From Aspergillus flavus (Eukaryota; Ascomycota; Eurotiomycetes; Eurotiales; Aspergillaceae): a stretch of DNA of 64,000 nucleotides. Position numbers and translations under genes: made by a program. The number at the start of each line of letters is the position of its first letter. Position 1 is the first letter of the stretch. Below, piece by piece: positions 1 to 64,000 of the stretch. Below the pieces are notes generated by a model that had not been told where the DNA came from, did no database searches, and was given only the letters and a program-made list of their open reading frames with translations. The stretch is from NCBI RefSeq assembly GCF_009017415.1, contig NC_092407.1:868001-932000 (forward strand), given 5' to 3'.

Positions 1-310
1 AACACGGCGCAATTGGGCCTTCGATGGATGTGGGAAGGTTATGTACTCGTTTCGCTGCAAGGCTTCATTATTAGACGGATAATCTTACGACTCCGGGCTA
101 ATGCAGCGCCTTTCACCGAGATTTATCTGACACCTTTAGAAAAGATGTACAACCGTGGCCTATTTTGAGGTCTGCATCCTTGCTCCAGTCAACCATATTG
201 ATCCGCGAATGGGTTATGTCTCGGTTGATAGGCCGCTAAAAGTGCGGAGAAGCGGCGGGATGCTTCTATTTATAGGTCCGTCTGTGCACCAATCTTCTAC
301 TGGTGTATAA

Positions 311-1165
311 GTGAACTGTTTTGGTTCGAGTTTGATCCTATTACCCAATTCAGATACCGCTGCTTTTATGAGGGTGCTTCCTTCTTGTATAATCTTCAAG
401 GGGAATGTTCATATTGAGGGACGGTATCAAGATAAGGCCTTACCACCTGATTGGAGAATCGAAGTCAGTCAAAATGGAGGGGACAACAGATGAGATAGGC
501 CTTCGATGGCTTCAAAAGGTCTTTATCCCTGCAACAACCAGCCGTACAGTTGGAAGATATCGTCTAGTCATTCTAGACGGCCACGGGAGCCATCTAACAC
601 CTGGTTTTGATAAGGCCTGCAGGGATAATGATATTATTACTGACTGTATGCCTGCTCATTCTTCGCATCTCTTACAACCACTCGATGCTGGTTGTTTTGG
701 CCCTTTAAAGCGTGCTTACAGAGGCCTTGTTGAGTAAAAGGTGCGCTTCGGTTACAACCATATTGACAAGTTTGACTTCCTTAAAGCATATCCAACAGCT
801 CATCTAGAGGTCTTTACACCTCAAAATTTCCAGAATGGCTTCACCGCAGCTGGAATCTATTCATTTGATCCAAAGAGGATGCTTTAGGAGCTAAATGTCT
901 GTGTATTAACCCCAACCCCCCTCCAAGCCGTGCATCAACCAACTCATCTTGGCTTGCTACGCCTCATACACCCCGGCAATTACGCAAGCAAGCATCCTCA
1001 GTCAAGAAGATCCTAAAACAACGCTTTCAATCGGGAAATACGGTAGTGGTTACATGCAGGCGGAGGAGGTTCAGCACGACCCAAGGAAGGTTGAAAACTA
1101 AACAAGATGCCCGAGCAGCGAATCAAAGCCGGGCTTTGCGCCAAGCCGAAGAAAAGGCAGGTGAG
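311..1165 (+). pseudogene. pogo/Fot1-type transposase relic
   Basis: Decayed DDE transposase of the Tc1/mariner-pogo (Fot1) group. Three stretches in different frames add up to one protein. About 376-480 encodes the block before the catalytic core, with IIFKG and LPPDWRI. About 480-737 encodes the core with TDEIGLRWLQKVFIP, the catalytic Asp in LDGHGSHLT, and the AHSSHLLQPLD block. The same frame continues through a TAA at 735-737 and past a second stop to about 890. A third frame from about 945 carries the basic tail (TPHTPRQLRKQ onward) to a stop near 1165. At least two frameshifts and two stops make it inactive. I could not find the 5' third, which carries the first catalytic Asp, nor terminal inverted repeats. 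Confidence 0.85.
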
Positions 1166-2118
1166 TAATGCGAAGCTTTGGAGGTGGCCGGCGGAGGCGG
1201 CAGAAGAGGTGCGTGGATAAACCCTTCACTCCGTTCCTCCAATTTCAGGGCTCGATGCTTCTTTTGCGTACCGCCCTCTCAGCGCTTTTGACTTTGCCTT
1301 TCCTCTCACTACTCAGAATTTCTTAGAAAAGTTAATATGTGAACTCTTGTCACTCTGGGGGCGATAGAGACGCTCGATTGGTTCAGCTAAGGGAAGAGAG
1401 TTTTATCTATCAATATGTCTCAAGGCTCGTAGCAAGATCGATGATGAATGGCGTCGATCATAGGTTGTCATGAGTACAATGAGCTCAAAAGGCAATCAGC
1501 CATGTTACTTCCTGTTAAGCAAAACTGTACTCCGTAGCTAATTGACTAGTGAGCATCTGTCGCCGAGGTATCAATTATATCATGCGGACTCAAACCCCAT
1601 CGCGTTACCTATTCCTCCCTTTTCTATTCGTCTATGGTCAGCAGTATGAAATGTCGTACTTTGACTTACCGAACGCGGTTCCATGGTCCAAAATGCCCTC
1701 TGTGATTGAAAGAGCCACACCAATGGCCAATAGTCAATACAGGCTCTAACTTCAGTCAATTATAGTCGTTATAAAAGACTAGGCCCATGGCACGTCGCCG
1801 CAGTTTTTTCAACACACAACTTCTCTATGTAAATCACGTTCTAGACTCAATAGGCGGCTTAGGTGGGCCGTTTTCGGCGACTTGGAACACTGCCAGTCCA
1901 GATAATCCTAGGACGAGATCTTCGAAATCTAGATCACGCAGAGAATCATCATGACCTCACAAATGCCTGAGCTTGTTCATTCTCTACGTGTTCCGACATC
2001 CCAACATAAAGAACTCGATTAAATAAGTGCGTCAACCCTAGCGATCGAATAACATTTCAACTCAAACGACTACACCACTACGACCAGCAACACAAATTCG
2101 ATCTTCACCAGAACCAAA
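1166..2118. other. gene-free stretch upstream of the S1-type nuclease
   Basis: No convincing coding region. The short ORF at 1549-1749 has no recognisable domain. The last 80 bases are rich in CAAC/ACCA, which is typical of a fungal 5' leader, and end in an AACCAAA context at the nuclease start. Confidence 0.5.
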
Positions 2119-3131
2119 ATGTTTTGTAACTTTGCAATTTTATTCATCTGGTACCTTCTTTGCCGGCCTTCACTTGGATGGGGAGATGTCGGTCATCGTA
2201 CGGTTGCATACATAGCCGAGCACCATCTCACCAAGGAGGGTATAGGGCTGCTTAATGACCTCCTGCCAAAGAAGCATGGTTTCGACGTCTCAGACGCGGC
2301 CGTATGGCCCGATCACATCAAACATCGGCATCCTGAGACTGCACCTTGGCATTATGTTGGTATGTCAAATCTTCCCCCTTCACAGATTAACAAGAAATGT
2401 TGATTGCCTGTATAGATGTGGACGATGATCCTTTAAATAATCACTGCAAAATATCACCTCTTCCGAGGGACTGCGAAACTACAGGCTGCATCATCTCACT
2501 TATGAAAGATATGGTTAGGCTCCCCTTTTATCCGTGATGAACCTTATCGGAGCTGAATTAGCCATAGACTGCTCAAGTAAATGACCATAGCGCCAACCAA
2601 ACAGAAGCTGTTATGTTCTTGTTCCACTTCTTTGGTGACCTCCATATGCCCTTGCATGTGGAAGGTTACGCGAAAGGAGGAACCAAGGTCGATGTCTCTT
2701 TTGATGGTCACAGTGATCATCTCCACAGTATCTGGGATACGGACATGCCACACAAGATTAACGGCATCAAACATAGACAAAAGCATAACGCAGAAAAGCC
2801 GGCATCCCAGAAGTGGGCCGAGCATCTCCTCCAACAGAACAAACACAGGCCGACTACCGCCGAGTGCACGGATGTGACCAACCCCCATAGATGCATCAAG
2901 CTGTGGGCGGATGAGTCCAATCGGCTGAATTGTGCTGTTGTTTTTAAAAGGGGGATCCCGTATATCACAAACGAAGATCTCGCGGGCGAGTACTATGACG
3001 ATGCCGCCCCGATCATTGAGGAACAAATTTATAAAGCGGGCGTCCGTCTGGCAGCCTGGATCAATGCCCTAGCGGAGGAGCGTCGCTCCAGAACCGGTTT
3101 TGTTGTGCAGGGAGATCGGTTAGATCTGTGA
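2119..3131 (+). CDS. secreted S1/P1-type zinc nuclease
   Basis: Extracellular single-strand nuclease / 3'-nucleotidase family (S1/P1), a three-zinc enzyme that cuts ssDNA and RNA. Three exons are supported by frame and motif continuity: 2119-2359, 2416-2513 and 2568-3131, giving 300 aa. A signal peptide of about 20 residues ends just before WGDVGH. Trp21 would become the mature N-terminus that binds zinc through its amino group, with His26 as partner. Other metal-site motifs are in place: AAVWPDH, APWHYV, FHFFGDLHMPLH and LHSIWD. The tail (GEYYDD, AGVRLAAWI) is also family-typical. The length fits the family. The second donor (GTTAGG) is non-consensus, but frame and motif continuity require it. 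The gene looks functional although it sits between transposon relics. Confidence 0.93.
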
Positions 3132-3560
3132 CGCCCTTTTGGCTGGATGATCCTCTAACAAAGACCGTGTTGGGATCAGTAAAGATGAACTACTGATATT
3201 GGTCCAAAAAGCTGAAGGTCGCCCTTCGTGCGATATCCAATTGTGTTCGCGATCAATGGAATTATTGAGAGACCGGATTAAAAATGGAGGGAGTGCAGTG
3301 AGAAAAAGCTTGGTAAGGTGTATCTGCTATATATGTCTACAGTTCCTGGTGTATTTAGGCCAGGCCGTTTCGACTGAGGTGCAGAGAGAGGTAATGAGAA
3401 GCATCCAACATGGTATTCCTCATCTTGATAAGGTGCTAGGAGCCAAAAGTGCTTGGTCGGGCGTGCTGGATAGTTAAATGAAGGAGCATCATTGCGATAG
3501 AGATTCTCGCACTGCACACACGACCCAGACATAGGCGCTCTGGCTGAGCCACCACCGCTT
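3132..3560. other. intergenic, no gene recognised
   Basis: Downstream of the nuclease. Short overlapping ORFs on both strands (for example 3199-3477) show no domain or signal peptide. Confidence 0.5.
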
Positions 3561-3569
3561 CACCAGGGG

Positions 3570-3860
3570 GTGTAAGGCCTTTGTGTGTGGTCGCCCTCCC
3601 TAGTGTGTTCGCACTTCCTGGTGAGTGTCAGGTTGGCCAGGTCCCAGAACTTTCTCCGAGCATTCTAGTGCTCGTTGATTCATCGATTCAGCCTTCTCGC
3701 CCTAGCGCTGTCGTTCAAGCACTAAACCAAGTTTACTGACACTGGCAAGTGTATTATAATGCTCTAGTCCTAAGATCTTCTCTCTGCCTTCTAGTACACG
3801 TTGATTGAATTTTGTACGAGGTCGACTTATTTCCACAAGATACTCCCCGAAGCAGGTGTA
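3570..3860 (-). pseudogene. kinesin-light-chain-type TPR repeat remnant
   Basis: Two degenerate tetratricopeptide repeats of the type found at the C-terminus of fungal NLR/patatin proteins. On the minus strand one unit reads NQRVLEGREKILGLEHYNTL followed by SVSKLGLVLERQR. After a stop, a second unit reads KAESMNQRALECSEKVLG. The consensus unit (RALEGREKVLGPEHPDTL...NLGLVLERQGKYEEAE) is known to me from the family. Stops and substitutions show it is not coding. It is joined on its 5' side to the recombinase remnant described next. Confidence 0.75.
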
Positions 3861-3879
3861 GACCGTACTACTGTTGACG

Positions 3880-4284
3880 ATATTTATATGAGGCAAAGAC
3901 TCCCGCGCAATATTCCAACAGTAAAATAGATAAAACGCCGTCTGGCCTCTAGTATAGAGTAATGGATTGCGATGGCGCATTTGCTCCTCTATATTTCAGC
4001 CGTCTAAAAGGGTTCATTTTCCCATTATTCATAATCATAATCATTGGCCAATATGGGGTAGGGCCTTTGTGAGATGGGGAGATAGTAAATAGATCCGCAA
4101 ATTCAAGATTCCGGCGTGATTTACCTCGTAAAAGCATTTTACGGCTTAGAAGGAATTTCACCACTGTATGGAGATAGGATTCTGCTTTCTGCGGCTTTCT
4201 GTACTTCTCTTTCTGTATTATCTGGCTCTGCCAGTAGAACTGTGGAAGCTCAATTATTTTATTATAATTATATTTATTCTGCAT
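3880..4284 (-). pseudogene. NDC10-domain / Crypton-like tyrosine recombinase remnant
   Basis: Minus-strand fragment resembling the NDC10_II domain (CBF3 subunit-like) carried by fungal Crypton-type elements. The recognisable core is GPTPYWPMIMIMNNGKMN and FRRLKYRGA, and after a one-base frameshift near 3980 it continues as MRHRNPLLYTRGQTAFYLFY. The family consensus has a DNGKTNQ / GRLEY / MRHRDPLLC / ALAFYFFYRW pattern. No intact N-terminal or C-terminal half is present. Homology is from memory of the domain pattern, so family placement is moderately certain. That the copy is broken is clear. Confidence 0.6.
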
Positions 4285-5290
4285 GGTACCTGCTGCACGA
4301 TCTAAAAGCTGTTCTCGCTTTTCTATATTCTCTTAGAGTGCGTAACTGGCTAAGAGACTACTTAAAGCATCACCTCGAGGATTACGATGAGTATTCTCGC
4401 CTTAGTTCATTTGAAAAGATTAGAGGGCAACAATAGCTGCAACATAGCCTCATATAGAGCTGATTCCCTGGGTCTACTTAATATACTCCTTATCTGCGGC
4501 TGCAGCTGCAGTATAATTTTTTAAGGTATCGCGATGAACGGATTTGCCGATTAATTACCTCAATTTCTGAAGTATAGATTAACTTCTTTTCTGTAACCTG
4601 GGCGCCATCCGGAAATCCCTGGCGTACACAGAGCTCCTACAGAACAGTGTTAAAACTAAGGCTTTGTATATCTTATACAGTATAAAAAGGATGCTTAACC
4701 TACTTGCCATTCCTTCTGTCTTGGTTGGTGCTTTTTTGGTATTTTCAGGACCGCTAGATCGGGCGAGATGCAGAGCTCGTTTATTACATAAATTAAGTCG
4801 CTCCTCAAGCTCCATCTCCTGTATCTCTAGATCCTCGTATGCCTCCGGGTCCTTGTACGCGTGCAGAGATACGCCAGTCGGTGTTAACTCCGCTGCTGGG
4901 CTTGGTGTACTGTCTTTTACTGTGTCCATGATCCAAGAGATCTCAGTAAAAAGTGATCAGCCACCAATCTACTCCATACAGGAAACTCCGCGAGATTGAT
5001 CAGATGATCACCTTGCCCTACATATGGAACGCACATTTACATTGGACTAAGAAATCAGACCTATCTCATGTATCGCTGCGAGTATCTAGAATTAGCGCTA
5101 AATTACTAGGCAGAAGTGGCTTCAGAAGGTTCTTATAATATGCTATGTCATGTCTACGCTACGTGAACGGCTATGAAAGAATTGCTCAAATCAGAAAGGG
5201 TCCTAATCATATTGATTCTACACAACGTCTACCAACCTCTTCTATAAAGTGTTCAGAAACACCTTTCATCAAAATTAATCTAGTCACGAA
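4285..5290. other. degenerate repeat-zone DNA
   Basis: Continuation of the relic zone. A minus-strand ORF at 4579-4929 has an acidic Glu-rich segment (EIQEMELEERLN) that could be debris of the same or a neighbouring mobile element, but I cannot identify it. No intact gene is seen. Confidence 0.35.
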
Positions 5291-5299
5291 CGATGTATT

Positions 5300-5336
5300 A
5301 GTAGTAGTAGTGGTGGTGGTGGTAGTAGTGGTAGTA
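5300..5336. repeat. (GTA/GTG)n trinucleotide microsatellite
   Basis: Twelve consecutive GTR triplets, a block of GTA followed by GTG units and then mixed. It is a simple sequence repeat, unlikely to be coding in this setting. Confidence 0.95.
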
Positions 5337-6548
5337 GAAAACAGAAAGCAAAGATCCTGTTGAAATAAGAATGGTTTGAGTTGTGGCTGGTTGTGATGTG
5401 CAGGATGTGGAGGATGTGGCAGCTAATTCTATTCACGAAAGCAGCCTGCCGAGCTATGGTCTGCCAACATGATCTAGACTAATCTGTTTCCCTTGGCGGG
5501 TATTATAAACACAGTGGAGCGCCGTGGGCTGAGGATAGTTCAGCACTAGGCTCGACCAAAATTAGGATTCTTCACGCGAGTAGGAAGGCACCATTAGGCT
5601 GGGATTGAAAATAAAGTTGTGAGTGGCTCAGATGGTGAGTGTTTAATGTAACCCTATAGACATCCTACTGGAAATTCTATATTATCTAGTAATCTAGCGC
5701 TGAATACTAAGGCTCGTAGTGAAGGAAGGATGAGGCCTGAATTCTATTAGTTTAAGAAATCAGACCCCATCATTCTGATAGGTAGCCGTAGAGGGTATTT
5801 TTGACGCATACACTCTCACTTGAGCAAATTTGAGGTCTTGGATAGACAGACCAGTAGTTAAGCGCAGTGGATACCGTCTAAGGCGGCTAAGCCTTCCATC
5901 GAAGGATTCACTAGTTCAAACGTTCGCACATTTCGAGCCCATTCCACGACATGGCGGAATCCATTAATGATATTCCACAGCATTGGAGCTGCGTCGACGG
6001 CCACAGAGTACATACGCTTAGGGTTATATAGCTACAATACCTTTATTTAGACTATCAGCCTTACACTGAAGAAATGTTGAGGCTGTCGCTTGGCGCCTAG
6101 TTCTTCAAAACGTGTCGCACTACTGAACAAGACGGTCCACTTTTCATCGGATAACTAACGGGACCATAAATCACCTTATTCCGCGCTGCCCGGTGGATCA
6201 CAAACTATGATTAATATGGAATATAGCCTATATAATAAGATTGCTAATACTTTCGTAGGAGTATGGCATGCCATAAGATAGGTTGATTTAAGCCCTGACA
6301 TAGCTAATGAATATGAAAGTCAGATAGAGCGCAAGAGAAATACAGCAAATGAGGACGGCTACGGGCGTATGTAGTAAATGTTGGACTTGTTAGAGTGGAA
6401 GTTGAAGTCGTAGTAGCAAACGAAAGAAATGTACCGTGGTAATTGTCTCAGCCTAACCACTAGCCCTGATGCGAGGGTACGATACCTGACAAATAACCCA
6501 TCGAAGTATACCGGCTGGCTCAGTAGTCTCTCTTCTGAAACACCAAAG
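5337..6548. other. intergenic, no gene recognised
   Basis: About 1.2 kb with frequent stops in all frames. A stretch near 5850-5930 has weak tRNA-like features (a short GC stem and a GTTCAA box) but does not fold as a tRNA (see rejected list). Otherwise nothing is supported. Confidence 0.5.
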
Positions 6549-7391
6549 TTAGTTACCATATGGACTCGCCTTTCCAGGCTTGCTGGCGTGCCACTGATTG
6601 TCCTCAAGGTTCCACTCTTTGCGCGGTTGCGAAGACGACGACGGGCTGATCCATTCATTGATCAACTCGTATTGCACATTATTGTATGAAATACCCCGTG
6701 TGCTGTCAGTGGCGATCAGAACAATCCCTAGTCTAGTATTAAAGCCTTGAAAGTTAATGCGAGTCAAGATATGCCGTACCTTCTAAATTGAACTGCAGCC
6801 CTTCGAAGGCATCAAAGATATGTCCATTATGGTATGCGTAAATCTTTAACACTTTCAAGTCCGTCAAGTTGATCTTTTCTGCCCCAAAGTAATCTGCTGA
6901 CTTCAATGAAATGGTTTGATGAGCATTAACACTCGGGCTAACATTGCCCTTAAAAACTGGGACTTTGCCCTTGTCGTTGACAGTAACGCTGATAGTGACA
7001 TCAGAACTGGTTCCAGCCCAATCCACATTAGCCAGCTTGAGGCTAATCGCTAGAGTGTCAAATTCTGCCGGAAACTCTTTGGCACGGAGGCAATGGCTGG
7101 GAGGCTTTTCAGCGTTGTTATCGCGTTTCACGATAGCCAAGCGGGGTGAGAAGGACGTCTCCAACGATGGCAGAATTACATCCGGGAACGGATAGTGAGC
7201 AGGGCTATACTCGTGCGATGACTCCAGGGCAGGCCTTTGGATATCCCTTGAGGTTGCAGCCTGGTTTTGTGGCCATGCGCTGGAAACCGTCGCAAGGCTC
7301 AAGGCCCCTATTCAACCGTTAGTCCTGACTACCAGTAATGGTCCGTTCGAAGTGGGAAGATGTTACAGAAGAAACAAAGTGCAGCTTTCAT
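6549..7391 (-). CDS. predicted secreted protein of unknown function
   Basis: I do not recognise the family. Model: exon 1 7391-7367, exon 2 7307-6780, exon 3 6745-6549, 249 aa. Removing the first intron (59 nt, 7366-7308) joins the start codon to a good signal peptide, beginning MKAALCFFWALSLA and with a likely cut after SSA. A KR dipeptide in LAIVKRDNN, about 90 residues in, suggests Kex2-type processing of a propeptide. The C-terminal half is rich in alternating hydrophobic and polar stretches (DVTISVTVND, KINLTDLKVLKIYAY), suggesting a beta-rich domain. The second intron would be only 34 nt. If it is not removed, the protein ends at 6754. A TATA-like box lies 120 bp upstream. The gene is divergent from another secreted-protein gene at 8370. 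Confidence 0.6.
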
Positions 7392-8369
7392 ATCGGATTT
7401 CCAGATACGTGGAGGAGAAATTGTAAAGTCTGGATAAGAGTCTGAACGTAAGTCAGCACGACTTGATATAAGTCTAGAAAGGCATGGAGCTTTAGGACTA
7501 CGAATGGACATATTTATAGCCCTCTCTGTGCCGGGTCTGGATTCCAAAGCAACCGTAAACTCATTAAAATCCCTTCAACACCACCCGCCCACCATTCCTT
7601 ATCTTCTGGATCCACAGAATAACCACCGTGAATGTCACGCCACGCCGGTATCTGAGCTAAATGGAGCCTTCTTGGGTATACAAAATACTTCTGTTGCCTA
7701 AATGTCAAGGTATTACAGTGAAAAGGATAGTCTAGAGCATTCCGTAACATCTGGATGTGGTTTGATATGGCTTGGCAGTTGACTGAGCTGGTGGAGATCA
7801 GACTAATAAAACTTTAAAAAGATACTACACTGGGCTGTGCAAGCATCGTCTTTGATTGAGACGGGTGAGTAGGTACCTTCTGCTCTACTCTAGGGCTTCA
7901 AGGATCTCTCAGGTTTACCAGCCAGCGCAATGAGCACGAGGGTTGAAACCCAAGTAAGTTAGTAAACACTGTCTACCATTACTTGTGTGAAACGGGCTTT
8001 GGCCGCATCTGGACAAAATTAAAGGCGTATTGCGCGAGTATGATGAGGGTATTGAGCGGGAACATTGACTTTGTTACATGGCTGGGTCGATAATCCTTGG
8101 GATCTCAATAGCTAGTGGGACACAGGATTATCAGCCATTTTCCATGGTCTAGAGCTCGAAGTGGGTACGATAAACAGCGAACGTCGAATCTGCAATTGAA
8201 CACACACATGACCATGGACTCAGTACCACATCGTGTATAAAAACCCCTGGACGTCCTCAGGATAGTAGCCTTCATCCATCTATTAATCCATTCATCCTCA
8301 CTAGACTGCACTGAACAGAGAGCCTATCCGTTCCACTGCTGTCCACTTTGTACATGGTTTCTTTTTACT
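7392..8369. promoter_or_regulatory. divergent promoter between two secreted-protein genes
   Basis: 978 bp between two outward-reading start codons. A minus-strand TATAAATA lies at 7511-7518 (120 bp before the left gene) and a plus-strand TATAAAAA at 8236-8243 (127 bp before the right gene). Both are at usual fungal distances, so each gene appears to have its own core promoter inside a shared intergenic region. Confidence 0.55.
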
Positions 8370-10557
8370 ATGAAGCCTTTCATTACTGTCCAAGCCGCCT
8401 TGCTTGCGCTGGTAGTGCAGAGTACTTCTGCGGCGCCTCATCTCCCACCCAAAGAGACACAACTGTCTGAGCCCATCGGGCTCTCGCCGTATGGGTCTGC
8501 GGGAGCTAAGACACTGTACACAGCCGCAGCTATACCGGTAAGTTCCAAGCTACTAAGTGCTTGTGCATGAACCCCTGACCAGTTTCCCCAACCAGGATGC
8601 GCCGCACAGAGGACTGGAAAAGCGTGCTGCTGCCAACCCATATTACAAAGGCAAAGGAGTTGCTATTGATCTCCCCGATAATTGCCCAGTACCCGATGCC
8701 TCATGGTGGGCAAATGAAGAATCAAGAGAAGATGGAATAAGGAAGGATTCTGCCACAACAGTAGACCCGCTTAAGGTGAGGATTGCACGGGATTAGAGAT
8801 GCCGCTCAAGGACCAGAGCTAACGAAAACAGGAATTCCTCGATGTCATAGAAGCCCCTTTTCAGGAGGTGGAAGACACCGTCAAAACATTCCTGCAGGGA
8901 ATCATGGATCTGGCCAAGGGCAACACCTGTGAAGGGGTGTCAGAAACGCTCATGCCGGTAGTGCACGCCATGATCAAAGAGTTCATCAGGGTATCCGATG
9001 AGACTGGCTTCAAATCTGTTCTTAATGAGATCGGAGACGAGATCACGAAGTTTTTGAACTACCCAGGCATACGAGAGGGGTGGAAGTTTCTGAACACGCG
9101 CCTAGAGGACATTCCAGTCATAGGATTGTGGTTCAAAACAGTCGGGAAGGCGGAAGGCTGGACTTACGAGCATCTGGTACCCAAATCATTGCGGGATTCC
9201 CTTCAATCTTGTGCCAATGACGGCATCCGACATCCAGCCCAGAATCCCCTTGGATTCTTACTGGCGTTAGGCATTGACACAATAGAGCACCCAACCATTC
9301 TCGACATCCTGTTGGCGATTCCAGGAGTTGGGGAGTTTGCCGAATCGATCAAGTTCGCCGAGGAGGCAGTAAAGGGAGCGGAAGACGCAGCCAAAATTGC
9401 AGAACGGTTGAGCAATGTGGTTGCAAGCGATGGAGTAGCTTCCGATCTTGACAAGATAGCCAAATTAGCAGACAAAGCTGATGCTTCCGCAGATGCAGCA
9501 GAAGCCGCAGCAGGATCAGCTAAAGGCACCGAACAAGAAGCCAAAGCCTTGGAACAGGCTACAAAGGCTGATGAGGCGTCTAAGGCTGCAGACAAAGCAT
9601 TCTATGACGGAGAGAATGAAGCCAAGAAGCTTTGCCCACGTGGTATAACTTCTTCCCTGATGTCTTGGTGGTGCTCGCCGGCCGAGCAGGCTCCGGCAGA
9701 AGAGGGCCCCGCCGATAATGCTGCCCGGAGCCGGGCTCGTAGGAACAGGAAGAAGAGAAGAAACAGGAGGATCAACAAGAAGGCGGAACCGGAGTCGGAG
9801 CCAGAGACACAGCCGGAGACTGAATCAGAATCTGAGCCAGAGCCGACCCAGCCCCAGGGACAGCCTAAGCCACAAGATAGACCACAGAACAAGCCACAGA
9901 AACAGCCCGAACCCGAGCCCGAGTTCTTGAAGAACACACGGTTCTCACGGAGGAATGTTGAAAGATCGATAGAGCGGGGAACGTCCTCCCTGGAGGGTGG
10001 TATCACTTATGTTGCAACGGATGGGAAAAATAGTAAGAGCCATCCCCTCTTCGACGTTGCTGCTGTGTTCTTATGAATGTTCTCAACAGCATTTCCACAT
10101 CACTTTTCCAATTTTGAAAATATCGACTTTGAGCTACCAAACCCAAAGGAGTTCAACATGAAAGACCTCCAGGAATTCCCCCTGACTCAAACTGTCTTCA
10201 ACACAGGCATGCAGCCTGGCCCTTACCGCACGGTGTAAGTTTCTGCTGATCAAGCTCTAGTTATTACGAAGAGGCTGATTTCAGGGTCGCAGATTCGCAA
10301 AACGGATTGCAACTGGTGAGTGGGAAGCCATTGGGGTTATCCGACATCAGGTGGGGGGAAATACCGGAACGTTTCTCAGAGTGGGTACTTTTGACGATGT
10401 ATGGTTATTCTCAGGAATCTGCGTCTGGCAATGTGCTAACTGAAGTATTAGGTTGGGAAAATCATTCGCAGTAAGTATTTGGGCTTGACGTCGTAAGACT
10501 TCTATCTATACAGAGGCCGATGTTGACAGGTCAATAGAGGCTCCACCCACGGCTTAA
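8370..10557 (+). CDS. large predicted secreted protein, Ala/Glu-rich with basic and acidic low-complexity tail
   Basis: Function unknown. Exon model: 8370-8537, 8596-8775, 8832-10032, 10090-10234, 10285-10315, 10351-10398, 10452-10470, 10514-10557. The first four exons are firm; the last four follow splice sites and open frame but include a 35-nt intron. A signal peptide covers about residues 1-21 (start MKPFITVQAALLALVV, Ala-Ala cut), and a KR site at GLEKR suggests Kex2-type processing. The middle (about residues 120-290) is helical with hydrophobic stretches. An Ala/Lys/Glu-rich, coiled-coil-like segment follows, then a very basic run (RNRKKRRNRR) and a Pro/Glu/Gln-rich repeat tract. The conserved-looking end has GNTGTFLRVGTF. 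Large fungal secreted proteins of this layout are sometimes labelled enterotoxin-like, but I see no ADP-ribosyltransferase signature and make no such claim. Confidence 0.72.
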
Positions 10558-11254
10558 CTACCTCCTATATAGACGAGCATAGGTACGATGAGTGCTGACA
10601 CTGGCGATCTGGAATTTCCAAGGTTGAAGCGTAAGGGACATAAGAGTTGTATAGATAAGGAGATTGAGTGTTAGGGTATCGCCATCAGTTGGATGGCGGA
10701 ACGTGGATGCTTTTCTTCTCATTCTCTGGCTGAGACTACCGTTTCTGCTAAGTAGTAGTGGCAGTTTTTGTAGAATTATACAAATATTAGAGTCGCGTCA
10801 GCAGCTGAAATTCGTCCTTCTGTTCTTCCCGGCCCGCCTTTTATTTACGCGTTATGAGGCATCAGGCAGATATCGAAAAATCGGTGCAAGGGCATCACGT
10901 CAGTAATCCGTAGATCATAGGACTACTAGGGCTTGTACTAAGAGCAAAATATCTGGAGACCAGGCGCAGTCCCGCTGGACCTGGAAAAAGCGTGCCAAGA
11001 ATCGTAGAGATTCAGTCTATCTTGGCCTTTGGCCTAGACCAGGCCAAGCACCGATGTCTCAATCCTCCTGTTTCAGAATGATCTGATAACGGACTAGTTA
11101 AGGTTGAGGCCAGTCTAGAATTAATCTCTTTGGGTTAGTCTACACGAGCAGGGAAATTGAGTAGATAATGTATATGTCAATTTATCCCAAGAGTCCAGAT
11201 GATACACTTCGAATCAGGGTAGAGTAGCATTGAGCATTAGCACTAAATCTACCT
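10558..11254. other. intergenic, no gene recognised
   Basis: No coding support. The ORF at 10664-10906 lacks domain or signal features. Confidence 0.5.
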
Positions 11255-12171
11255 CTAAGCCACACACATAGGTCTCTTTGAGGCGTCTAATCCCTGTAGA
11301 TAACTATGCCCCAGGTACAACAGCTCACTAGTTACCTTATATTGTTGTGGAATTTCAGGGGTAATGGGGCACAGGGAGCTATCGTATCGGCTACAGGTAT
11401 AAGGAACTCTGACTGTAGGTATTGCATATCGTTTGGCCATATTTGGTAGGTTTCGATCTAAAGCTGCTGCATAGGGCACGTTTATATGCCTTGACACCGG
11501 TACAAGATCGATTGGGCGTTCCATAGCCGTCGCAATCATTCGCACGTTGTCCCAGACTGTCCTATAGTTTGCTGTACAAGGATATCGGCCAGGTGGATTT
11601 CGTAGAATTTTCTTGACGAGGGTTCGTACGTTGAATTCCGAGTCTGCACTTGCATCCAGATTGTATTTGCGACCAAATTCATTCCACTGACGGGGGCTGG
11701 GACCATAGTGCAGAACCTCCCTAAGATTGACAATATCCTCCTCCTGGTCAAGGAAGCTATAAATTTTTTGAATGACCTCAGGCGACAAGACAATCAGAAA
11801 ATGGCCTCCATCAATGGCCTTAACACCTTCATCACGCATAACCACAAAGATATTTACATCTAGATCACCTGTCGGGCAGGTAAAAGAGGCTTGGATGAGG
11901 AAAGAAAACATATTAATGATATATCCAGAGAAACTACCGATCCAAGGTTGACCGAAGAGGTCCATCTATAAAGCTCGCACAGCGATTGACCAGCACCCAC
12001 AGTAAACTGGCGTCTGAAGATCATTGCCGCGAGCATTGAACGGGTCCACATAGTCGCGCAGAAGCAACTTACCTGTACCGGTTCCATTCTAAACTGCTTC
12101 CTGAAGCATGCAATGTCGACTATGCGAAGCATTAAGCTGCAATCTACATAGAAAGCAAGGTAAGATAACAT
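11255..12171 (-). CDS. hypothetical protein with F-box-like motif
   Basis: Doubtful gene. Exon 1 12171-12073 and exon 2 11965-11255 join in phase across a 107-nt GTAAGT...TATAG intron to give 269 aa. The segment HFLIVLSPEVIQKIYSFLDQ resembles an F-box core (LPxEIxxxIxxFL), which would dock to Skp1 in an SCF ubiquitin ligase. However it lies about 100 residues in rather than at the N-terminus, and the rest has no repeat domain I recognise. It could be a fragment of a larger F-box gene or a young orphan gene. Confidence 0.4.
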
Positions 12172-13240
12172 TCATTGCGTATATTTACAGAGTAATCTCT
12201 TTGCGAGTACAGAAAACACCCGCCCCTGAACCTTTTTGGGTCGAAGAAAGTTGGACAAGGTCGCAATGGTTGACCTAAGCCAGGCGCAATCTAAACTAGT
12301 TTTGGGTGGCCTAGCAGCTCTGCAGTCCTACAAGGATGTATTTTCTCTAGATGAACACCCCTGACTACCAACACGAATGGGGCTTGAGGGGGGGGGAGGG
12401 TAGGATTTTCAGACCTCAGCGTTCCGAGGCTATATGAATGTGTAGACTACCCGCTGTCCCCGGAATATTGTTCACTCCGAGGTATGTGAAGCTTCCTACC
12501 ACAAGACTCGATAATCTAATGATCCAGAATATTTACTTACTTTCACATTCTACGCAGGAATACAAGCGGGATGAAGATCAGTATCACCGCAGACCGTCTT
12601 ATGGAGTGAAGGCATGGCTGTCTGGCTGCTCTCTTTGCAATTTACGAGATTTTCAGTAGTCACCCAGCCCTGAAACTCTTCCTTGCAAGTGGTGTATATC
12701 ATAGGGGAGCACCAAACTAGGGATCTTTCACGTGTAATCAATATCTTCTACATCTTGGTATATGAGAGGATATTCAGCCGAATAGCTCCCGCTGTGCATA
12801 TACACTGGGATCAGGGCGTTGAGACCGACAATGTACTGGAATACCCTATGAAAGTGAGTAATAATTCACTATTGTAAGTTCAAGACAGTTCCATTAATGA
12901 GTTTAGTACTCTGACGTGTCTTATGTGGTAGAGATCTCGAGTCTTGTACCAGAGCTACGTCAATCAGTATTAGCGTTGTAAAAATGATTTTCATCTTGGT
13001 ACGTGGTATAGTGCACTCACAATCCAAGGGGCATGCAAGTCGGCAGTCGCATTCCAGAGGTCAGCCGCAGTTCATTTGGAAATATCCACACAAGGGATAA
13101 ATTTCGAAGATGGAAGGAACTATGTGATATCACATATAAGAGAGCCATTTCCCCAGGTCGCACTTTAGCAAGGGTTTTACGACCAAGAGCATCTACGAGA
13201 CTCGATCACAAAGAAGAACTTTAAGCGCTCTTGATTGAGG
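12172..13240. other. intergenic with a G-rich tract
   Basis: No gene recognised. Three G-runs lie within 22 bases at 12379-12400, including a run of nine, a potential G-quadruplex or slippage site. The last 100 bases are the GMC oxidoreductase promoter; a weak TATA-like ATATAAG occurs near 13133. Confidence 0.5.
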
Positions 13241-15131
13241 ATGTTACTCGGCCTGTTTCTGACAGCGATTGCTGTAGCGACTTGTCAAGCGGACCAGCTT
13301 GAGTATGACTTTGTATGGCCACTGGAAATCATTTTTCCCGCCCCGTTCGACCATCGTCTTCTAACACTCTCGGTAGGTTATTGTAGGAGGCGGCACTGCC
13401 GGTCTGGCCCTGGCATCACGACTAAGCCGGGGACTACCGGAGAGTTCTATCCTGGTGCTGGAAGCTGGACCTGATGCCGAGAATGAGCCTCGCATCAACA
13501 TACCGGCTATGAGAGGTTCGGCTATCGCATCAGTGTACGACTGGAATTTTACTACTGTCCCACAACCGCATGCGGGCAACCGTTCCCTGACTCAACCCCG
13601 AGGAAAGGTCCTGGGCGGAAGTTCCGCGCTTAATTTCATGTCGTGGGACCGGGCCAGCAAGGTCGAGTACGACATATGGGGCAAGCTAGGAAATGAAGGG
13701 TGGAATTGGTCGGAGATGATGCGCTCGATGCTCAAGGCTGAGAATTTCACTTTGTCAGACAAGTACGGTGACCAAGGTGTAGGTTTTGGTGGCCCCATCC
13801 AGACGATGGTCTGTGATTGGGTGCCAGAGCACCAGACCTTCTTCATGGAGGCGTTGAAAAGACTGGATGTGTCAGAGAATCGAAACTCACTAGGGGGAAA
13901 TTCTCTTGGATCGGGGTTCCAGCCGTCAAACGTTCGTTATAGTGATCGGAAGAGGTCGTATAGTGCCCATCACCCGGGATATCCCTCGCTTGCAGGGCCC
14001 AATCTTCAAATACGGGTAGGAAAGAGGGTGCGCAAGATTGATTTGGTGAGTATAGGTGGAGAGGATCTGGTAGCAACAGGCGTCACTCTGGAAGATAACA
14101 CAACTGTCTTGGCAATAAAAGAAGTTATCCTTGCTGCTGGTACCATGCAAAGCCCCGGCCTGTTGGAGCTCTCCGGAGTCGGTCAGAAAGACGTGCTTCA
14201 TGCTGCCGATGTTCAACAGTTAGTTGACCTTCCTGGGGTTGGAGAGAATCTGCAGGATCATCTGCGAATTCAGAACTCGTATCGACTTCTCCCCAACTAT
14301 ACGTCGGTCGATATGCTCAAGACCAATGCCACCTTTGCAAAACAGCAACTAGAAGCTTATAACACAGGTCAACGATCCATATACGACTATAGTGGGGGCA
14401 GCTATGCTTTTCTTAACTGGACTGGCGTGGCTGACGAGCCTTCGCGCATGGAATCCTTAGCACGCAAAGCCGCCGATGAGCCTCTCTCATTGTCGCCCTT
14501 CGAGCGCATTAGAGCGGACATCCAGCTTCATCACATACGACATGAAGAAGAGAATGTTCCACAGATGGAAATCATCTCCGCAGATGGATATACCGGAATA
14601 AAAGGATACCCACCAGAAACGTCTCCACTCCACGGTTCAAACTTCTTCACGTTGATTGCAGTCATGCTACACCCCTTCAGCACAGGGTCGATACATGTGA
14701 CGTCGCCGTTGATCTCGACAGCTCCACAGATACAACCTAACTATCTCTCCCATGGATATGATATCCAGGCCCTCGCATCTGCCGCGAAGTACTTGCGTAA
14801 ACTGGCGTCAACAGCTCCTCTCCGGCAAGCTTGGACCGAAGAATACGAGCCAGGCCTTTCTGTGGTTGGCGATGGACCCGATAGTGATAGTCAGTGGAGG
14901 GAGTATGCGATCAACAACACTGAGACAATCTTTCACCCAGTCGGTACATGTGCGATGTTGCCACGGGAACTACATGGGGTAGTCAATGCGAATCTGACCG
15001 TGTATGGCACGGACAATCTCCGCGTGGTCGATGCCAGTGTCATGCCAGTTTTGATATCCGGTCATATACAGACAGCTGTATACGGGATTGCTGAAAAAGC
15101 AGCAGAGATGATCATTAAGCGATGGCAGTAG
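13241..15131 (+). CDS. secreted GMC oxidoreductase (aryl-alcohol oxidase/choline dehydrogenase-like)
   Basis: FAD-dependent glucose-methanol-choline oxidoreductase that oxidises an alcohol group; substrate not predictable. Two exons, 13241-13312 and 13377-15131, give 608 aa. The intron (64 nt, branch CTAAC) interrupts the FAD motif, which reads VIVGGGTAGLALASRL once spliced. A short signal peptide (MLLGLFLTAIAVATCQA) precedes it. Further signatures are GKVLGGSSALNFM (GMC box 1), AAGTMQSPGLLELSGVG (GMC box 2), FHPVGTCAM near residue 543 with the catalytic His, and SGHIQTAVYGIAEKAA near 584 with the second active-site His. Many N-glycosylation sequons fit secretion. Length is family-typical. 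The next genes run in the same direction, but shared function is not shown. Confidence 0.92.
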
Positions 15132-15612
15132 ATCGTTTATCGACAATTGTATGAACGTAGTAAACTAGCCCGTCAATATTAGTTACTAGCCTATGAACCG
15201 AAAGGCTTGATGTTATCATGATCAGACTTTAGGAAAGCCATGTGGACAGATGACTACCAGCCTGTTTTATTCTTAGACTTGCCAGAGAGAAGTTATATCA
15301 TAGTAACTGTACTTCTCAGCCCACAGGAATAGAAGCTGACATCGATCACGTGAATATGATGACCCTACCGATCGATACCCCTGATTCATGGCGGGATCGC
15401 CGTCTGCGATCCATAATTCGCTCTTGACTTCTCCACGGGGTGACATACACCTTACGTCAAGGAACACTCACACCACAAAACACAGATATGGAGCAGCTAT
15501 ATATTCCTGAGATCAAGATATCTACTTACTTTCTAGTAAATAAGTGAGCGGTTCTGTCCTTCGCCATCTCCACTCACCCTCTATACTAGAAATACATCTA
15601 TAAAAAGTCACA
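15132..15612. other. intergenic / promoter of the ComA-like gene
   Basis: No gene seen. The final 60 bases are CT-rich (cactcaccctctatac), typical of a fungal promoter and leader. Confidence 0.5.
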
Positions 15613-16894
15613 ATGTTGTCGAATATGCTACACCTCTCCCCCATTTCCTCAAAAGCCATCCTTAGATCTGTCTCTCAGCAGGTCCCGAAAGTCGCGGGTT
15701 CGACGGGACCTTGCAGGTATCTATCTACGACAGCACCCGCACAGAAGAATGTAACGCTACTCCAGGATAAGAAGAACGGATTCGGATTCGCACGGTCCAA
15801 CCCTAGACCGCCGAAGCCGAGGAGCAAGGGTGTCACTGAGATCAGAGGGCCGTACTACACGGTATGCATACTTATCTTGTTGCAATTGTACCGGAAATGG
15901 CAGTTGAACTGATGTTGTACGATGCATTACAGGTGATGGGAAAGAGATACCTAGCTGATGTGCTTGAAACGTATGTCCTGGATGAAGAGCAACAACGACA
16001 TATCAGTGTTGCTAACGTAAGCTTACAGAATGGGGACTCATGTGGATGGCCTCAAATTTGCCGGAGGTAGGCATAGCGTTGAAGCTTGGTGACCTAAGGG
16101 TCTAACCGCAAATACAGGCTCTTTTTCACTGTTTCAGGAGAAGCCCTTGAGGGAACTAATTGACCTGGCTCACGAGCATGGCGTTTATGTTTCGACGGTG
16201 AGTTTACCCTGTATATCAGGTTCATGGGCGAATATCCTCTGATTGTGATCTGTAGGGTGGATGGGCCGAGCATCTCCTCACTCACCCTGACACAAATGCT
16301 GTCTTTGACAAATATCTCCAGAAGTGCAAGGACCTAGGGTATGTCTCCGTTTGACTAATAGTGAATCGCTCTCACCATGCTGACATTCGTGACTACAGCT
16401 TTGACGTAATTGAGCTTTCATCCGGGTTCTTATCATTTCCTGAGGATGATTGGTTGCGCCTCGTCGACAAGGTCCACTCATACAAGTTAAAAGCGAAGCC
16501 CGAGTTGGGTATCCAGTTTGGCGCGGGTGGTGACACTCCAGCCTCCGGACTGGAGGCAATTGGCACCTCGGACCCGGGGAAGCTGGTCAACTTAGGCCAT
16601 AAGTTCCTCAACGCTGGCGTTGAGCGCCTGATGATCGAGTCCGAGGGCATCACGGAGAATGTGGAGTCATGGCGCACCGACGTGGTGTCTAAGATCATGA
16701 AGGAACTACCACCAGAGCGCGTCATGTTTGAGGCTGCAGATCCGAAGGTCTACAATTGGTATATCCGGGAGTTTGGTATTGATGTCAACCTTTTCGTCGA
16801 CCATAGTCAGATTGTGCAGCTGTCGTGCTTGCGACACGGTATTTGGGGCACGGCTGATACATGGGGAAAGATTGTCTCTTTCCGCCCTGAGTAG
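15613..16894 (+). CDS. ComA/HSA32-type phosphosulfolactate synthase homologue
   Basis: Member of the (2R)-phospho-3-sulfolactate synthase family (ComA TIM barrel), which includes the plant heat-stress protein HSA32. The archaeal enzyme adds sulfite to phosphoenolpyruvate, but the fungal role is not established. Six exons: 15613-15861, 15933-15970, 16029-16066, 16118-16197, 16256-16338, 16399-16894, all in phase, giving 327 aa. Family motifs run in order: MGTHVDGLKFAGGS, HGVYVSTGGWAEHLL, FDVIELSSGF, KPELGIQFGAGG, VERLMIESEG, MFEAADPKVYNWYI, NLFVDHSQIVQLSCLRHGIWG. The N-terminal 50 residues are Ser/Arg-rich and nearly acid-free (MLSNMLHLSPISSKAILRS), a plausible mitochondrial presequence. Confidence 0.9.
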
Positions 16895-17381
16895 ATTGCC
16901 TGTTTTTGCGAGTTTGGGGATGTGTAATCTAGCTAGATAGCTATAAGGGGGTCCCAGTTTGAATGGATATATGCAATGGTTGTAGTGATTGATGACGATT
17001 TAATAGATAAATGTCCCCAGGCGGTCTGGGCGACGCTTAATAATCTGGCGCGGATGTGCTCCGCAATTTATTCCGGGGAAAGCAAACCATCTTAATCCTC
17101 TTCGCAATGCCGTTTCTCTCGCTAGACACGATTAACCACGTCGGCAACATCACTAGCCGTGATTATCGATCGCCTAATAGAGACCGAGGAGTCATGTCTT
17201 GAATGGCCTTCAGTTGGCCGGAGTAGGCTGACCTCATCGCGATTGTTTATCAGATAACCACCGGACCCCGCGACTTGGCACTTCGGCGTTTACTTTGTTC
17301 ACGGCAACTTCACTCGGCCTATTAGGAAGTTCGATTTAACCTGAGATCCAGAGTCCATACTCATCCGTTGCCCCCATTGTC
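16895..17381. other. intergenic / promoter of Zn2Cys6 regulator
   Basis: 487 bp. CGG/CCG triplets are scattered (for example near 17217 and 17262), which zinc-cluster proteins could bind, but no repeated spaced pair stands out. Confidence 0.4.
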
Positions 17382-19613
17382 ATGCCGAAAGTCACCGCGC
17401 CTCCGGGTGGCCGGCTACGATGCCGACGAGCGTGCGATAGCTGTAAGCGGAGGAAGCAGAAATGCAACGGAGAGCAACCATGCACAATCTGTGTTCAACG
17501 TCACAAGGAATCAGAGTGCCATTTCTCGGACAAACCGGCCCGCTTGCTGAAGCCCTCCGAGAGCTCGAAAGACACGATGTTGCTCAGCGAACGCCTTGTG
17601 CCTACCCCGCAAAGGCAAACCGCCATGGACCGACTGCTTAACTCCCTCGAAGATCGTAGCGCAAATCTTGAACAACAGGTGGTGGATGATAAAGATGGGA
17701 CGGCTCCGGTACCGAAGGTGGCCAGGCTTCTGCGCGATGGACAAGGCAAATTTATGTATATTGGCGACTCTGCGAGTTTGTCCTTTCTCCAGAGTGTCCG
17801 TCGCATAGTATCCTCCTCAATTGGCCGTTGCGAATTCACGGAAGATAATTCACGCCATTCGATGCTTGAGGCTTTCCAAAGTAGCTCCACTACACAGACA
17901 GGACCACTGATACCGCCCCCAGGTAATGAAGAAGCTCAACGACTGGCTCGCCAATATGTTCTTGCCACTAGTCCCCTATTGGATCTGTTCGACCTCGAGG
18001 AGTTCCATCCACGACTGGCTAATTGGATCGAGAACCCAACTGGTGACGAAGATACTGTGAGCTCAATATTTTACCTGGTGCTTGCTATCGGGGCTCAAGT
18101 GTCAGATACCAATCACACTCTGGCGGAGAAGTACTTCATCAGTGGGCGTCAGCTGGCGTTCTCGGCTTTTACGGAGACCCCCAGTATCTCCACTATCCAG
18201 TCATATGTCCTGATTTCGATGTATATGTTGGGTGCTTGCCGACGCAACGGCGCTTTCATGAACCTTGGAATTGCTCTTCGTGCGGCGTATGCGGTCGGCA
18301 TCCACAGAAAAGATGCGAACACGCTCTTCTGCACGCGCGAGCGACGTGCTCGAGAACGTGTGTGGAAAAGCCTACGCATGATGGATCTCTTCCTCAGCGC
18401 CTCTCTGGGTCGTCCTCCGGCCACGACGGACTTTGACTACGAACCACACGATGGCAACACCACATCGGGGACACAGCAGCGCCTCCAGCCCGAAGAGCAA
18501 CTATCCCTAACGGTTGTTTCACTATGTCGTATATTCGAGCGGATTCTCACGGAAGTTTACATGAGACAGGTTGTGTCAATCAGTGTCGCGGATAGCATCT
18601 CGAATCAACATCGCGCCTGGGTCCGGAACCTGCCAACCTTCCTACGGATGCAAACAGAGCGACTTGATGCTGCCAAAACTCTCGAGGATACCTTGGCTGC
18701 AGCTCACATATTCGGCTCTTATTATTGGTCGATCATCCTGTTGACTCGGCCCTTCCTAGTCTTCCGAGTCTCTCAGTATGTGAAAAACAAGAGCGAGTCG
18801 GCAGCGTTTTCCGAGAGCAAACCCAGCAACTCGAAAATCTCGCTTTTTGCTGATGCGTGCGTTTATTCGGCATTGCGCAGTCTCAACGTCGTTGATGACC
18901 TCTCTCAATACTCGTCCCTACCTCGGAGGCTCCCATTCTTAATCAACTCCGTTTTTAACTCAGCCGTTGTCTTAGGGGCCGCATTTTTTGCCGACTATGA
19001 CAATCTGCTCCCACTGGAGGAGGGCTTGAACAAGGCCGAGAAGTTCCTTGGGCTGTTCGTCCCGCATGATCCTCATGCCTGCCGCTTTTTCCAAATCATC
19101 AAATACCTCCGAGGCGCAGTTGGTGAATATGTCCACCGCCGGAACCGTCAATGGATGGAACGTCGGAGCAAACAAGTCGACCAGCTTTTCGGCGAAGTAG
19201 GCCCATCCAACGAAACCTCAACTCCTAGTAATAACCACCATGGCATCTCAACGAACCGCGGGGATCATGCAACAGTCCCGTCTCCTCTATCCCCAGATAA
19301 ATTTGCCGGTGGACCCCTTTCCTCCCAATCGTTTGGGCAGGCAACTGCTACAGCCCAGCCCGATGACGGCATCTGGGATGCCTTATGTGCCACGGAAGGG
19401 CCCTCCCCTTTCCCATACGACACAGCCATTTCCACTTTAACGACAACCGGCATTCCAATCGGTTGCTCTCCAGGCGGTACAATCCCTACTGGCCCACCCG
19501 GAATGCCGGACAACGGAGGCCAAACACCTCTCTCGGACATGATCCTCTCAGATAATGGACTCCTATATATGGCGGAGGATCTTCCTGTGTTTGGACTCTG
19601 GGGAGATACTTGA
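17382..19613 (+). CDS. Zn2Cys6 transcription factor with fungal-specific regulatory domain
   Basis: Nuclear DNA-binding regulator, single exon, 743 aa. The zinc cluster is C18-X2-C21-X6-C28-X5-C34-X2-C37-X8-C46 with the basic RRKQK recognition loop. A long middle region (about residues 170-560) matches the fungal-specific transcription factor domain pattern: SPLLDLFDLEEFHP, FYLVLAIGAQVSD, RNGAFMNLGIALRAAYAVGIHRKD, RERVWKSLRMMDLFLSASLGRPP. The C-terminal 140 residues are Ser/Thr/Pro/Gly-rich and acidic at the end, a likely activation region. Targets cannot be read from the sequence; the membrane-protein gene downstream and the ComA-like gene upstream are neighbours only. Confidence 0.93.
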   Translation: MPKVTAPPGGRLRCRRACDSCKRRKQKCNGEQPCTICVQRHKESECHFSDKPARLLKPSESSKDTMLLSERLVPTPQRQTAMDRLLNSLEDRSANLEQQVVDDKDGTAPVPKVARLLRDGQGKFMYIGDSASLSFLQSVRRIVSSSIGRCEFTEDNSRHSMLEAFQSSSTTQTGPLIPPPGNEEAQRLARQYVLATSPLLDLFDLEEFHPRLANWIENPTGDEDTVSSIFYLVLAIGAQVSDTNHTLAEKYFISGRQLAFSAFTETPSISTIQSYVLISMYMLGACRRNGAFMNLGIALRAAYAVGIHRKDANTLFCTRERRARERVWKSLRMMDLFLSASLGRPPATTDFDYEPHDGNTTSGTQQRLQPEEQLSLTVVSLCRIFERILTEVYMRQVVSISVADSISNQHRAWVRNLPTFLRMQTERLDAAKTLEDTLAAAHIFGSYYWSIILLTRPFLVFRVSQYVKNKSESAAFSESKPSNSKISLFADACVYSALRSLNVVDDLSQYSSLPRRLPFLINSVFNSAVVLGAAFFADYDNLLPLEEGLNKAEKFLGLFVPHDPHACRFFQIIKYLRGAVGEYVHRRNRQWMERRSKQVDQLFGEVGPSNETSTPSNNHHGISTNRGDHATVPSPLSPDKFAGGPLSSQSFGQATATAQPDDGIWDALCATEGPSPFPYDTAISTLTTTGIPIGCSPGGTIPTGPPGMPDNGGQTPLSDMILSDNGLLYMAEDLPVFGLWGDT

Positions 19614-20461
19614 TCTCATCTCACGTCTCCGTACATTTTTTCACCTTCGACCACCTCTTGCTTCTATCTCTTCAGAAGCTGGCCTTTTTATACTTGGGCC
19701 TCTTCGATCTCCATAGTACCTATATACCCCTTAACAAGCAAGATGAGCTGTACATTTATCCTGTGTATCTATGACCAACTTCACGACTATATGACCCATT
19801 CCGAATTATCTGGGCAATGCATTAGCATTAGACGATTTATTACGTATGAATCCCCTAGTTACTTTATCCGGATGCTCTGTCAGGCTGAATATAATGGGAC
19901 CAGGGCACCCCTGCAATTTATGTCTGGCAAGCCCTCAGGAATTGTATACCTAGGAAGTTCGATAAACCCTGGGGTAGGGTTACGGAACCCTAGCGAACTG
20001 TCAAGCGCGTGATAAACTCTGAACCTTGACTTCGGCATTGGTAGAGTTAAAGTTACCCTGACAGTGGAAAAACAAGGAAGAAAATGTGTCAAAGCTCCAG
20101 CTGGCTCGGCTCGGCGCGACCCAGGAAAAAGGTCCTGATAGGCTCTCTCAGTCACACATTTTAGGCAGGCTGAGGTTTCCGTCCAACCAAGTGTCGAGCT
20201 ATCCGAGATAAGTTCACCATCGACACGAAGGATAAGCTAAAGCCGCCACACGGATCAGGAATGCATGAATTGACACGATGATAGTGCAACAATGACTCGT
20301 TTTTTGTCAAGAGGGGCAGCTTTAGCGCCCTGCATCAAATCACGGAGGAATTTTTCATGCCAACCTCGCTGTAATAAAGACTGTTTCAATGCCTCACCTC
20401 ACCACGAAGCCTTATCCCATGCAACAATTACGCCTAAGCGTGAGGGCCCAATCTCCTAACC
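19614..20461. other. intergenic, no gene recognised
   Basis: About 850 bp with only short ORFs lacking features. It holds the 3' region of the regulator and the promoter of the membrane-protein gene; CAAT-like and AT-rich patches occur but nothing specific. Confidence 0.5.
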
Positions 20462-21547
20462 ATGAGAATATTGCTCCTACTCCTGATCCAAGCTGCGGTG
20501 GCAGCAGCAGCCCCCGACCAATTCCAGCACTGGTACAAACAATTCCGCTCGCAGATTGAATTCGTCCTCAACAACAACTGCTCCGAACAATACCAAAACT
20601 ACCTCAACAAAACCCCCGGCTTCGACCCAGAATACCAACTCTGGTATGACCCGACAAAAGGCAGCGCCTTGACCGCGCCCTTAGTCTCTTGTATGCTCAG
20701 CAACCTCCCGGAAAATGTGAAAGCCAACATGGCCAGCGCAGGGGTCATCCTCGGCCTCCTACCGACCATGCTCTCCATGCTCGGTTCCAACACAGTCGAC
20801 ACAGCAATCCTGGCACGGGTCGCAGGCCGACCATTCCTCTCGCTGTGTCTGGCCCTGGGTTCACCGGCAGTTCTACCGGACCGACCCTTCGAATACCCCA
20901 ACGTGAAAGCACTCCTCGGCGCCGACGGGATAAAGAAAGGTTTAACCATCCCGAAACCAGGCGGAAGAACATGGATCCTCATCTCGGCGCTGGAGTATAT
21001 CGTCGCGTTAGGTGCTGTCGCGAATATCGTGACCGCCTGCTACCAGCTAGGTATTCAGTGCATATGTAACTACGCGACGGAAGTCACCGCGCAGCCACTT
21101 ATCTGGGCGTTCATCGTCGGACTCGTTCATATCGGGGGTACTATCGCTCTATCACTTCGCTATCGCGTTATCCGATCACCTGTGGGAGAAACCCATACTG
21201 TGCAGCCGAATTGGTTTCGGAGATATCTGATCCGGGAGATAACTCCATCGTTATACTCTACCCCACCCCCGGACGTCGACGAGATCGAAGAATCGTATTT
21301 ATTTCTGCTGTTCTCATGGTGCGTCTCTACCGGCGCGGTAGTCCATATCCTGTATGGGACAATGGTGCTCTCCAGCTTGTTGTTTATCTCAGTTCAAGAT
21401 GCGCTCGCGCTCGCGGGACGGTTTCTTGCGTCGGTTGTGTGTTGTCGTGCTGTGTTGGCGTATGAGCTTGCTGGGCTGAGACAGGCGAAGGCTGGGAATA
21501 TGGGGAATGGTGAGGGGTCTGAGACACTGGAGTTGAGGTGTAAGTGA
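20462..21547 (+). CDS. predicted polytopic membrane protein, function unknown
   Basis: Single exon, 361 aa, start in a good context after CTAACC. I do not recognise a named domain. A cleavable signal peptide (about residues 1-17, Leu-rich then AVAAAAP) is followed by a luminal or extracellular part with Cys residues (NNCSEQY, VSCMLSNL). There are then several hydrophobic segments: near residues 92-112, 175-200 (ISALEYIVALGAVANIVTACY), 217-240 (IWAFIVGLVHIGGTIALSL), and two from about 278 to 325. The C-terminus is polar. Such one-signal, multi-span proteins of about 350 aa are common in Aspergillus genomes as uncharacterised families. Confidence 0.8.
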   Translation: MRILLLLLIQAAVAAAAPDQFQHWYKQFRSQIEFVLNNNCSEQYQNYLNKTPGFDPEYQLWYDPTKGSALTAPLVSCMLSNLPENVKANMASAGVILGLLPTMLSMLGSNTVDTAILARVAGRPFLSLCLALGSPAVLPDRPFEYPNVKALLGADGIKKGLTIPKPGGRTWILISALEYIVALGAVANIVTACYQLGIQCICNYATEVTAQPLIWAFIVGLVHIGGTIALSLRYRVIRSPVGETHTVQPNWFRRYLIREITPSLYSTPPPDVDEIEESYLFLLFSWCVSTGAVVHILYGTMVLSSLLFISVQDALALAGRFLASVVCCRAVLAYELAGLRQAKAGNMGNGEGSETLELRCK

Positions 21548-22382
21548 GAGAGGGAGATCCGAAGGGTGCAATTATGTGTTGCTTTGTTTATGTTCTTCGA
21601 TGAATACTTGTACTAGTATGAATGTCGTAATCTTCCATGAAAGTCAAGAGCAAAGGGGTGAAAGAAAGGATATGACTTTTACTGTCGAGGTTGGCTGATC
21701 ATGATCTTCAGGTTCTGGAGAGATTATATATAACTAAAAATTTTGCTTAGCAAGATACGGATTTCCATCTATATACGGAGTATAAGACACAAACCGCAGA
21801 CTTGCATAGACATATAACAAGTACCATTATAAAATGGTAGAACGATACATGATATCTGTTAATTATTTTTGATAAACAACTAACGAAAGGACAGGCATTG
21901 ACAGGAAACCCCCGAAGGTTAATGCTAATGTAACCATCCACTCAATGAATAGAGTCTGTGCATCCGAGCATCCGGGCGGATGCTAATCCTAAGTTGGTTC
22001 CGGCGGTCCCTTCCGGCGCTAAGGCGTACCGCCGTGACGGGTCCGGTAGGTTTCACGAACGGGGGTTCTTCATTATATTTATGCTTGACTAGGATATGGA
22101 CATATTATCTACGGTGCTCATGTGGGAGGTTTTGATTTATCATTGCTTATGCAAATCCATCTCATTCAACCCATGTAAATGTATAGGCTATGACATCAAG
22201 CGCAGGTTATTGACATTGACATTTAAACACAAGACCATAGCCACGAGCGCAAGCATAACCAGCCCATCATCCATAATCCCTGTTTCTACGCCTCATGCTT
22301 CCTTCCCGCCCAAGCTCTGATTCAACGTAAGCACACTTCCGTTCCCACGCGTCATGCTTCCCAATTCGCATCCGGAATCCGT
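21548..22382. other. intergenic with a GC-rich patch and inverted repeat
   Basis: No gene. A GC-rich patch at about 21960-22060 stands out from AT-rich flanks. It holds a perfect 7-bp inverted repeat, GCATCCG-GG-CGGATGC (21968-21983), and a repeated TTCCGGCG. Confidence 0.6.
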
Positions 22383-22772
22383 TTAACACTTGCCATGCTT
22401 GACAATGTCATGGGTGCTACCGTGGCACGTAATCTTGCGGTTATCGCGAGAGCAGCTCTTAGAGCCGCCGCCGGGCTGAACCACACGACGGGGCTCGTTG
22501 TCGCTGCCGCAGTCGGCGAGGTGGTAGGCTTGGTTGTTGAAGTAGAAGGTCTGGTCGCAAGGGCTGTCAGTGAGCCTGGTCAGAACGCGAGTGTTGGGGC
22601 AGGCGCTTTCGCCCTCGATCCAGACGACCCAGTGGTTGGCCTGGTCGTTGTTCTGGAGTTGCTGGCCGTATCCGACGGAGACGGCGCCGGGCACGGGGGC
22701 TGGCACTGGGGCTGGGTTGGCCAGGACGGCGGTGATGAATGGGAGGGTGGAGAGGAGGGTTTTGAATTGCAT
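22383..22772 (-). CDS. small secreted cysteine-containing protein
   Basis: Single exon, 129 aa. A clear signal peptide (about residues 1-18, MQFKTLLSTLPFITAVLA) is followed by a Pro/Ala/Val-rich spacer (NPAPVPAPVPG). A compact domain with six cysteines (EGESACP, SPCDQ, ADCGS, KSCSR, ITCHG, and a terminal Cys) could form three disulfides. I cannot place it in a named family. Candidates are a small antimicrobial or effector-type protein. A minus-strand TATAAAA lies at 22882-22888, 110 bp upstream, and the leader is purine/pyrimidine skewed as in highly expressed secreted proteins. Confidence 0.82.
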   Translation of the reverse strand: MQFKTLLSTLPFITAVLANPAPVPAPVPGAVSVGYGQQLQNNDQANHWVVWIEGESACPNTRVLTRLTDSPCDQTFYFNNQAYHLADCGSDNEPRRVVQPGGGSKSCSRDNRKITCHGSTHDIVKHGKC

Positions 22773-22881
22773 TTTTGCGATTGTTCCTTGGGTTGGAGTA
22801 AATAGAATTGGTTTTGATTCTTGTTGTGAGTGAAGCTGTTTGCTGTGATGATGAGGTTAGTTTGAGAGATGGGTAGGTCCC

Positions 22882-22888
22882 TTTTATA
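22882..22888 (-). promoter_or_regulatory. TATA box of the small secreted protein
   Basis: TATAAAA on the minus strand, 110 bp upstream of the start at 22772. Confidence 0.55.
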
Positions 22889-24628
22889 TCTTTGTTGCAG
22901 CTCTTCTTTGTAATCGGGCTTCAGAATCAGCTATGGAGGTTAGGCCCCCAGTCTGATCCATTCTTCGGGCAAGGCCAATATCCGGCCTGATGTTCAGGCA
23001 ATCGGATCACTTGTCTTCAGGAGTGTTACATTACAGGGTCGCCCTGCAGGGATTCTTTCTTGATGGTGGACTTACAGCCTCAATGGGTACCTGCGAGGAT
23101 ATCCTGACTCGTGCCTCACACGATATTCCTAAACAGGAACAGTTCGATATACGTCCAATGGTATTCTCAAACTGTCCAACAAGCAGTGGAGATCAGCAAT
23201 CGAAGGATCACTGTAGAGCAGACTCCACATCGCCCAGTCAATAGTAGTGATGATCACTAATGGAACGAGTAATGCCATTTCCCGGATGTCCACCTTCCGC
23301 CGGTGAACTAATAGCAGGAAACAATGTCTCCAGGAGGATGATCCAATAGCAGGAAGATGACTGACTAGGCAAGGCTGGTACCGTTGGAAATGCCCGCAAT
23401 ATCCTCAGCGGAGCAGCAGGCATGAGTGGCAATCATGTATAAAATTGACCGGACATAAGCCTCCTTGCACCCGAGTCAGCGGCTTTTGCTCCTTGTCCGG
23501 CCTCTTCCAAGTAACTCGTAGCTGTAGTACCCACAATTGCTTCTAGCCTGGCGTCTGGGGCAAAGGAACAGCGAAGACGACTAGAGGGTCTCTACTCCCC
23601 GCATTTGTCATACCAAGCACCTTGGTCAATGGCTTATTTGTTCAGCGCTAAATGGACCCTGAAACTTGTTGAATGATATAGAACGGCCCCCAACCCTGGC
23701 AGACCTAAAAGGCAGGAGTAGGGACCCCTGTGGAGCCGTACTAGCTGATGGATGAGATGCCATTGGCCTGGCATCCTTTTTAGATGGTTCAGTAATCGAT
23801 AATGATGCAACATTTACATATTAGGCGGGCACTGGAGACAAAGTGGGTCGGAGCGAGCTGAATAATCTTGAAGAATATTCTTCATATGTCTGCATGGTCA
23901 TTGCCCTGCAAATTGAACTCGCAAATTTGCGAGTCTTTGATAAAGAAAGGCCAAAGGAGAGATAGACAGCCGGGCTATCAAGGTGTGTTAGTGCAGATCA
24001 AACTATAGAAGGAGTAAACAAGCTCAGGGGGAAAGCATCTCAGCCGAGGTCCCTGAAGATCATCTGAAATGCCATGTTGAGCAATCACTTTCCCAATGTA
24101 GCTGAGACTAGAGAGCATAACAGGCACTAAACACAATCCTGAGGCTCGTAATCCCCGCAGTAATGTAGCCTCAAAAAACAGGGAAACGGGAGCCGAGCCG
24201 GGCCGGATCCAGACCTTTCTCTTGACCCCACACAAGGCAAATCCCGAATCATACGAGTGGCTTCTCTGGTGCTAGATTGTCCAAATACTCTTCACGGAGA
24301 AGAGAAAGTTTCTCTCCGCTTCTGCAGCTATCGCCCGATACCATTCTTCTGCTTTGTAAGGCTGAGAGCCCACAGCCCATTTCCTCTGTAAGGCCCCGAG
24401 ACACCTTTCTCGGGTTTTGGATACTCTCTATAACACGGTGTGATATGCGAATGGGCTTGCATATACGAGGATGTGGCAGGTTCTTCTATACTGATTAGTT
24501 ATCATTCCGAGACTTCATCGTAGTCCTATTCCCCCTTTAGGAAATTGGTGTTCAGCTCTACTTGCTAGATAAGAGCTGCTAAGATATGAGATAAAGTAAA
24601 GAAGTGAATGAACAAAGTAAACGGAAGG
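22889..24628. other. gene-free stretch
   Basis: About 1.7 kb without a supported gene. Short ORFs (22990-23244, 23978-24235, 24277-24498) have no domain or signal peptide. An 11-bp motif aatagcaggaa appears twice near 23310 and 23347. Otherwise nothing is seen. Confidence 0.5.
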
Positions 24629-24636
24629 GAAAAAAA
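24629..24636 (-). terminator. RNA polymerase III terminator of tRNA-Pro
   Basis: A run of eight T on the minus strand, six bases after the discriminator base of the tRNA gene. It supports transcription of the tRNA gene as an intact pol III unit. Confidence 0.9.
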
Positions 24637-24642
24637 AGAATG

Positions 24643-24788
24643 GGCCCGAACCGCGGTTCGAACGCGGGGCCTCTCGCAGATTGGTACTATTGTAGCCCAC
24701 TGGAAGAATTATTAGTATTTAAGATGTTGATGGCACGGTCGATGAGGGTAGCTTACAAGCGAGAATCATACCACTAGACCATCCGGGC
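24643..24788 (-). tRNA. tRNA-Pro(UGG) with a canonical intron and an extra GT-AG insert
   Basis: Minus-strand tRNA gene. The acceptor stem GCCCGGA/TTCGGGC pairs fully (one G-T). The D arm carries the A box TGGTCTAGTGG. The anticodon stem is CTCGC/GCGAG, the T arm CCGCG-TTCGAAC-CGCGG (B box), and the discriminator is C, as in yeast tRNA-Pro. The anticodon loop is split: T32 T33, then 57 nt (24756-24700), then TGG G37, then 17 nt (24695-24679), then T38. The 17-nt piece sits at the universal tRNA-intron site and contains CCA, able to pair with the UGG anticodon as eukaryotic pre-tRNA introns do. Reading all the extra bases as one intron would give a Tyr GTA anticodon on a Pro body with C73, which is much less likely. 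Confidence 0.88.
24700..24756 (-). other. spliceosomal-type intron candidate inside the tRNA anticodon loop
   Basis: 57-nt insert between U33 and U34. It starts GTAAGC, has TACTAAT (24717-24711) with the presumed branch A about 12 nt from the end, and ends TTCCAG. Length, ends and branch spacing equal those of protein-gene introns in this window (mostly 43-71 nt). Its exact removal restores a seven-base Pro anticodon loop. Confidence 0.75.
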
Positions 24789-25486
24789 TTATGTCATTAT
24801 TTCCCTTATTGCGTCTCTCAACCTCAGCCCGGGTCGTCATGAATAAAGCACTCGTAGCTACTAGCTACAATATGAACTAAGATCCCCGGCATACATTTAT
24901 TGGAGTCACCCTGGATCTATCGTAAAATATGACCAAGATTATCAAAAGAAATAGGTGGCAAAAACAAGAATCATACTACTATTGGGCTGGTATCCCAGGG
25001 AGAGGTATCAAGGCACAATTCAGGAGCCCATTCAACAAAAAGGCGAAGTTTCCAGTCCCCAAACATACATTATTGTAAAAGAAGACAGCGTTTTCTAGAG
25101 ACAGACACCCTGAAGCAGATAATCGGGGATATCAAGCACCAATCAAGAACAAAAGAGACAGCGAACAGGTCAAGAAGACATATCTTTAGGATTACGTATT
25201 GCTTTAACAACGGTAACCAGAAAGAAAACAGAAAGGAAAATAAAACGTGAAGGCAAATCTAGCTTTCTGAGGCTGCGTCAGAAGGAAATATGCGGGACAT
25301 TGCTCCAAACATGGCTGCGTGGATCGATATGATGGGTCAAGACGTTTTAGTACGCATTACGGCGTCAGAGGTAGGAAGACGCGAGTTTTATGGTTAGCGT
25401 GTGGAACCGCCGTTGTGGAGAGTAAATAATGTATAAGATATATGTCATGTGCCGCAAAAGCAAAAAAGATTATATACATGTTCAGA
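24789..25486. other. intergenic between tRNA-Pro and sla1
   Basis: Upstream of the tRNA and 3' of sla1. A-rich with no ORF; it probably includes the sla1 3' UTR. Confidence 0.5.
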
Positions 25487-28400
25487 TTAGAAACCGAACG
25501 GATTCGTGGGCGCTGTACAACATGATTAGTAACCACTAAAGACATATATTGCTGGTGGAACTTACTGGCTTGCGCAAGATTAGCCCGAAGACCCGTCGGC
25601 TGGGGAGCGAGCTTCTTGGGAGCGTCATGTTTGACACCAAATCTGATTGGGGGTGCGGGTCCAGTCTTCTGTGGGGTCAGCGGTGCAGCTGTTGGCTGCT
25701 GAGGAATTGGTGGGATTGGCGGTGGTGACGTAGTGTAATGCATGCTACCGACACCATTCATACCGGTGGGTTGAGGCTGCAGGGGTGGGGGAAGAACGGA
25801 GTTAATGCCGGTTTGCATTGATTGTTGCGGCTGTGCTTGGAAACCGAAGCCAGTGGGTTGAGGTGCAAGTCCCTGGAAGCCAGTTTGCTGTTGCTGAATT
25901 CCAAATTGAGACTGCGGTTGAAATCCAGTTGGTTGTGGCATCAGGCCATTTTGGAACTGGTTTTGAGGCATGAACGCGGTTGGCTGTGGTTGGAGCGGTT
26001 GCTGGAATCGCTGCTGGTTTAGTTCGGCCAGACTCTGACCTGGAGCAGCAAGTGGCGGCCCCGCTTGAGGTAACCCTGTCAGCTGAGGCTGCAGTGGAGG
26101 GAGACCAAAGGAGCTTTGCTGTTGAGGGAAGTTCTGGGGTGCAGAAAGTGGTCGCTGAGGTGGAGGGGGAAGCAGCGAATTTTGACCCAGAGTCTGAGGA
26201 GGCTGCGGGCGTGGTCTGGAAGCTTGTTGGAACCCAGTGGCCTGGGGACTGAATCCCTGCGCAGGGTTCTGGAGCGATTGCTGTCCTGGCTGACCCAATT
26301 GAGAGAAGAAGCCGGGGGTAGCACCCGTTTGTTGTGGCTGTTGGGGGGCAGGTGCAGGTACAGCAGTCGGCTGAGGCTGAATAACTGGGGGTGCCTGGGA
26401 TGCTGGCGGAGGTTGTGAAGCGGGAGTCGGCTGGGAAGGGGTTGGCTGTAGGGGAGGATGAAGTACAGACAAGTCTGCCATCGCGCCGGTAAGCTGCTGT
26501 TGTGGTGGCTGCGTTGTCGCAGGCGAGGCTGCAGCAGGGGGTGAAGTCGGCGTTGCCGCCGCAGGAGCAGGAGCAGGAGCAGGAGCTGGCGCGGGAGCAG
26601 CCTGCTTCGGCTGCTTGACCTCCCATGCATCGTCATCAAAACCACGTTGGACGGGCTTTTCCGAAGGCGCAGACGTTGGAGAGGCTTCCTTTGGCTCCGC
26701 GTTGTTGGTGTCGTCCTTTTGCTCGAAAGCCTTGGGGTCAACCACATCTCCAGTCTGGACGGCCGGCGCTGGTCTACCCTTGCGAGTATTGTTGCGCAGG
26801 ACGCCTCCCGGACCCGCGAACAAACCACCACCGTCCTCACCATTACTGATAACTTCCTCTCCACCGAAGCTTACATTGCGCAGCTTAGACTTGGCTCCTG
26901 TACGACCGAACATGGTATCCAGGTGGCGCATCACTCGCAAGATATCGCCTTCCTTCAAGCCAAGGGTGCGAAGTACTTCCGGTGTAATATCCGGAAGAAT
27001 GCTCTCGTCCATCGAATCCTTGGTGAAATTCTGAGCATACCTCTCACATTGGTGTGGACCGACTCCTGCTTTCAGGAAGAAATCGAACCAATCATAATCG
27101 GACTGCTGGAACGAAGCTCCAGCAAGCTCAGGACGTTTGTTGTCGGCCGAAGGCCGAGGCTTTTCAGGTTCTCGCTGGGTTGAACGACGTTTGATGTCGG
27201 AGAGCGGCTTATCCTCGTCGAGTGACACTCCAGTCATCTTCTCAACGTATTCTAGATCCTGAAGAGACATTTTTGGAATGGGGACTGCAATCTTGACCCC
27301 ATTCATCTTGTGGAGATGGATTTTACCGTCTTGCAGGCCGATGAATTGAGCCTCCACAGTGAAAGTTTTGGTGCGATCGGTCCATTGTCTCGTCTTGGTT
27401 GGATCTGGCTCTAGGGGTCCATTAGTATAACTATTCTGACAGCGAAGGGGGAAACGGGGACGTACTTGACTTTTGGCTGCTTCGGCTGTCACGCTTGTGA
27501 TGCTATAATGTTAAACATAACTGTTAGCGTTTCTAATAGAACCATGACATATCGGCGAAATAGCCAACGGACAGCGCCTACCTCTGCACGTGGTGAATCG
27601 ACTGAATCAGTTCGCGACTTGCGCAAAGCCTCTTTGGCCAACCTTGACTCTTCGAGACGATTTCGCTCCACTGCCGACAAGCCCGAATCAACGCCTGATG
27701 GCTGACTGTTAGAGGCATAGCCGGTGATCTCGACATAGCTACTTGGAACTACGCCCTCCTTTCCATTCTTCACACGCCGGACCATCCACCATTCCTCAGA
27801 CTTGGTGTCATCAATAACAATGACTTCATCGCCAACATTTACGCCCACTTCGTCGTCTTGCTGTGCCACAAAATCATAGAGAATTTGACCCTTCTTCTGT
27901 CCTCCCCCACCCGAGCCAGCTGCGATGACTTCCCTTAGGCCCTCTGCGCGATAGGCTCCAGAGATTTCACCAAGTGCAGCGACAATCTCGCGTGCAGTGT
28001 CTTTTGCGCCGGCATGGAAGTCAATGCTCTTACTGGGACGAACCAGGTCAACAAAAACGTGCTTCCCTTCAATGGAGTAATGAGACAGTTTGTCAGCTGT
28101 CCATTCCTGCTCTTCTCCATCATCTTCCGGCGAGATGAAGATCGTCCCAGTGGCAATGTTGATACCTAGGGTCGTGGGCATTTTCTTCCTTTTGCCCATC
28201 ACCTCAACCATTTCATTGACATTGTAGATGTGATAGCCAGAAGGAGAACGGGGTGCAGGGCCGACTCTGTTGTACGGCGGTGACTCTTTCACGTGTCCTT
28301 TGACATCCTGCTCCTGCGCCATGGTGATCTGAGGAGGACGTGGTGGTAGACCCGGGGACCGGGGAGATTCTACACGGGGAGATATCTGCTGGGATGGGGG

Positions 28401-29264
28401 ACGTTGTGGTAGAGCTGGCGGCGGCGGCGAAGGCTCCCGCTGATAGCTTGGTTCGGGTTCATACAACGGCTGAGGCTGCGGGGGTGGTGGCACTGCCCTG
28501 GTGGCTTCGGGCTCTGCATGCTGTTTGTGGATGATATCAGCAATCGCCGCGGCGGCTGGGTTCTGAACGGTGTCGATGGGCGAGCTTGAGACGGGGTTAC
28601 TGGGCTCTTCCGTGGGTGCCGCCGCTGGGCGCTGCGGGAGGGTCGGAGGTGCGGCTTCGGCGGGAGGAGAAGGGACAGACGACGTTACAGGAGTTTGGGC
28701 AGCCTGTTCGACAATCTCGATATAGTTCGCAGGGGCGAAGCCGAAATCTCCGCTGACCCCGACCAAGGTCCAGTCCGGGTCCGATGTGTCGTACACCACC
28801 AGCTCTGCATCTTCCGAGAAGGACACTTCTTCATCTGTTTGACGTGTGTAATCAAAGAGCGCTTTGGCTGAGTGAATTGGTTGGGCCTATGTATTCAATT
28901 CGGTTCCACAGTCAGTAAATGCCCGATTCAACGATGATCCACTCTCTACCCCTGAAGGTGGGAACAACCACCAACTCCGAACAGAGGACGGGAGGCCCGG
29001 AGGACAACCAGGATGCCTTCTATAATTCCAAACTGAAGAACAAAGCGCTTTAAGATGCACCCTTACCTCCTCTATGTAGTTATTAGGCACAAGACCCTCA
29101 GGCTCGTCCTCATCATCGTGCTCCGCCTTCTTCTTGGCCTTCCACCAGTCGTCTTCATTGCTGCTCTCGAGGAGGTATAATAGGTCACCCTCGCGAAGCT
29201 CTAATTCACCTTGCGCCTGTGGGTGGTAGTCGTAAAGGGCCGTGTACACACCGAGGAAACCCAT
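25487..29264 (-). CDS. sla1: Sla1, actin cytoskeleton-regulatory/endocytic adaptor
   Basis: Endocytic coat adaptor linking cargo and Las17/WASP to cortical actin patches. Exons 29264-29067, 28886-27582, 27502-27466, 27410-25566 and 25512-25487 join in phase to 1136 aa. Domains in order: SH3-1 (YTALYDYHPQAQGEL), SH3-2 (KALFDYTRQTDEE), a Pro-rich linker, SH3-3 (ILYDFVAQQDDEVG), SHD1 (FTVEAQFIGLQDGKIHLHK), SHD2 SAM-like (DWFDFFLKAGVGPHQCERYA), then a long Pro/Gln-rich tail. The tail carries repeated LxxQxTG sites (LMPQPTG, LAPQPTG, LQPQPTG), the recognition pattern of Ark1/Prk1 kinases that control patch disassembly. It ends in NPFGF, an EH-domain ligand for Pan1/End3. The first intron (180 nt) is the longest in the window. 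Confidence 0.96.
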
Positions 29265-30439
29265 TGTGGGCGCCGTCAGCTGGCAAACCGGGATCGGGTT
29301 CCGGCTATAGTATTAGGAGGAGTGTATTGTTGCAGTTGCTGCTCCCAAGAGCAGTGGTCCTAGATGGTCGTGTAACCAAATGGTTATCCCGCTTGGGCGC
29401 TGAGGGAGATTGCGGACAGTAGACTCCAAGGTCGGGCGACGGTCGATGGGTCGGGGGGGTTAGTTAGTTCGTGGTGGTGGGCTTGGCAATTACGCAGTGG
29501 CAGTACTTCAGGTACCGATGTCGAGCCAGAGGCCGTAGCACCGCAACGGTCGGATAGGAGGGGAAGGGTGAGGAGAGGGCGAAACGGAGAAAACTCCCGT
29601 GTGAGCCGTTGACCTGGCGGGGTTGGATGAGGGAAACGAGGGAAATGTGGGAGAAAGGGTCAAAGTCGGGAGAGTTTCAGGGAGAGACAGACATAAGAGG
29701 GAATGGAGGAAGTTGGCCGATCCGTTCGGGTGGTTTGGTTTGCTCCAGTGGAGGCTGTGAGGGGGTGGAGCCTTAGGCATCATAGGGCGCTCGGTCACGT
29801 TGTGCACTGCCTTATCAGCCTGTTCTTCTCTTATCCGAGCTTCCTTGCTTGTATACCCCGTACTTATGCAGCCAAACTATAGATAATGGTATCCTTACAA
29901 TCTGATCGATATTGAACGGTACCTCAACTGCCTTGAAATGACTGAAGAAGAAAGACATACGGTGCACTGAAGATATAGGCCTGAATGACCCTCAAATATC
30001 ACCACTAACTAATCACCATTGTCTATCTACTATATACCATACAAAACCCTAAAGCACGATATAGACCCCAGTGATCCCAAAATGAGAAATTCGTGCTACA
30101 AGTCCTAGACTTCCCTCAAATAAACTCATACAACAATCCCCTAAGAGCGAAACGACAGCTAACGTACCAAAAGCTACCCCCTCATGAACAAGGTAGATAG
30201 GGTCACACTCACGTCTTCCCTCTCTCCCATCCATGGCTCAACATCACCATCCCAATCTACACACAGCAGTAGGCAGTAATAATCACCATCATCATAGTGA
30301 CAAACACATAACCCCACCACCGAGCAACATTCCTAATGACATTCCACATCCCTTGCATGCTATACCACCCACACTATTATAAATCACCCCAGACTCAACT
30401 ACCAAAAACCTATATCACTACCAACAGTCACAAAAGAGA
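29265..30439. other. sla1 promoter and intergenic region
   Basis: About 1.2 kb. Pyrimidine/purine-skewed blocks near 29440-29760 fit a promoter. TATAAAT at 30378-30384 lies 56 bp before the small ORF at 30440. No gene is recognised. Confidence 0.5.
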
Positions 30440-30799
30440 ATGATACAAGCCAACACAATGTCCCTAAAATCCCTCCGCCGCCGTCTATCAAGACACTCCA
30501 AGCTTAAATCAACCAGTACAATCATCACAGTTTCTTCTCCAGAAATCTCAGAAACCGAAACGCAGGCTGTCAAGCCCATAAGCCGACGCAAAAGCGTAAA
30601 AGAGATTAGGAAGGCTGTGATCGATTTCCTGGCAGAGATTGGCGGTGCGGTTAGGGCTGTTCCTATTGATGAGGACTATGGACGGTGTGAGTGTGGACGT
30701 TGTTTTGGGCGGTGTTTTGGGCGGACACCGCTGGGAAGATATGGGTCGTATGTTATGCTTCTGTTTCTACTTTTGCTTGCTTGCTTAGTTGAGTACTGA
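30440..30799 (+). CDS. small hypothetical protein
   Basis: 119-aa ORF with an ATG in a usable context and a TATA-like box 56 bp upstream. The N-terminus is basic (SLKSLRRRLSRHSKLK). A KSVKEIRKAVIDFLAE helix, a CECGRCFGRCFGR cysteine motif and a hydrophobic C-terminus (MLLFLLLLACLV) follow, so it could be a tail-anchored protein, or the end could be an unrecognised intron. No family recognised; it may be an orphan gene. Confidence 0.4.
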   Translation: MIQANTMSLKSLRRRLSRHSKLKSTSTIITVSSPEISETETQAVKPISRRKSVKEIRKAVIDFLAEIGGAVRAVPIDEDYGRCECGRCFGRCFGRTPLGRYGSYVMLLFLLLLACLVEY

Positions 30800-31130
30800 T
30801 GATATATCAGGGTCTTGATTGGCCGTGATTTGGATGATACTCTGTGTCTTTTGAGGTCGAAGCCGGTATGTTGATGCCCAGGGTACAAGGGCTGTTGGGT
30901 TGAGTGAAATTCGTTTACTATGTGCTTATGCTTTGAGTATGGGTATGGTTCACGAATCGCTTTATGTATTAACAGGCTGTGGCACTGTATGATACGGTTT
31001 CGCTTTGTATATTTGTTAAGGTCTCTGGGTACTAAGATTGCAGGTACTTGGCTAGGAATACCAATGATAACCAAAAATAGACACAAATCTACAGATCATG
31101 AAGTACAAAAATGACATAATCTAAGGGTAG

Positions 31131-32769
31131 TTACAGTTCATCTTTGAAGATTTCCTCGCTACCTTCTTCCACGTTTTCTGTTGGCGGTTCCTCCTTTGGC
31201 TCGCCCTTTGGCTTAGCCTCCGGGACCTTCTTCTCGGTGGGAGCCTTCTCCTGCGGCTCTTTCAGTGTGTTATGTTCTTTCGACTCTGTCTCGGTCTTGG
31301 CTTGCTTTTCTTCCTCCTCTTCATCTTCATCGGTGTCCACGATGCCTCTCAATCCACGCTCGCCATTGGCCGTGACGTGTTCCAACGTCCAATCCTTACC
31401 CTGCGCAAGCTCCTCGAGTCGGGTCTTCAAGGTTTCGATCTTCTCTGGGTCAAGCCCAAGTTTTTCTAGATCGACTTTGGACAACTGCAATACCTCGCCA
31501 TTCTCGCGTTTAGCCACCACTTCCACCTTCTCTTCTCCGGCGGAAGCTACACGTCCTTTCTCGATCTCCTTGCCTTCAGTGCCCACCAACTTCTTGGCGC
31601 CGACCTCAATGTCGCCGACGATAGGAAATTCCGACGTAGTGGTAGACGACTCGACGAGTCTCTGAGCCAGGTGATACTGCCGCATCGCCTCCCAATCGGG
31701 AACCTGATCAGGCAAGAGAACCTCGCGACACTCAATCGAATGAACCTCTTCCTGCTGTGGGGGCAGGAACGCGACATCGTTACACAATCGCGGGGTATAA
31801 ATGACCATCAAATAGGAGCAAGTCGTAAGCTCCTTGATCCAACCAATGCGATCCGTCGATTGCGGATGGCAGTGGAACTGAACCTCGATCTTCCGGTTCT
31901 TCCCCGTCAAATCGCATTTAGTCCCGCCCTCCAAGCGCTGCACCAGATACCTTGATCCCCCATTCGTCTGGAGCTCAGCCACATCCGTTGTTGTTGCTGC
32001 TGTCGTCGTCTCTGCGGTCTTTTTGCGCTCAGCTTCACCATCCTCCTCATCATCGCTTGCCCGGGGAAACCGGCCCAGGATAAATGAATGCGTTGCCGGA
32101 TCCTCCATGGGAGGATAGCTAGGGATCCCACTGCCGGAAGGCAATGCATGGAACTGTTTGATCTGCTTCTTGTAGCAGAACGAGTACGACCACCAGCCCG
32201 ACACATAGTACATGCATTTCCCTTCCATCTCGCTCAGAAGTTCCAAGCCGCGGTCCGTCGCCCGGGCCAGCTCCTGCTCCTCGTCCGTCTCGCTAGCTTC
32301 CTTGGTCTCATTCGTCGGACTCCTTTCGTCGGTCTCAACTTGCGGGATTTGACAGAGGAATCGTTGGCCTTGGAGGGTTAGCTCTTCGTATGTGAGCTGC
32401 GGAACCCCTTCCTGTTGCGAGCTGGTGTCTGGAGACTCATCTGTGCGAGGCTTTAAAGGGATCTGCGACTTTTGTAGAGAGTTTCCCTGTTGGTCATCGT
32501 AGACTGGAGGGCTACTTTGCGTCTTTAGTAACTCTTTCGCGTGAGAGTCAAGAACATATTCGTCCGGGAAAAGGACTTGAAACTAAGTTGAACTTTCACG
32601 TTAGCAAATATGCGGGCTTCATCACAAGGACTGAAAGAGGGGTGAGATGTACTTGAGGAAACGCGAGCAGATCATCGTGGATATTGAAGGCCTTCTTGTT
32701 CGCGAGGGCAGTAGAAGTTGCGCATGCTAAAGTTAGCAAGGACGCTACGATTCGGTTGCGCCGACCCAT
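31131..32769 (-). CDS. yos9: Yos9 (OS-9-like) ER lectin of ERAD
   Basis: ER-lumen mannose-6-phosphate-receptor-homology lectin that recognises trimmed N-glycans on misfolded proteins and delivers them to the Hrd1 ligase. Exons 32769-32653 and 32582-31131, with a 70-nt intron, give 522 aa. A signal peptide (MGRRNRIVASLLTLACATSTALA) is followed by YEELTLQGQRFLCQIPQV. The MRH/PRKCSH domain has EGKCMYYVSGWWSYSFCYKK, the GGTKCDLTGKNRKIEVQFHC block and the TCSYLMVIYTPRLC end. The C-terminal third is Glu/Lys-rich and low in complexity and ends in KDEL, an ER-retrieval signal. All lectin cysteines I can follow are in place. Confidence 0.95.
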
Positions 32770-33785
32770 GGCGGCGAGTTATAATGACAAGTGTCGATAT
32801 GGTTGGGCCCTGCTTTGCTGGGGTTACAGGCTTGCGACGATCTGGCCTGATGAGAGCTTCCCTAGTGGGACTCTGAAACCCACGTCGCTTAATCAAAAGA
32901 AATCCTATTAATTAGAATATGAACAAGAGAAGAAAAGATAGTTCAATTGGTCATCATGGTACTATATGGGAGGATATGAATTCTGGAGGGAAAGCCCTCG
33001 CTGCAGTTGGAAGCAGAGCAACATGACAGCTGTGAAGAACATCTGATTGAACGGTTGCGTTGGGGTCCCGGCTTATCACCACGTGCCAGTTGCACTAGAG
33101 CCAGAAGGGAATGACCAACCAGATCAATGGATGCTGTGCAGTGATGAACATTAAATGAATGAAGATCATTGGGTGATTTCGCTATAAAATTCGATGTTTG
33201 TTTGTTTGCCTGGTGGTTGGCTTCTGTATTAAAGTAGTACTAGTAGTACCTGCGTCCCTCTAACTGTATGTACGGAAAGTGTATGTACATAAACCCAATT
33301 AATACGAATGTTTTAAAAACATCTAGAACATAGAGTGAGTTACTGAGAAAGGCCAATATACAGGAGTCATTGACATTGCAGTGGCCAAAGGAAGAACTCA
33401 ACCATGACTGAGCATTACCTAAAACCATGGTAGATGTATACATCATGAGGAAAAAGACACCTGAGGAATGAACCATTTTGCTGATTGAACTCTGAGTCAG
33501 TCACCAATGAACGGCCGGGAACAAGCCCACAGTCCACAGCCCCACTGAATCAGCGATTGGAAATCCATGGGAGGTACCCGAAAGCGGACTAGCGCCTGCT
33601 GACCTTGATCTTTGTAAGCTCCATCTCATTGCCGATCTACAGAATTTATGGCCAGATGCTAATATGCAGGTGCTTATTAGTCGATTATAAGAATTGACTA
33701 AATGACCATGTCCCAATGGCTCCAGGAATTTCTACTACCTTCTCGTTAATCGTCACATCTGTATAAATATCCCCCTCCAGCGCCG
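32770..33785. other. intergenic between yos9 and pirin (divergent)
   Basis: Promoters of two divergent genes. TATAAATA at 33762-33769 fits the pirin gene. No other gene is seen. Confidence 0.5.
33762..33769 (+). promoter_or_regulatory. TATA box of the pirin gene
   Basis: TATAAATA, 17 bp before the first in-frame ATG and 221 bp before the preferred start, so a leader of about 150-190 nt is expected. Confidence 0.5.
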
Positions 33786-33989
33786 ATGAAACTCCTTCTG
33801 TCGTTTTCAATCGCAATCACAGCTATCTTCCTATCGCTATATTCTAGCCACTTCAAAGCGCTAGTTTCCTACATACAACAAGAAGTGTCCACTCGCCTCA
33901 ACAGCACTACAAACACAGCCAACACAATTACCCCAAACCAAATCAACGCAGACTCCTTCCCAGTGACAATAACCCCACCAACGAACAAA

Positions 33990-34898
33990 ATGGCCGTTCC
34001 CCGCGCAATCCGCCAAGTCTTTCTGGCTATCGAACAAGCCGAGGGTGCCGGTGCCCGCGTTCGCCGCTCAATTGGAACCGCCAAGCTGCGCAACTTCAGC
34101 CCCTTCCTCATGCTCGACCACTTCACCATCGGCAAGGGCGCCGGTTTCCCGGACCACCCTCACCGCGGCCAAGAGACCATCACCTACCTCCTGTCCGGTG
34201 GCGTTGACCACGAAGATTTCGCCGGCAACAAGGGCACCATTGGACCCGGCGACCTGCAATTTATGACCGCGGGTCGTGGAATCATGCACGCGGAAATGCC
34301 CCACGAGAACCCCGACGGCAGCCCCAACGTTGGCATGCAGCTGTGGGTCGATCTGCCCAAGAATCTCAAGATGTGCGAGCCGCGGTACCGCGATCTGCGC
34401 GCGTCGGAGATCCCTGTCGCCAAGGTGGATGACGACCGGGTCACGGTGAAGGTCATCTCGGGCCAGTCGCATGGAGTTGATTCGGTGCGCGACTTGGCCT
34501 ATACGCCCGTGTGGCTTCTGGACGTTGCGATCCGGCCGGGTGGGCGCATTTCGCAGGCCCTGCCGAAGGGGTGGAATGCGTTTGCCTATACCCTTTCCGG
34601 AACGACGGTCTTTGGGTCGAATGATTCCACAAAGTTAGTGAAGGAGTTTCACAATGTGGTCTTTGACCAGGGCGGCGATTATGTGGAGGCTTCCGTGCCG
34701 GACAACGCCGAATCGGAGTCCAGATTCATCCTGGTGGCAGGTCAGCCTTTGGACCAGAAGGTTGTGCAGTATGGTCCGTTTGTGTTGACCAGCCAGGAGG
34801 AGGTTTACCAAGCGATGGTTGATTATCAGACTGCGTCGAACGGATTCGAGAGAGTCCGTGGGTGGGAGAGTGAAATCGGCAAGAGAATGGCGTTTTAG
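33990..34898 (+). CDS. pirin family protein
   Basis: Cupin-fold iron protein; in other organisms a transcription cofactor or quercetinase-like enzyme. From the ATG at 33990 it is 302 aa, the usual pirin length. Metal ligands are His56 and His58 (DHPHRGQET), His100 and Glu102 (RGIMHAEMPHE), matching human pirin within one residue. Other motifs are GGVDHEDFAGNKG, QLWVDLPKNLKMCEPRY and YTLSGTTVFG. The frame stays open upstream to an ATG at 33786, which would add 68 residues with a hydrophobic start. I prefer 33990 because its context is better (A at -3, G at +4) and a TATAAATA box lies only 17 bp before 33786, which would place the transcript start after that ATG. An N-terminally extended, membrane-targeted form cannot be excluded. 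Confidence 0.9.
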   Translation: MAVPRAIRQVFLAIEQAEGAGARVRRSIGTAKLRNFSPFLMLDHFTIGKGAGFPDHPHRGQETITYLLSGGVDHEDFAGNKGTIGPGDLQFMTAGRGIMHAEMPHENPDGSPNVGMQLWVDLPKNLKMCEPRYRDLRASEIPVAKVDDDRVTVKVISGQSHGVDSVRDLAYTPVWLLDVAIRPGGRISQALPKGWNAFAYTLSGTTVFGSNDSTKLVKEFHNVVFDQGGDYVEASVPDNAESESRFILVAGQPLDQKVVQYGPFVLTSQEEVYQAMVDYQTASNGFERVRGWESEIGKRMAF

Positions 34899-35471
34899 AT
34901 ACAGGTTGCATATGCGTTCTTGATGTGGTTTTTTTGTCTTGTTTGATGATACTCAATGTGGCGTTTCTTTCCTGTTGCCTTTTGTAAACTTTGAAAATGT
35001 CGCGCATGGATATGGTGTTTCTGAGCTCCAATTTCAATAAAGCATTTTCATGGCCTCCTTTGCACTCAGTAGGCTATGTATGTAGTAGAATCATGCAGAG
35101 ATCTTGTTTTCTAATCATAACGTTTTACTACATTGATATCACAGGCGCAAAAACCAAAAGGAGTAGGGTAAACAATTCTAGGAGATGCGAGATTAAAAAA
35201 TGAAAAGGAATGGTTCCGGCCCCAGTGGAGAAAGAAAATACAGACTCAAATGAGCCCCAAAAGAGCACCGTTTCATAACGTAACCGCGTAGGGCTTCCGG
35301 CCACTCGCTTTCGTGGCCCTCCCGAAGCTTACTCCGATCATCGTGATGTACACGCACTCATTCACTTATCTTACATGCCATAGTTATACCATCAGCGCAC
35401 CCAGATGGTTACCTAGTTTCGGGGCGCCTATATGCTGCCAGAAGCTACTGGCACACCCCGGCTTAAACGCC
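34899..35471. other. convergent intergenic region
   Basis: Between the 3' ends of pirin (+) and pmt4 (-). It is expected to hold both 3' UTRs; no gene. Confidence 0.5.
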
Positions 35472-37919
35472 TTATTTGGCGAAGTGCAGGTCATAACCCA
35501 ACCACCGACGTGCGTTTACACCGGCAACGTCCAAGCCCGGAGTACCGTAAGTCAAAGGAGCATAGAACCAGAATCCCCAAACGGTGACGGCCAGAATAGA
35601 AAGGGTGGCGATCCAGCACGCAACGAGGGACTTGCGGCTCATGCGTTCCTTGGCCGTAACAAAATGACGGGGACGAATAGACTTAGACTTGCCCGATGGG
35701 TCAACCTCGCTATCGGTAACAGCTTGGACCGGCTGGAGGTTGAAAATGAACTCAATCAGGGCGCCTGTCACAAGACAGGAGGCAAGGTGAGCAGGAAGGT
35801 AGTGATGCAAGAAACGCTGACGGCCCATCAACCAGAAGGGGAAGTAGTGGGCTCCCCAGCAGAGGAACAAGAAGCCGGTGCTGTTGTATAGGCGGGAACG
35901 GGCACCGGGTCCCCAAACTATAGTGCATTAAGTCAGTTTCTACCGATCGCCGTTTGCTATCCTGCAGGTTCACTTACTTTCTTCAACGGCGTCAACTCCA
36001 CGGCGGAGAGACAGCTGGTCGGCACCAATCACACCAGCGAAAACAGCCAGCAGACTGCTGGCAATCCACCACCCGATCGGGTTACCCAAGAAATAAATTT
36101 GTTCACGGGTATCATTCTTGGTCCAGAAGCTAACACCCCGCAAAAGGAAGGGCCACTGGAAAGGCTCACTCGCGTAGGGGTGGCTGCTGGTTAAGGCATT
36201 GTTGTGGAAGAACATGGCGCGCTGAAGTTCCAGATACTTCCGAAGGAAGGGCAGCTGTTTCACTTTGCGTTCTTCCTTCTGCTTGCGAGGGCTGTCTTCC
36301 TCCAGCGACTCGATTGATTCGGCGTACCACAGATTGCTGGTCTGAAGGACGTTCTTGTTACCATTAATTTCGGCTTGCTTGAAGCCCCACTCGGGTAAAG
36401 GAGTTGTGTGTGTCCACATGGCCACTCGGGTGGGATAATGGATCAGTTTAAAGTGACTCGACAGAGTTCTGAACTCCTGACCGGCCTTGCCGTTCTCAAT
36501 CTTGATTTCGAACAAGGTTTCGTTATGTCTCTCACCACTGGCCACATCCTTGGTCACAGTCGTGAATTCCTGGTTGGTCGGATAAAAGGGGGAAGCAACG
36601 TCATGGGTCAGCAGGATCGAGTCGGTACCCAAGTGAAGCAGCTGGACGAGATCGCCGTTCTTCACGCTGTGGCCCTGGCCCTCATTGTCTTCCAGGGGCA
36701 CAGTGGGAAGAATCTGCCATTGGTTGTTCGTATCATTGAATGGGTATCCCGTCACCTGCTGGCCCTGGCTGGAAATACGTCCATCGTCATAGCGAAGCGG
36801 GTACCGTTCCCAATGACTGTGCAAGAAGACCTTGGTGTCCTTATGCCGAATGGTGATTGCATCATAGTACTGGATTCCGATAGACTCAGCAGCCAGGGCG
36901 TTGTCGCTGAGGGTTTCCTGGAATTCGGGGGTCATAAAGTCGTCACCGGGACCAGAGCGAGTCAAAATGGCGAAATGGACCTGGAACCAGAACAGATAGA
37001 AGAAGAAAGGCACCACGATGAGGGCGAAGCCACGAGCTGCGAAGTGCTTGGTCCACTCCATCATGCTCAGAGCGCCGGCAGGACGGCGGATATCCAGCAA
37101 ATTCCACAAGTCAACCATGACCGCAGCACCGATGGTCACGAAGGTGAAAACACCCACGTACTTCGTAGAGATGACGCAGCTGAGAGACACACCGGTCAGC
37201 AGCAGCCACTTCCACCACTTCCGGCCGAAAGGTTCATGGCGAAGCTTGTAGAAGCGAACGTAGCACAGAATGCTCAGAGCCATTGTGATGACCAAGGTGG
37301 CATCCAGAAGGATCAACCTGTCCTCACCAATGTGCGCATTGTCAAACAACACAAGACCAGCGGCCAGAACGCAGGCTGGCAAAGAGTATCCCGATTCCCA
37401 CATGATCAAGAAAACTACGGGGACTGTTAGTGCGCCGAGGGTTGCGGGTAAGGCGCGAAAAGCGACATAGGGGACTTTGTTATCGATGTACGAGTCGCCA
37501 ATGTTCTCGAACAAGAAATGGCCATCATAGCCGATGAGCCAGCCCACTGCCGCGAAGAGAAGCTTGCCAAATGGAGGGTGAACATCGAAGAAGTACGTGC
37601 GTTGCAGGTAGTAGGAGGCGAACTGAAGCACATGATCGCGTTAGCAACGTCCGGTCACTCTTCGGGTACATATATGACCTACCTTTCCGAAGTGCACCTC
37701 GTCGAAGACAACTTCATCGGGGTATGAGATCCTATAGAACCGGGTGATGAATGCCAGCACAGTCAGAACCGTTATGGCCAGCCTATAATCCCATTCTGAC
37801 TGAGGCTTGGGGGTTGCACCCTGGTTGGTGGGATACGGCGAGGAGACCTCTGAGGGTCCAGGAGATGCCTCCTTCTTTCCGCCTCTCTTCCGGAGAGACG
37901 GTGAAGGGGATTGAGACAT
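35472..37919 (-). CDS. pmt4: Pmt4-type protein O-mannosyltransferase
   Basis: ER membrane glycosyltransferase (GT39) that transfers mannose from dolichyl-phosphate-mannose to Ser/Thr of secretory and membrane proteins. Exons 37919-37683, 37622-35978 and 35917-35472 give 775 aa. The first luminal loop has the catalytic Asp-Glu (PDEVVFDEVHFGK) and YFDVHPPFGKLLFA. Pmt4-subfamily features are SGPGDDFMTPEFQETLSDN and the MIR block LHSHWERYPLRYDDGRISS. MIR repeats cover about residues 330-520 (QVTGYPFNDTNNQWQ, GDLVQLLHLGT), followed by C-terminal membrane spans (FLFLCWGAHYFPFWLMGRQ). Aspergillus nidulans calls this orthologue pmtC. The upstream minus-strand sequence is CT-rich, as in many Aspergillus promoters. 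Confidence 0.95.
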
Positions 37920-38578
37920 GCTCAGTGGCTGCAATCGAAGACGAGAATTGAATAGTAGAAAAAAGATCACCTAGCGAGCTGCGACGGGGAGCACGCAGTA
38001 ATTGGTTAGCTAGAGCAAGGAGAATAGAAACTCAGGAATATTCTCCATGCGATGACATACAGAAAGCAATCAGGAAAAGGACATCATATAGAGAAAGAAA
38101 AGAAAAGGGAAAGAGAGAGAGACTTGTTGTCGTACGGAGAACGAAGAGGGGAGCTGCGCACTGATTGCGTGTCTTCATCCCCATACAAAACACGCCGGAA
38201 CGGAACAAGGCGCTCACCCGAACTTTATTCCCTGACCCAGAATTTCCGTTTGCTTGTTCTTCTATATTTAACCTCGGGTTTCACTTGTGAATTTCTTGGT
38301 TTCATATTTTTTTAATGTAATAGAGAGCAATGTAAAAGTTAAAATCAAAACATATAGATTTAAATCTACAACACAGAAAGAAAAACCAACAAAAATAAAG
38401 ATAAATATAAATGAGAATGAAAATAAAAGAGAAAGTAAAGGTGGGATATCCAATGCAACATAATAATCACACTCCAACGCTCAAACATCATCATGACCGA
38501 ATGAAATATTATGTACAAATCGACCCTGCGAGTTTCCATAAACAAGAAAAGAAAAGTGCTTCGTAGACTCTCAAATAA
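37920..38578. other. pmt4 promoter and AT-rich intergenic DNA
   Basis: A purine-rich tract at about 38090-38125 (CT-rich on the pmt4 strand) and a strongly AT-rich stretch at 38300-38420. No gene. Confidence 0.55.
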
Positions 38579-39694
38579 CTAATCGTCATCAGACACATTC
38601 AACAATTCCAGCTCCGTTCTCACGAGCGACTGAAACTCGGCGCGCGTAATCCCTGTGGCTCTAGCGAGCCGGAACAGACTCTTGATGTTAGAGCTGATAT
38701 GCTGCTTGACGCCTACTTCGCATGCTGACTGGTTTTCCGCCTCTAACTCGAGCTTGGCAACAGCCTCCGAACTGTTAGAGGAGGCCGATGACGGTCGTGG
38801 ATGGTTCAATGCCCTGTCGGTGTCTCCATGACCATTAAGTTGCAGTGGGTTCTCGGATGCTTCATTATCAGCATGAGGTTTAAGGAGGTTGGCCAGCAGA
38901 TCTCCGCCCAGCGAAGATGGTCCGAGTTCCGGCTGTTCTTCCGACGGGTCATGGTTGTCCATCGCCGGCTGCACATCGGCATATCGCGAAAAGTAGGACG
39001 CCTCCGACATGTCCTGGTGCTGAAGCCCCGACCGTGCATTAGGAGCGGGCGTTTTCACCGATGGGGTCCTCCCAGGTGTAGCGTCATACTGAGCCCAGTA
39101 ACCATCGTCGTCGTCGTCGTCTTCCTCGTCTTTAGCGGCTTCCTCCTCTTTCTCCGCTGCTCTTAAAGCATCCTCCATCAGCCGTTCCTTGGAGTGAGAG
39201 TTGGCTTCCCCTATCGATGCCGACCATACATCGCCATCTGCCCTACTGTCTTCGTGGGGCAGAAGTTCTGCGATTCGCCACCCGGGACCTCCACCATCCT
39301 TGTCATTAGGACACCAGAGATAGATGGCCTTTAAACGATAGTCCGAGAGAAGAACGCGGGATTGTAGCGTCTCCTCATCCACACGCTTATATTCCACAGG
39401 GACTTCATCGGGCAGTTCAATCTCCCCGGACACTGGGTGTGGTTCAAAGCTGGTCTCGTCCACTATCGTCTGAAGACGCTCAGCCTTCCCAGAATCCCAA
39501 CAAAGCAGTCGCAGCCATGATTCGCTCGGAGAGGCGGCAAGGGAACTCAGAACCTGAACTCGCTGGCGTAGCACAGGCGATAGGAGAGGCAGAAGTGCAG
39601 GCGGGGGCAATGGCGATACAAAAGCAGTAGGGAGGCAAGCCAGCAGAGGAGGGAGTAGGGTGCGAGGATCCGGAGGGGAGATGAGTTCGACCAT
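38579..39694 (-). CDS. conserved fungal protein of unknown function
   Basis: Single exon, 371 aa. The N-terminal 60 residues are Pro/Leu-rich (LLPPLLACLPTAFVSPLPPPALLP is the character of it). A folded-looking region follows (SWLRLLCWDSGKAERLQ, EYKRVDEETLQSRVLLSDYRLKAIYLWC), then a highly acidic tract (about residues 190-205, EEEAAKDEEDDDDDDGYWAQY) and a Ser/Asn-rich linker. The helical C-terminus is NIKSLFRLARATGITRAEFQSLVRTELELL. I know this layout as a conserved ascomycete hypothetical without assigned function. An upstream purine tract on + (CT-rich on -) at 39860-39920 fits its promoter. Confidence 0.85.
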   Translation of the reverse strand: MVELISPPDPRTLLPPLLACLPTAFVSPLPPPALLPLLSPVLRQRVQVLSSLAASPSESWLRLLCWDSGKAERLQTIVDETSFEPHPVSGEIELPDEVPVEYKRVDEETLQSRVLLSDYRLKAIYLWCPNDKDGGGPGWRIAELLPHEDSRADGDVWSASIGEANSHSKERLMEDALRAAEKEEEAAKDEEDDDDDDGYWAQYDATPGRTPSVKTPAPNARSGLQHQDMSEASYFSRYADVQPAMDNHDPSEEQPELGPSSLGGDLLANLLKPHADNEASENPLQLNGHGDTDRALNHPRPSSASSNSSEAVAKLELEAENQSACEVGVKQHISSNIKSLFRLARATGITRAEFQSLVRTELELLNVSDDD

Positions 39695-41011
39695 TGCGAT
39701 TGACGATATATTTCAAGGTAGAATGGTCGATTTAGAATTTGGTCGTAGGGAAGAGGGGAGCTCAGACGTGTAACGGGCGTCCGGAGTAAATTGGTTCTTT
39801 AATTTCTGTATTTACTGCGGAAATTTCTCGTTGGCGGTGAACAAACACTGTACGTACATAAAGATGAGAAGAAAGGAAGATAAAAGAGAGAGAGGGGAAT
39901 TCTAATAAAGAAAAAGAAAGGCACGCACAGCGATCGCCTTAAGCCAGCTACGTACTATTTAGGAGGTAACTATGCCACCACCACCAGTCGGGGGAAAGGG
40001 AGAAGTTTCGCATGGTCTCGAATTGCTTGGTCTCCCTTCGCCCGAAGACAATGCAAAAGAGAGTGGGGTCACATTTGCGGGGTTGGGAGCCACTGTAGTA
40101 CGTGGTGACTTAAATTGATTCTGGGAACGTGGACTGCTCAGATCAGCGTGAGATTATATGAGCTGTGATTTTTTGAACTGCTTTTACCATACGGTCTGGA
40201 GGTCATGGGACTCGGATCGGCGGACGTGGTAGTTCGGACTAATGAGTATTCAGTCTGAACTTGCAATATATATCTACATAGATGTACCTCTCTTCAAACT
40301 ACAATGGATGAATATTTAGGGGAGACTTTAGTGATAGAACCATAAAAATAATGAACTAGGAGGTTTAGAAAATAATAAGATAAATTATTAAACATATCCT
40401 TTCCTTTATTTTAATTAAATTTGAATAATACTTAATTTGCATTTGTTATTGATCGACTTGATGCTTATCTCGGACGGGCTGACCATGTGATCTCCCCGAC
40501 TAAAGCTGTTTGCGGGCAACCAAATTCCAATGAACTTTCCACAAGCATTCACAAGGCTCACAAGTATCTCATGAGCGACGATGGTTTCAAGAAGAATGCA
40601 AGGGATTGTTATTCCTCGCCCAAAGATTGCCAACGCGACTGAAAGGACAACTCTGGCCAGAAGTACTACCCTAGAAGCCACTGGAATTTTTCCGGTCAGC
40701 TGAGGGCACAATTGGGACTGAAGTGGCCATTCGATTAAAAGTGACCTCGGCACCATGCTAGGTACATTAACACTCAATATTCCTGTGGCTGAAATGGCGC
40801 TATTGGGTGCTTGCGGTCGGGATTGCATTAGTCTGCAGATAACTGCACGAAACATTACCGATAAGCTGCCACCCTGCCGAAATTTGACTCATGTTTGAAT
40901 TTCTTCTTTACCTTTTCTCGGCTTTCAATGACCATGGGACAATAAGGTCAAATGCGGGAGACATTGAAGGGAAAGCGATGTTAAATATAAAAAGACGAAA
41001 AAGCCATCATT
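39695..41011. other. intergenic, AT-rich, no gene supported
   Basis: About 1.3 kb. The minus-strand ORF at 40415-40855 (146 aa) has hydrophobic stretches but no family pattern, and it lies in AT-rich DNA (40300-40440). TATAAAAA at 40986-40993 precedes the MFS gene. Confidence 0.5.
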
Positions 41012-42646
41012 ATGATCAAAGAAAAAGCTCCCGAGGTAGGCATGGCCCCCTCGCCATTGATGCCGGATGTTCTAGAGTCGAGTGGCCGTGAACTCGTGGA
41101 GGCCGCTCTTCCGGAGGAATTGAAAGAACTGGAGAGGAGACTTCGCTGGAAAGTGGACTTGCGCCTCTGTACAATTGCTGGCATTCTGTGTAGTCTCAAT
41201 CTGCTCGACTCCGGTATCCTCTCATCGGCCTCGGTAACTACTATGCTTAGTGATCTTGACCTTGAAGGTACTCGATATTCGGTATCGATATTCATCTTTA
41301 CCATAGCCTCCGTCGTCTTTCAACTTCCCTGCACGGTTGCAGTGCGCTGGGTCGGTCCACGGATATGGTTTGCGTCTATCACATCCTGTTTCGGCCTGCT
41401 TACTTTGTGCACGGCGTTTGTTCAAACGTGGAAACAACTTATTGCGCTTCGTGTGCTTCTAGGGATGGCTATGTCCGGTATATACCCGGGTTTAACTTAC
41501 CTCATCAGCACCTGGTACACCCGACGGGAACAACAGCTCCGATTCGCATTTCTCCAATCGGGAGAGGTCACCGTGATGGCAACAGGCACGATCGTCAATT
41601 ACGGCCTAAATCACTTGGACGGGCGGGCAGGATTAAGCGGCTGGCGCTGGATGTTCCTTGTCCAGGGACTCATCACCTGTGTCATTGGTATCATCACATA
41701 TTGGTGGATGGTCGATTTCCCTGAAACAGCACACCGAAGCTTCTACTTCCTATCAGAGGCGGAGGCACAGTTAGCCGTACAGCGGATTCAGGCCGATCGT
41801 GATGATGTGGTGCCTGAGCCTTTTTCATGGAGCAAAGTCGCTGTGAACTTTTTGGACCCTAAGCTATACGGGTTTGCATGCTTGTTTTTCATTCTCAACT
41901 TGGTTTCTACCGCATTGTCCTATTTCCTCCCCATCATTCTTCAATCGGGAATGGGGTTTTCTAGCAACGCAGCTATCATCCTCTCGACGCCAGTAGGTCT
42001 CATCTTTCTGTGTATGTCGCAAAATGTATTCTAACCCTCACAGCCATATTATTGGTCGGTAGTACCGGTCCTTTTCACTTCTCTTGTTGGAGACACGTAC
42101 CGGCTACGCGGGCCACTGATCACGTTCAACGCCCTTTGTCTCATAGCAGGCTTCTTGATGTTCGGACTCCCTTCATCCACTCAAGTTACTGTGCGGTATA
42201 TCGGGACATTCTTGGCCACTGGGGCATACGTCTCCAACTGGGCGGCACTGAACGCGTTTATGGCCAATAATATAGTAGGACAGTGGAAGCGCGCCACCAC
42301 TGCGGCTGCAGTATCTGCCTGTAACGGTCTTGGAGGAGTCGCAGGTAGTTATATTGTCCGTCAGCAGGAGGCACCACAGTACCAGACTGCTGTGTGGGTA
42401 TCAGTGGGGTACGTGCTGATACGCCAATTGCTCCACGAGGCTTGAGCTGGGGCTAATTGAAGCAGGTCCCATCTTCTCATGATTATCATTGTGGGTATAT
42501 TCACCCTCGCATTTTACATTTGCAACCGTCGGCAGAAGAGGGGGCAACTAGTTATTCAAAACCGAGTAAGTACTTCCCCTTTAAGAATCAGTAATGCATG
42601 TTTTGATAGCTAATATGCGCAGGCTCACTTTCGGTATACCTATTGA
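41012..42646 (+). CDS. MFS transporter, anion:cation symporter (Dal5/Tna1-like) family
   Basis: Plasma-membrane proton symporter of the allantoate/nicotinate permease type; substrate unknown. Exons 41012-41992, 42044-42408, 42466-42565 and 42623-42646 give 489 aa. Family marks are the pre-TM1 WKVDLRLCTIAGILCSLNLLDSG, RVLLGMAMSGIYPGLTYLISTWYTRREQQLR (loop 4 and the RE motif), GWRWMFLVQGLITC, the loop-6 DFPETA motif with FLSEAE, and the RYTY end encoded by the 24-nt last exon. The TATA-like box is only 19 bp before the first ATG, so the in-frame Met11 (41042) may be the true start. Confidence 0.9.
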
Positions 42647-42876
42647 TTTGACGTCTGTCCAACGGATATATATCTTTCGGGAGAATAAAAGTACCTATCA
42701 TGAATACAGCTAATGTTCAAATGTAACATAGATTTCTCAACTAACTGTTCTGATTGTGGGTATTACTGTACCTCCCCACACATTATGATATGAATGCTAT
42801 AGCGTCTGTTCCTGGAACGACTCGATTGACATAGTACTGCTCTTGTCACATGTAACATCCAATCGTATGAAACAGC

Positions 42877-44679
42877 CTACTGTTTGACGCCATTCTCTTC
42901 AACTTTACCAGTATCACTATGCACTTCACCTTCTTTGAGCTCCGGTTCAGCAATCAACGTACTAGCATCATAAGATCCAAAGTCCCGCAACTTGACTCCC
43001 GAATGAAACATGAGATCAATCTGCTCAAGAGTCTTGCCGCGGCACTCTGGTACGAAAAGGAAAGTGCAAACAAACGCGATAACCGCAATGGCGCCGAATA
43101 TTAATCCAACCTTGGAGTTTAGGCCCGCATATTCCGCATCTGCAAGGTAGGGGATGGTGAAGTTGACGACAAAGCTGGATAATCCATATTAGCCTCTGAA
43201 ACAATAGATAAATACCGGATGAAAGGATGACGGGAGAGAATACAACATACTTGGAAATGACATTGACAAAGAACCCCAACTGCAGTGTCATGTCTCTCAG
43301 CCGTAGCGCAGGTAGCTCGGTGGCTACTACGTACGTCTGAGGTCCCCAACCGAGAGAGAACCCTAGTGCCATGACCACGTACATACCCACTACACCTTTC
43401 TTCAAGTCCGTTGTCATGGGGCTTGGAGTTCCTAGACCTCCCATCGTCAATAGGCCTGCTGCCATTACTGCAGAGCTGGCTAAGAGCATGGGTCTGCATT
43501 GAACCCGTCAGCATGACCTCTTGTTTAGTTTCACAAGGACAGTAGGAAATAGAGAATGAAAAAGATAACTATACCTCCTCCCAACCCGATCAGCATATGC
43601 CAACGAGCCAATGATCGACACCAAATTCAGAAGCGAAAGCACAATTGTCATATCGAACGCGTTAATGGTCCCCAACTGCTTAACATAGACCGCTCCATAC
43701 TGAGACGAAAAGGCCTGCCCAGTACCTTGCTGAAAGAAATTGACCATGAACACGAGCGCCGTTCTCTTCAGATTGACTCCCTTGACTAGGTCGACCCAGT
43801 GGCCGTTCTCAACCTCCTGTTCGAGCACGGTCTGAAGTTCACGGAACTCATTGTGAATCTGTTCGGGAGTGAAACATCCCTGGCGTAGTTGCCGAAGACT
43901 AGCTTGGGATTCTTCCACGCGGCCTTTTTGGAGAAGCCAGCGTGGACTCTCAGGGACGAACCATATCAATGACAAGACTATTGCTGGGACGATGTAGAAT
44001 AAACCAAGAGGAATGCGCCAGGCTCGGTCATCTTGGATCTTGCTTGTGCCGCGGCAGATGGAGTTGATGATTAGACCGCCCAGGATGATACTGAATTGGT
44101 AAGTGCCGACGGCGAGGCCTCGGACTTGGGCCGGGACTATACACCACACTTTAGTGTTGGAGAACAAAAGGTAGTGTAAGTCTGATGGGGCTCACCTATT
44201 TCAGATTGGAACGTTGGGACAACAGCCAACTCCATCCCAACATAGACGTAGTTCAGAATTCGGGCAGCGAGGATCTGGTCCCGGTTCCCAGAAGTAACTG
44301 TGATCGTGGCCGTGATGAGAGCGTAGCAACTCATCGAAAACATGCACCACCGTCGACCGAACCGGGCGGATATTTGACTGCCGATGAGCACGCCTGGCTA
44401 GTTAGTACATACGGCGCTTGTCGTTGGAAAACAGAGGCACATACCAGCAGCAAACCCGATGTAGTTTAGACTGTTGAATAGTGATAGCCAGGCTGGGTCC
44501 AGTGCATACGCCTTCGTTCCAGGGTTATAGTCACCGAACCGTTTGTCAAAGGCGTCCATAGCCTGTGTGGTAGCAAAGCCCTGGTTATCGAAGCCATAGT
44601 TGAAAGAGGAGACGGCTATGAGAGAGCAGGCTAGGGCTAGCCTGGTGTTGAAGTACGCGAGGAACTGTGGGCGTCTCAT
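42877..44679 (-). CDS. MFS sugar transporter
   Basis: Twelve-span sugar:proton symporter family (hexose/disaccharide type). Exons 44679-44445, 44393-44196, 44136-43575, 43493-43251 and 43174-42877 give 511 aa, all junctions in phase. Signatures are ISARFGRRW (GR-GRR loop 2-3), VPAQVRGLAVGTYQF, PESPRWLLQKGR (sugar transporter box), QQGTGQAFSSQYGAVY (TM7 QQ motif), DRVGRRPMLL (loop 8-9), and PECRGKTLEQID, a variant of the PESKGRTLEE end box. The substrate cannot be read. The gene is divergent from a zinc-cluster regulator gene 688 bp away, a common arrangement for a substrate-specific regulator and its carrier. Confidence 0.94.
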
Positions 44680-45367
44680 GCTAGGTATCTATATAGGGCA
44701 TGGGCCACCACCATGGTCGTCTCGAGATGAAGTTGTTCATAGATGGTATATATATAAGTACATTGGCATACACACCAGGTCATGTCCATCGTGTTATAGT
44801 GTCTGATGAGACAATATCCGATGTCATTGGCATCATTTCCATTCTGGTCGGTTTTCAAGGTGATTTCTTGTTGCTAAGGAGTGTCGGCTGTCGGGGCCGA
44901 CATTGCGGGGATTGATAACCCTAAATAGAATTGGAGCTAGTTTAGAGAAATTTAGAGGAAACATCGGCCTTAACGTATTCTGACGGTTGTATCTGGGCTG
45001 TATCTTCAATACCCGGTGTCATGTATAGAGACATACTGACATCGTCTCTTATTCAACATTCGTGCAACATGAGCGAGGTCTGAGTAGAATTGATATCTAG
45101 TTAGATGGTTGCTTCATATATTGGCTGGAGACTAGAATAGAAAAGTCTTCCGTATACACTCACTCTTTTCCTCGCATTGTGGATCAGCAGCAGATCACGC
45201 AATTTAGTGGCCCACCCCCGCAATCACAACTAGTGCTGGGCCAATTAAACTATCCACGGTGCTGCTACATATCTGCAAGCAATCCTGAATAATGGAATGC
45301 CCCTTACCATCCACCATTGATATTACAAACTATACCACATCAGAATCGATACGACGTGGCTACTCCC
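44680..45367. promoter_or_regulatory. divergent promoter, sugar transporter / double zinc-cluster regulator
   Basis: 688 bp shared by two outward genes. A TA-rich stretch at about 44748-44760 (TATATATATA on the minus strand) is the likely core for the transporter. CCG/CGG triplets near 44890-44905 (gtcggggccgac, itself an inverted repeat GTCGG-GGC-CGAC-like element) could bind a zinc-cluster protein. Confidence 0.45.
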
Positions 45368-47602
45368 ATGATAGCAGGATCGAATCAGAGACACAGGACG
45401 TGTCAGCAGTGTAGACTAAGAAAGGTGATCAAAACCTCAAGCTTGTGTACAATCAAGCTCATCTTCGCATAGGTCCGCTGCGATGGGCGAAGAGGCATTT
45501 GTGGCAACTGCGACCGACTTCAGTTCGCCTGCTCCTTTCAAAACCTGGACTCATCGTCTCCTGCACTAGAAAGGCCGGAGCGGCTTCGAGCTCGACAGGC
45601 ATGTAGTCGTTGTCATTCCTTGAAAGTTCGCTGTAGTGGGCATCTCCCTGCATGTCTCCGTTGCCAAAAGCGAGGAAGGGAGTGTGTCTATTCCTCTAGC
45701 CCACTGAAGACTGGGAGCGCGGATGGAAGAAAAGGTCCTACGGATGCTCCGCAGCGGTCTTCGGAGCAAGGGAAGCGGACAAATGCTGAGCCTGGGACAA
45801 ACATTATGTGGGTGAATCTTATGTGCTCACTCTCTTCAACCAATGCCACTGACAGACTCAGTGCGGATACCTTCAGAAACCCGGACAATACAGAGATCCA
45901 AATAGCCCTGGATATTTTCTTTGAGCGCATCTATCCCCTTCCGGGATATGCCTTTCTGCACCGCGCCTCACTGTATGACCGGTTCCACCGAGGACAGGCC
46001 GATCAGAGCCTCCTTCTGTCTATTATCGCTATTTCAATCTCTTTAACAGAGACAGACTCGTCGATGCGTGAGTACGCGGCCCAATGCCTAAAAAGGGCAG
46101 AACAGCTCATCATTAACAACCTCTCACAACCGTCTATTATTCGAACCCAGGCTTTACTTTTGATAGTGAGGTGTATGATGTGCCTTGGGGAGTATTCCTC
46201 TGCATTTCCGCTTGTGTCTCTACTTTCTCGGTTCGCCTTTAGTTTACGATTGAATTACGACAACCAGAGAGTTTGCTTTCTGGCCCGGGAGGCTCGTCGC
46301 CGTCTGATGTGGGCTATCTATATGCTTGACCAAACGTGGGCTGCGGGCCTGCTGGAATTCACCACCTGTCCAGTAGATGCTATCTATGTTGGTCTTCCGT
46401 GTCCTGAAGAGACATGGGAGTTGGATGTTTGTCCGGAGACGGATGTGCAACTCAAATCACAGACTAAGCTTCCTGGATTACTAGCAGCAAATGTTGGCGT
46501 GTGTTATCTAAGGGACAAGGTTCTGCGGTACGTATGCTAGTTGATCTTATGATGTGAGCGTACTGGGTTGCTAAGATATTTAGTCATGCAAAGCGATTTG
46601 CCGCCAGCAGTTGCAGTGCGACTGAGATATTGTATGGGATACGAGAACTTGAAACCGAGTTAGGGCAGTTTTATCTCCGACTACCCCCATCAAGTGCCTA
46701 TTCAGAGAGGAATCTTAGACTCCGTGCTCATTCACCCTGGCTTCCTAGGTTTATTCTTCTACATGTCCTTTGGCACCAGTGCTACTGTGATCTGTATCGC
46801 TGTATTACTAGCGGGCTAATCGAGTCTGTCCCGGCATCCACCTTGAATCAATTCGACCCTGTGTTTGTTCTCAAATGTCGGGAACAGTGTACACACCACG
46901 CTGTACAGATTGCAAGTATTATTACCTCGCTGATCGATCTCAGGCTGGAGATCTCAGTCCTTCCACTGGACATGGCTGTCTGTGCGTACCAGTGCATACG
47001 CCTCCTCGTCTATGGACAGAGGATATATGGGCATAAGATACCAGTATCTCGTGAGAGGGTCGAGCAGTATCAACGGTCATGTTTGCAAACCATACAGACT
47101 GTAGCTCGGACTTCACCCTCAGTCCAGACAATTGTAAGCTAGTCGCCAGTTGGCAGGCAAAGTGAGTAACTGACAGATTTAGGAGCGTGACCTGAAAGAT
47201 CTGATCGATGAAACTCAAGATCAGAACGCTCACCCGGAGAACCGTCATAGGAACATCCAACAGCAAGGTCCTCGTCAGATTCTCTCAATTCACAGCTTGA
47301 TAGCTAGGTCGGAATTTGTTGATGACAGCGAGGAACTTGCATTCCAGGATGCACATGCTGGCGACAACGCATCTGTCTATCAGAAGGATAACCACGAATA
47401 CAGCGGACCACTAGACACGTTAGGGCTGCCGTCTCCACTGCCCAGTTTCGACTCTGTAGAGGGTATGACACCAGGCCCAACCATGACAAGTCAGATGTGG
47501 CTACAGGGCCCCAATGCATTCGAGGGGGCATGGGACGAACCCGGAATTGGATTTGATTTAATTCGGCAGATGCAGTGGGATGGTATGGGGTACTTTGGTT
47601 GA
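45368..47602 (+). CDS. transcription factor with two tandem Zn2Cys6 clusters
   Basis: Nuclear regulator with an unusual N-terminus. Exons 45368-45424, 45473-46527, 46584-47133 and 47183-47602 join in phase to 693 aa. Cluster 1 is C12-C15-C22-C29-C32-C39. Its coding is interrupted by the first intron directly after RLRK, the classical intron place in this family. Cluster 2 is C63-C66-C73-C80-C83-C90. Both have the same spacing, 2-6-6-2-6. The rest has the fungal-specific transcription factor domain: FFERIYPLPGYAFLHRASLY, SLLLSIIAISIS, RRRLMWAIYMLDQTWAAGL, then an acidic C-terminus. Leaving out exon 1 would hide cluster 1 and give a normal-looking factor, so automatic models may miss it. Divergent from the sugar transporter. 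Confidence 0.88.
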
Positions 47603-48091
47603 TATAATTTGGCACTCTGATGTCGTTCAAGTTCGATGATACCTAGAAGTTGAATATGGTGTAGTATCTCGTCTCTAGCTATTCCTGGAAGTCATTTATC
47701 GTGAAGAATATATGCTCGTTTTATCCTCACTTTAATACCCTATTCCGCAGTCGTGAGCAATTGTGTCCCAGCGGCTTCAGAACTCGGATATCCTCGACCA
47801 CTCCTTGAAACGCCGCGTACTTTACCTTAGTAGTCCTGCTCGTGCTATAAGATTTAGGAGGAATGCTGAGCGGTCGTCACATGAACTTTAATAAAGTGCA
47901 GATGGTGCCATCAGGTGGATATTTGACGCTGCACTTCTCGTCTCCACCCCCGACAACCGACAATCGGCAGACCGACAGCCGATATCCTATGCATGCATTC
48001 CAGCAACCCTAACCACATATATGCTTAAAAATACCACCCACCCCATACACCATGTAGATACTTGAACAAACCCACTAAACAACACCACAAA
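47603..48091. other. intergenic / sulfatase promoter
   Basis: 489 bp. At 47955-47980 the element ACCGACAATCGGCAGACCGACAGCCG shape recurs as CCGAC/GACCGAC repeats, possible regulatory repeats. The leader before 48092 is rich in ACAAC and CAAC. Confidence 0.4.
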
Positions 48092-49642
48092 ATGACAGTA
48101 ACAACAGCAACAACCAAGATGCCCTCCAAAAACCCCAACCTCGTAATCTTCATGCCCGACCAACTCCGCTACGACAGCCTCTCCTGCACCTCGACCCCCA
48201 AAACCACCTTCCTCAAAACCCCCAATATCTCCTCTTTCGCATCGCGAGGCACCCTATTCACAAACTGCTTCACCCAAGCCTCCGTCTGCTCGCAATCCCG
48301 CTGCAGCATGTTCACCGGAACCTACCCACACGTCAGCGGCCACCGCAGTCTCGAAAACCTCATCAAACCCTGGGAACCCAACCTCTTCCGCAGTCTGAAA
48401 GAAAACGGCTACCACGTCGCCTGTCTCGCACCCCGCGGAGATACTTTCGCGCCGACAGTGACAGAGCTCTCCGTAGACGAATACGGGTTCCTCGAGACAC
48501 CCGACTTCGTACCCCGGTTCTCGGGCAGTCGGCCCAGTGACGAGAAAGATGAGAGTATCTGGGGTCGACTGTTTTACAAGGGCTTGAGGAATGCGAAAGA
48601 AGCGAGTGATTATGATGATGCTGTTGTGAGGTCTGCGTTGAGGTGGCTTGAGTGTCCGCCCCAGGATAAGCCCTGGGTGCTCTTTATGCCGTTGATTTTC
48701 CCGCATTGTCCGTTTCAGGTTGAAGAGCCTTATTTTTCGCTCTATGAGAGGGATATCATCCCCGAGCCTGGGGCTGTCCCGGGGGAGAAGACGGGGTATG
48801 AACCGCGGTATATGCGGGTGATTCGGGAGCGGTATGGGACTGGGCGGGCGACACCGGAGATCTGGCGGGAGCTGAAGGCGACGTATTATGGGATGATATC
48901 GAGACTGGATGATCAGTTTGGACGGGTCGTTGGGAGATTAGATGAATTGGGGCTGTGGGATGAGACCATTACGATGTTTTTCACGGATCATGGTGAGTAT
49001 CTAGGTGATCATGGGTTGATTGAGAAGTGGCCGTCTGGGCTATCTGACTCGCTTGTGCACGAGCCGTTGATTATTGCCGGTGGAGGATTGCCCAAGGGCC
49101 AGGTTTATACCGGCATGGCGGAGATGGTGGATCTCGTGCCCACTGTTCTCGAGCTTTGTGGTATACCCGAGCAGTTTCCGCATAATGGGCGGTCGTTGGT
49201 TCCTGTTCTGCGGGATCCGAGTTTGGGGCATAAGGAGTATGCGTTTAGTGAGGGTGGGTTCTTGACGGCTGAGGAACCGTTGCTGGAACAGGCTCCTTAT
49301 CCGTATGATATCAAGGCTGCGTTGCAGCATGAGGATACTACGCTTGTTGGGAAGGCGGTTAGTATTCGTTCGGTGGAGTGGACGTATGTCTACCGGTTGT
49401 ATGAGCCTGCGGAGCTGTATCATCGGCAACGCGATCCGGAGGAAATGTATAATCTGGCCGCGGAGCCGAAGTATGTGCCTGTCGCTAGAATGTTGGAGGC
49501 GGAGGTATTGAGGTGGTTAGTTGAGTCGTCGGACTTTTTGCCTTGGGCGAAGGATACGAGGTTTCCTGAGGTGAAGCTCAAGTCGCCGAAAGAGCAGTTG
49601 GAGGAACGATTGCGAAAGAGAGATTCTGGAGAGAGAAATTAG
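48092..49642 (+). CDS. sulfatase family hydrolase with CSQSR active site
   Basis: Type I sulfatase (alkaline-phosphatase superfamily) hydrolysing sulfate esters; predicted cytosolic, as no signal peptide is seen. Single exon, 516 aa from the ATG at 48092 (CAAAATGA context); Met10 at 48119 is an alternative. Metal-site residues: PDQLR near residue 23, and TDHGEYLGDHG near residue 300. The sulfatase box at residues 66-70 is C-S-Q-S-R followed by CSMFTGTYPHVSGH. The Cys that becomes formylglycine and the Arg are present, but the usual Pro is Gln. The tail has LYHRQRDPEEMYNLA, typical of bacterial and fungal arylsulfatases. Codon use shifts from A/C-rich to G-rich along the gene. The substrate may be an aryl or alkyl sulfate. 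Confidence 0.9.
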   Translation: MTVTTATTKMPSKNPNLVIFMPDQLRYDSLSCTSTPKTTFLKTPNISSFASRGTLFTNCFTQASVCSQSRCSMFTGTYPHVSGHRSLENLIKPWEPNLFRSLKENGYHVACLAPRGDTFAPTVTELSVDEYGFLETPDFVPRFSGSRPSDEKDESIWGRLFYKGLRNAKEASDYDDAVVRSALRWLECPPQDKPWVLFMPLIFPHCPFQVEEPYFSLYERDIIPEPGAVPGEKTGYEPRYMRVIRERYGTGRATPEIWRELKATYYGMISRLDDQFGRVVGRLDELGLWDETITMFFTDHGEYLGDHGLIEKWPSGLSDSLVHEPLIIAGGGLPKGQVYTGMAEMVDLVPTVLELCGIPEQFPHNGRSLVPVLRDPSLGHKEYAFSEGGFLTAEEPLLEQAPYPYDIKAALQHEDTTLVGKAVSIRSVEWTYVYRLYEPAELYHRQRDPEEMYNLAAEPKYVPVARMLEAEVLRWLVESSDFLPWAKDTRFPEVKLKSPKEQLEERLRKRDSGERN

Positions 49643-50000
49643 ATGTAATGTCATGGTAGTTGGTTTCGAATCATTATTGTACGGACTAATGTAGGGTGAT
49701 ATACCCCATTCACCCCTGTATGTGCGATAATGATATTTGGGAAGGGGGAGGGGAGGATTTCGCATGTCTGCTGCATTTGCAAGGAAAAGACCTCCATTGA
49801 AATACTACCGTATCTACATCATGCATAGCTGACACTAAGGCGCACGCATAGATCAACAGCGAAATGGGAATTCCAGTAGAAGTCATATGTCATTGCTTTT
49901 GGTTATCCGATACTGCCTTGATAGTGTTTTGAATCTGGACTGACCCATAAGGTGCACATTCTTATGGGAAGTAAGCTAGAGACTTTCATTGAGTTCCTCC
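49643..50000. other. convergent intergenic region
   Basis: Between the sulfatase and NLR pseudogene 3' ends; nothing recognised. Confidence 0.5.
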
Positions 50001-53000
50001 CTAAAGAACCGCCTTCGTAGTCATTGATGAGATCCAAGTCGGCCAGAACATGAAGACTAGTATCACTGCAATAGATCCTACTGAACTTGATATGTTATGC
50101 TTGAGCGGCACATTGGAGATGGGGTTGAACTCACCAAAAAGCGACATGAAGACATAACTTGAATTTACCGGATTCGCGGGATCATGTTGCACAGATGCTC
50201 TCCTCAAGGAACACTTCTCTGCTAACATTAAGAGCTCCGTCTTCTCGTCTTTGAGGTGAAGGTATTCAATTAGATCCTTAAGGCAAAGTTTGTAACCTCT
50301 GGTGGCAGCAAATTTGATCAGTGATACATAAACACCATGGCTGAGTATGATATTTCGCTTCATGCCTCCAAAGGCAAAGTCCACCGTTTTACACTTCAGT
50401 GGCTGTATTGGTTCGCTGTAAATCCGTTTTAGTGTTATGCAGAAATCGGGAGATGCCCCCAAGTTGAGAAACAGTTCGATGGTGTCAGATAACAACTCTG
50501 AGGTCTCCCTTGAATCGTAACGTTGACGATTAATTGAGCCAATCAAGGGATGAGCCGTTAAATCCAGGAGGAAGAGCTCCCAAAATGTCAGTGGTTGAAG
50601 CTCGCACAGTGTATTTGGAGGGTGGGTAATGGTCTGTGGCGAAAGCCCTCGTTGAAGGAGAACTTGCGACACCTTGTCGCCAGCGCAGACTATTTTTCCG
50701 ACTTTGTAACTGTCTTGAAGAGTCTCAGGGGATCTTCCAAGTTTCCAAGCTATGTATCAATCCCCTGGAGTACTGCTAGCAACATAGAATGATGCAGACC
50801 ACCATTGAGAGTATACCACATTCATTAATTGCTCAAGTGCTTCCCGGAAGCCATAAGGAGCAGGGTCGGAGCCCTCCTTAGACTTCTTGAGGAGAAATTG
50901 CATACCTACAAACGATATTTTATTTTGTTTTTGATGATGTGATTGATCCAGACAGAAACAGATATTTGGAAGAAATAGCCGCAGGAGAGTCAGGTCGCAG
51001 TCGAAACCTTCCAGGTGGAGGCTCAACTTGGATTTATCTACAGGACGTTCAAGGATTTCGACGACAGAACGGTGTGTAAAGGTAATGAAATTGGTATTAT
51101 GATCACAGAATAACCAATTAAGGAGAGGGCGATCCGGCGGTTCCTCTCTAGACTCTACCAAACCCTTGCAGTATCCGTTGAGCCTCTTGCGTGCCCCCTC
51201 CATTCGTGTCGACCTTGTCTTTGAGTCCATCGGAGCGCATGGCAAGTCGGCCTTTAAAATAAAATCCGGATCTCTGTCGAGCTCTTCTAAGAAGGAATAT
51301 GTGGATAGGTTTAAGCCATTTACCCTACCGTCCGAATTAATATCCTTCGCCCTTAAGACGAGTTGAAAAGTCTGGTACGCCTTCTGACGGATTGACGGTT
51401 TAATGGAATTGAGCAGATGGTCAAGAAGACTTTCCAGCTCGTCTGGCAATGACTTGAGCTCCATTCAAGCTCTCTGAGGATGCAACCGTCCTCAATTTGT
51501 TCGCGAAGGGACTTGACGACCAGCGCTACCCAAAGGAAAATACCTCTCGCCCTTCGAACAATACGTGAGATAAGGCGTTCCTTCGTCTGATGATCGACGT
51601 CCTTCATTTTATCTTCCACATATCTTTCCATGTCTAATCTTGTAAGATCTTGAATCCTGATCCTTCTGTCTGGCGGAAACCCATTAAGAAACACATTATA
51701 CTCTCTGCTCGAGACACAGATCTTCACACCTTCAGGAGCTATATCAGTCCAGCTCCAGAGCATTTCAACCATGGTTTTAAAATCATCTTGATTCGTCTCC
51801 TGATATTCATCGAGACCGTCGATGAAGAAGCAGAAGCGACACTTATGATAAAGAGCACCGTCTTCTATCGACCGTCTGAATGCCTCACGGATCTCGTTCG
51901 GCTGGAACTCAAGCTTGGACGGAACGCTGAATGGCCCGCCGTACACCTGATCCCAGTGCTTTGGGAAGACAACGGTAATGAGATCAGGGCATTGTGCAAG
52001 TAGGTCATGAAGAATAGATTGTAACAAGCCCTTTATGGAATTTTGTAGCTCGTGTCCCGGTTTCCAAAAGAAAAAGCTCGCAAAGACGAGCTTTCGATCG
52101 CCTGTGAGTAACTGTTAGAGCCGTGCTTCTTTTTGTAACCTAAGGTTATATAGAATTGCTGATATTATGGAAATGAATAGCATACCTGCCCAATGCTCCA
52201 ATTCCTGCCTAGTCTGTGGGTGATTATAAAGAAACTTCATAAGTGTTGACTTTCCAGACCCTAATTTTCCGGTGATGTGAAATATCCCCTGGCCGCGAGA
52301 TAGCCAGTCCTTGAACAATCGAGCAGCGACATCCCGTTTATACTCTGGAATATGATCACGACAGTTATCATGTTCAGTTCCAGGCGTTGATTTCTCTTCA
52401 AACATCCACCTAAAGGTCTGCTGGTGAGCTTCGACAGCGTTAATTCTTCGGCGCATAGCACGAAAAGCAAGAGCATTAAGTATTCGCTGTTGGGCCATCC
52501 TTTTCGCAGCATTTTCCGAGAGGCCTAGGAGTTGCCGTAGTTGCTGCTGAGTGTCCTTTCCGAGTGAGGAGGCCTGAACACCCTGACGGAGCTGCAGAAT
52601 GTGGGATTGGAGCATATTTAGGCGAGTCCCATTATCATCATTCATATATACTAAGCTGTCGAGCTTATCGTTGATTTCGGACCTATGTGGCTGTCAGTTC
52701 TATCAACATGATGGGATTTTTTCTTCAAGTCCCCTCTTTAATGCACAATGACGTTATTACAATACCCTCCGCTACATGGGACGAAGAAACCCTACCTCGA
52801 CATATAGCTCAGCTGCAACTCCAGTTGCTTTCTGTAGGCATTGAGCCTCGTTTTCTTCTCCGATAACTGACGTTCGTTTTATTTGAGCTTCATAACAAAG
52901 CCCATATATTGTCTTTTGGATGAAGGATCTTTCGGTTTTATCTTGCCCAGGAGGTCTATGATTTCTTCAGACACAGTTTTGCATCTTTCCGCGAGACGAC

Positions 53001-53310
53001 AAAGAGCCTTCTCATGTTCATTCTGAAGGGCCTTATCTGTCTGGAGGGTCATGCATAGCCGCTGTAGTTCGGATACTGTAACATCAATAGCCTCTGTCTC
53101 TTCCTTCGCTTTGGCTTGTTGAGCACCTTGGATGATCTTTCTCCCGAAATCGATGGAAGTTATTATGCTGGAGACGAGCTCGACTATTGTGATTGGATCT
53201 ATTTCGGTACCAAGCGTGAGCTGATCACTTAGGCAGAGGAGAAACAACGGCCAGAAAAAAGAGCAGGGAGAAAAGATCTCAGAGCTCCGAAGATGAGAGG
53301 GAAAGGACAA
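50001..53310 (-). pseudogene. NACHT-domain NLR-like gene, disrupted
   Basis: Remnant of a fungal STAND/NLR-like incompatibility-type protein. Order on the minus strand: an N-terminal helical domain (about 53200-52700, IVELVSSIITSIDFGRKI), a NACHT with P-loop GKLGSGKSTLMKF (near 52240), CRFCFFIDGLDEYQ (Walker B, near 51830), CVSSREYNVF, RRARGIFLWVALVVKSL, a C-terminal DUF-like domain, and a final hydrophobic segment (IAVILVFMFWPTWI). Two introns (about 52795-52686 and 52185-52103) splice in phase. Lesions: an in-frame TAA at 52879-52881 where relatives have a Trp-containing stretch, a frameshift near 51465 inside an otherwise continuous region, and an in-frame TGA at 50757-50759. A functional split product is unlikely. 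Confidence 0.82.
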
Positions 53311-54253
53311 TGAGTACTGCCTAGCTACAGGTCACTGTTTCGGAAGCACTAACCAAAAGAATCGTGCAAGCACACCTACCATGGTATCGTTCTCATAAGT
53401 TTCATATTGCTAAAGAATTTGTGACTCTCTCCTCTCCCCTAATGGCTCAATCTGTAATGGGCCTCAGAACTGGGTTACATTTGACGCAGGCAATGCTGGG
53501 ATTATACACGTAGCCTGGCCTTGTGTAGCATCTCAAATCTCTCCGAATAGCTCCAAAATGGTGACTCAAGTCGTGAGTGATACAGAGGCTACGGGCTGGA
53601 CCCTTTGTCGGCCCATGCCGTTGTAGCCTGAGTATTCGTACGCCCATACCTCCTACATAACTTAGCAAACATGGATCAATGGTTGGGCATGAGGAGCTGC
53701 CTGACCGATATTGAGCTATGCACGAGAAAAAGTGTGACCTATATCTGACTAATAGGTCTTACGTGTTGATAGGCTCCAAGGAAGAGTTTACCCAATGTTG
53801 TACTACTGTAATAGCCACCAAAGAAATGGCATTGTTGGACGGCTATAATGGCGCGTTCCGGGAATTTGATTCAAGCTAGGCTTCAGTTTGCGTAACCCTA
53901 GCACACTAGCTCGATGGGTGATGCCATTGGGTGCAAAGTCTGGCGAATAATCTGGAGAGGTTGGGAGACTGTGGCATCGTTGACCTTTTAGGATCTGTAA
54001 ACTCTCCGATATGCTTTAGGTCATGTGGACGCTAGATCATGGAGACCAAGAGTTGCGCACCAGGTGACCTTCTTTCGTGTACCTTGTAGAAAACAACGGT
54101 TGGAATACCTGGATTACGTATTTGACCAATTACAGGATCGAAGGTTTCGATACGCAATGCCCTTGAGCGTGCTTGAGCATCATGCCATGTTAAACAGAAC
54201 AATTAATCTATATTCATTTTGAAACGCCTTCTATATACATCATAACCAAGTCA
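53311..54253. other. intergenic, no gene recognised
   Basis: Upstream of the NLR pseudogene and 3' of the transketolase gene. Short ORFs only. Confidence 0.5.
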
Positions 54254-56485
54254 TCACAGCTCAACAAACTCATGCTTCAAGAGTTCATCCTTCTCAACCT
54301 GTCCCAGATAACCGTGAACCTTCTCGGTCAAGGTATCAATGTCATAACCGAAGTACTTGTACGCCACCTTGCCAGGCAAACTGTGACCAAAGCGCTTAAT
54401 GCAGACGCCAGCGTCCGCATATCGCTCCCAGCCGTTAGGTGCATAAGGCTCGATAACAACAGCAGGAATACCACGGTGCCTCTGCAGAACAGAGCGCTTG
54501 TATTCGAGGGATTGTTGCTCGAACAAACGCTGGCAAGGGAAACTGACCACCCGCGCGACGACGCCCTTCTCCTTGAGCTTGTTGGCGACCTCCAGGGCGA
54601 AGGACAATTCTGCACCCACACCAATGAGGGTAACAGCTGCATTCTCGGCCTCTTCGAGGACATATGCACCGCGCGCGACACCGTCGCGAGAGGTTTGCTT
54701 CAATTGGGGCAGAGTGTGACGGGAAGTGGAGATGATGGTGGGTGTCTTCTTGGCTTCGATGGCGGCGATCCAGGCACCGGCGGTTTCTTCGCTATCACCC
54801 GGGCGGATATAGAGAAGGTTTGGCATGGCACGGTATAATGCGGCCAGTTCGATAGGCTGATGGGTCGGGCCATCCTCACCCATACCGATGGAGTCGTGTG
54901 TGGCGGCGTGGATGATCTGGAGGTGCTGCAATGCGCCCATGCGCACAGCGGGAGCAGCGTAGAGGTAGAACATGAAGAAGGATGAGGTGATGGGGATGAA
55001 GGTGTTAGGGGCATAGGCGGCCAAGCCGTTAGAGATAGCGCACATGGCGTGTTCACGCACACCATAGTGGATATAGCGACCGCCGTAGTTGCCGTTGATG
55101 CCGCAAGTGGTGCGCAGATCAGGCTAGAAAAGTCAGACGAGCTCAACTAATCGATTAGGGTTGGGATGACTTACGTGTTGGAAGTCTACCTTTCCAGGCC
55201 AGATCATGTTTACAGAGGGCGAGAGGTCAGCAGTGCCGACCATGAAGTTCTCAATCTCCTTAGCAATGGGGTTGAAGACCAAGCCAGACGAGGCTCGTGA
55301 AGCGGTAGGCTTCTCTGGGAAGCTGGCAGGGATCAGGTCCTTCCAGTTGGACGGCAACTCTCCGCTCATGCGGCGCTGGAATTCTGCGCCAAGCTCAGGG
55401 TATTGAGCGGTATATTGCTTCACAAGGTCCTTCCATTCCTGGACGAGAGATTCACCACGCGCAGGAAGATCTTCGAAAAACTTCCGTACCGTCTCTCCGA
55501 TAACAAAGTGCTCGTCCGGGTTGAACCCGTTCTCCTTCTTCATCTGCGCCACGTTGGGAGCTCCGAATGCAGCACCGTGGGCTGCGGCCTGACCGGCAAC
55601 ATTGCTACCAAGGCCAATGACTGTGCGGACGTTGATGAAGGTTGGCTTCTCTGTGGAGGCGCGAGCCTGTTCCAGAGCCCGCACAAGACCCTCGACATCG
55701 TAGCAACCGTCCTCGACGTCAATCACGTCCCACCCAGAAGCGCGCATCTTGCCGTTAATGTCTTCAGTGTTGGTCAGATCGACTGATCCATCACAGGTGA
55801 TTTGGTTGTTGTCGTAGATGATAGTCAGGTTGTTAAGCTTCAGATGACCCGCATACGAAATAGCTTCCAATCCAACACCCTCCTGTAGACACGCATCTCC
55901 AATCATACACCAGGTGTGGTTGTTTACAACATCGTATCCTGGTTGATTGAACTTCGCAGCCAAGTTCTTGGTCGCCATCGCCAAACCGACGGCGTTAGCA
56001 ACACCCTGACCCAGGGGTCCTGTAGTAACTTCGATGCCCTCGTGTTCGATCTCAGGGTGGCCAGGACAAAGTGCATCGACGCGATCCGAGTGGTAGGATT
56101 TGAGTTGGTCAAAGGTCATAGCCTTGTACCCGGTCAAGTGCAGGAAGGAGTACTGGAATAGACAGGTATGGCCATTCGAGAGAATAAAGCGATCGCGGTT
56201 GAAGAAATCGGGGGTGTGAGGAGCATAGCGCATCACATAGCGCCAGAGAGCGACACCGATAGCGGCCATACCGATGGCGCCACTAGAGGTTTGATGTCAG
56301 TATTCTGAATATTCAATGTCTGCTGGCTAAACATACCCAGGGTGACCTCCTCCGAACTGCTGGCATAAGTCCGAAATGAGCATACGGAATGTCTTCAACA
56401 CAATGTCATGGTCTTTGGACATTTGCTGAACCAGCGGCAGGGCAGATTTGCCGCTGCCGTTGATAGTAACCGGACCAACAGCCAT
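54254..56485 (-). CDS. transketolase family, dihydroxyacetone-synthase-like
   Basis: Thiamine-diphosphate enzyme. The best fit is dihydroxyacetone synthase (xylulose 5-phosphate + formaldehyde to dihydroxyacetone + glyceraldehyde 3-phosphate), but ordinary transketolase activity is possible. Exons 56485-56337, 56282-55175 and 55123-54254 give 708 aa. Motifs: GGGHPGGAIGM, DRFILSNGHTCL, GHPEIEHEGIEVTTGPLGQG, the TPP-binding GDACLQEG...YDNN, YGVREHAM with the catalytic Glu, FFMFYLYAAPAVRM, and THDSIGMGEDGPTHQPIE. The FFMFYLYAAPA block differs from the FNFVSYAAGA of housekeeping transketolases and resembles yeast dihydroxyacetone synthase. Unlike the yeast enzymes, the C-terminus (EFVEL) is not a clear peroxisomal signal. 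A TATAAATA box is 79 bp upstream. Divergent from a polyol dehydrogenase. Confidence 0.9.
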
Positions 56486-56934
56486 GATGTATGTATGTAT
56501 TCGCTCAGAACTTTAGTCCGATTTTGTCTTTAACAACTCACAGCCAGGAACCGACCGGACTTATATTTATAAGTCGAAGCGCGACCGGGACCTTTCTGCG
56601 CATGACAGATAGGGTAGGGTGAGCCCTTTTGCCCGATCTGGCAAGTCGAGGCACTTCTGGCCGAAAGAGGCAATCGAGAGGGGATCCACATTTCCGCTTT
56701 ATCGATAAGACGATCCAACATTAGGAGCGGGTCTCGTGATTCCAGTGGTTGCAGTTTCCCTCCTCATCTTCATGCAAGAATACCCCACAATACCCCATAT
56801 CACTAAGCATTCAACGCAATCCGGAGGCCCTCAATATAATATCCACGAATATCCCCCCACCATGTTTTCCTCTGTCTTTCGCTTTTCATATCCTGATCAA
56901 GCAATAAACACAAAAATACTGATTTTGGTCCGTC
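56486..56934. promoter_or_regulatory. bidirectional promoter with CreA-type sites
   Basis: 449 bp shared by the transketolase-like and polyol dehydrogenase genes. A TATAAATA lies on the minus strand at 56564-56571. Two GTGGGG-type sites (CCCCAC on +, at 56783-56788 and 56855-56860) match the CreA consensus SYGGRG, suggesting carbon-catabolite repression. A pair close together is the usual functional arrangement for CreA. Confidence 0.55.
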
Positions 56935-58316
56935 ATGGCGCCCTCTCTCCTTGACCCCAGTCTCAATCCCCCCACAGCCGCAACCCCGGCCAAAAGTTCT
57001 ACAGAGACTATTGTCACACCTTTCCCCAACCCTTCTCTCCAAGTCACAGCCGATCACAAGCTCAAGGCCATTGATGCGCCGGTGTATGCCCCAAAGCACG
57101 GCGAAGTTCTGCTTCAGATCAAAGCAACTGGAATTTGCGGGTAAGATATTGTATCGGCCTAGTGCGCCAGCCTTTACTAATAGTTTTTCAAAGTTCCGAT
57201 CTTCACTTTTGGAAAACCGGTTGCATTGGAGAACTGATTTTCAAGGGTGACTGCATTATCGGACATGAAGCCGCAGGTGTTGTCTTGAAATGTGGCGAGG
57301 GAGTCACTCATCTCCGTCCTGGTTGGTTCCCCGTCAGTTGATCTTTTCTCCGAATAATGTTGATGCAGGGAATTAGGTGACAGAGTGGCCGTTGAGCCGG
57401 GCGTGCCCTGCGGGGATTGTTTCCTCTGTCTCGACGGCCGTTATAACCTTTGCGAAGATGTCCAGTTCGCAGGCGTATACCCTTACGCCGGAACAATTCA
57501 ACGATACAAGACGCACCCCGCAAAATGGGTTCACAAGTGAGTCTTGGCCATTTTTCATACATTCCTCATTCCTCATCCAAAATCTAGATTGCCCGATAAC
57601 CTTACCTACGCCGAGGGTGCCCTCCTCGAGCCCCTCTCGGTCGTAATGCGTGGAATGTCAGTTGCTGGTCTGCAACTTGGTCGCGGGGCCGTCGTCTGCG
57701 GTGCCGGTCCCATTGGACTAATCGCACTGGCCGCCGCACGTGCGTCAGGCGCTCATCCTATTGTTATCACAGACCTAGATGCTAGTCGGTTGGCATTCGC
57801 TAAGGAGTTCGTCCCGAGCTGCATCACATACCAGGTGAACCGTGATCTTGATGCCCAAGGAAATGCCAAGGCAATCCGAGCGCTGTTCGGTTCCGAAGAA
57901 TACTTTGCCCCAGAGACCGTTCTCGAGTGCACAGGTGTTGAAAGTAGTGTATGCACTGCTGCGTTCACAGCTCGACGAGGCGGCACCGTCGTAGTCATTG
58001 GCGTGGGTAAAGCTGTGATGAACAACTTGCCGTTTATGCATATCTCGCTGGCTGAGGTATGTTACTGGTATGTTCATATCTTATTCGGATCGTATTAACA
58101 TTCCTGCTACAGATTGACTTGCGCTTCATCAACCGCTACCGCGACACCTGGGCCCCAGCCATTCAGTGCATGAGTGGCGGAATCCTTGATCTCAAGAGAC
58201 TTGTTACCCATACATTCCCATTAGAACAGGCTGAGTCGGCGTTGCAGCTGTGCTCTAACCCGAAGAACCCGAGTATCAAGGTCTTGGTGGTGGATGAGAT
58301 TGAAGCTACATTGTAG
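56935..58316 (+). CDS. zinc-dependent polyol dehydrogenase (L-arabinitol/xylitol/sorbitol type)
   Basis: Medium-chain NAD-dependent dehydrogenase oxidising a sugar alcohol to a ketose in the cytosol. Exons 56935-57140, 57194-57321, 57377-57536, 57588-58056 and 58113-58316 give 388 aa. Catalytic-zinc Cys and neighbours: ATGICGSDLHFWKTG; then IIGHEAAGVV (His-Glu). Four structural-zinc cysteines are in EPGVPCGDCFLCLDGRYNLC. The Rossmann motif is VCGAGPIGLIAL, with an Asp in VITDLDASR favouring NAD over NADP. Closest by memory is LadA (L-arabinitol 4-dehydrogenase), but residues that separate LadA, XdhA and SdhA were not checked, so the substrate is open. An N-terminal 35-residue Pro/Thr/Ser-rich extension is longer than usual. 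Confidence 0.92.
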
Positions 58317-59885
58317 TGTTATATTTGCGGGGATTGTCTTGTTTACATTCGTTCTGGCGTTGATGATAGAGTGCGAAGTGTGTAACAATTTTTTATCAGG
58401 ACTAGTTACGAAGGCTACTTGGCTTGCAAATGAATTTAGAATCTTACGAACAACTTGAAGGAGCGCACAGTACAGTTTACACGTAATCAAATCCACTTTC
58501 ACCATGTACTGATCCATGCCTGAAAGCTGTGGAACACCACATCTCACAAATATTCTTCCATCTTTCTGAGCCAGCTAGCCCTATCAAGCGGCACACTAAA
58601 ACATCTCAGGAATTACTTATAGCAGTAATATTCCTGATGCTTTCCATCAATCACGTTCCATTCTACCTTTCATATCATCTGTGATTTTTGTATACATATA
58701 ACATAAATCTGTATAACATAGCCATTTTTTGCTGAAACCATGACCACACTCTTGTGTATGTGATAATACTTTCAGTCATGCCAACAGCCCTAAGCAAGAT
58801 AGTACCGATTAGGGCTAGCCAAATATAATCCAGAATACTCTAAGTTAAGCTTAACTAGCTTAGTGAATATAGAGCTGAGCCAAGTGGGATAGTACTATAA
58901 TCGTTCCAGGTTAGTCATTTGACGAAGGAGTTATTAAGACTGCATGGTGGGTCAGTGGGCATGTTCGTCTCGTTGGAACTCGTCTATCCTTCCCTTTGAG
59001 GACTTCTCCAACCGTACAGATAATATGATAGGCCATGATATGGGCCGTGCCCTGACCAGGCAACTTTAGTACCACTTTCGAATCCTACGCATCATAGTAC
59101 AGTATTTTGGGGAGGACTACCAGACGGTCCGATCCGTACCGCTGCAACGTTCATCCTTGTTTCTGGTCTAGTGCTAGCTAGCGGTCTGATGAGTGTCCTC
59201 GCTGAATAAGGTGATTGGTGATGCTGAGCAGTCTTTCTGGGTATTAATGTTTTGGTTTGGCTTAGGTGGTTGAGTCGATAAGCAACAGACAGGCTTTCTT
59301 TCTGATGATCGTGTAGAATGTAAAGGTTACAGCAGTTAATTCGCTCTGATAGAGTTTATCATTTTAGAATGCGTGAGCCTATCTTGGATCCGGCTAACCT
59401 ACGGCACGCGTCAGTGCTTCCCAGCTCCTCTTTGAGTAGGAAGCCTAGTATCTTGATCGTTATCTATTTCATGTCACAGCTCATTTCCAATTGACTAATC
59501 ATGTAGCATCGTTCTATCTAGACAAGCGGTGCAATTGAGCTTAGTGGGAAATGTTGACAGCTTATCACGGCTGTAGTAACATTATACCTTGACGTTTATA
59601 TCGTTAGGACTCCGAGCTAGAGACCCAATCAACAAGTATGAGGTGAATAAAGTACAGTCCATCAAGTACTGCATATATAATGGTTAGCAAGGCACAAGCA
59701 CTGTAATGACTAATCCCTTTTGGCCCCCAACTGATCCTTGTCTAGTTTTCCGTCAGATGACAAGCCTCGGGGTATAAATCTTGTACTGTTCAAGCTTTTG
59801 AAGTTCCCGGAGTAAGCAATTATATGTAGTCTTGCTGTCTACGTCTTCGCGGTACCCGTTCCCAACAACCTGCAGCTGACCAACA
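58317..59885. other. 1.57-kb gene-free stretch
   Basis: Many stops in all frames and no domain. It has a perfect 14-bp palindrome AGTTAAGCTTAACT (58843-58856) in an AT-rich patch, and TATAAAT at 59773-59779, 107 bp before the oxygenase gene. Confidence 0.6.
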
Positions 59886-60993
59886 ATGCCAACACCCCGA
59901 TATTTCACTCAAGCCCCTGCTTTCCCTGCTGAGACTTCCGTTGCGAGTCTGCCGACTATTTCTCTCCGTGGTCTACAGGATAAAAGCTCCACCGAGGGAG
60001 AGAAACTGTTCGAAGCATGTAGAGAATGGGGTTTCTTTCTAATCGACCTACGAGACTCCGATGATGGCACGACATTGTTACAAGATGCAGAGAGAATGTT
60101 CGATCTGACTACGGAGCTCTTCGCCCTGGACCAGGCAACCCTGGATCGATATGCATATGATGCACCGAGGGACCTGACCGGGTATGTACACTGACATGTA
60201 CTCAGAAACAGATCATGAATTGATATCGAATAGGTACAAAAGCATGGGGCGACTAAAGACCGACGACGGCAAAACAGACCATATGCATCTGTATTCCATC
60301 AATCAAGACGACATTCTAGGCAACCGTCCTCCACGGACTAATGCCGGTCCAGTCGAATCCAAGCGTACTCAGCTCCAAGCGTTCATTCGACACTGTTCTG
60401 CAGCATTGGGTGTCATTCTAGGTGCGCTGGACGATCAACTCGGTCTGAAGCAGGACACGTTGGCTGCACTTAGTCCGCTGGAAGATGAGTCCGAGACATC
60501 GGTGCGTCTGCTCTGTAGTCCGCCCCAGCCTGCCCCGGAATATGATCGCATCACTCTCGGCGGACACACCGATATCGGTACCATGACAGTACTGTTCCAT
60601 GTGGTGGGTGGGCTCCAGATTCTTCCAGCTGGCAAGGAGAACGTAATGGAGAACTGGCAGTATGTGCGACCCGAACCGGGCTGTGCCCTTGTAAATGTGG
60701 GTGATACGTTGGTGGAGTGGACCGGTGAACTGCTGCGTAGTTCTTTGCATCGGGTGATGACGGCTCCAGGAGATCAGGCATTGGTGCAGCGCCAAAGCGT
60801 GGCCTACTTAGTTCGGCCTGCAAAGAAGGCATCTATGCGACGTATACAGGGTGGTAAGATTCCTCCTTTGGCCGAAGGGGAAGAAGAGGAGGCGCGTCCG
60901 GTTAATGAGTGGGCGGCTTGGAGATCACGCCAGATTATGCTGGGCCACTTGAAGCCGCAGAGCCGGGGTGGAAATATGGCAGTTAGCGTATGA
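59886..60993 (+). CDS. 2-oxoglutarate/Fe(II)-dependent oxygenase (IPNS-like)
   Basis: Non-haem iron oxygenase of the isopenicillin-N-synthase/flavonol-synthase group; substrate unknown. Exons 59886-60181 and 60234-60993 give 351 aa. The N-terminal DIOX_N part has LPTISLRGL and CREWGFFLIDL. The iron facial triad is His-x-Asp in GGHTDIGTMTVLF (about residues 209/211) and the distal His in RSSLHRVM (about 269). The 2OG-binding Arg-x-Ser is in VQRQSVAYLVRP. The loop VNVGDTLVEWTGELLRS is family-typical. Such enzymes often belong to secondary-metabolite clusters, but here the neighbours are a lone dehydrogenase pair and a large unknown gene, so no cluster is claimed. Confidence 0.92.
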
Positions 60994-61417
60994 AAGGTGC
61001 TTGATTGTTTGAGGGTCACATTATTCTACTGTTCCTTTTGGTGTTTGCTGCTCTCGTGGGGTGTGATTCATCCTCGCACCAGAGAGCGGATAAGATATTC
61101 GGCTTCCTTAACTTTTCAAATCACTTTGTGAACATTATTATCAGCTCACCTTCGTTAGACGATTGACTCTACACTTCTGCCGTGCTTATATCTGAGATCA
61201 ATTTCTTTAATGTCTCCAGCTAAGGATGCCAATGACTCTGTCTTCATTTCATTCGGCATTCTTTATACTGCTAAATTTCCGATAACACCCGATTTGACCC
61301 CGACCCTTGGTTTTCTCCTACGTTCATGTACGTTATCAGGTAGGCCAATGAAAATGCTGTCCAAGTAGCCTAAAGAGAAAGAAGATTATCCTAGATGTGC
61401 TTCTCCTAAACACTCTA
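60994..61417. other. convergent intergenic region
   Basis: 3' regions of the oxygenase and the large minus-strand gene. No gene. Confidence 0.5.
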
Positions 61418-63996
61418 TCAACCGATAAATATCCTCTTTGAAAGCTTATCTAGCGAGTGTAAGGTAAAACTTTCGATACAGGTCCAGCATACCTGCTTGG
61501 GCAAAACAAAAGTCAAGTGACCTTTCTGGACCGAGATTGCAGTGGCAGCAAGCCTTCCCACGAAATTGTCGTGAGCTCGAATGACCCTTGCAGTGCTCGG
61601 GGCGTCGATTAGCTCATCCCAGTTGTCAATGGAGACGGCCGGGAATCTAGGTTTGGGGCGTGAGGGATGGCTCTGGCAGGGATGCGGCAGGGAGATCCGC
61701 TCAATGAAGTTGCTCGACAAAGCACCCAGGATATCAATATCACCTACCCACTTTGAGCCATCATAGACTTGGGCCAGCGTCTCGACGTAGTTCGCCTCGA
61801 CGTCCTGAACTCCGTGAAACACCGCACCGGGGACAGGGCTCTCGTATCTTGTAAACGAGAGCTGAATAGATGAGTTGTCGAAGTGATCTTCGACTGACCC
61901 GTTGAAGGCAATATGGTCGATCAGTTGCCATGTGTCGAACTCGGCCTTCCTCAGCTTGGGGTTCATGGGCGGAATCAGCAGCGAAACGCCGGATTTCCCA
62001 ATATTGGCCACCAGTCTCTGGATCTCATGAGGCTTAGCGTCCTCCCAGGGATCGCAGAGGATGGAACTTGATGCGAATATAAAGTTTCCAGATGAAATGG
62101 CCATGACATTGGTGAAGCAATCTGGTGATAGATCCATCGTGCCGGTCTCGAACAAAGCCACACAAGAGAAACTCTCAGATCGGGCCACATCGAACACTTC
62201 AAATCCACTTCGGTTTCTTTTCACAATAACGAATTCGTCGTCCTTGTCGTCTTCGTATGGGTGTTCTGCGTCGTCTTCGCAGGGGACCCACTTTTGCTGG
62301 CCCAGCTCCTTGCGTAGTACACTGAGAGATACGGACGCGTTGGGCATAAGTTTGTAAATCTGGTCTGCTGTCGCGAGCGCTCTCATGGACCGGACGTACT
62401 CAGGAGATGCCTTCGCGAACCAGACATGGGTCAGGTGAACCTCGAGCTTCTCTACGTCAAAATATCGATTATCAAAGAAGCGTGTGAGATTCTCTGGGAA
62501 CACTTCGAAATCTGACATGCAGATACCGGTGGCATATACAGCAATGGTTGGGTTGTCGTTTATCTTGGGGTATCGAAACCGTTTTAAAGGTTGCTCGGGG
62601 TCAGGCTCTCGCCGATCATGGCCACGCACTGCAATTGATATTGGAATCTTCGCAGTGCCAACTGAGCGGGAGAGGTTCAGGGGAAGGTAGTATGTAAGAT
62701 AATGCTGAGAAATTTCCAGACTATCTGGGTAGTAAAGCTCACAAACCTCCCCTATAGAAATAACCTCATCGAATCGCGTTGTGTTGTAATCTTCCCCAAG
62801 TCTCAACCATGCATTGTGCTTCACCTTTGCGACATCCGCGGGGACCAAACCCACATGTTTCTTCTTCCCTTCTTTGGTCGCAATTGGTACGACGGTAGTA
62901 AATTCCTGCCATTTCCCGAGTCGCTGGCACTCGTGAGTATATCCAATAAACATTGTGCTATCCCCGACGTCAGGGGAGCTGCGTACGATTGCTCTCATGG
63001 CGTCGATATGGCACTCTGCATCATCCCGTAGTAGGTTTAGGACCACTTGTGGCGATGAGAGACCGAAGAGCCGCGGCGGATGTTCATCCAGCGGACCAAG
63101 GAAGGTCGCACCCCGGCGCGTCCCCATCTTAACTAGATTCCAGAAATTTCGCTGGTCTCGTTCCTCTGCATCCTCGAGCATCTGACAAGCTTTGACTATA
63201 ACGCCCACCCACCCAGAGGAAAGACGGGCAAGGGTGTGTGCAGCTCGCCACACTGCGGTGGGCATGTCCATGTTGGTGGAAAACGTACTAGAAACCTCTC
63301 CAACAAAGTCACCCAAGGAAATGATCATTTCAACGACCGAGTTGATCGCTAGTCCGTCTTGAGTCCATGTGCACCATCGTTGCAAAAAGCAGCCCAGAGC
63401 GACCAGGGTGAACTCGTTGAATGACACCCGCGACGCGTCCTCAGCTACCGAACGTCGACAGAGCACGGGGTCACCGTAGTAGCGGAGATGTGAGAGTGAA
63501 AGCGACCAGAATATCCCCGTGCTGTGGGACGGATCCGCATCCTCAAGGCCGACTATCAGGCGACCTGCGCCCGACATGAGGGGTCTTTTTGTTCAACCGT
63601 CTTGTTGCTAACGCAGAAGACGTCCATATCTGGGTAGAGATGCCAAGCCGAGAGGGCAAGCAAAACAGCGCCGCTGTTCACTCTTTGAGATATCCCCATT
63701 AAAAGATTCTGCACCATTTCCATGGCAGACTGCCAAGCCTTGATAACACTGGAAAAGACCACAGAGTTATTATTCACCGAGATTGAGAGATTTTCAATGA
63801 TCAATCGGAGTTGAGAATGCTGACGCTGGTTTGCCTTGTCGGCGATCGCTAGCCACGCTCGAACACCAGCATCCCAGTTCGCAAGTTCAGCTCTCGTAAC
63901 CTCGAGGTGTGAAGCCCGAATTAGTGCGTAGTGAGAGGGTTCATTTGGGTCGCACTCCGCCGAGATCTGGGCTTTTCGCTCCTCAACAATTTCCAC
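61418..63996 (-). CDS. large protein of unknown function, 5' end outside window, with frameshift
   Basis: At least 865 codons, running off the window's right edge, so N-terminus and true size are unknown. I do not recognise a named domain. Two open stretches overlap: 63996-63556 (helical; EIVEERKAQISAE, LAIADKANQRQHSQLRLIIENLS, ending SNKTVEQKDP) and 63577-61418 (SGAGRLIVGLEDADPS to the stop). Meaning continues across the overlap only if one base is missing or extra near 63577-63590, where AAAAA and CCCC runs sit. The second part is globular with features such as FLQRWCTWTQDGLAINS, WLRLGEDYNTTRFDEVISIGE and HLTYYLPLNLSRSVG. No transmembrane helix or signal is evident. The shift may be a real mutation or a homopolymer sequencing error. 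Confidence 0.65.
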
Positions 63997-64000
63997 CCAT

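Follow-up and report, generated by a model that had tools for sequence, protein, structure and literature searches.

The minus strand of the window (the whole 64,000-nt stretch of DNA analysed) carries a tRNA-Pro(UGG) gene whose anticodon loop is interrupted twice, by 57 nt that resemble a spliceosomal intron and then by a short intron at the canonical tRNA position. Its parts are as follows:

24643..24788 (−): tRNA-Pro(UGG) gene, 146 nt with both introns and 72 nt without both
24757..24788 (−): exon 1, tRNA positions 1-33; the identical 32 nt occur in both Pro(CGG) genes
24771..24781 (−): A-box region, TGGTCTAGTGG
24700..24756 (−): spliceosomal-type intron, 57 nt, between positions 33 and 34
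24751..24756 (−): 5′ splice site, GTAAGC
24711..24717 (−): branch-site motif, TACTAAT, with the branch A 12 nt before the intron end
24700..24702 (−): 3′ splice site, CAG (the intron ends TTCCAG)
24696..24699 (−): exon 2, anticodon TGG plus G37
24679..24695 (−): canonical 17-nt tRNA intron after position 37, containing a CCA that can pair with the anticodon
24643..24678 (−): exon 3, from position 38 to the discriminator
24655..24663 (−): B-box region, GTTCGAACC
24630..24637 (−): T8, the expected pol III terminator, five bases past exon 3

The A-box and B-box regions listed are assigned by their consensus. Re-reading the sequence agrees with the first-pass annotation, which had described a proline-type body, a 57-nt insert running GTAAGC…TACTAAT…TTCCAG, the TGG anticodon with G37, and a 17-nt intron. 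The insert, bounded by GT…AG, has a single possible placement, and no alternative cut yields the same product. The same annotation held that removing the insert and the 17-nt intron leaves a perfect proline loop, and ARAGORN agrees: it calls the native 146 nt a tRNA-Tyr(gta) with a 74-nt intron, and once the 57-nt insert is out it names tRNA-Pro(tgg) with a 17-nt intron. We rejected the tyrosine call, which makes the insert part of one long canonical intron: the body is proline-type, TGGG or CGGG precedes the second intron, and the boundary is evident from siblings that have no insert. The insert lies at 33/34 and not at 37/38, where the separate 17-nt intron does sit; that intron forms 4 of 4 core pairs in its best register, a score that 820 of 2000 shuffles equal. 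ARAGORN in bacterial mode listed no tRNA in the window, and Rfam at its gathering score listed nothing there.

Proline tRNA genes in the same genome

The genome searched comprises 8 contigs (37.7 Mb) and is probably that of a member of the A. flavus/oryzae group: a protein mannosyltransferase ORF in the window has an Aspergillus protein as its best match, and another window protein is 100% identical to one database protein, 89% to an A. flavus protein and 81-83% to A. oryzae proteins. Allowing up to 2 mismatches, the proline 5′ half occurs at 16 places: 11 AGG genes, two UGG genes with the canonical intron only, the window gene and two CGG genes. The two insert-free UGG genes supply the count of other Pro(UGG) genes that had been proposed as a check. 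All 11 Pro(AGG) genes are without an insert, and three of them (L014, L015 and L016, at C4:1645169, C4:3694223 and C6:3302655) are decayed, their T arms lost or broken. Seven tRNA-Pro(AGG) genes lie within ~18 kb at C2:1133996-1152124.

Each of the two Pro(CGG) genes, which are 673 nt apart, carries an insert at 33/34 followed by a canonical intron. The inserts, of 63 and 60 nt, read GTGAGT…TACTAAT…TAG, and the canonical introns are 21 and 19 nt long. Within this pair the exons are identical (72/72) and the introns alike in 53/63 columns; between the window gene and the CGG genes the exons agree at 69/72 positions and the introns at 35/63 and 33/63. In these diverged proline introns GT, AG and the block around TACTAAT are all retained. 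In both CGG introns (L002 and L003) a small hairpin can be folded around the branch site (AATACT…AGTATT), and another just upstream (TTACGAAAGTAA).

A looser proline search returned 53 places, of which the 16 exact ones are the 16 known genes. Among the 37 inexact places, the 11 that were read include no proline tRNA, 13 share a string with two tRNA-Gly among those 11, and the remaining 13 proline-like places lay outside the reading. A whole-genome DNA search with 231 nt of the window locus, in which very common words were skipped, gave 7 matches at 5 tRNA-Pro genes and nothing else, so the 57-nt insert is no recognisable repeat; introns of different tRNA families gave no match to one another. 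The suggestion made earlier that the insert might have introner-like copies thus falls away: copies are few genome-wide, the search finds only tRNA-Pro loci, and there is no cross-family intron similarity.

Interrupted genes in other tRNA families and their splice signals

Comparable inserts were found in further tRNA families (Figures below are insert length and tRNA position, the position numbers being assigned by hand). An Arg(UCU) gene at C1:2665613 has a 59-nt insert (GTAAGT…TACTAAT…CACAG) at 33/34 and no canonical intron; in its two siblings the insert is absent and a short canonical intron is present. A Trp(CCA) gene at C1:5760591 has 55 nt at 28/29, with four siblings that do not; a Thr(UGU) gene (L096, C4:4171800-4172250) has 55 nt at 32/33 plus a 10-nt canonical intron, and the one sibling seen (L095) has the canonical intron only. 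The Leu(AAG) gene L104 (C1:2524475) has a 56-nt insert (GTTAGT…CTAAT…CTCTCAG) at 26/27. Leu(UAG) (L097), whose 63-nt candidate insert at 32/33 begins with the weaker GTTCGT and has no counterpart in a sibling to be set against, is a tentative member of the series. The full reading covered eight genes, the three proline genes among them; for a further eight Leu(AAG) copies it covered only the part from the branch site on.

The inserts therefore span five tRNA families (six with the tentative Leu(UAG)) and four positions (26/27, 28/29, 32/33 and 33/34), all in the anticodon arm and between the A and B boxes, with boundaries set by insert-free siblings in Pro(UGG), Arg, Trp and Thr. This breadth lends support to the proposal of the first-pass annotation that a pol II-style intron has landed in a pol III gene.

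All eight fully read genes have GT…AG, G at +5 and CTAAY; their inserts are 55-63 nt long, and the distance from the branch A to the end of the intron is always 11-12 nt. GT…AG falls at the exact exon junction in 8/8, and the placement is unique in 7/8. When the window insert was shuffled (mononucleotide shuffles, with the boundaries fixed by the tRNA), even the looser set GT, G at +5, CTRAY and AG arose in 0 of 40,000 trials, and the same test applied to each of the 8 genes gave 0 or 1 of 40,000. With the insert removed, ARAGORN names the cognate tRNA in seven of the eight genes, one Pro(CGG) being called Arg until its canonical intron is removed as well. On the native genes it misnames seven (Tyr, His, His, Val, Ser, Pro agg and Glu) and has Arg right; annotated tRNA sets of fungi like this one may accordingly contain errors or gaps. 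A candidate-intron scan over 111 overlapping records (355,612 nt) took 1101 candidates to 14 junction-spanning tRNA calls, all at the 8 loci and including some alternative cuts at the same locus and one Pro(CGG) named Arg, versus 0 of 1207 candidates in reversed DNA; it gives no genome-wide rate, because the DNA scanned was chosen around tRNA genes.

For comparison with introns of the host, the window holds a PMT (protein mannosyltransferase) gene, its ORF 93% identical to its best match, an Aspergillus protein. Its two aligned mRNA introns are 60 nt each, against 55-63 nt for the inserts, and have signals of a similar kind, GTAAGT/GTAGGT and CTGAC/CTAAC. By eye, the branch A lies 15 and 18 nt from the intron end in the PMT introns, versus 11-12 nt in the 8 tRNA genes, and AG|G is missing from the exon junctions of the latter. 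One gap in SLA1, the gene beside the tRNA gene, appears by eye to hold two introns, one with TACTAAT shortly before AG; an automatic cut was not clean.

Integrity of the interrupted genes and the case of Leu(AAG)

An alternative is that the interrupted genes are dead copies and the cell is supplied by insert-free genes. A and B boxes are present in all eight, and the first run of four or more T lies 3-16 nt past the gene and comprises 5-9 T at all eight loci; judged on sequence, these loci have the hallmarks of pol III genes, namely internal boxes and a T-run terminator. Neither broken stems nor broken boxes were found in them, in contrast to L014-L016, whose T arms are lost or broken. Compensatory changes appear where siblings were compared: the Trp gene shows 4 differences from its sibling, all in 2 compensatory acceptor pairs, and of the 8 differences between the Arg gene and one sibling, 6 form three compensatory pairs, one yields G-U and one lies in a loop. 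Even before the insert is removed, Rfam scores Arg (56.8 bits), Thr (50.6) and Leu(AAG) (39.9) above its cut-off. The other five interrupted genes are unlisted by Rfam, as is the insert-free Pro(UGG) locus L004, and since that locus is missed while three interrupted genes are listed, a miss says little. Predicted folds of the unspliced RNAs retain the acceptor stem in 7/8 (mean pairing 0.67-0.98; Trp 0.08) and have the 5′ splice site largely paired (mean 0.47-0.98), figures that carry no weight given that the same folding yields no cloverleaf even for spliced Pro and Trp.

Two insert-free copies exist for Pro(UGG), two for Arg(UCU), four for Trp and, as far as seen, one for Thr(UGU), so the interrupted members of these four families could be silent harmlessly. 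The same cannot be said so readily of Pro(CGG) and Leu(AAG): both Pro(CGG) genes found carry the insert, and so, as far as their 3′ parts tell, do all copies of Leu(AAG) with an exact 3′ half. There are 9 such 3′ halves in the genome and all 9 are directly preceded by CTAAT…CAG, the 5′ splice site having been read in one of the nine. A tenth match to the 3′ half, with 3 mismatches, lies at C4:995810. A pattern for an uninterrupted Leu(AAG), which fits the joined exons, has one match (C8:1043724; the reversed control has 2), 43 nt long versus the 47 nt counted for the family. Among the 9 exact 3′ halves, then, no insert-free Leu(AAG) copy was recognised, C4:995810 and C8:1043724 lying outside that reading.

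Leu(AAG), with inosine at position 34, reads CTT and CTC, which together make up 116 of the 296 leucine codons in the window genes (3355 codons). Because no insert-free copy was recognised, splicing at Leu(AAG) should be needed for translation; the need is strong rather than absolute, as Leu(UAG) tRNA might partly substitute. The intact stems, the compensatory changes and the Leu(AAG) family together contradict the first-pass suggestion of a tRNA pseudogene, and we regard dead copies as the least likely of the explanations weighed here.

Routes of intron removal, precedents and further screens

We consider it very probable that the tRNA gene works and that the 57-nt insert in it is a spliceosomal intron; its pol III pre-tRNA would be spliced by the spliceosome and then by the tRNA endonuclease. 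As far as sequence can indicate, transcription by RNA polymerase III would be directed by the internal A and B boxes and end at the T8 run. The nuclear spliceosome would recognise GTAAGC, TACTAAT and CAG, take out the 57 nt and join U33 to U34. That would leave a pre-tRNA of the usual kind, whose one intron, the 17 nt after G37, the tRNA splicing endonuclease and a ligase would remove. In budding yeast the tRNA endonuclease works outside the nucleus; such a location would fix the order, spliceosome first. Geometry points the same way: the endonuclease finds its cut sites by their distance from the folded body of the tRNA (PMC4090602, in excerpt) and the insert displaces the 5′ site, so the spliceosome would presumably act first.

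Three fates had been offered for the insert at the outset: splicing from the pre-tRNA, acceptance by the endonuclease, or residence in a pseudogene. Splicing from the pre-tRNA appears the best supported, with splice signals in 8/8. On the second, the inserts would be non-canonical tRNA introns cut by the tRNA splicing endonuclease in the style of archaea and red algae, their GT-AG ends being incidental. Eukaryotic endonuclease can cut archaeal-type substrates and in general relies mainly on a ruler, and in some algae non-canonical introns are spliced (PMC4090602, in excerpt); ARAGORN's correct call on native Arg(UCU) puts a 59-nt intron at its position 34, which allows an unusual cut; and the Arg(UCU) insert reaches 4/4 core pairs in its best register, as do 23% of its shuffles. 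Across the eight inserts the best bulge-helix-bulge core pairing is 2, 2, 2, 4, 2, 3, 2 and 3 of 4, not above shuffles, so five of the eight, the window insert among them, reach at most 2/4 in any register. This is a weak test: five canonical introns score 4, 3, 3, 4 and 4 of 4, and 13-80% of their shuffles do as well. As canonical introns fail to beat their own shuffles, the pairing test has little power, and the case against the endonuclease must be made by the splice signals: cutting by this enzyme leaves GT, G at +5, CTAAY and AG in 8/8, and their retention in diverged introns, unexplained. The weakness of the pairing test moves the odds slightly towards the endonuclease option, which we still judge unlikely.

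A further explanation is that the inserts are spliced from pol II read-through transcripts and the tRNA is then excised from the mRNA. The window gene is indeed on the same strand as SLA1, 569 nt downstream of its stop codon. The A and B boxes and T5-T9 runs at 8/8 loci argue against this route, as does fission yeast U6, a pol III RNA with an mRNA-type intron that is spliced (PMC10484740, in excerpt), and we find it very unlikely.

The mRNA-type intron in the U6 snRNA of fission yeast was reportedly described by Tani and Ohshima in 1989 and 1991. It is the nearest precedent, since the host of the spliceosomal intron is a non-coding RNA made by pol III, and its origin is attributed to reverse splicing near the catalytic nucleotides of U6 (PMC10484740, in excerpt), a route with no obvious tRNA counterpart. 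Unlike U6, the host here is a tRNA with an internal promoter, and several families are hit. Canonical Sen-endonuclease introns resemble the second intron of the window gene, which also follows position 37, and differ from the inserts, which lie at 33/34 (others at 26/27, 28/29 and 32/33), measure 55-63 nt and have GT-branch-AG signals. Archaea, red algae and nucleomorphs likewise have extra, non-canonical tRNA introns away from the usual site, and one gene may contain two or more of them; in the first two groups a bulge-helix-bulge marks the splice sites (PMC4090602, in excerpt), whereas here 5/8 inserts are without such core pairing and 8/8 have spliceosomal signals.

Searches of open papers brought up no account of tRNA genes that contain spliceosomal introns. 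The excerpts of a 2014 tRNA intron review (PMC4090602) and of the tRNAscan-SE 2.0 paper (PMC8450103) describe only endonuclease-type or unexplained non-canonical introns, and do not mention the spliceosome. We think it likely that spliceosomal introns in essential nuclear tRNA genes form a further tRNA intron class, in which two splicing machines would act in series and Leu(AAG) supply, and with it CTT and CTC decoding, would depend on the spliceosome. The textbook division assigns nuclear tRNA introns to the endonuclease and GT-AG introns to the spliceosome acting on pol II RNA. If our reading is right, that division breaks down, the spliceosome acts on pol III transcripts more widely than U6 suggested, and translation capacity is tied to splicing; the interrupted tRNA genes would also offer a clean way to test how genes are invaded by introns.

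All the interrupted genes come from one genome, and the genome and viral contig collections scanned, mainly of prokaryotes and viruses, yielded no relatives of them. A tRNA covariance search scored 63 of 1246 candidates, so that the gene counts given here are no full tRNA census. All genome screens placed the branch site 20-55 nt upstream of the T loop and would miss introns in other parts of tRNA genes; the window gene itself escaped two of them, which further required CC to follow the T loop. The first of these two returned 2 places (control 1), Arg and one non-tRNA. The second, which found the 9 Leu(AAG) places, returned 72, a count that alone shows nothing because the reversed control gave 66; 14 were read with flanks and the rest as the match only. 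A screen with CTGAY gave 59 places (control 66), and of the four examined (L098-L101) one is by eye an ordinary tRNA-Cys and three are not recognisable tRNAs. Another gave 21 places (control 20), including the window gene, one Pro(CGG) and Arg. When a T run was required, there were at least 155 matches, a figure much inflated by repeated counting of single genes, versus 37 in the control. Among the matches listed, CTAAY, a T-loop box and a T run come together at C1:2736438, C1:3617307, C1:4685301, C1:6074962, C2:715433, C2:4904366-4906322, C2:5496279, C3:2015702, C3:3508602 and C3:4152557; these ten places are possibly more interrupted tRNA genes, or else chance.

Elsewhere in the window, the ORF at 61418-63577 has a patchy spread of relatives: close ones in the A. 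flavus group, and then, at 51-59% identity, others in Thozetella and Colletotrichum.
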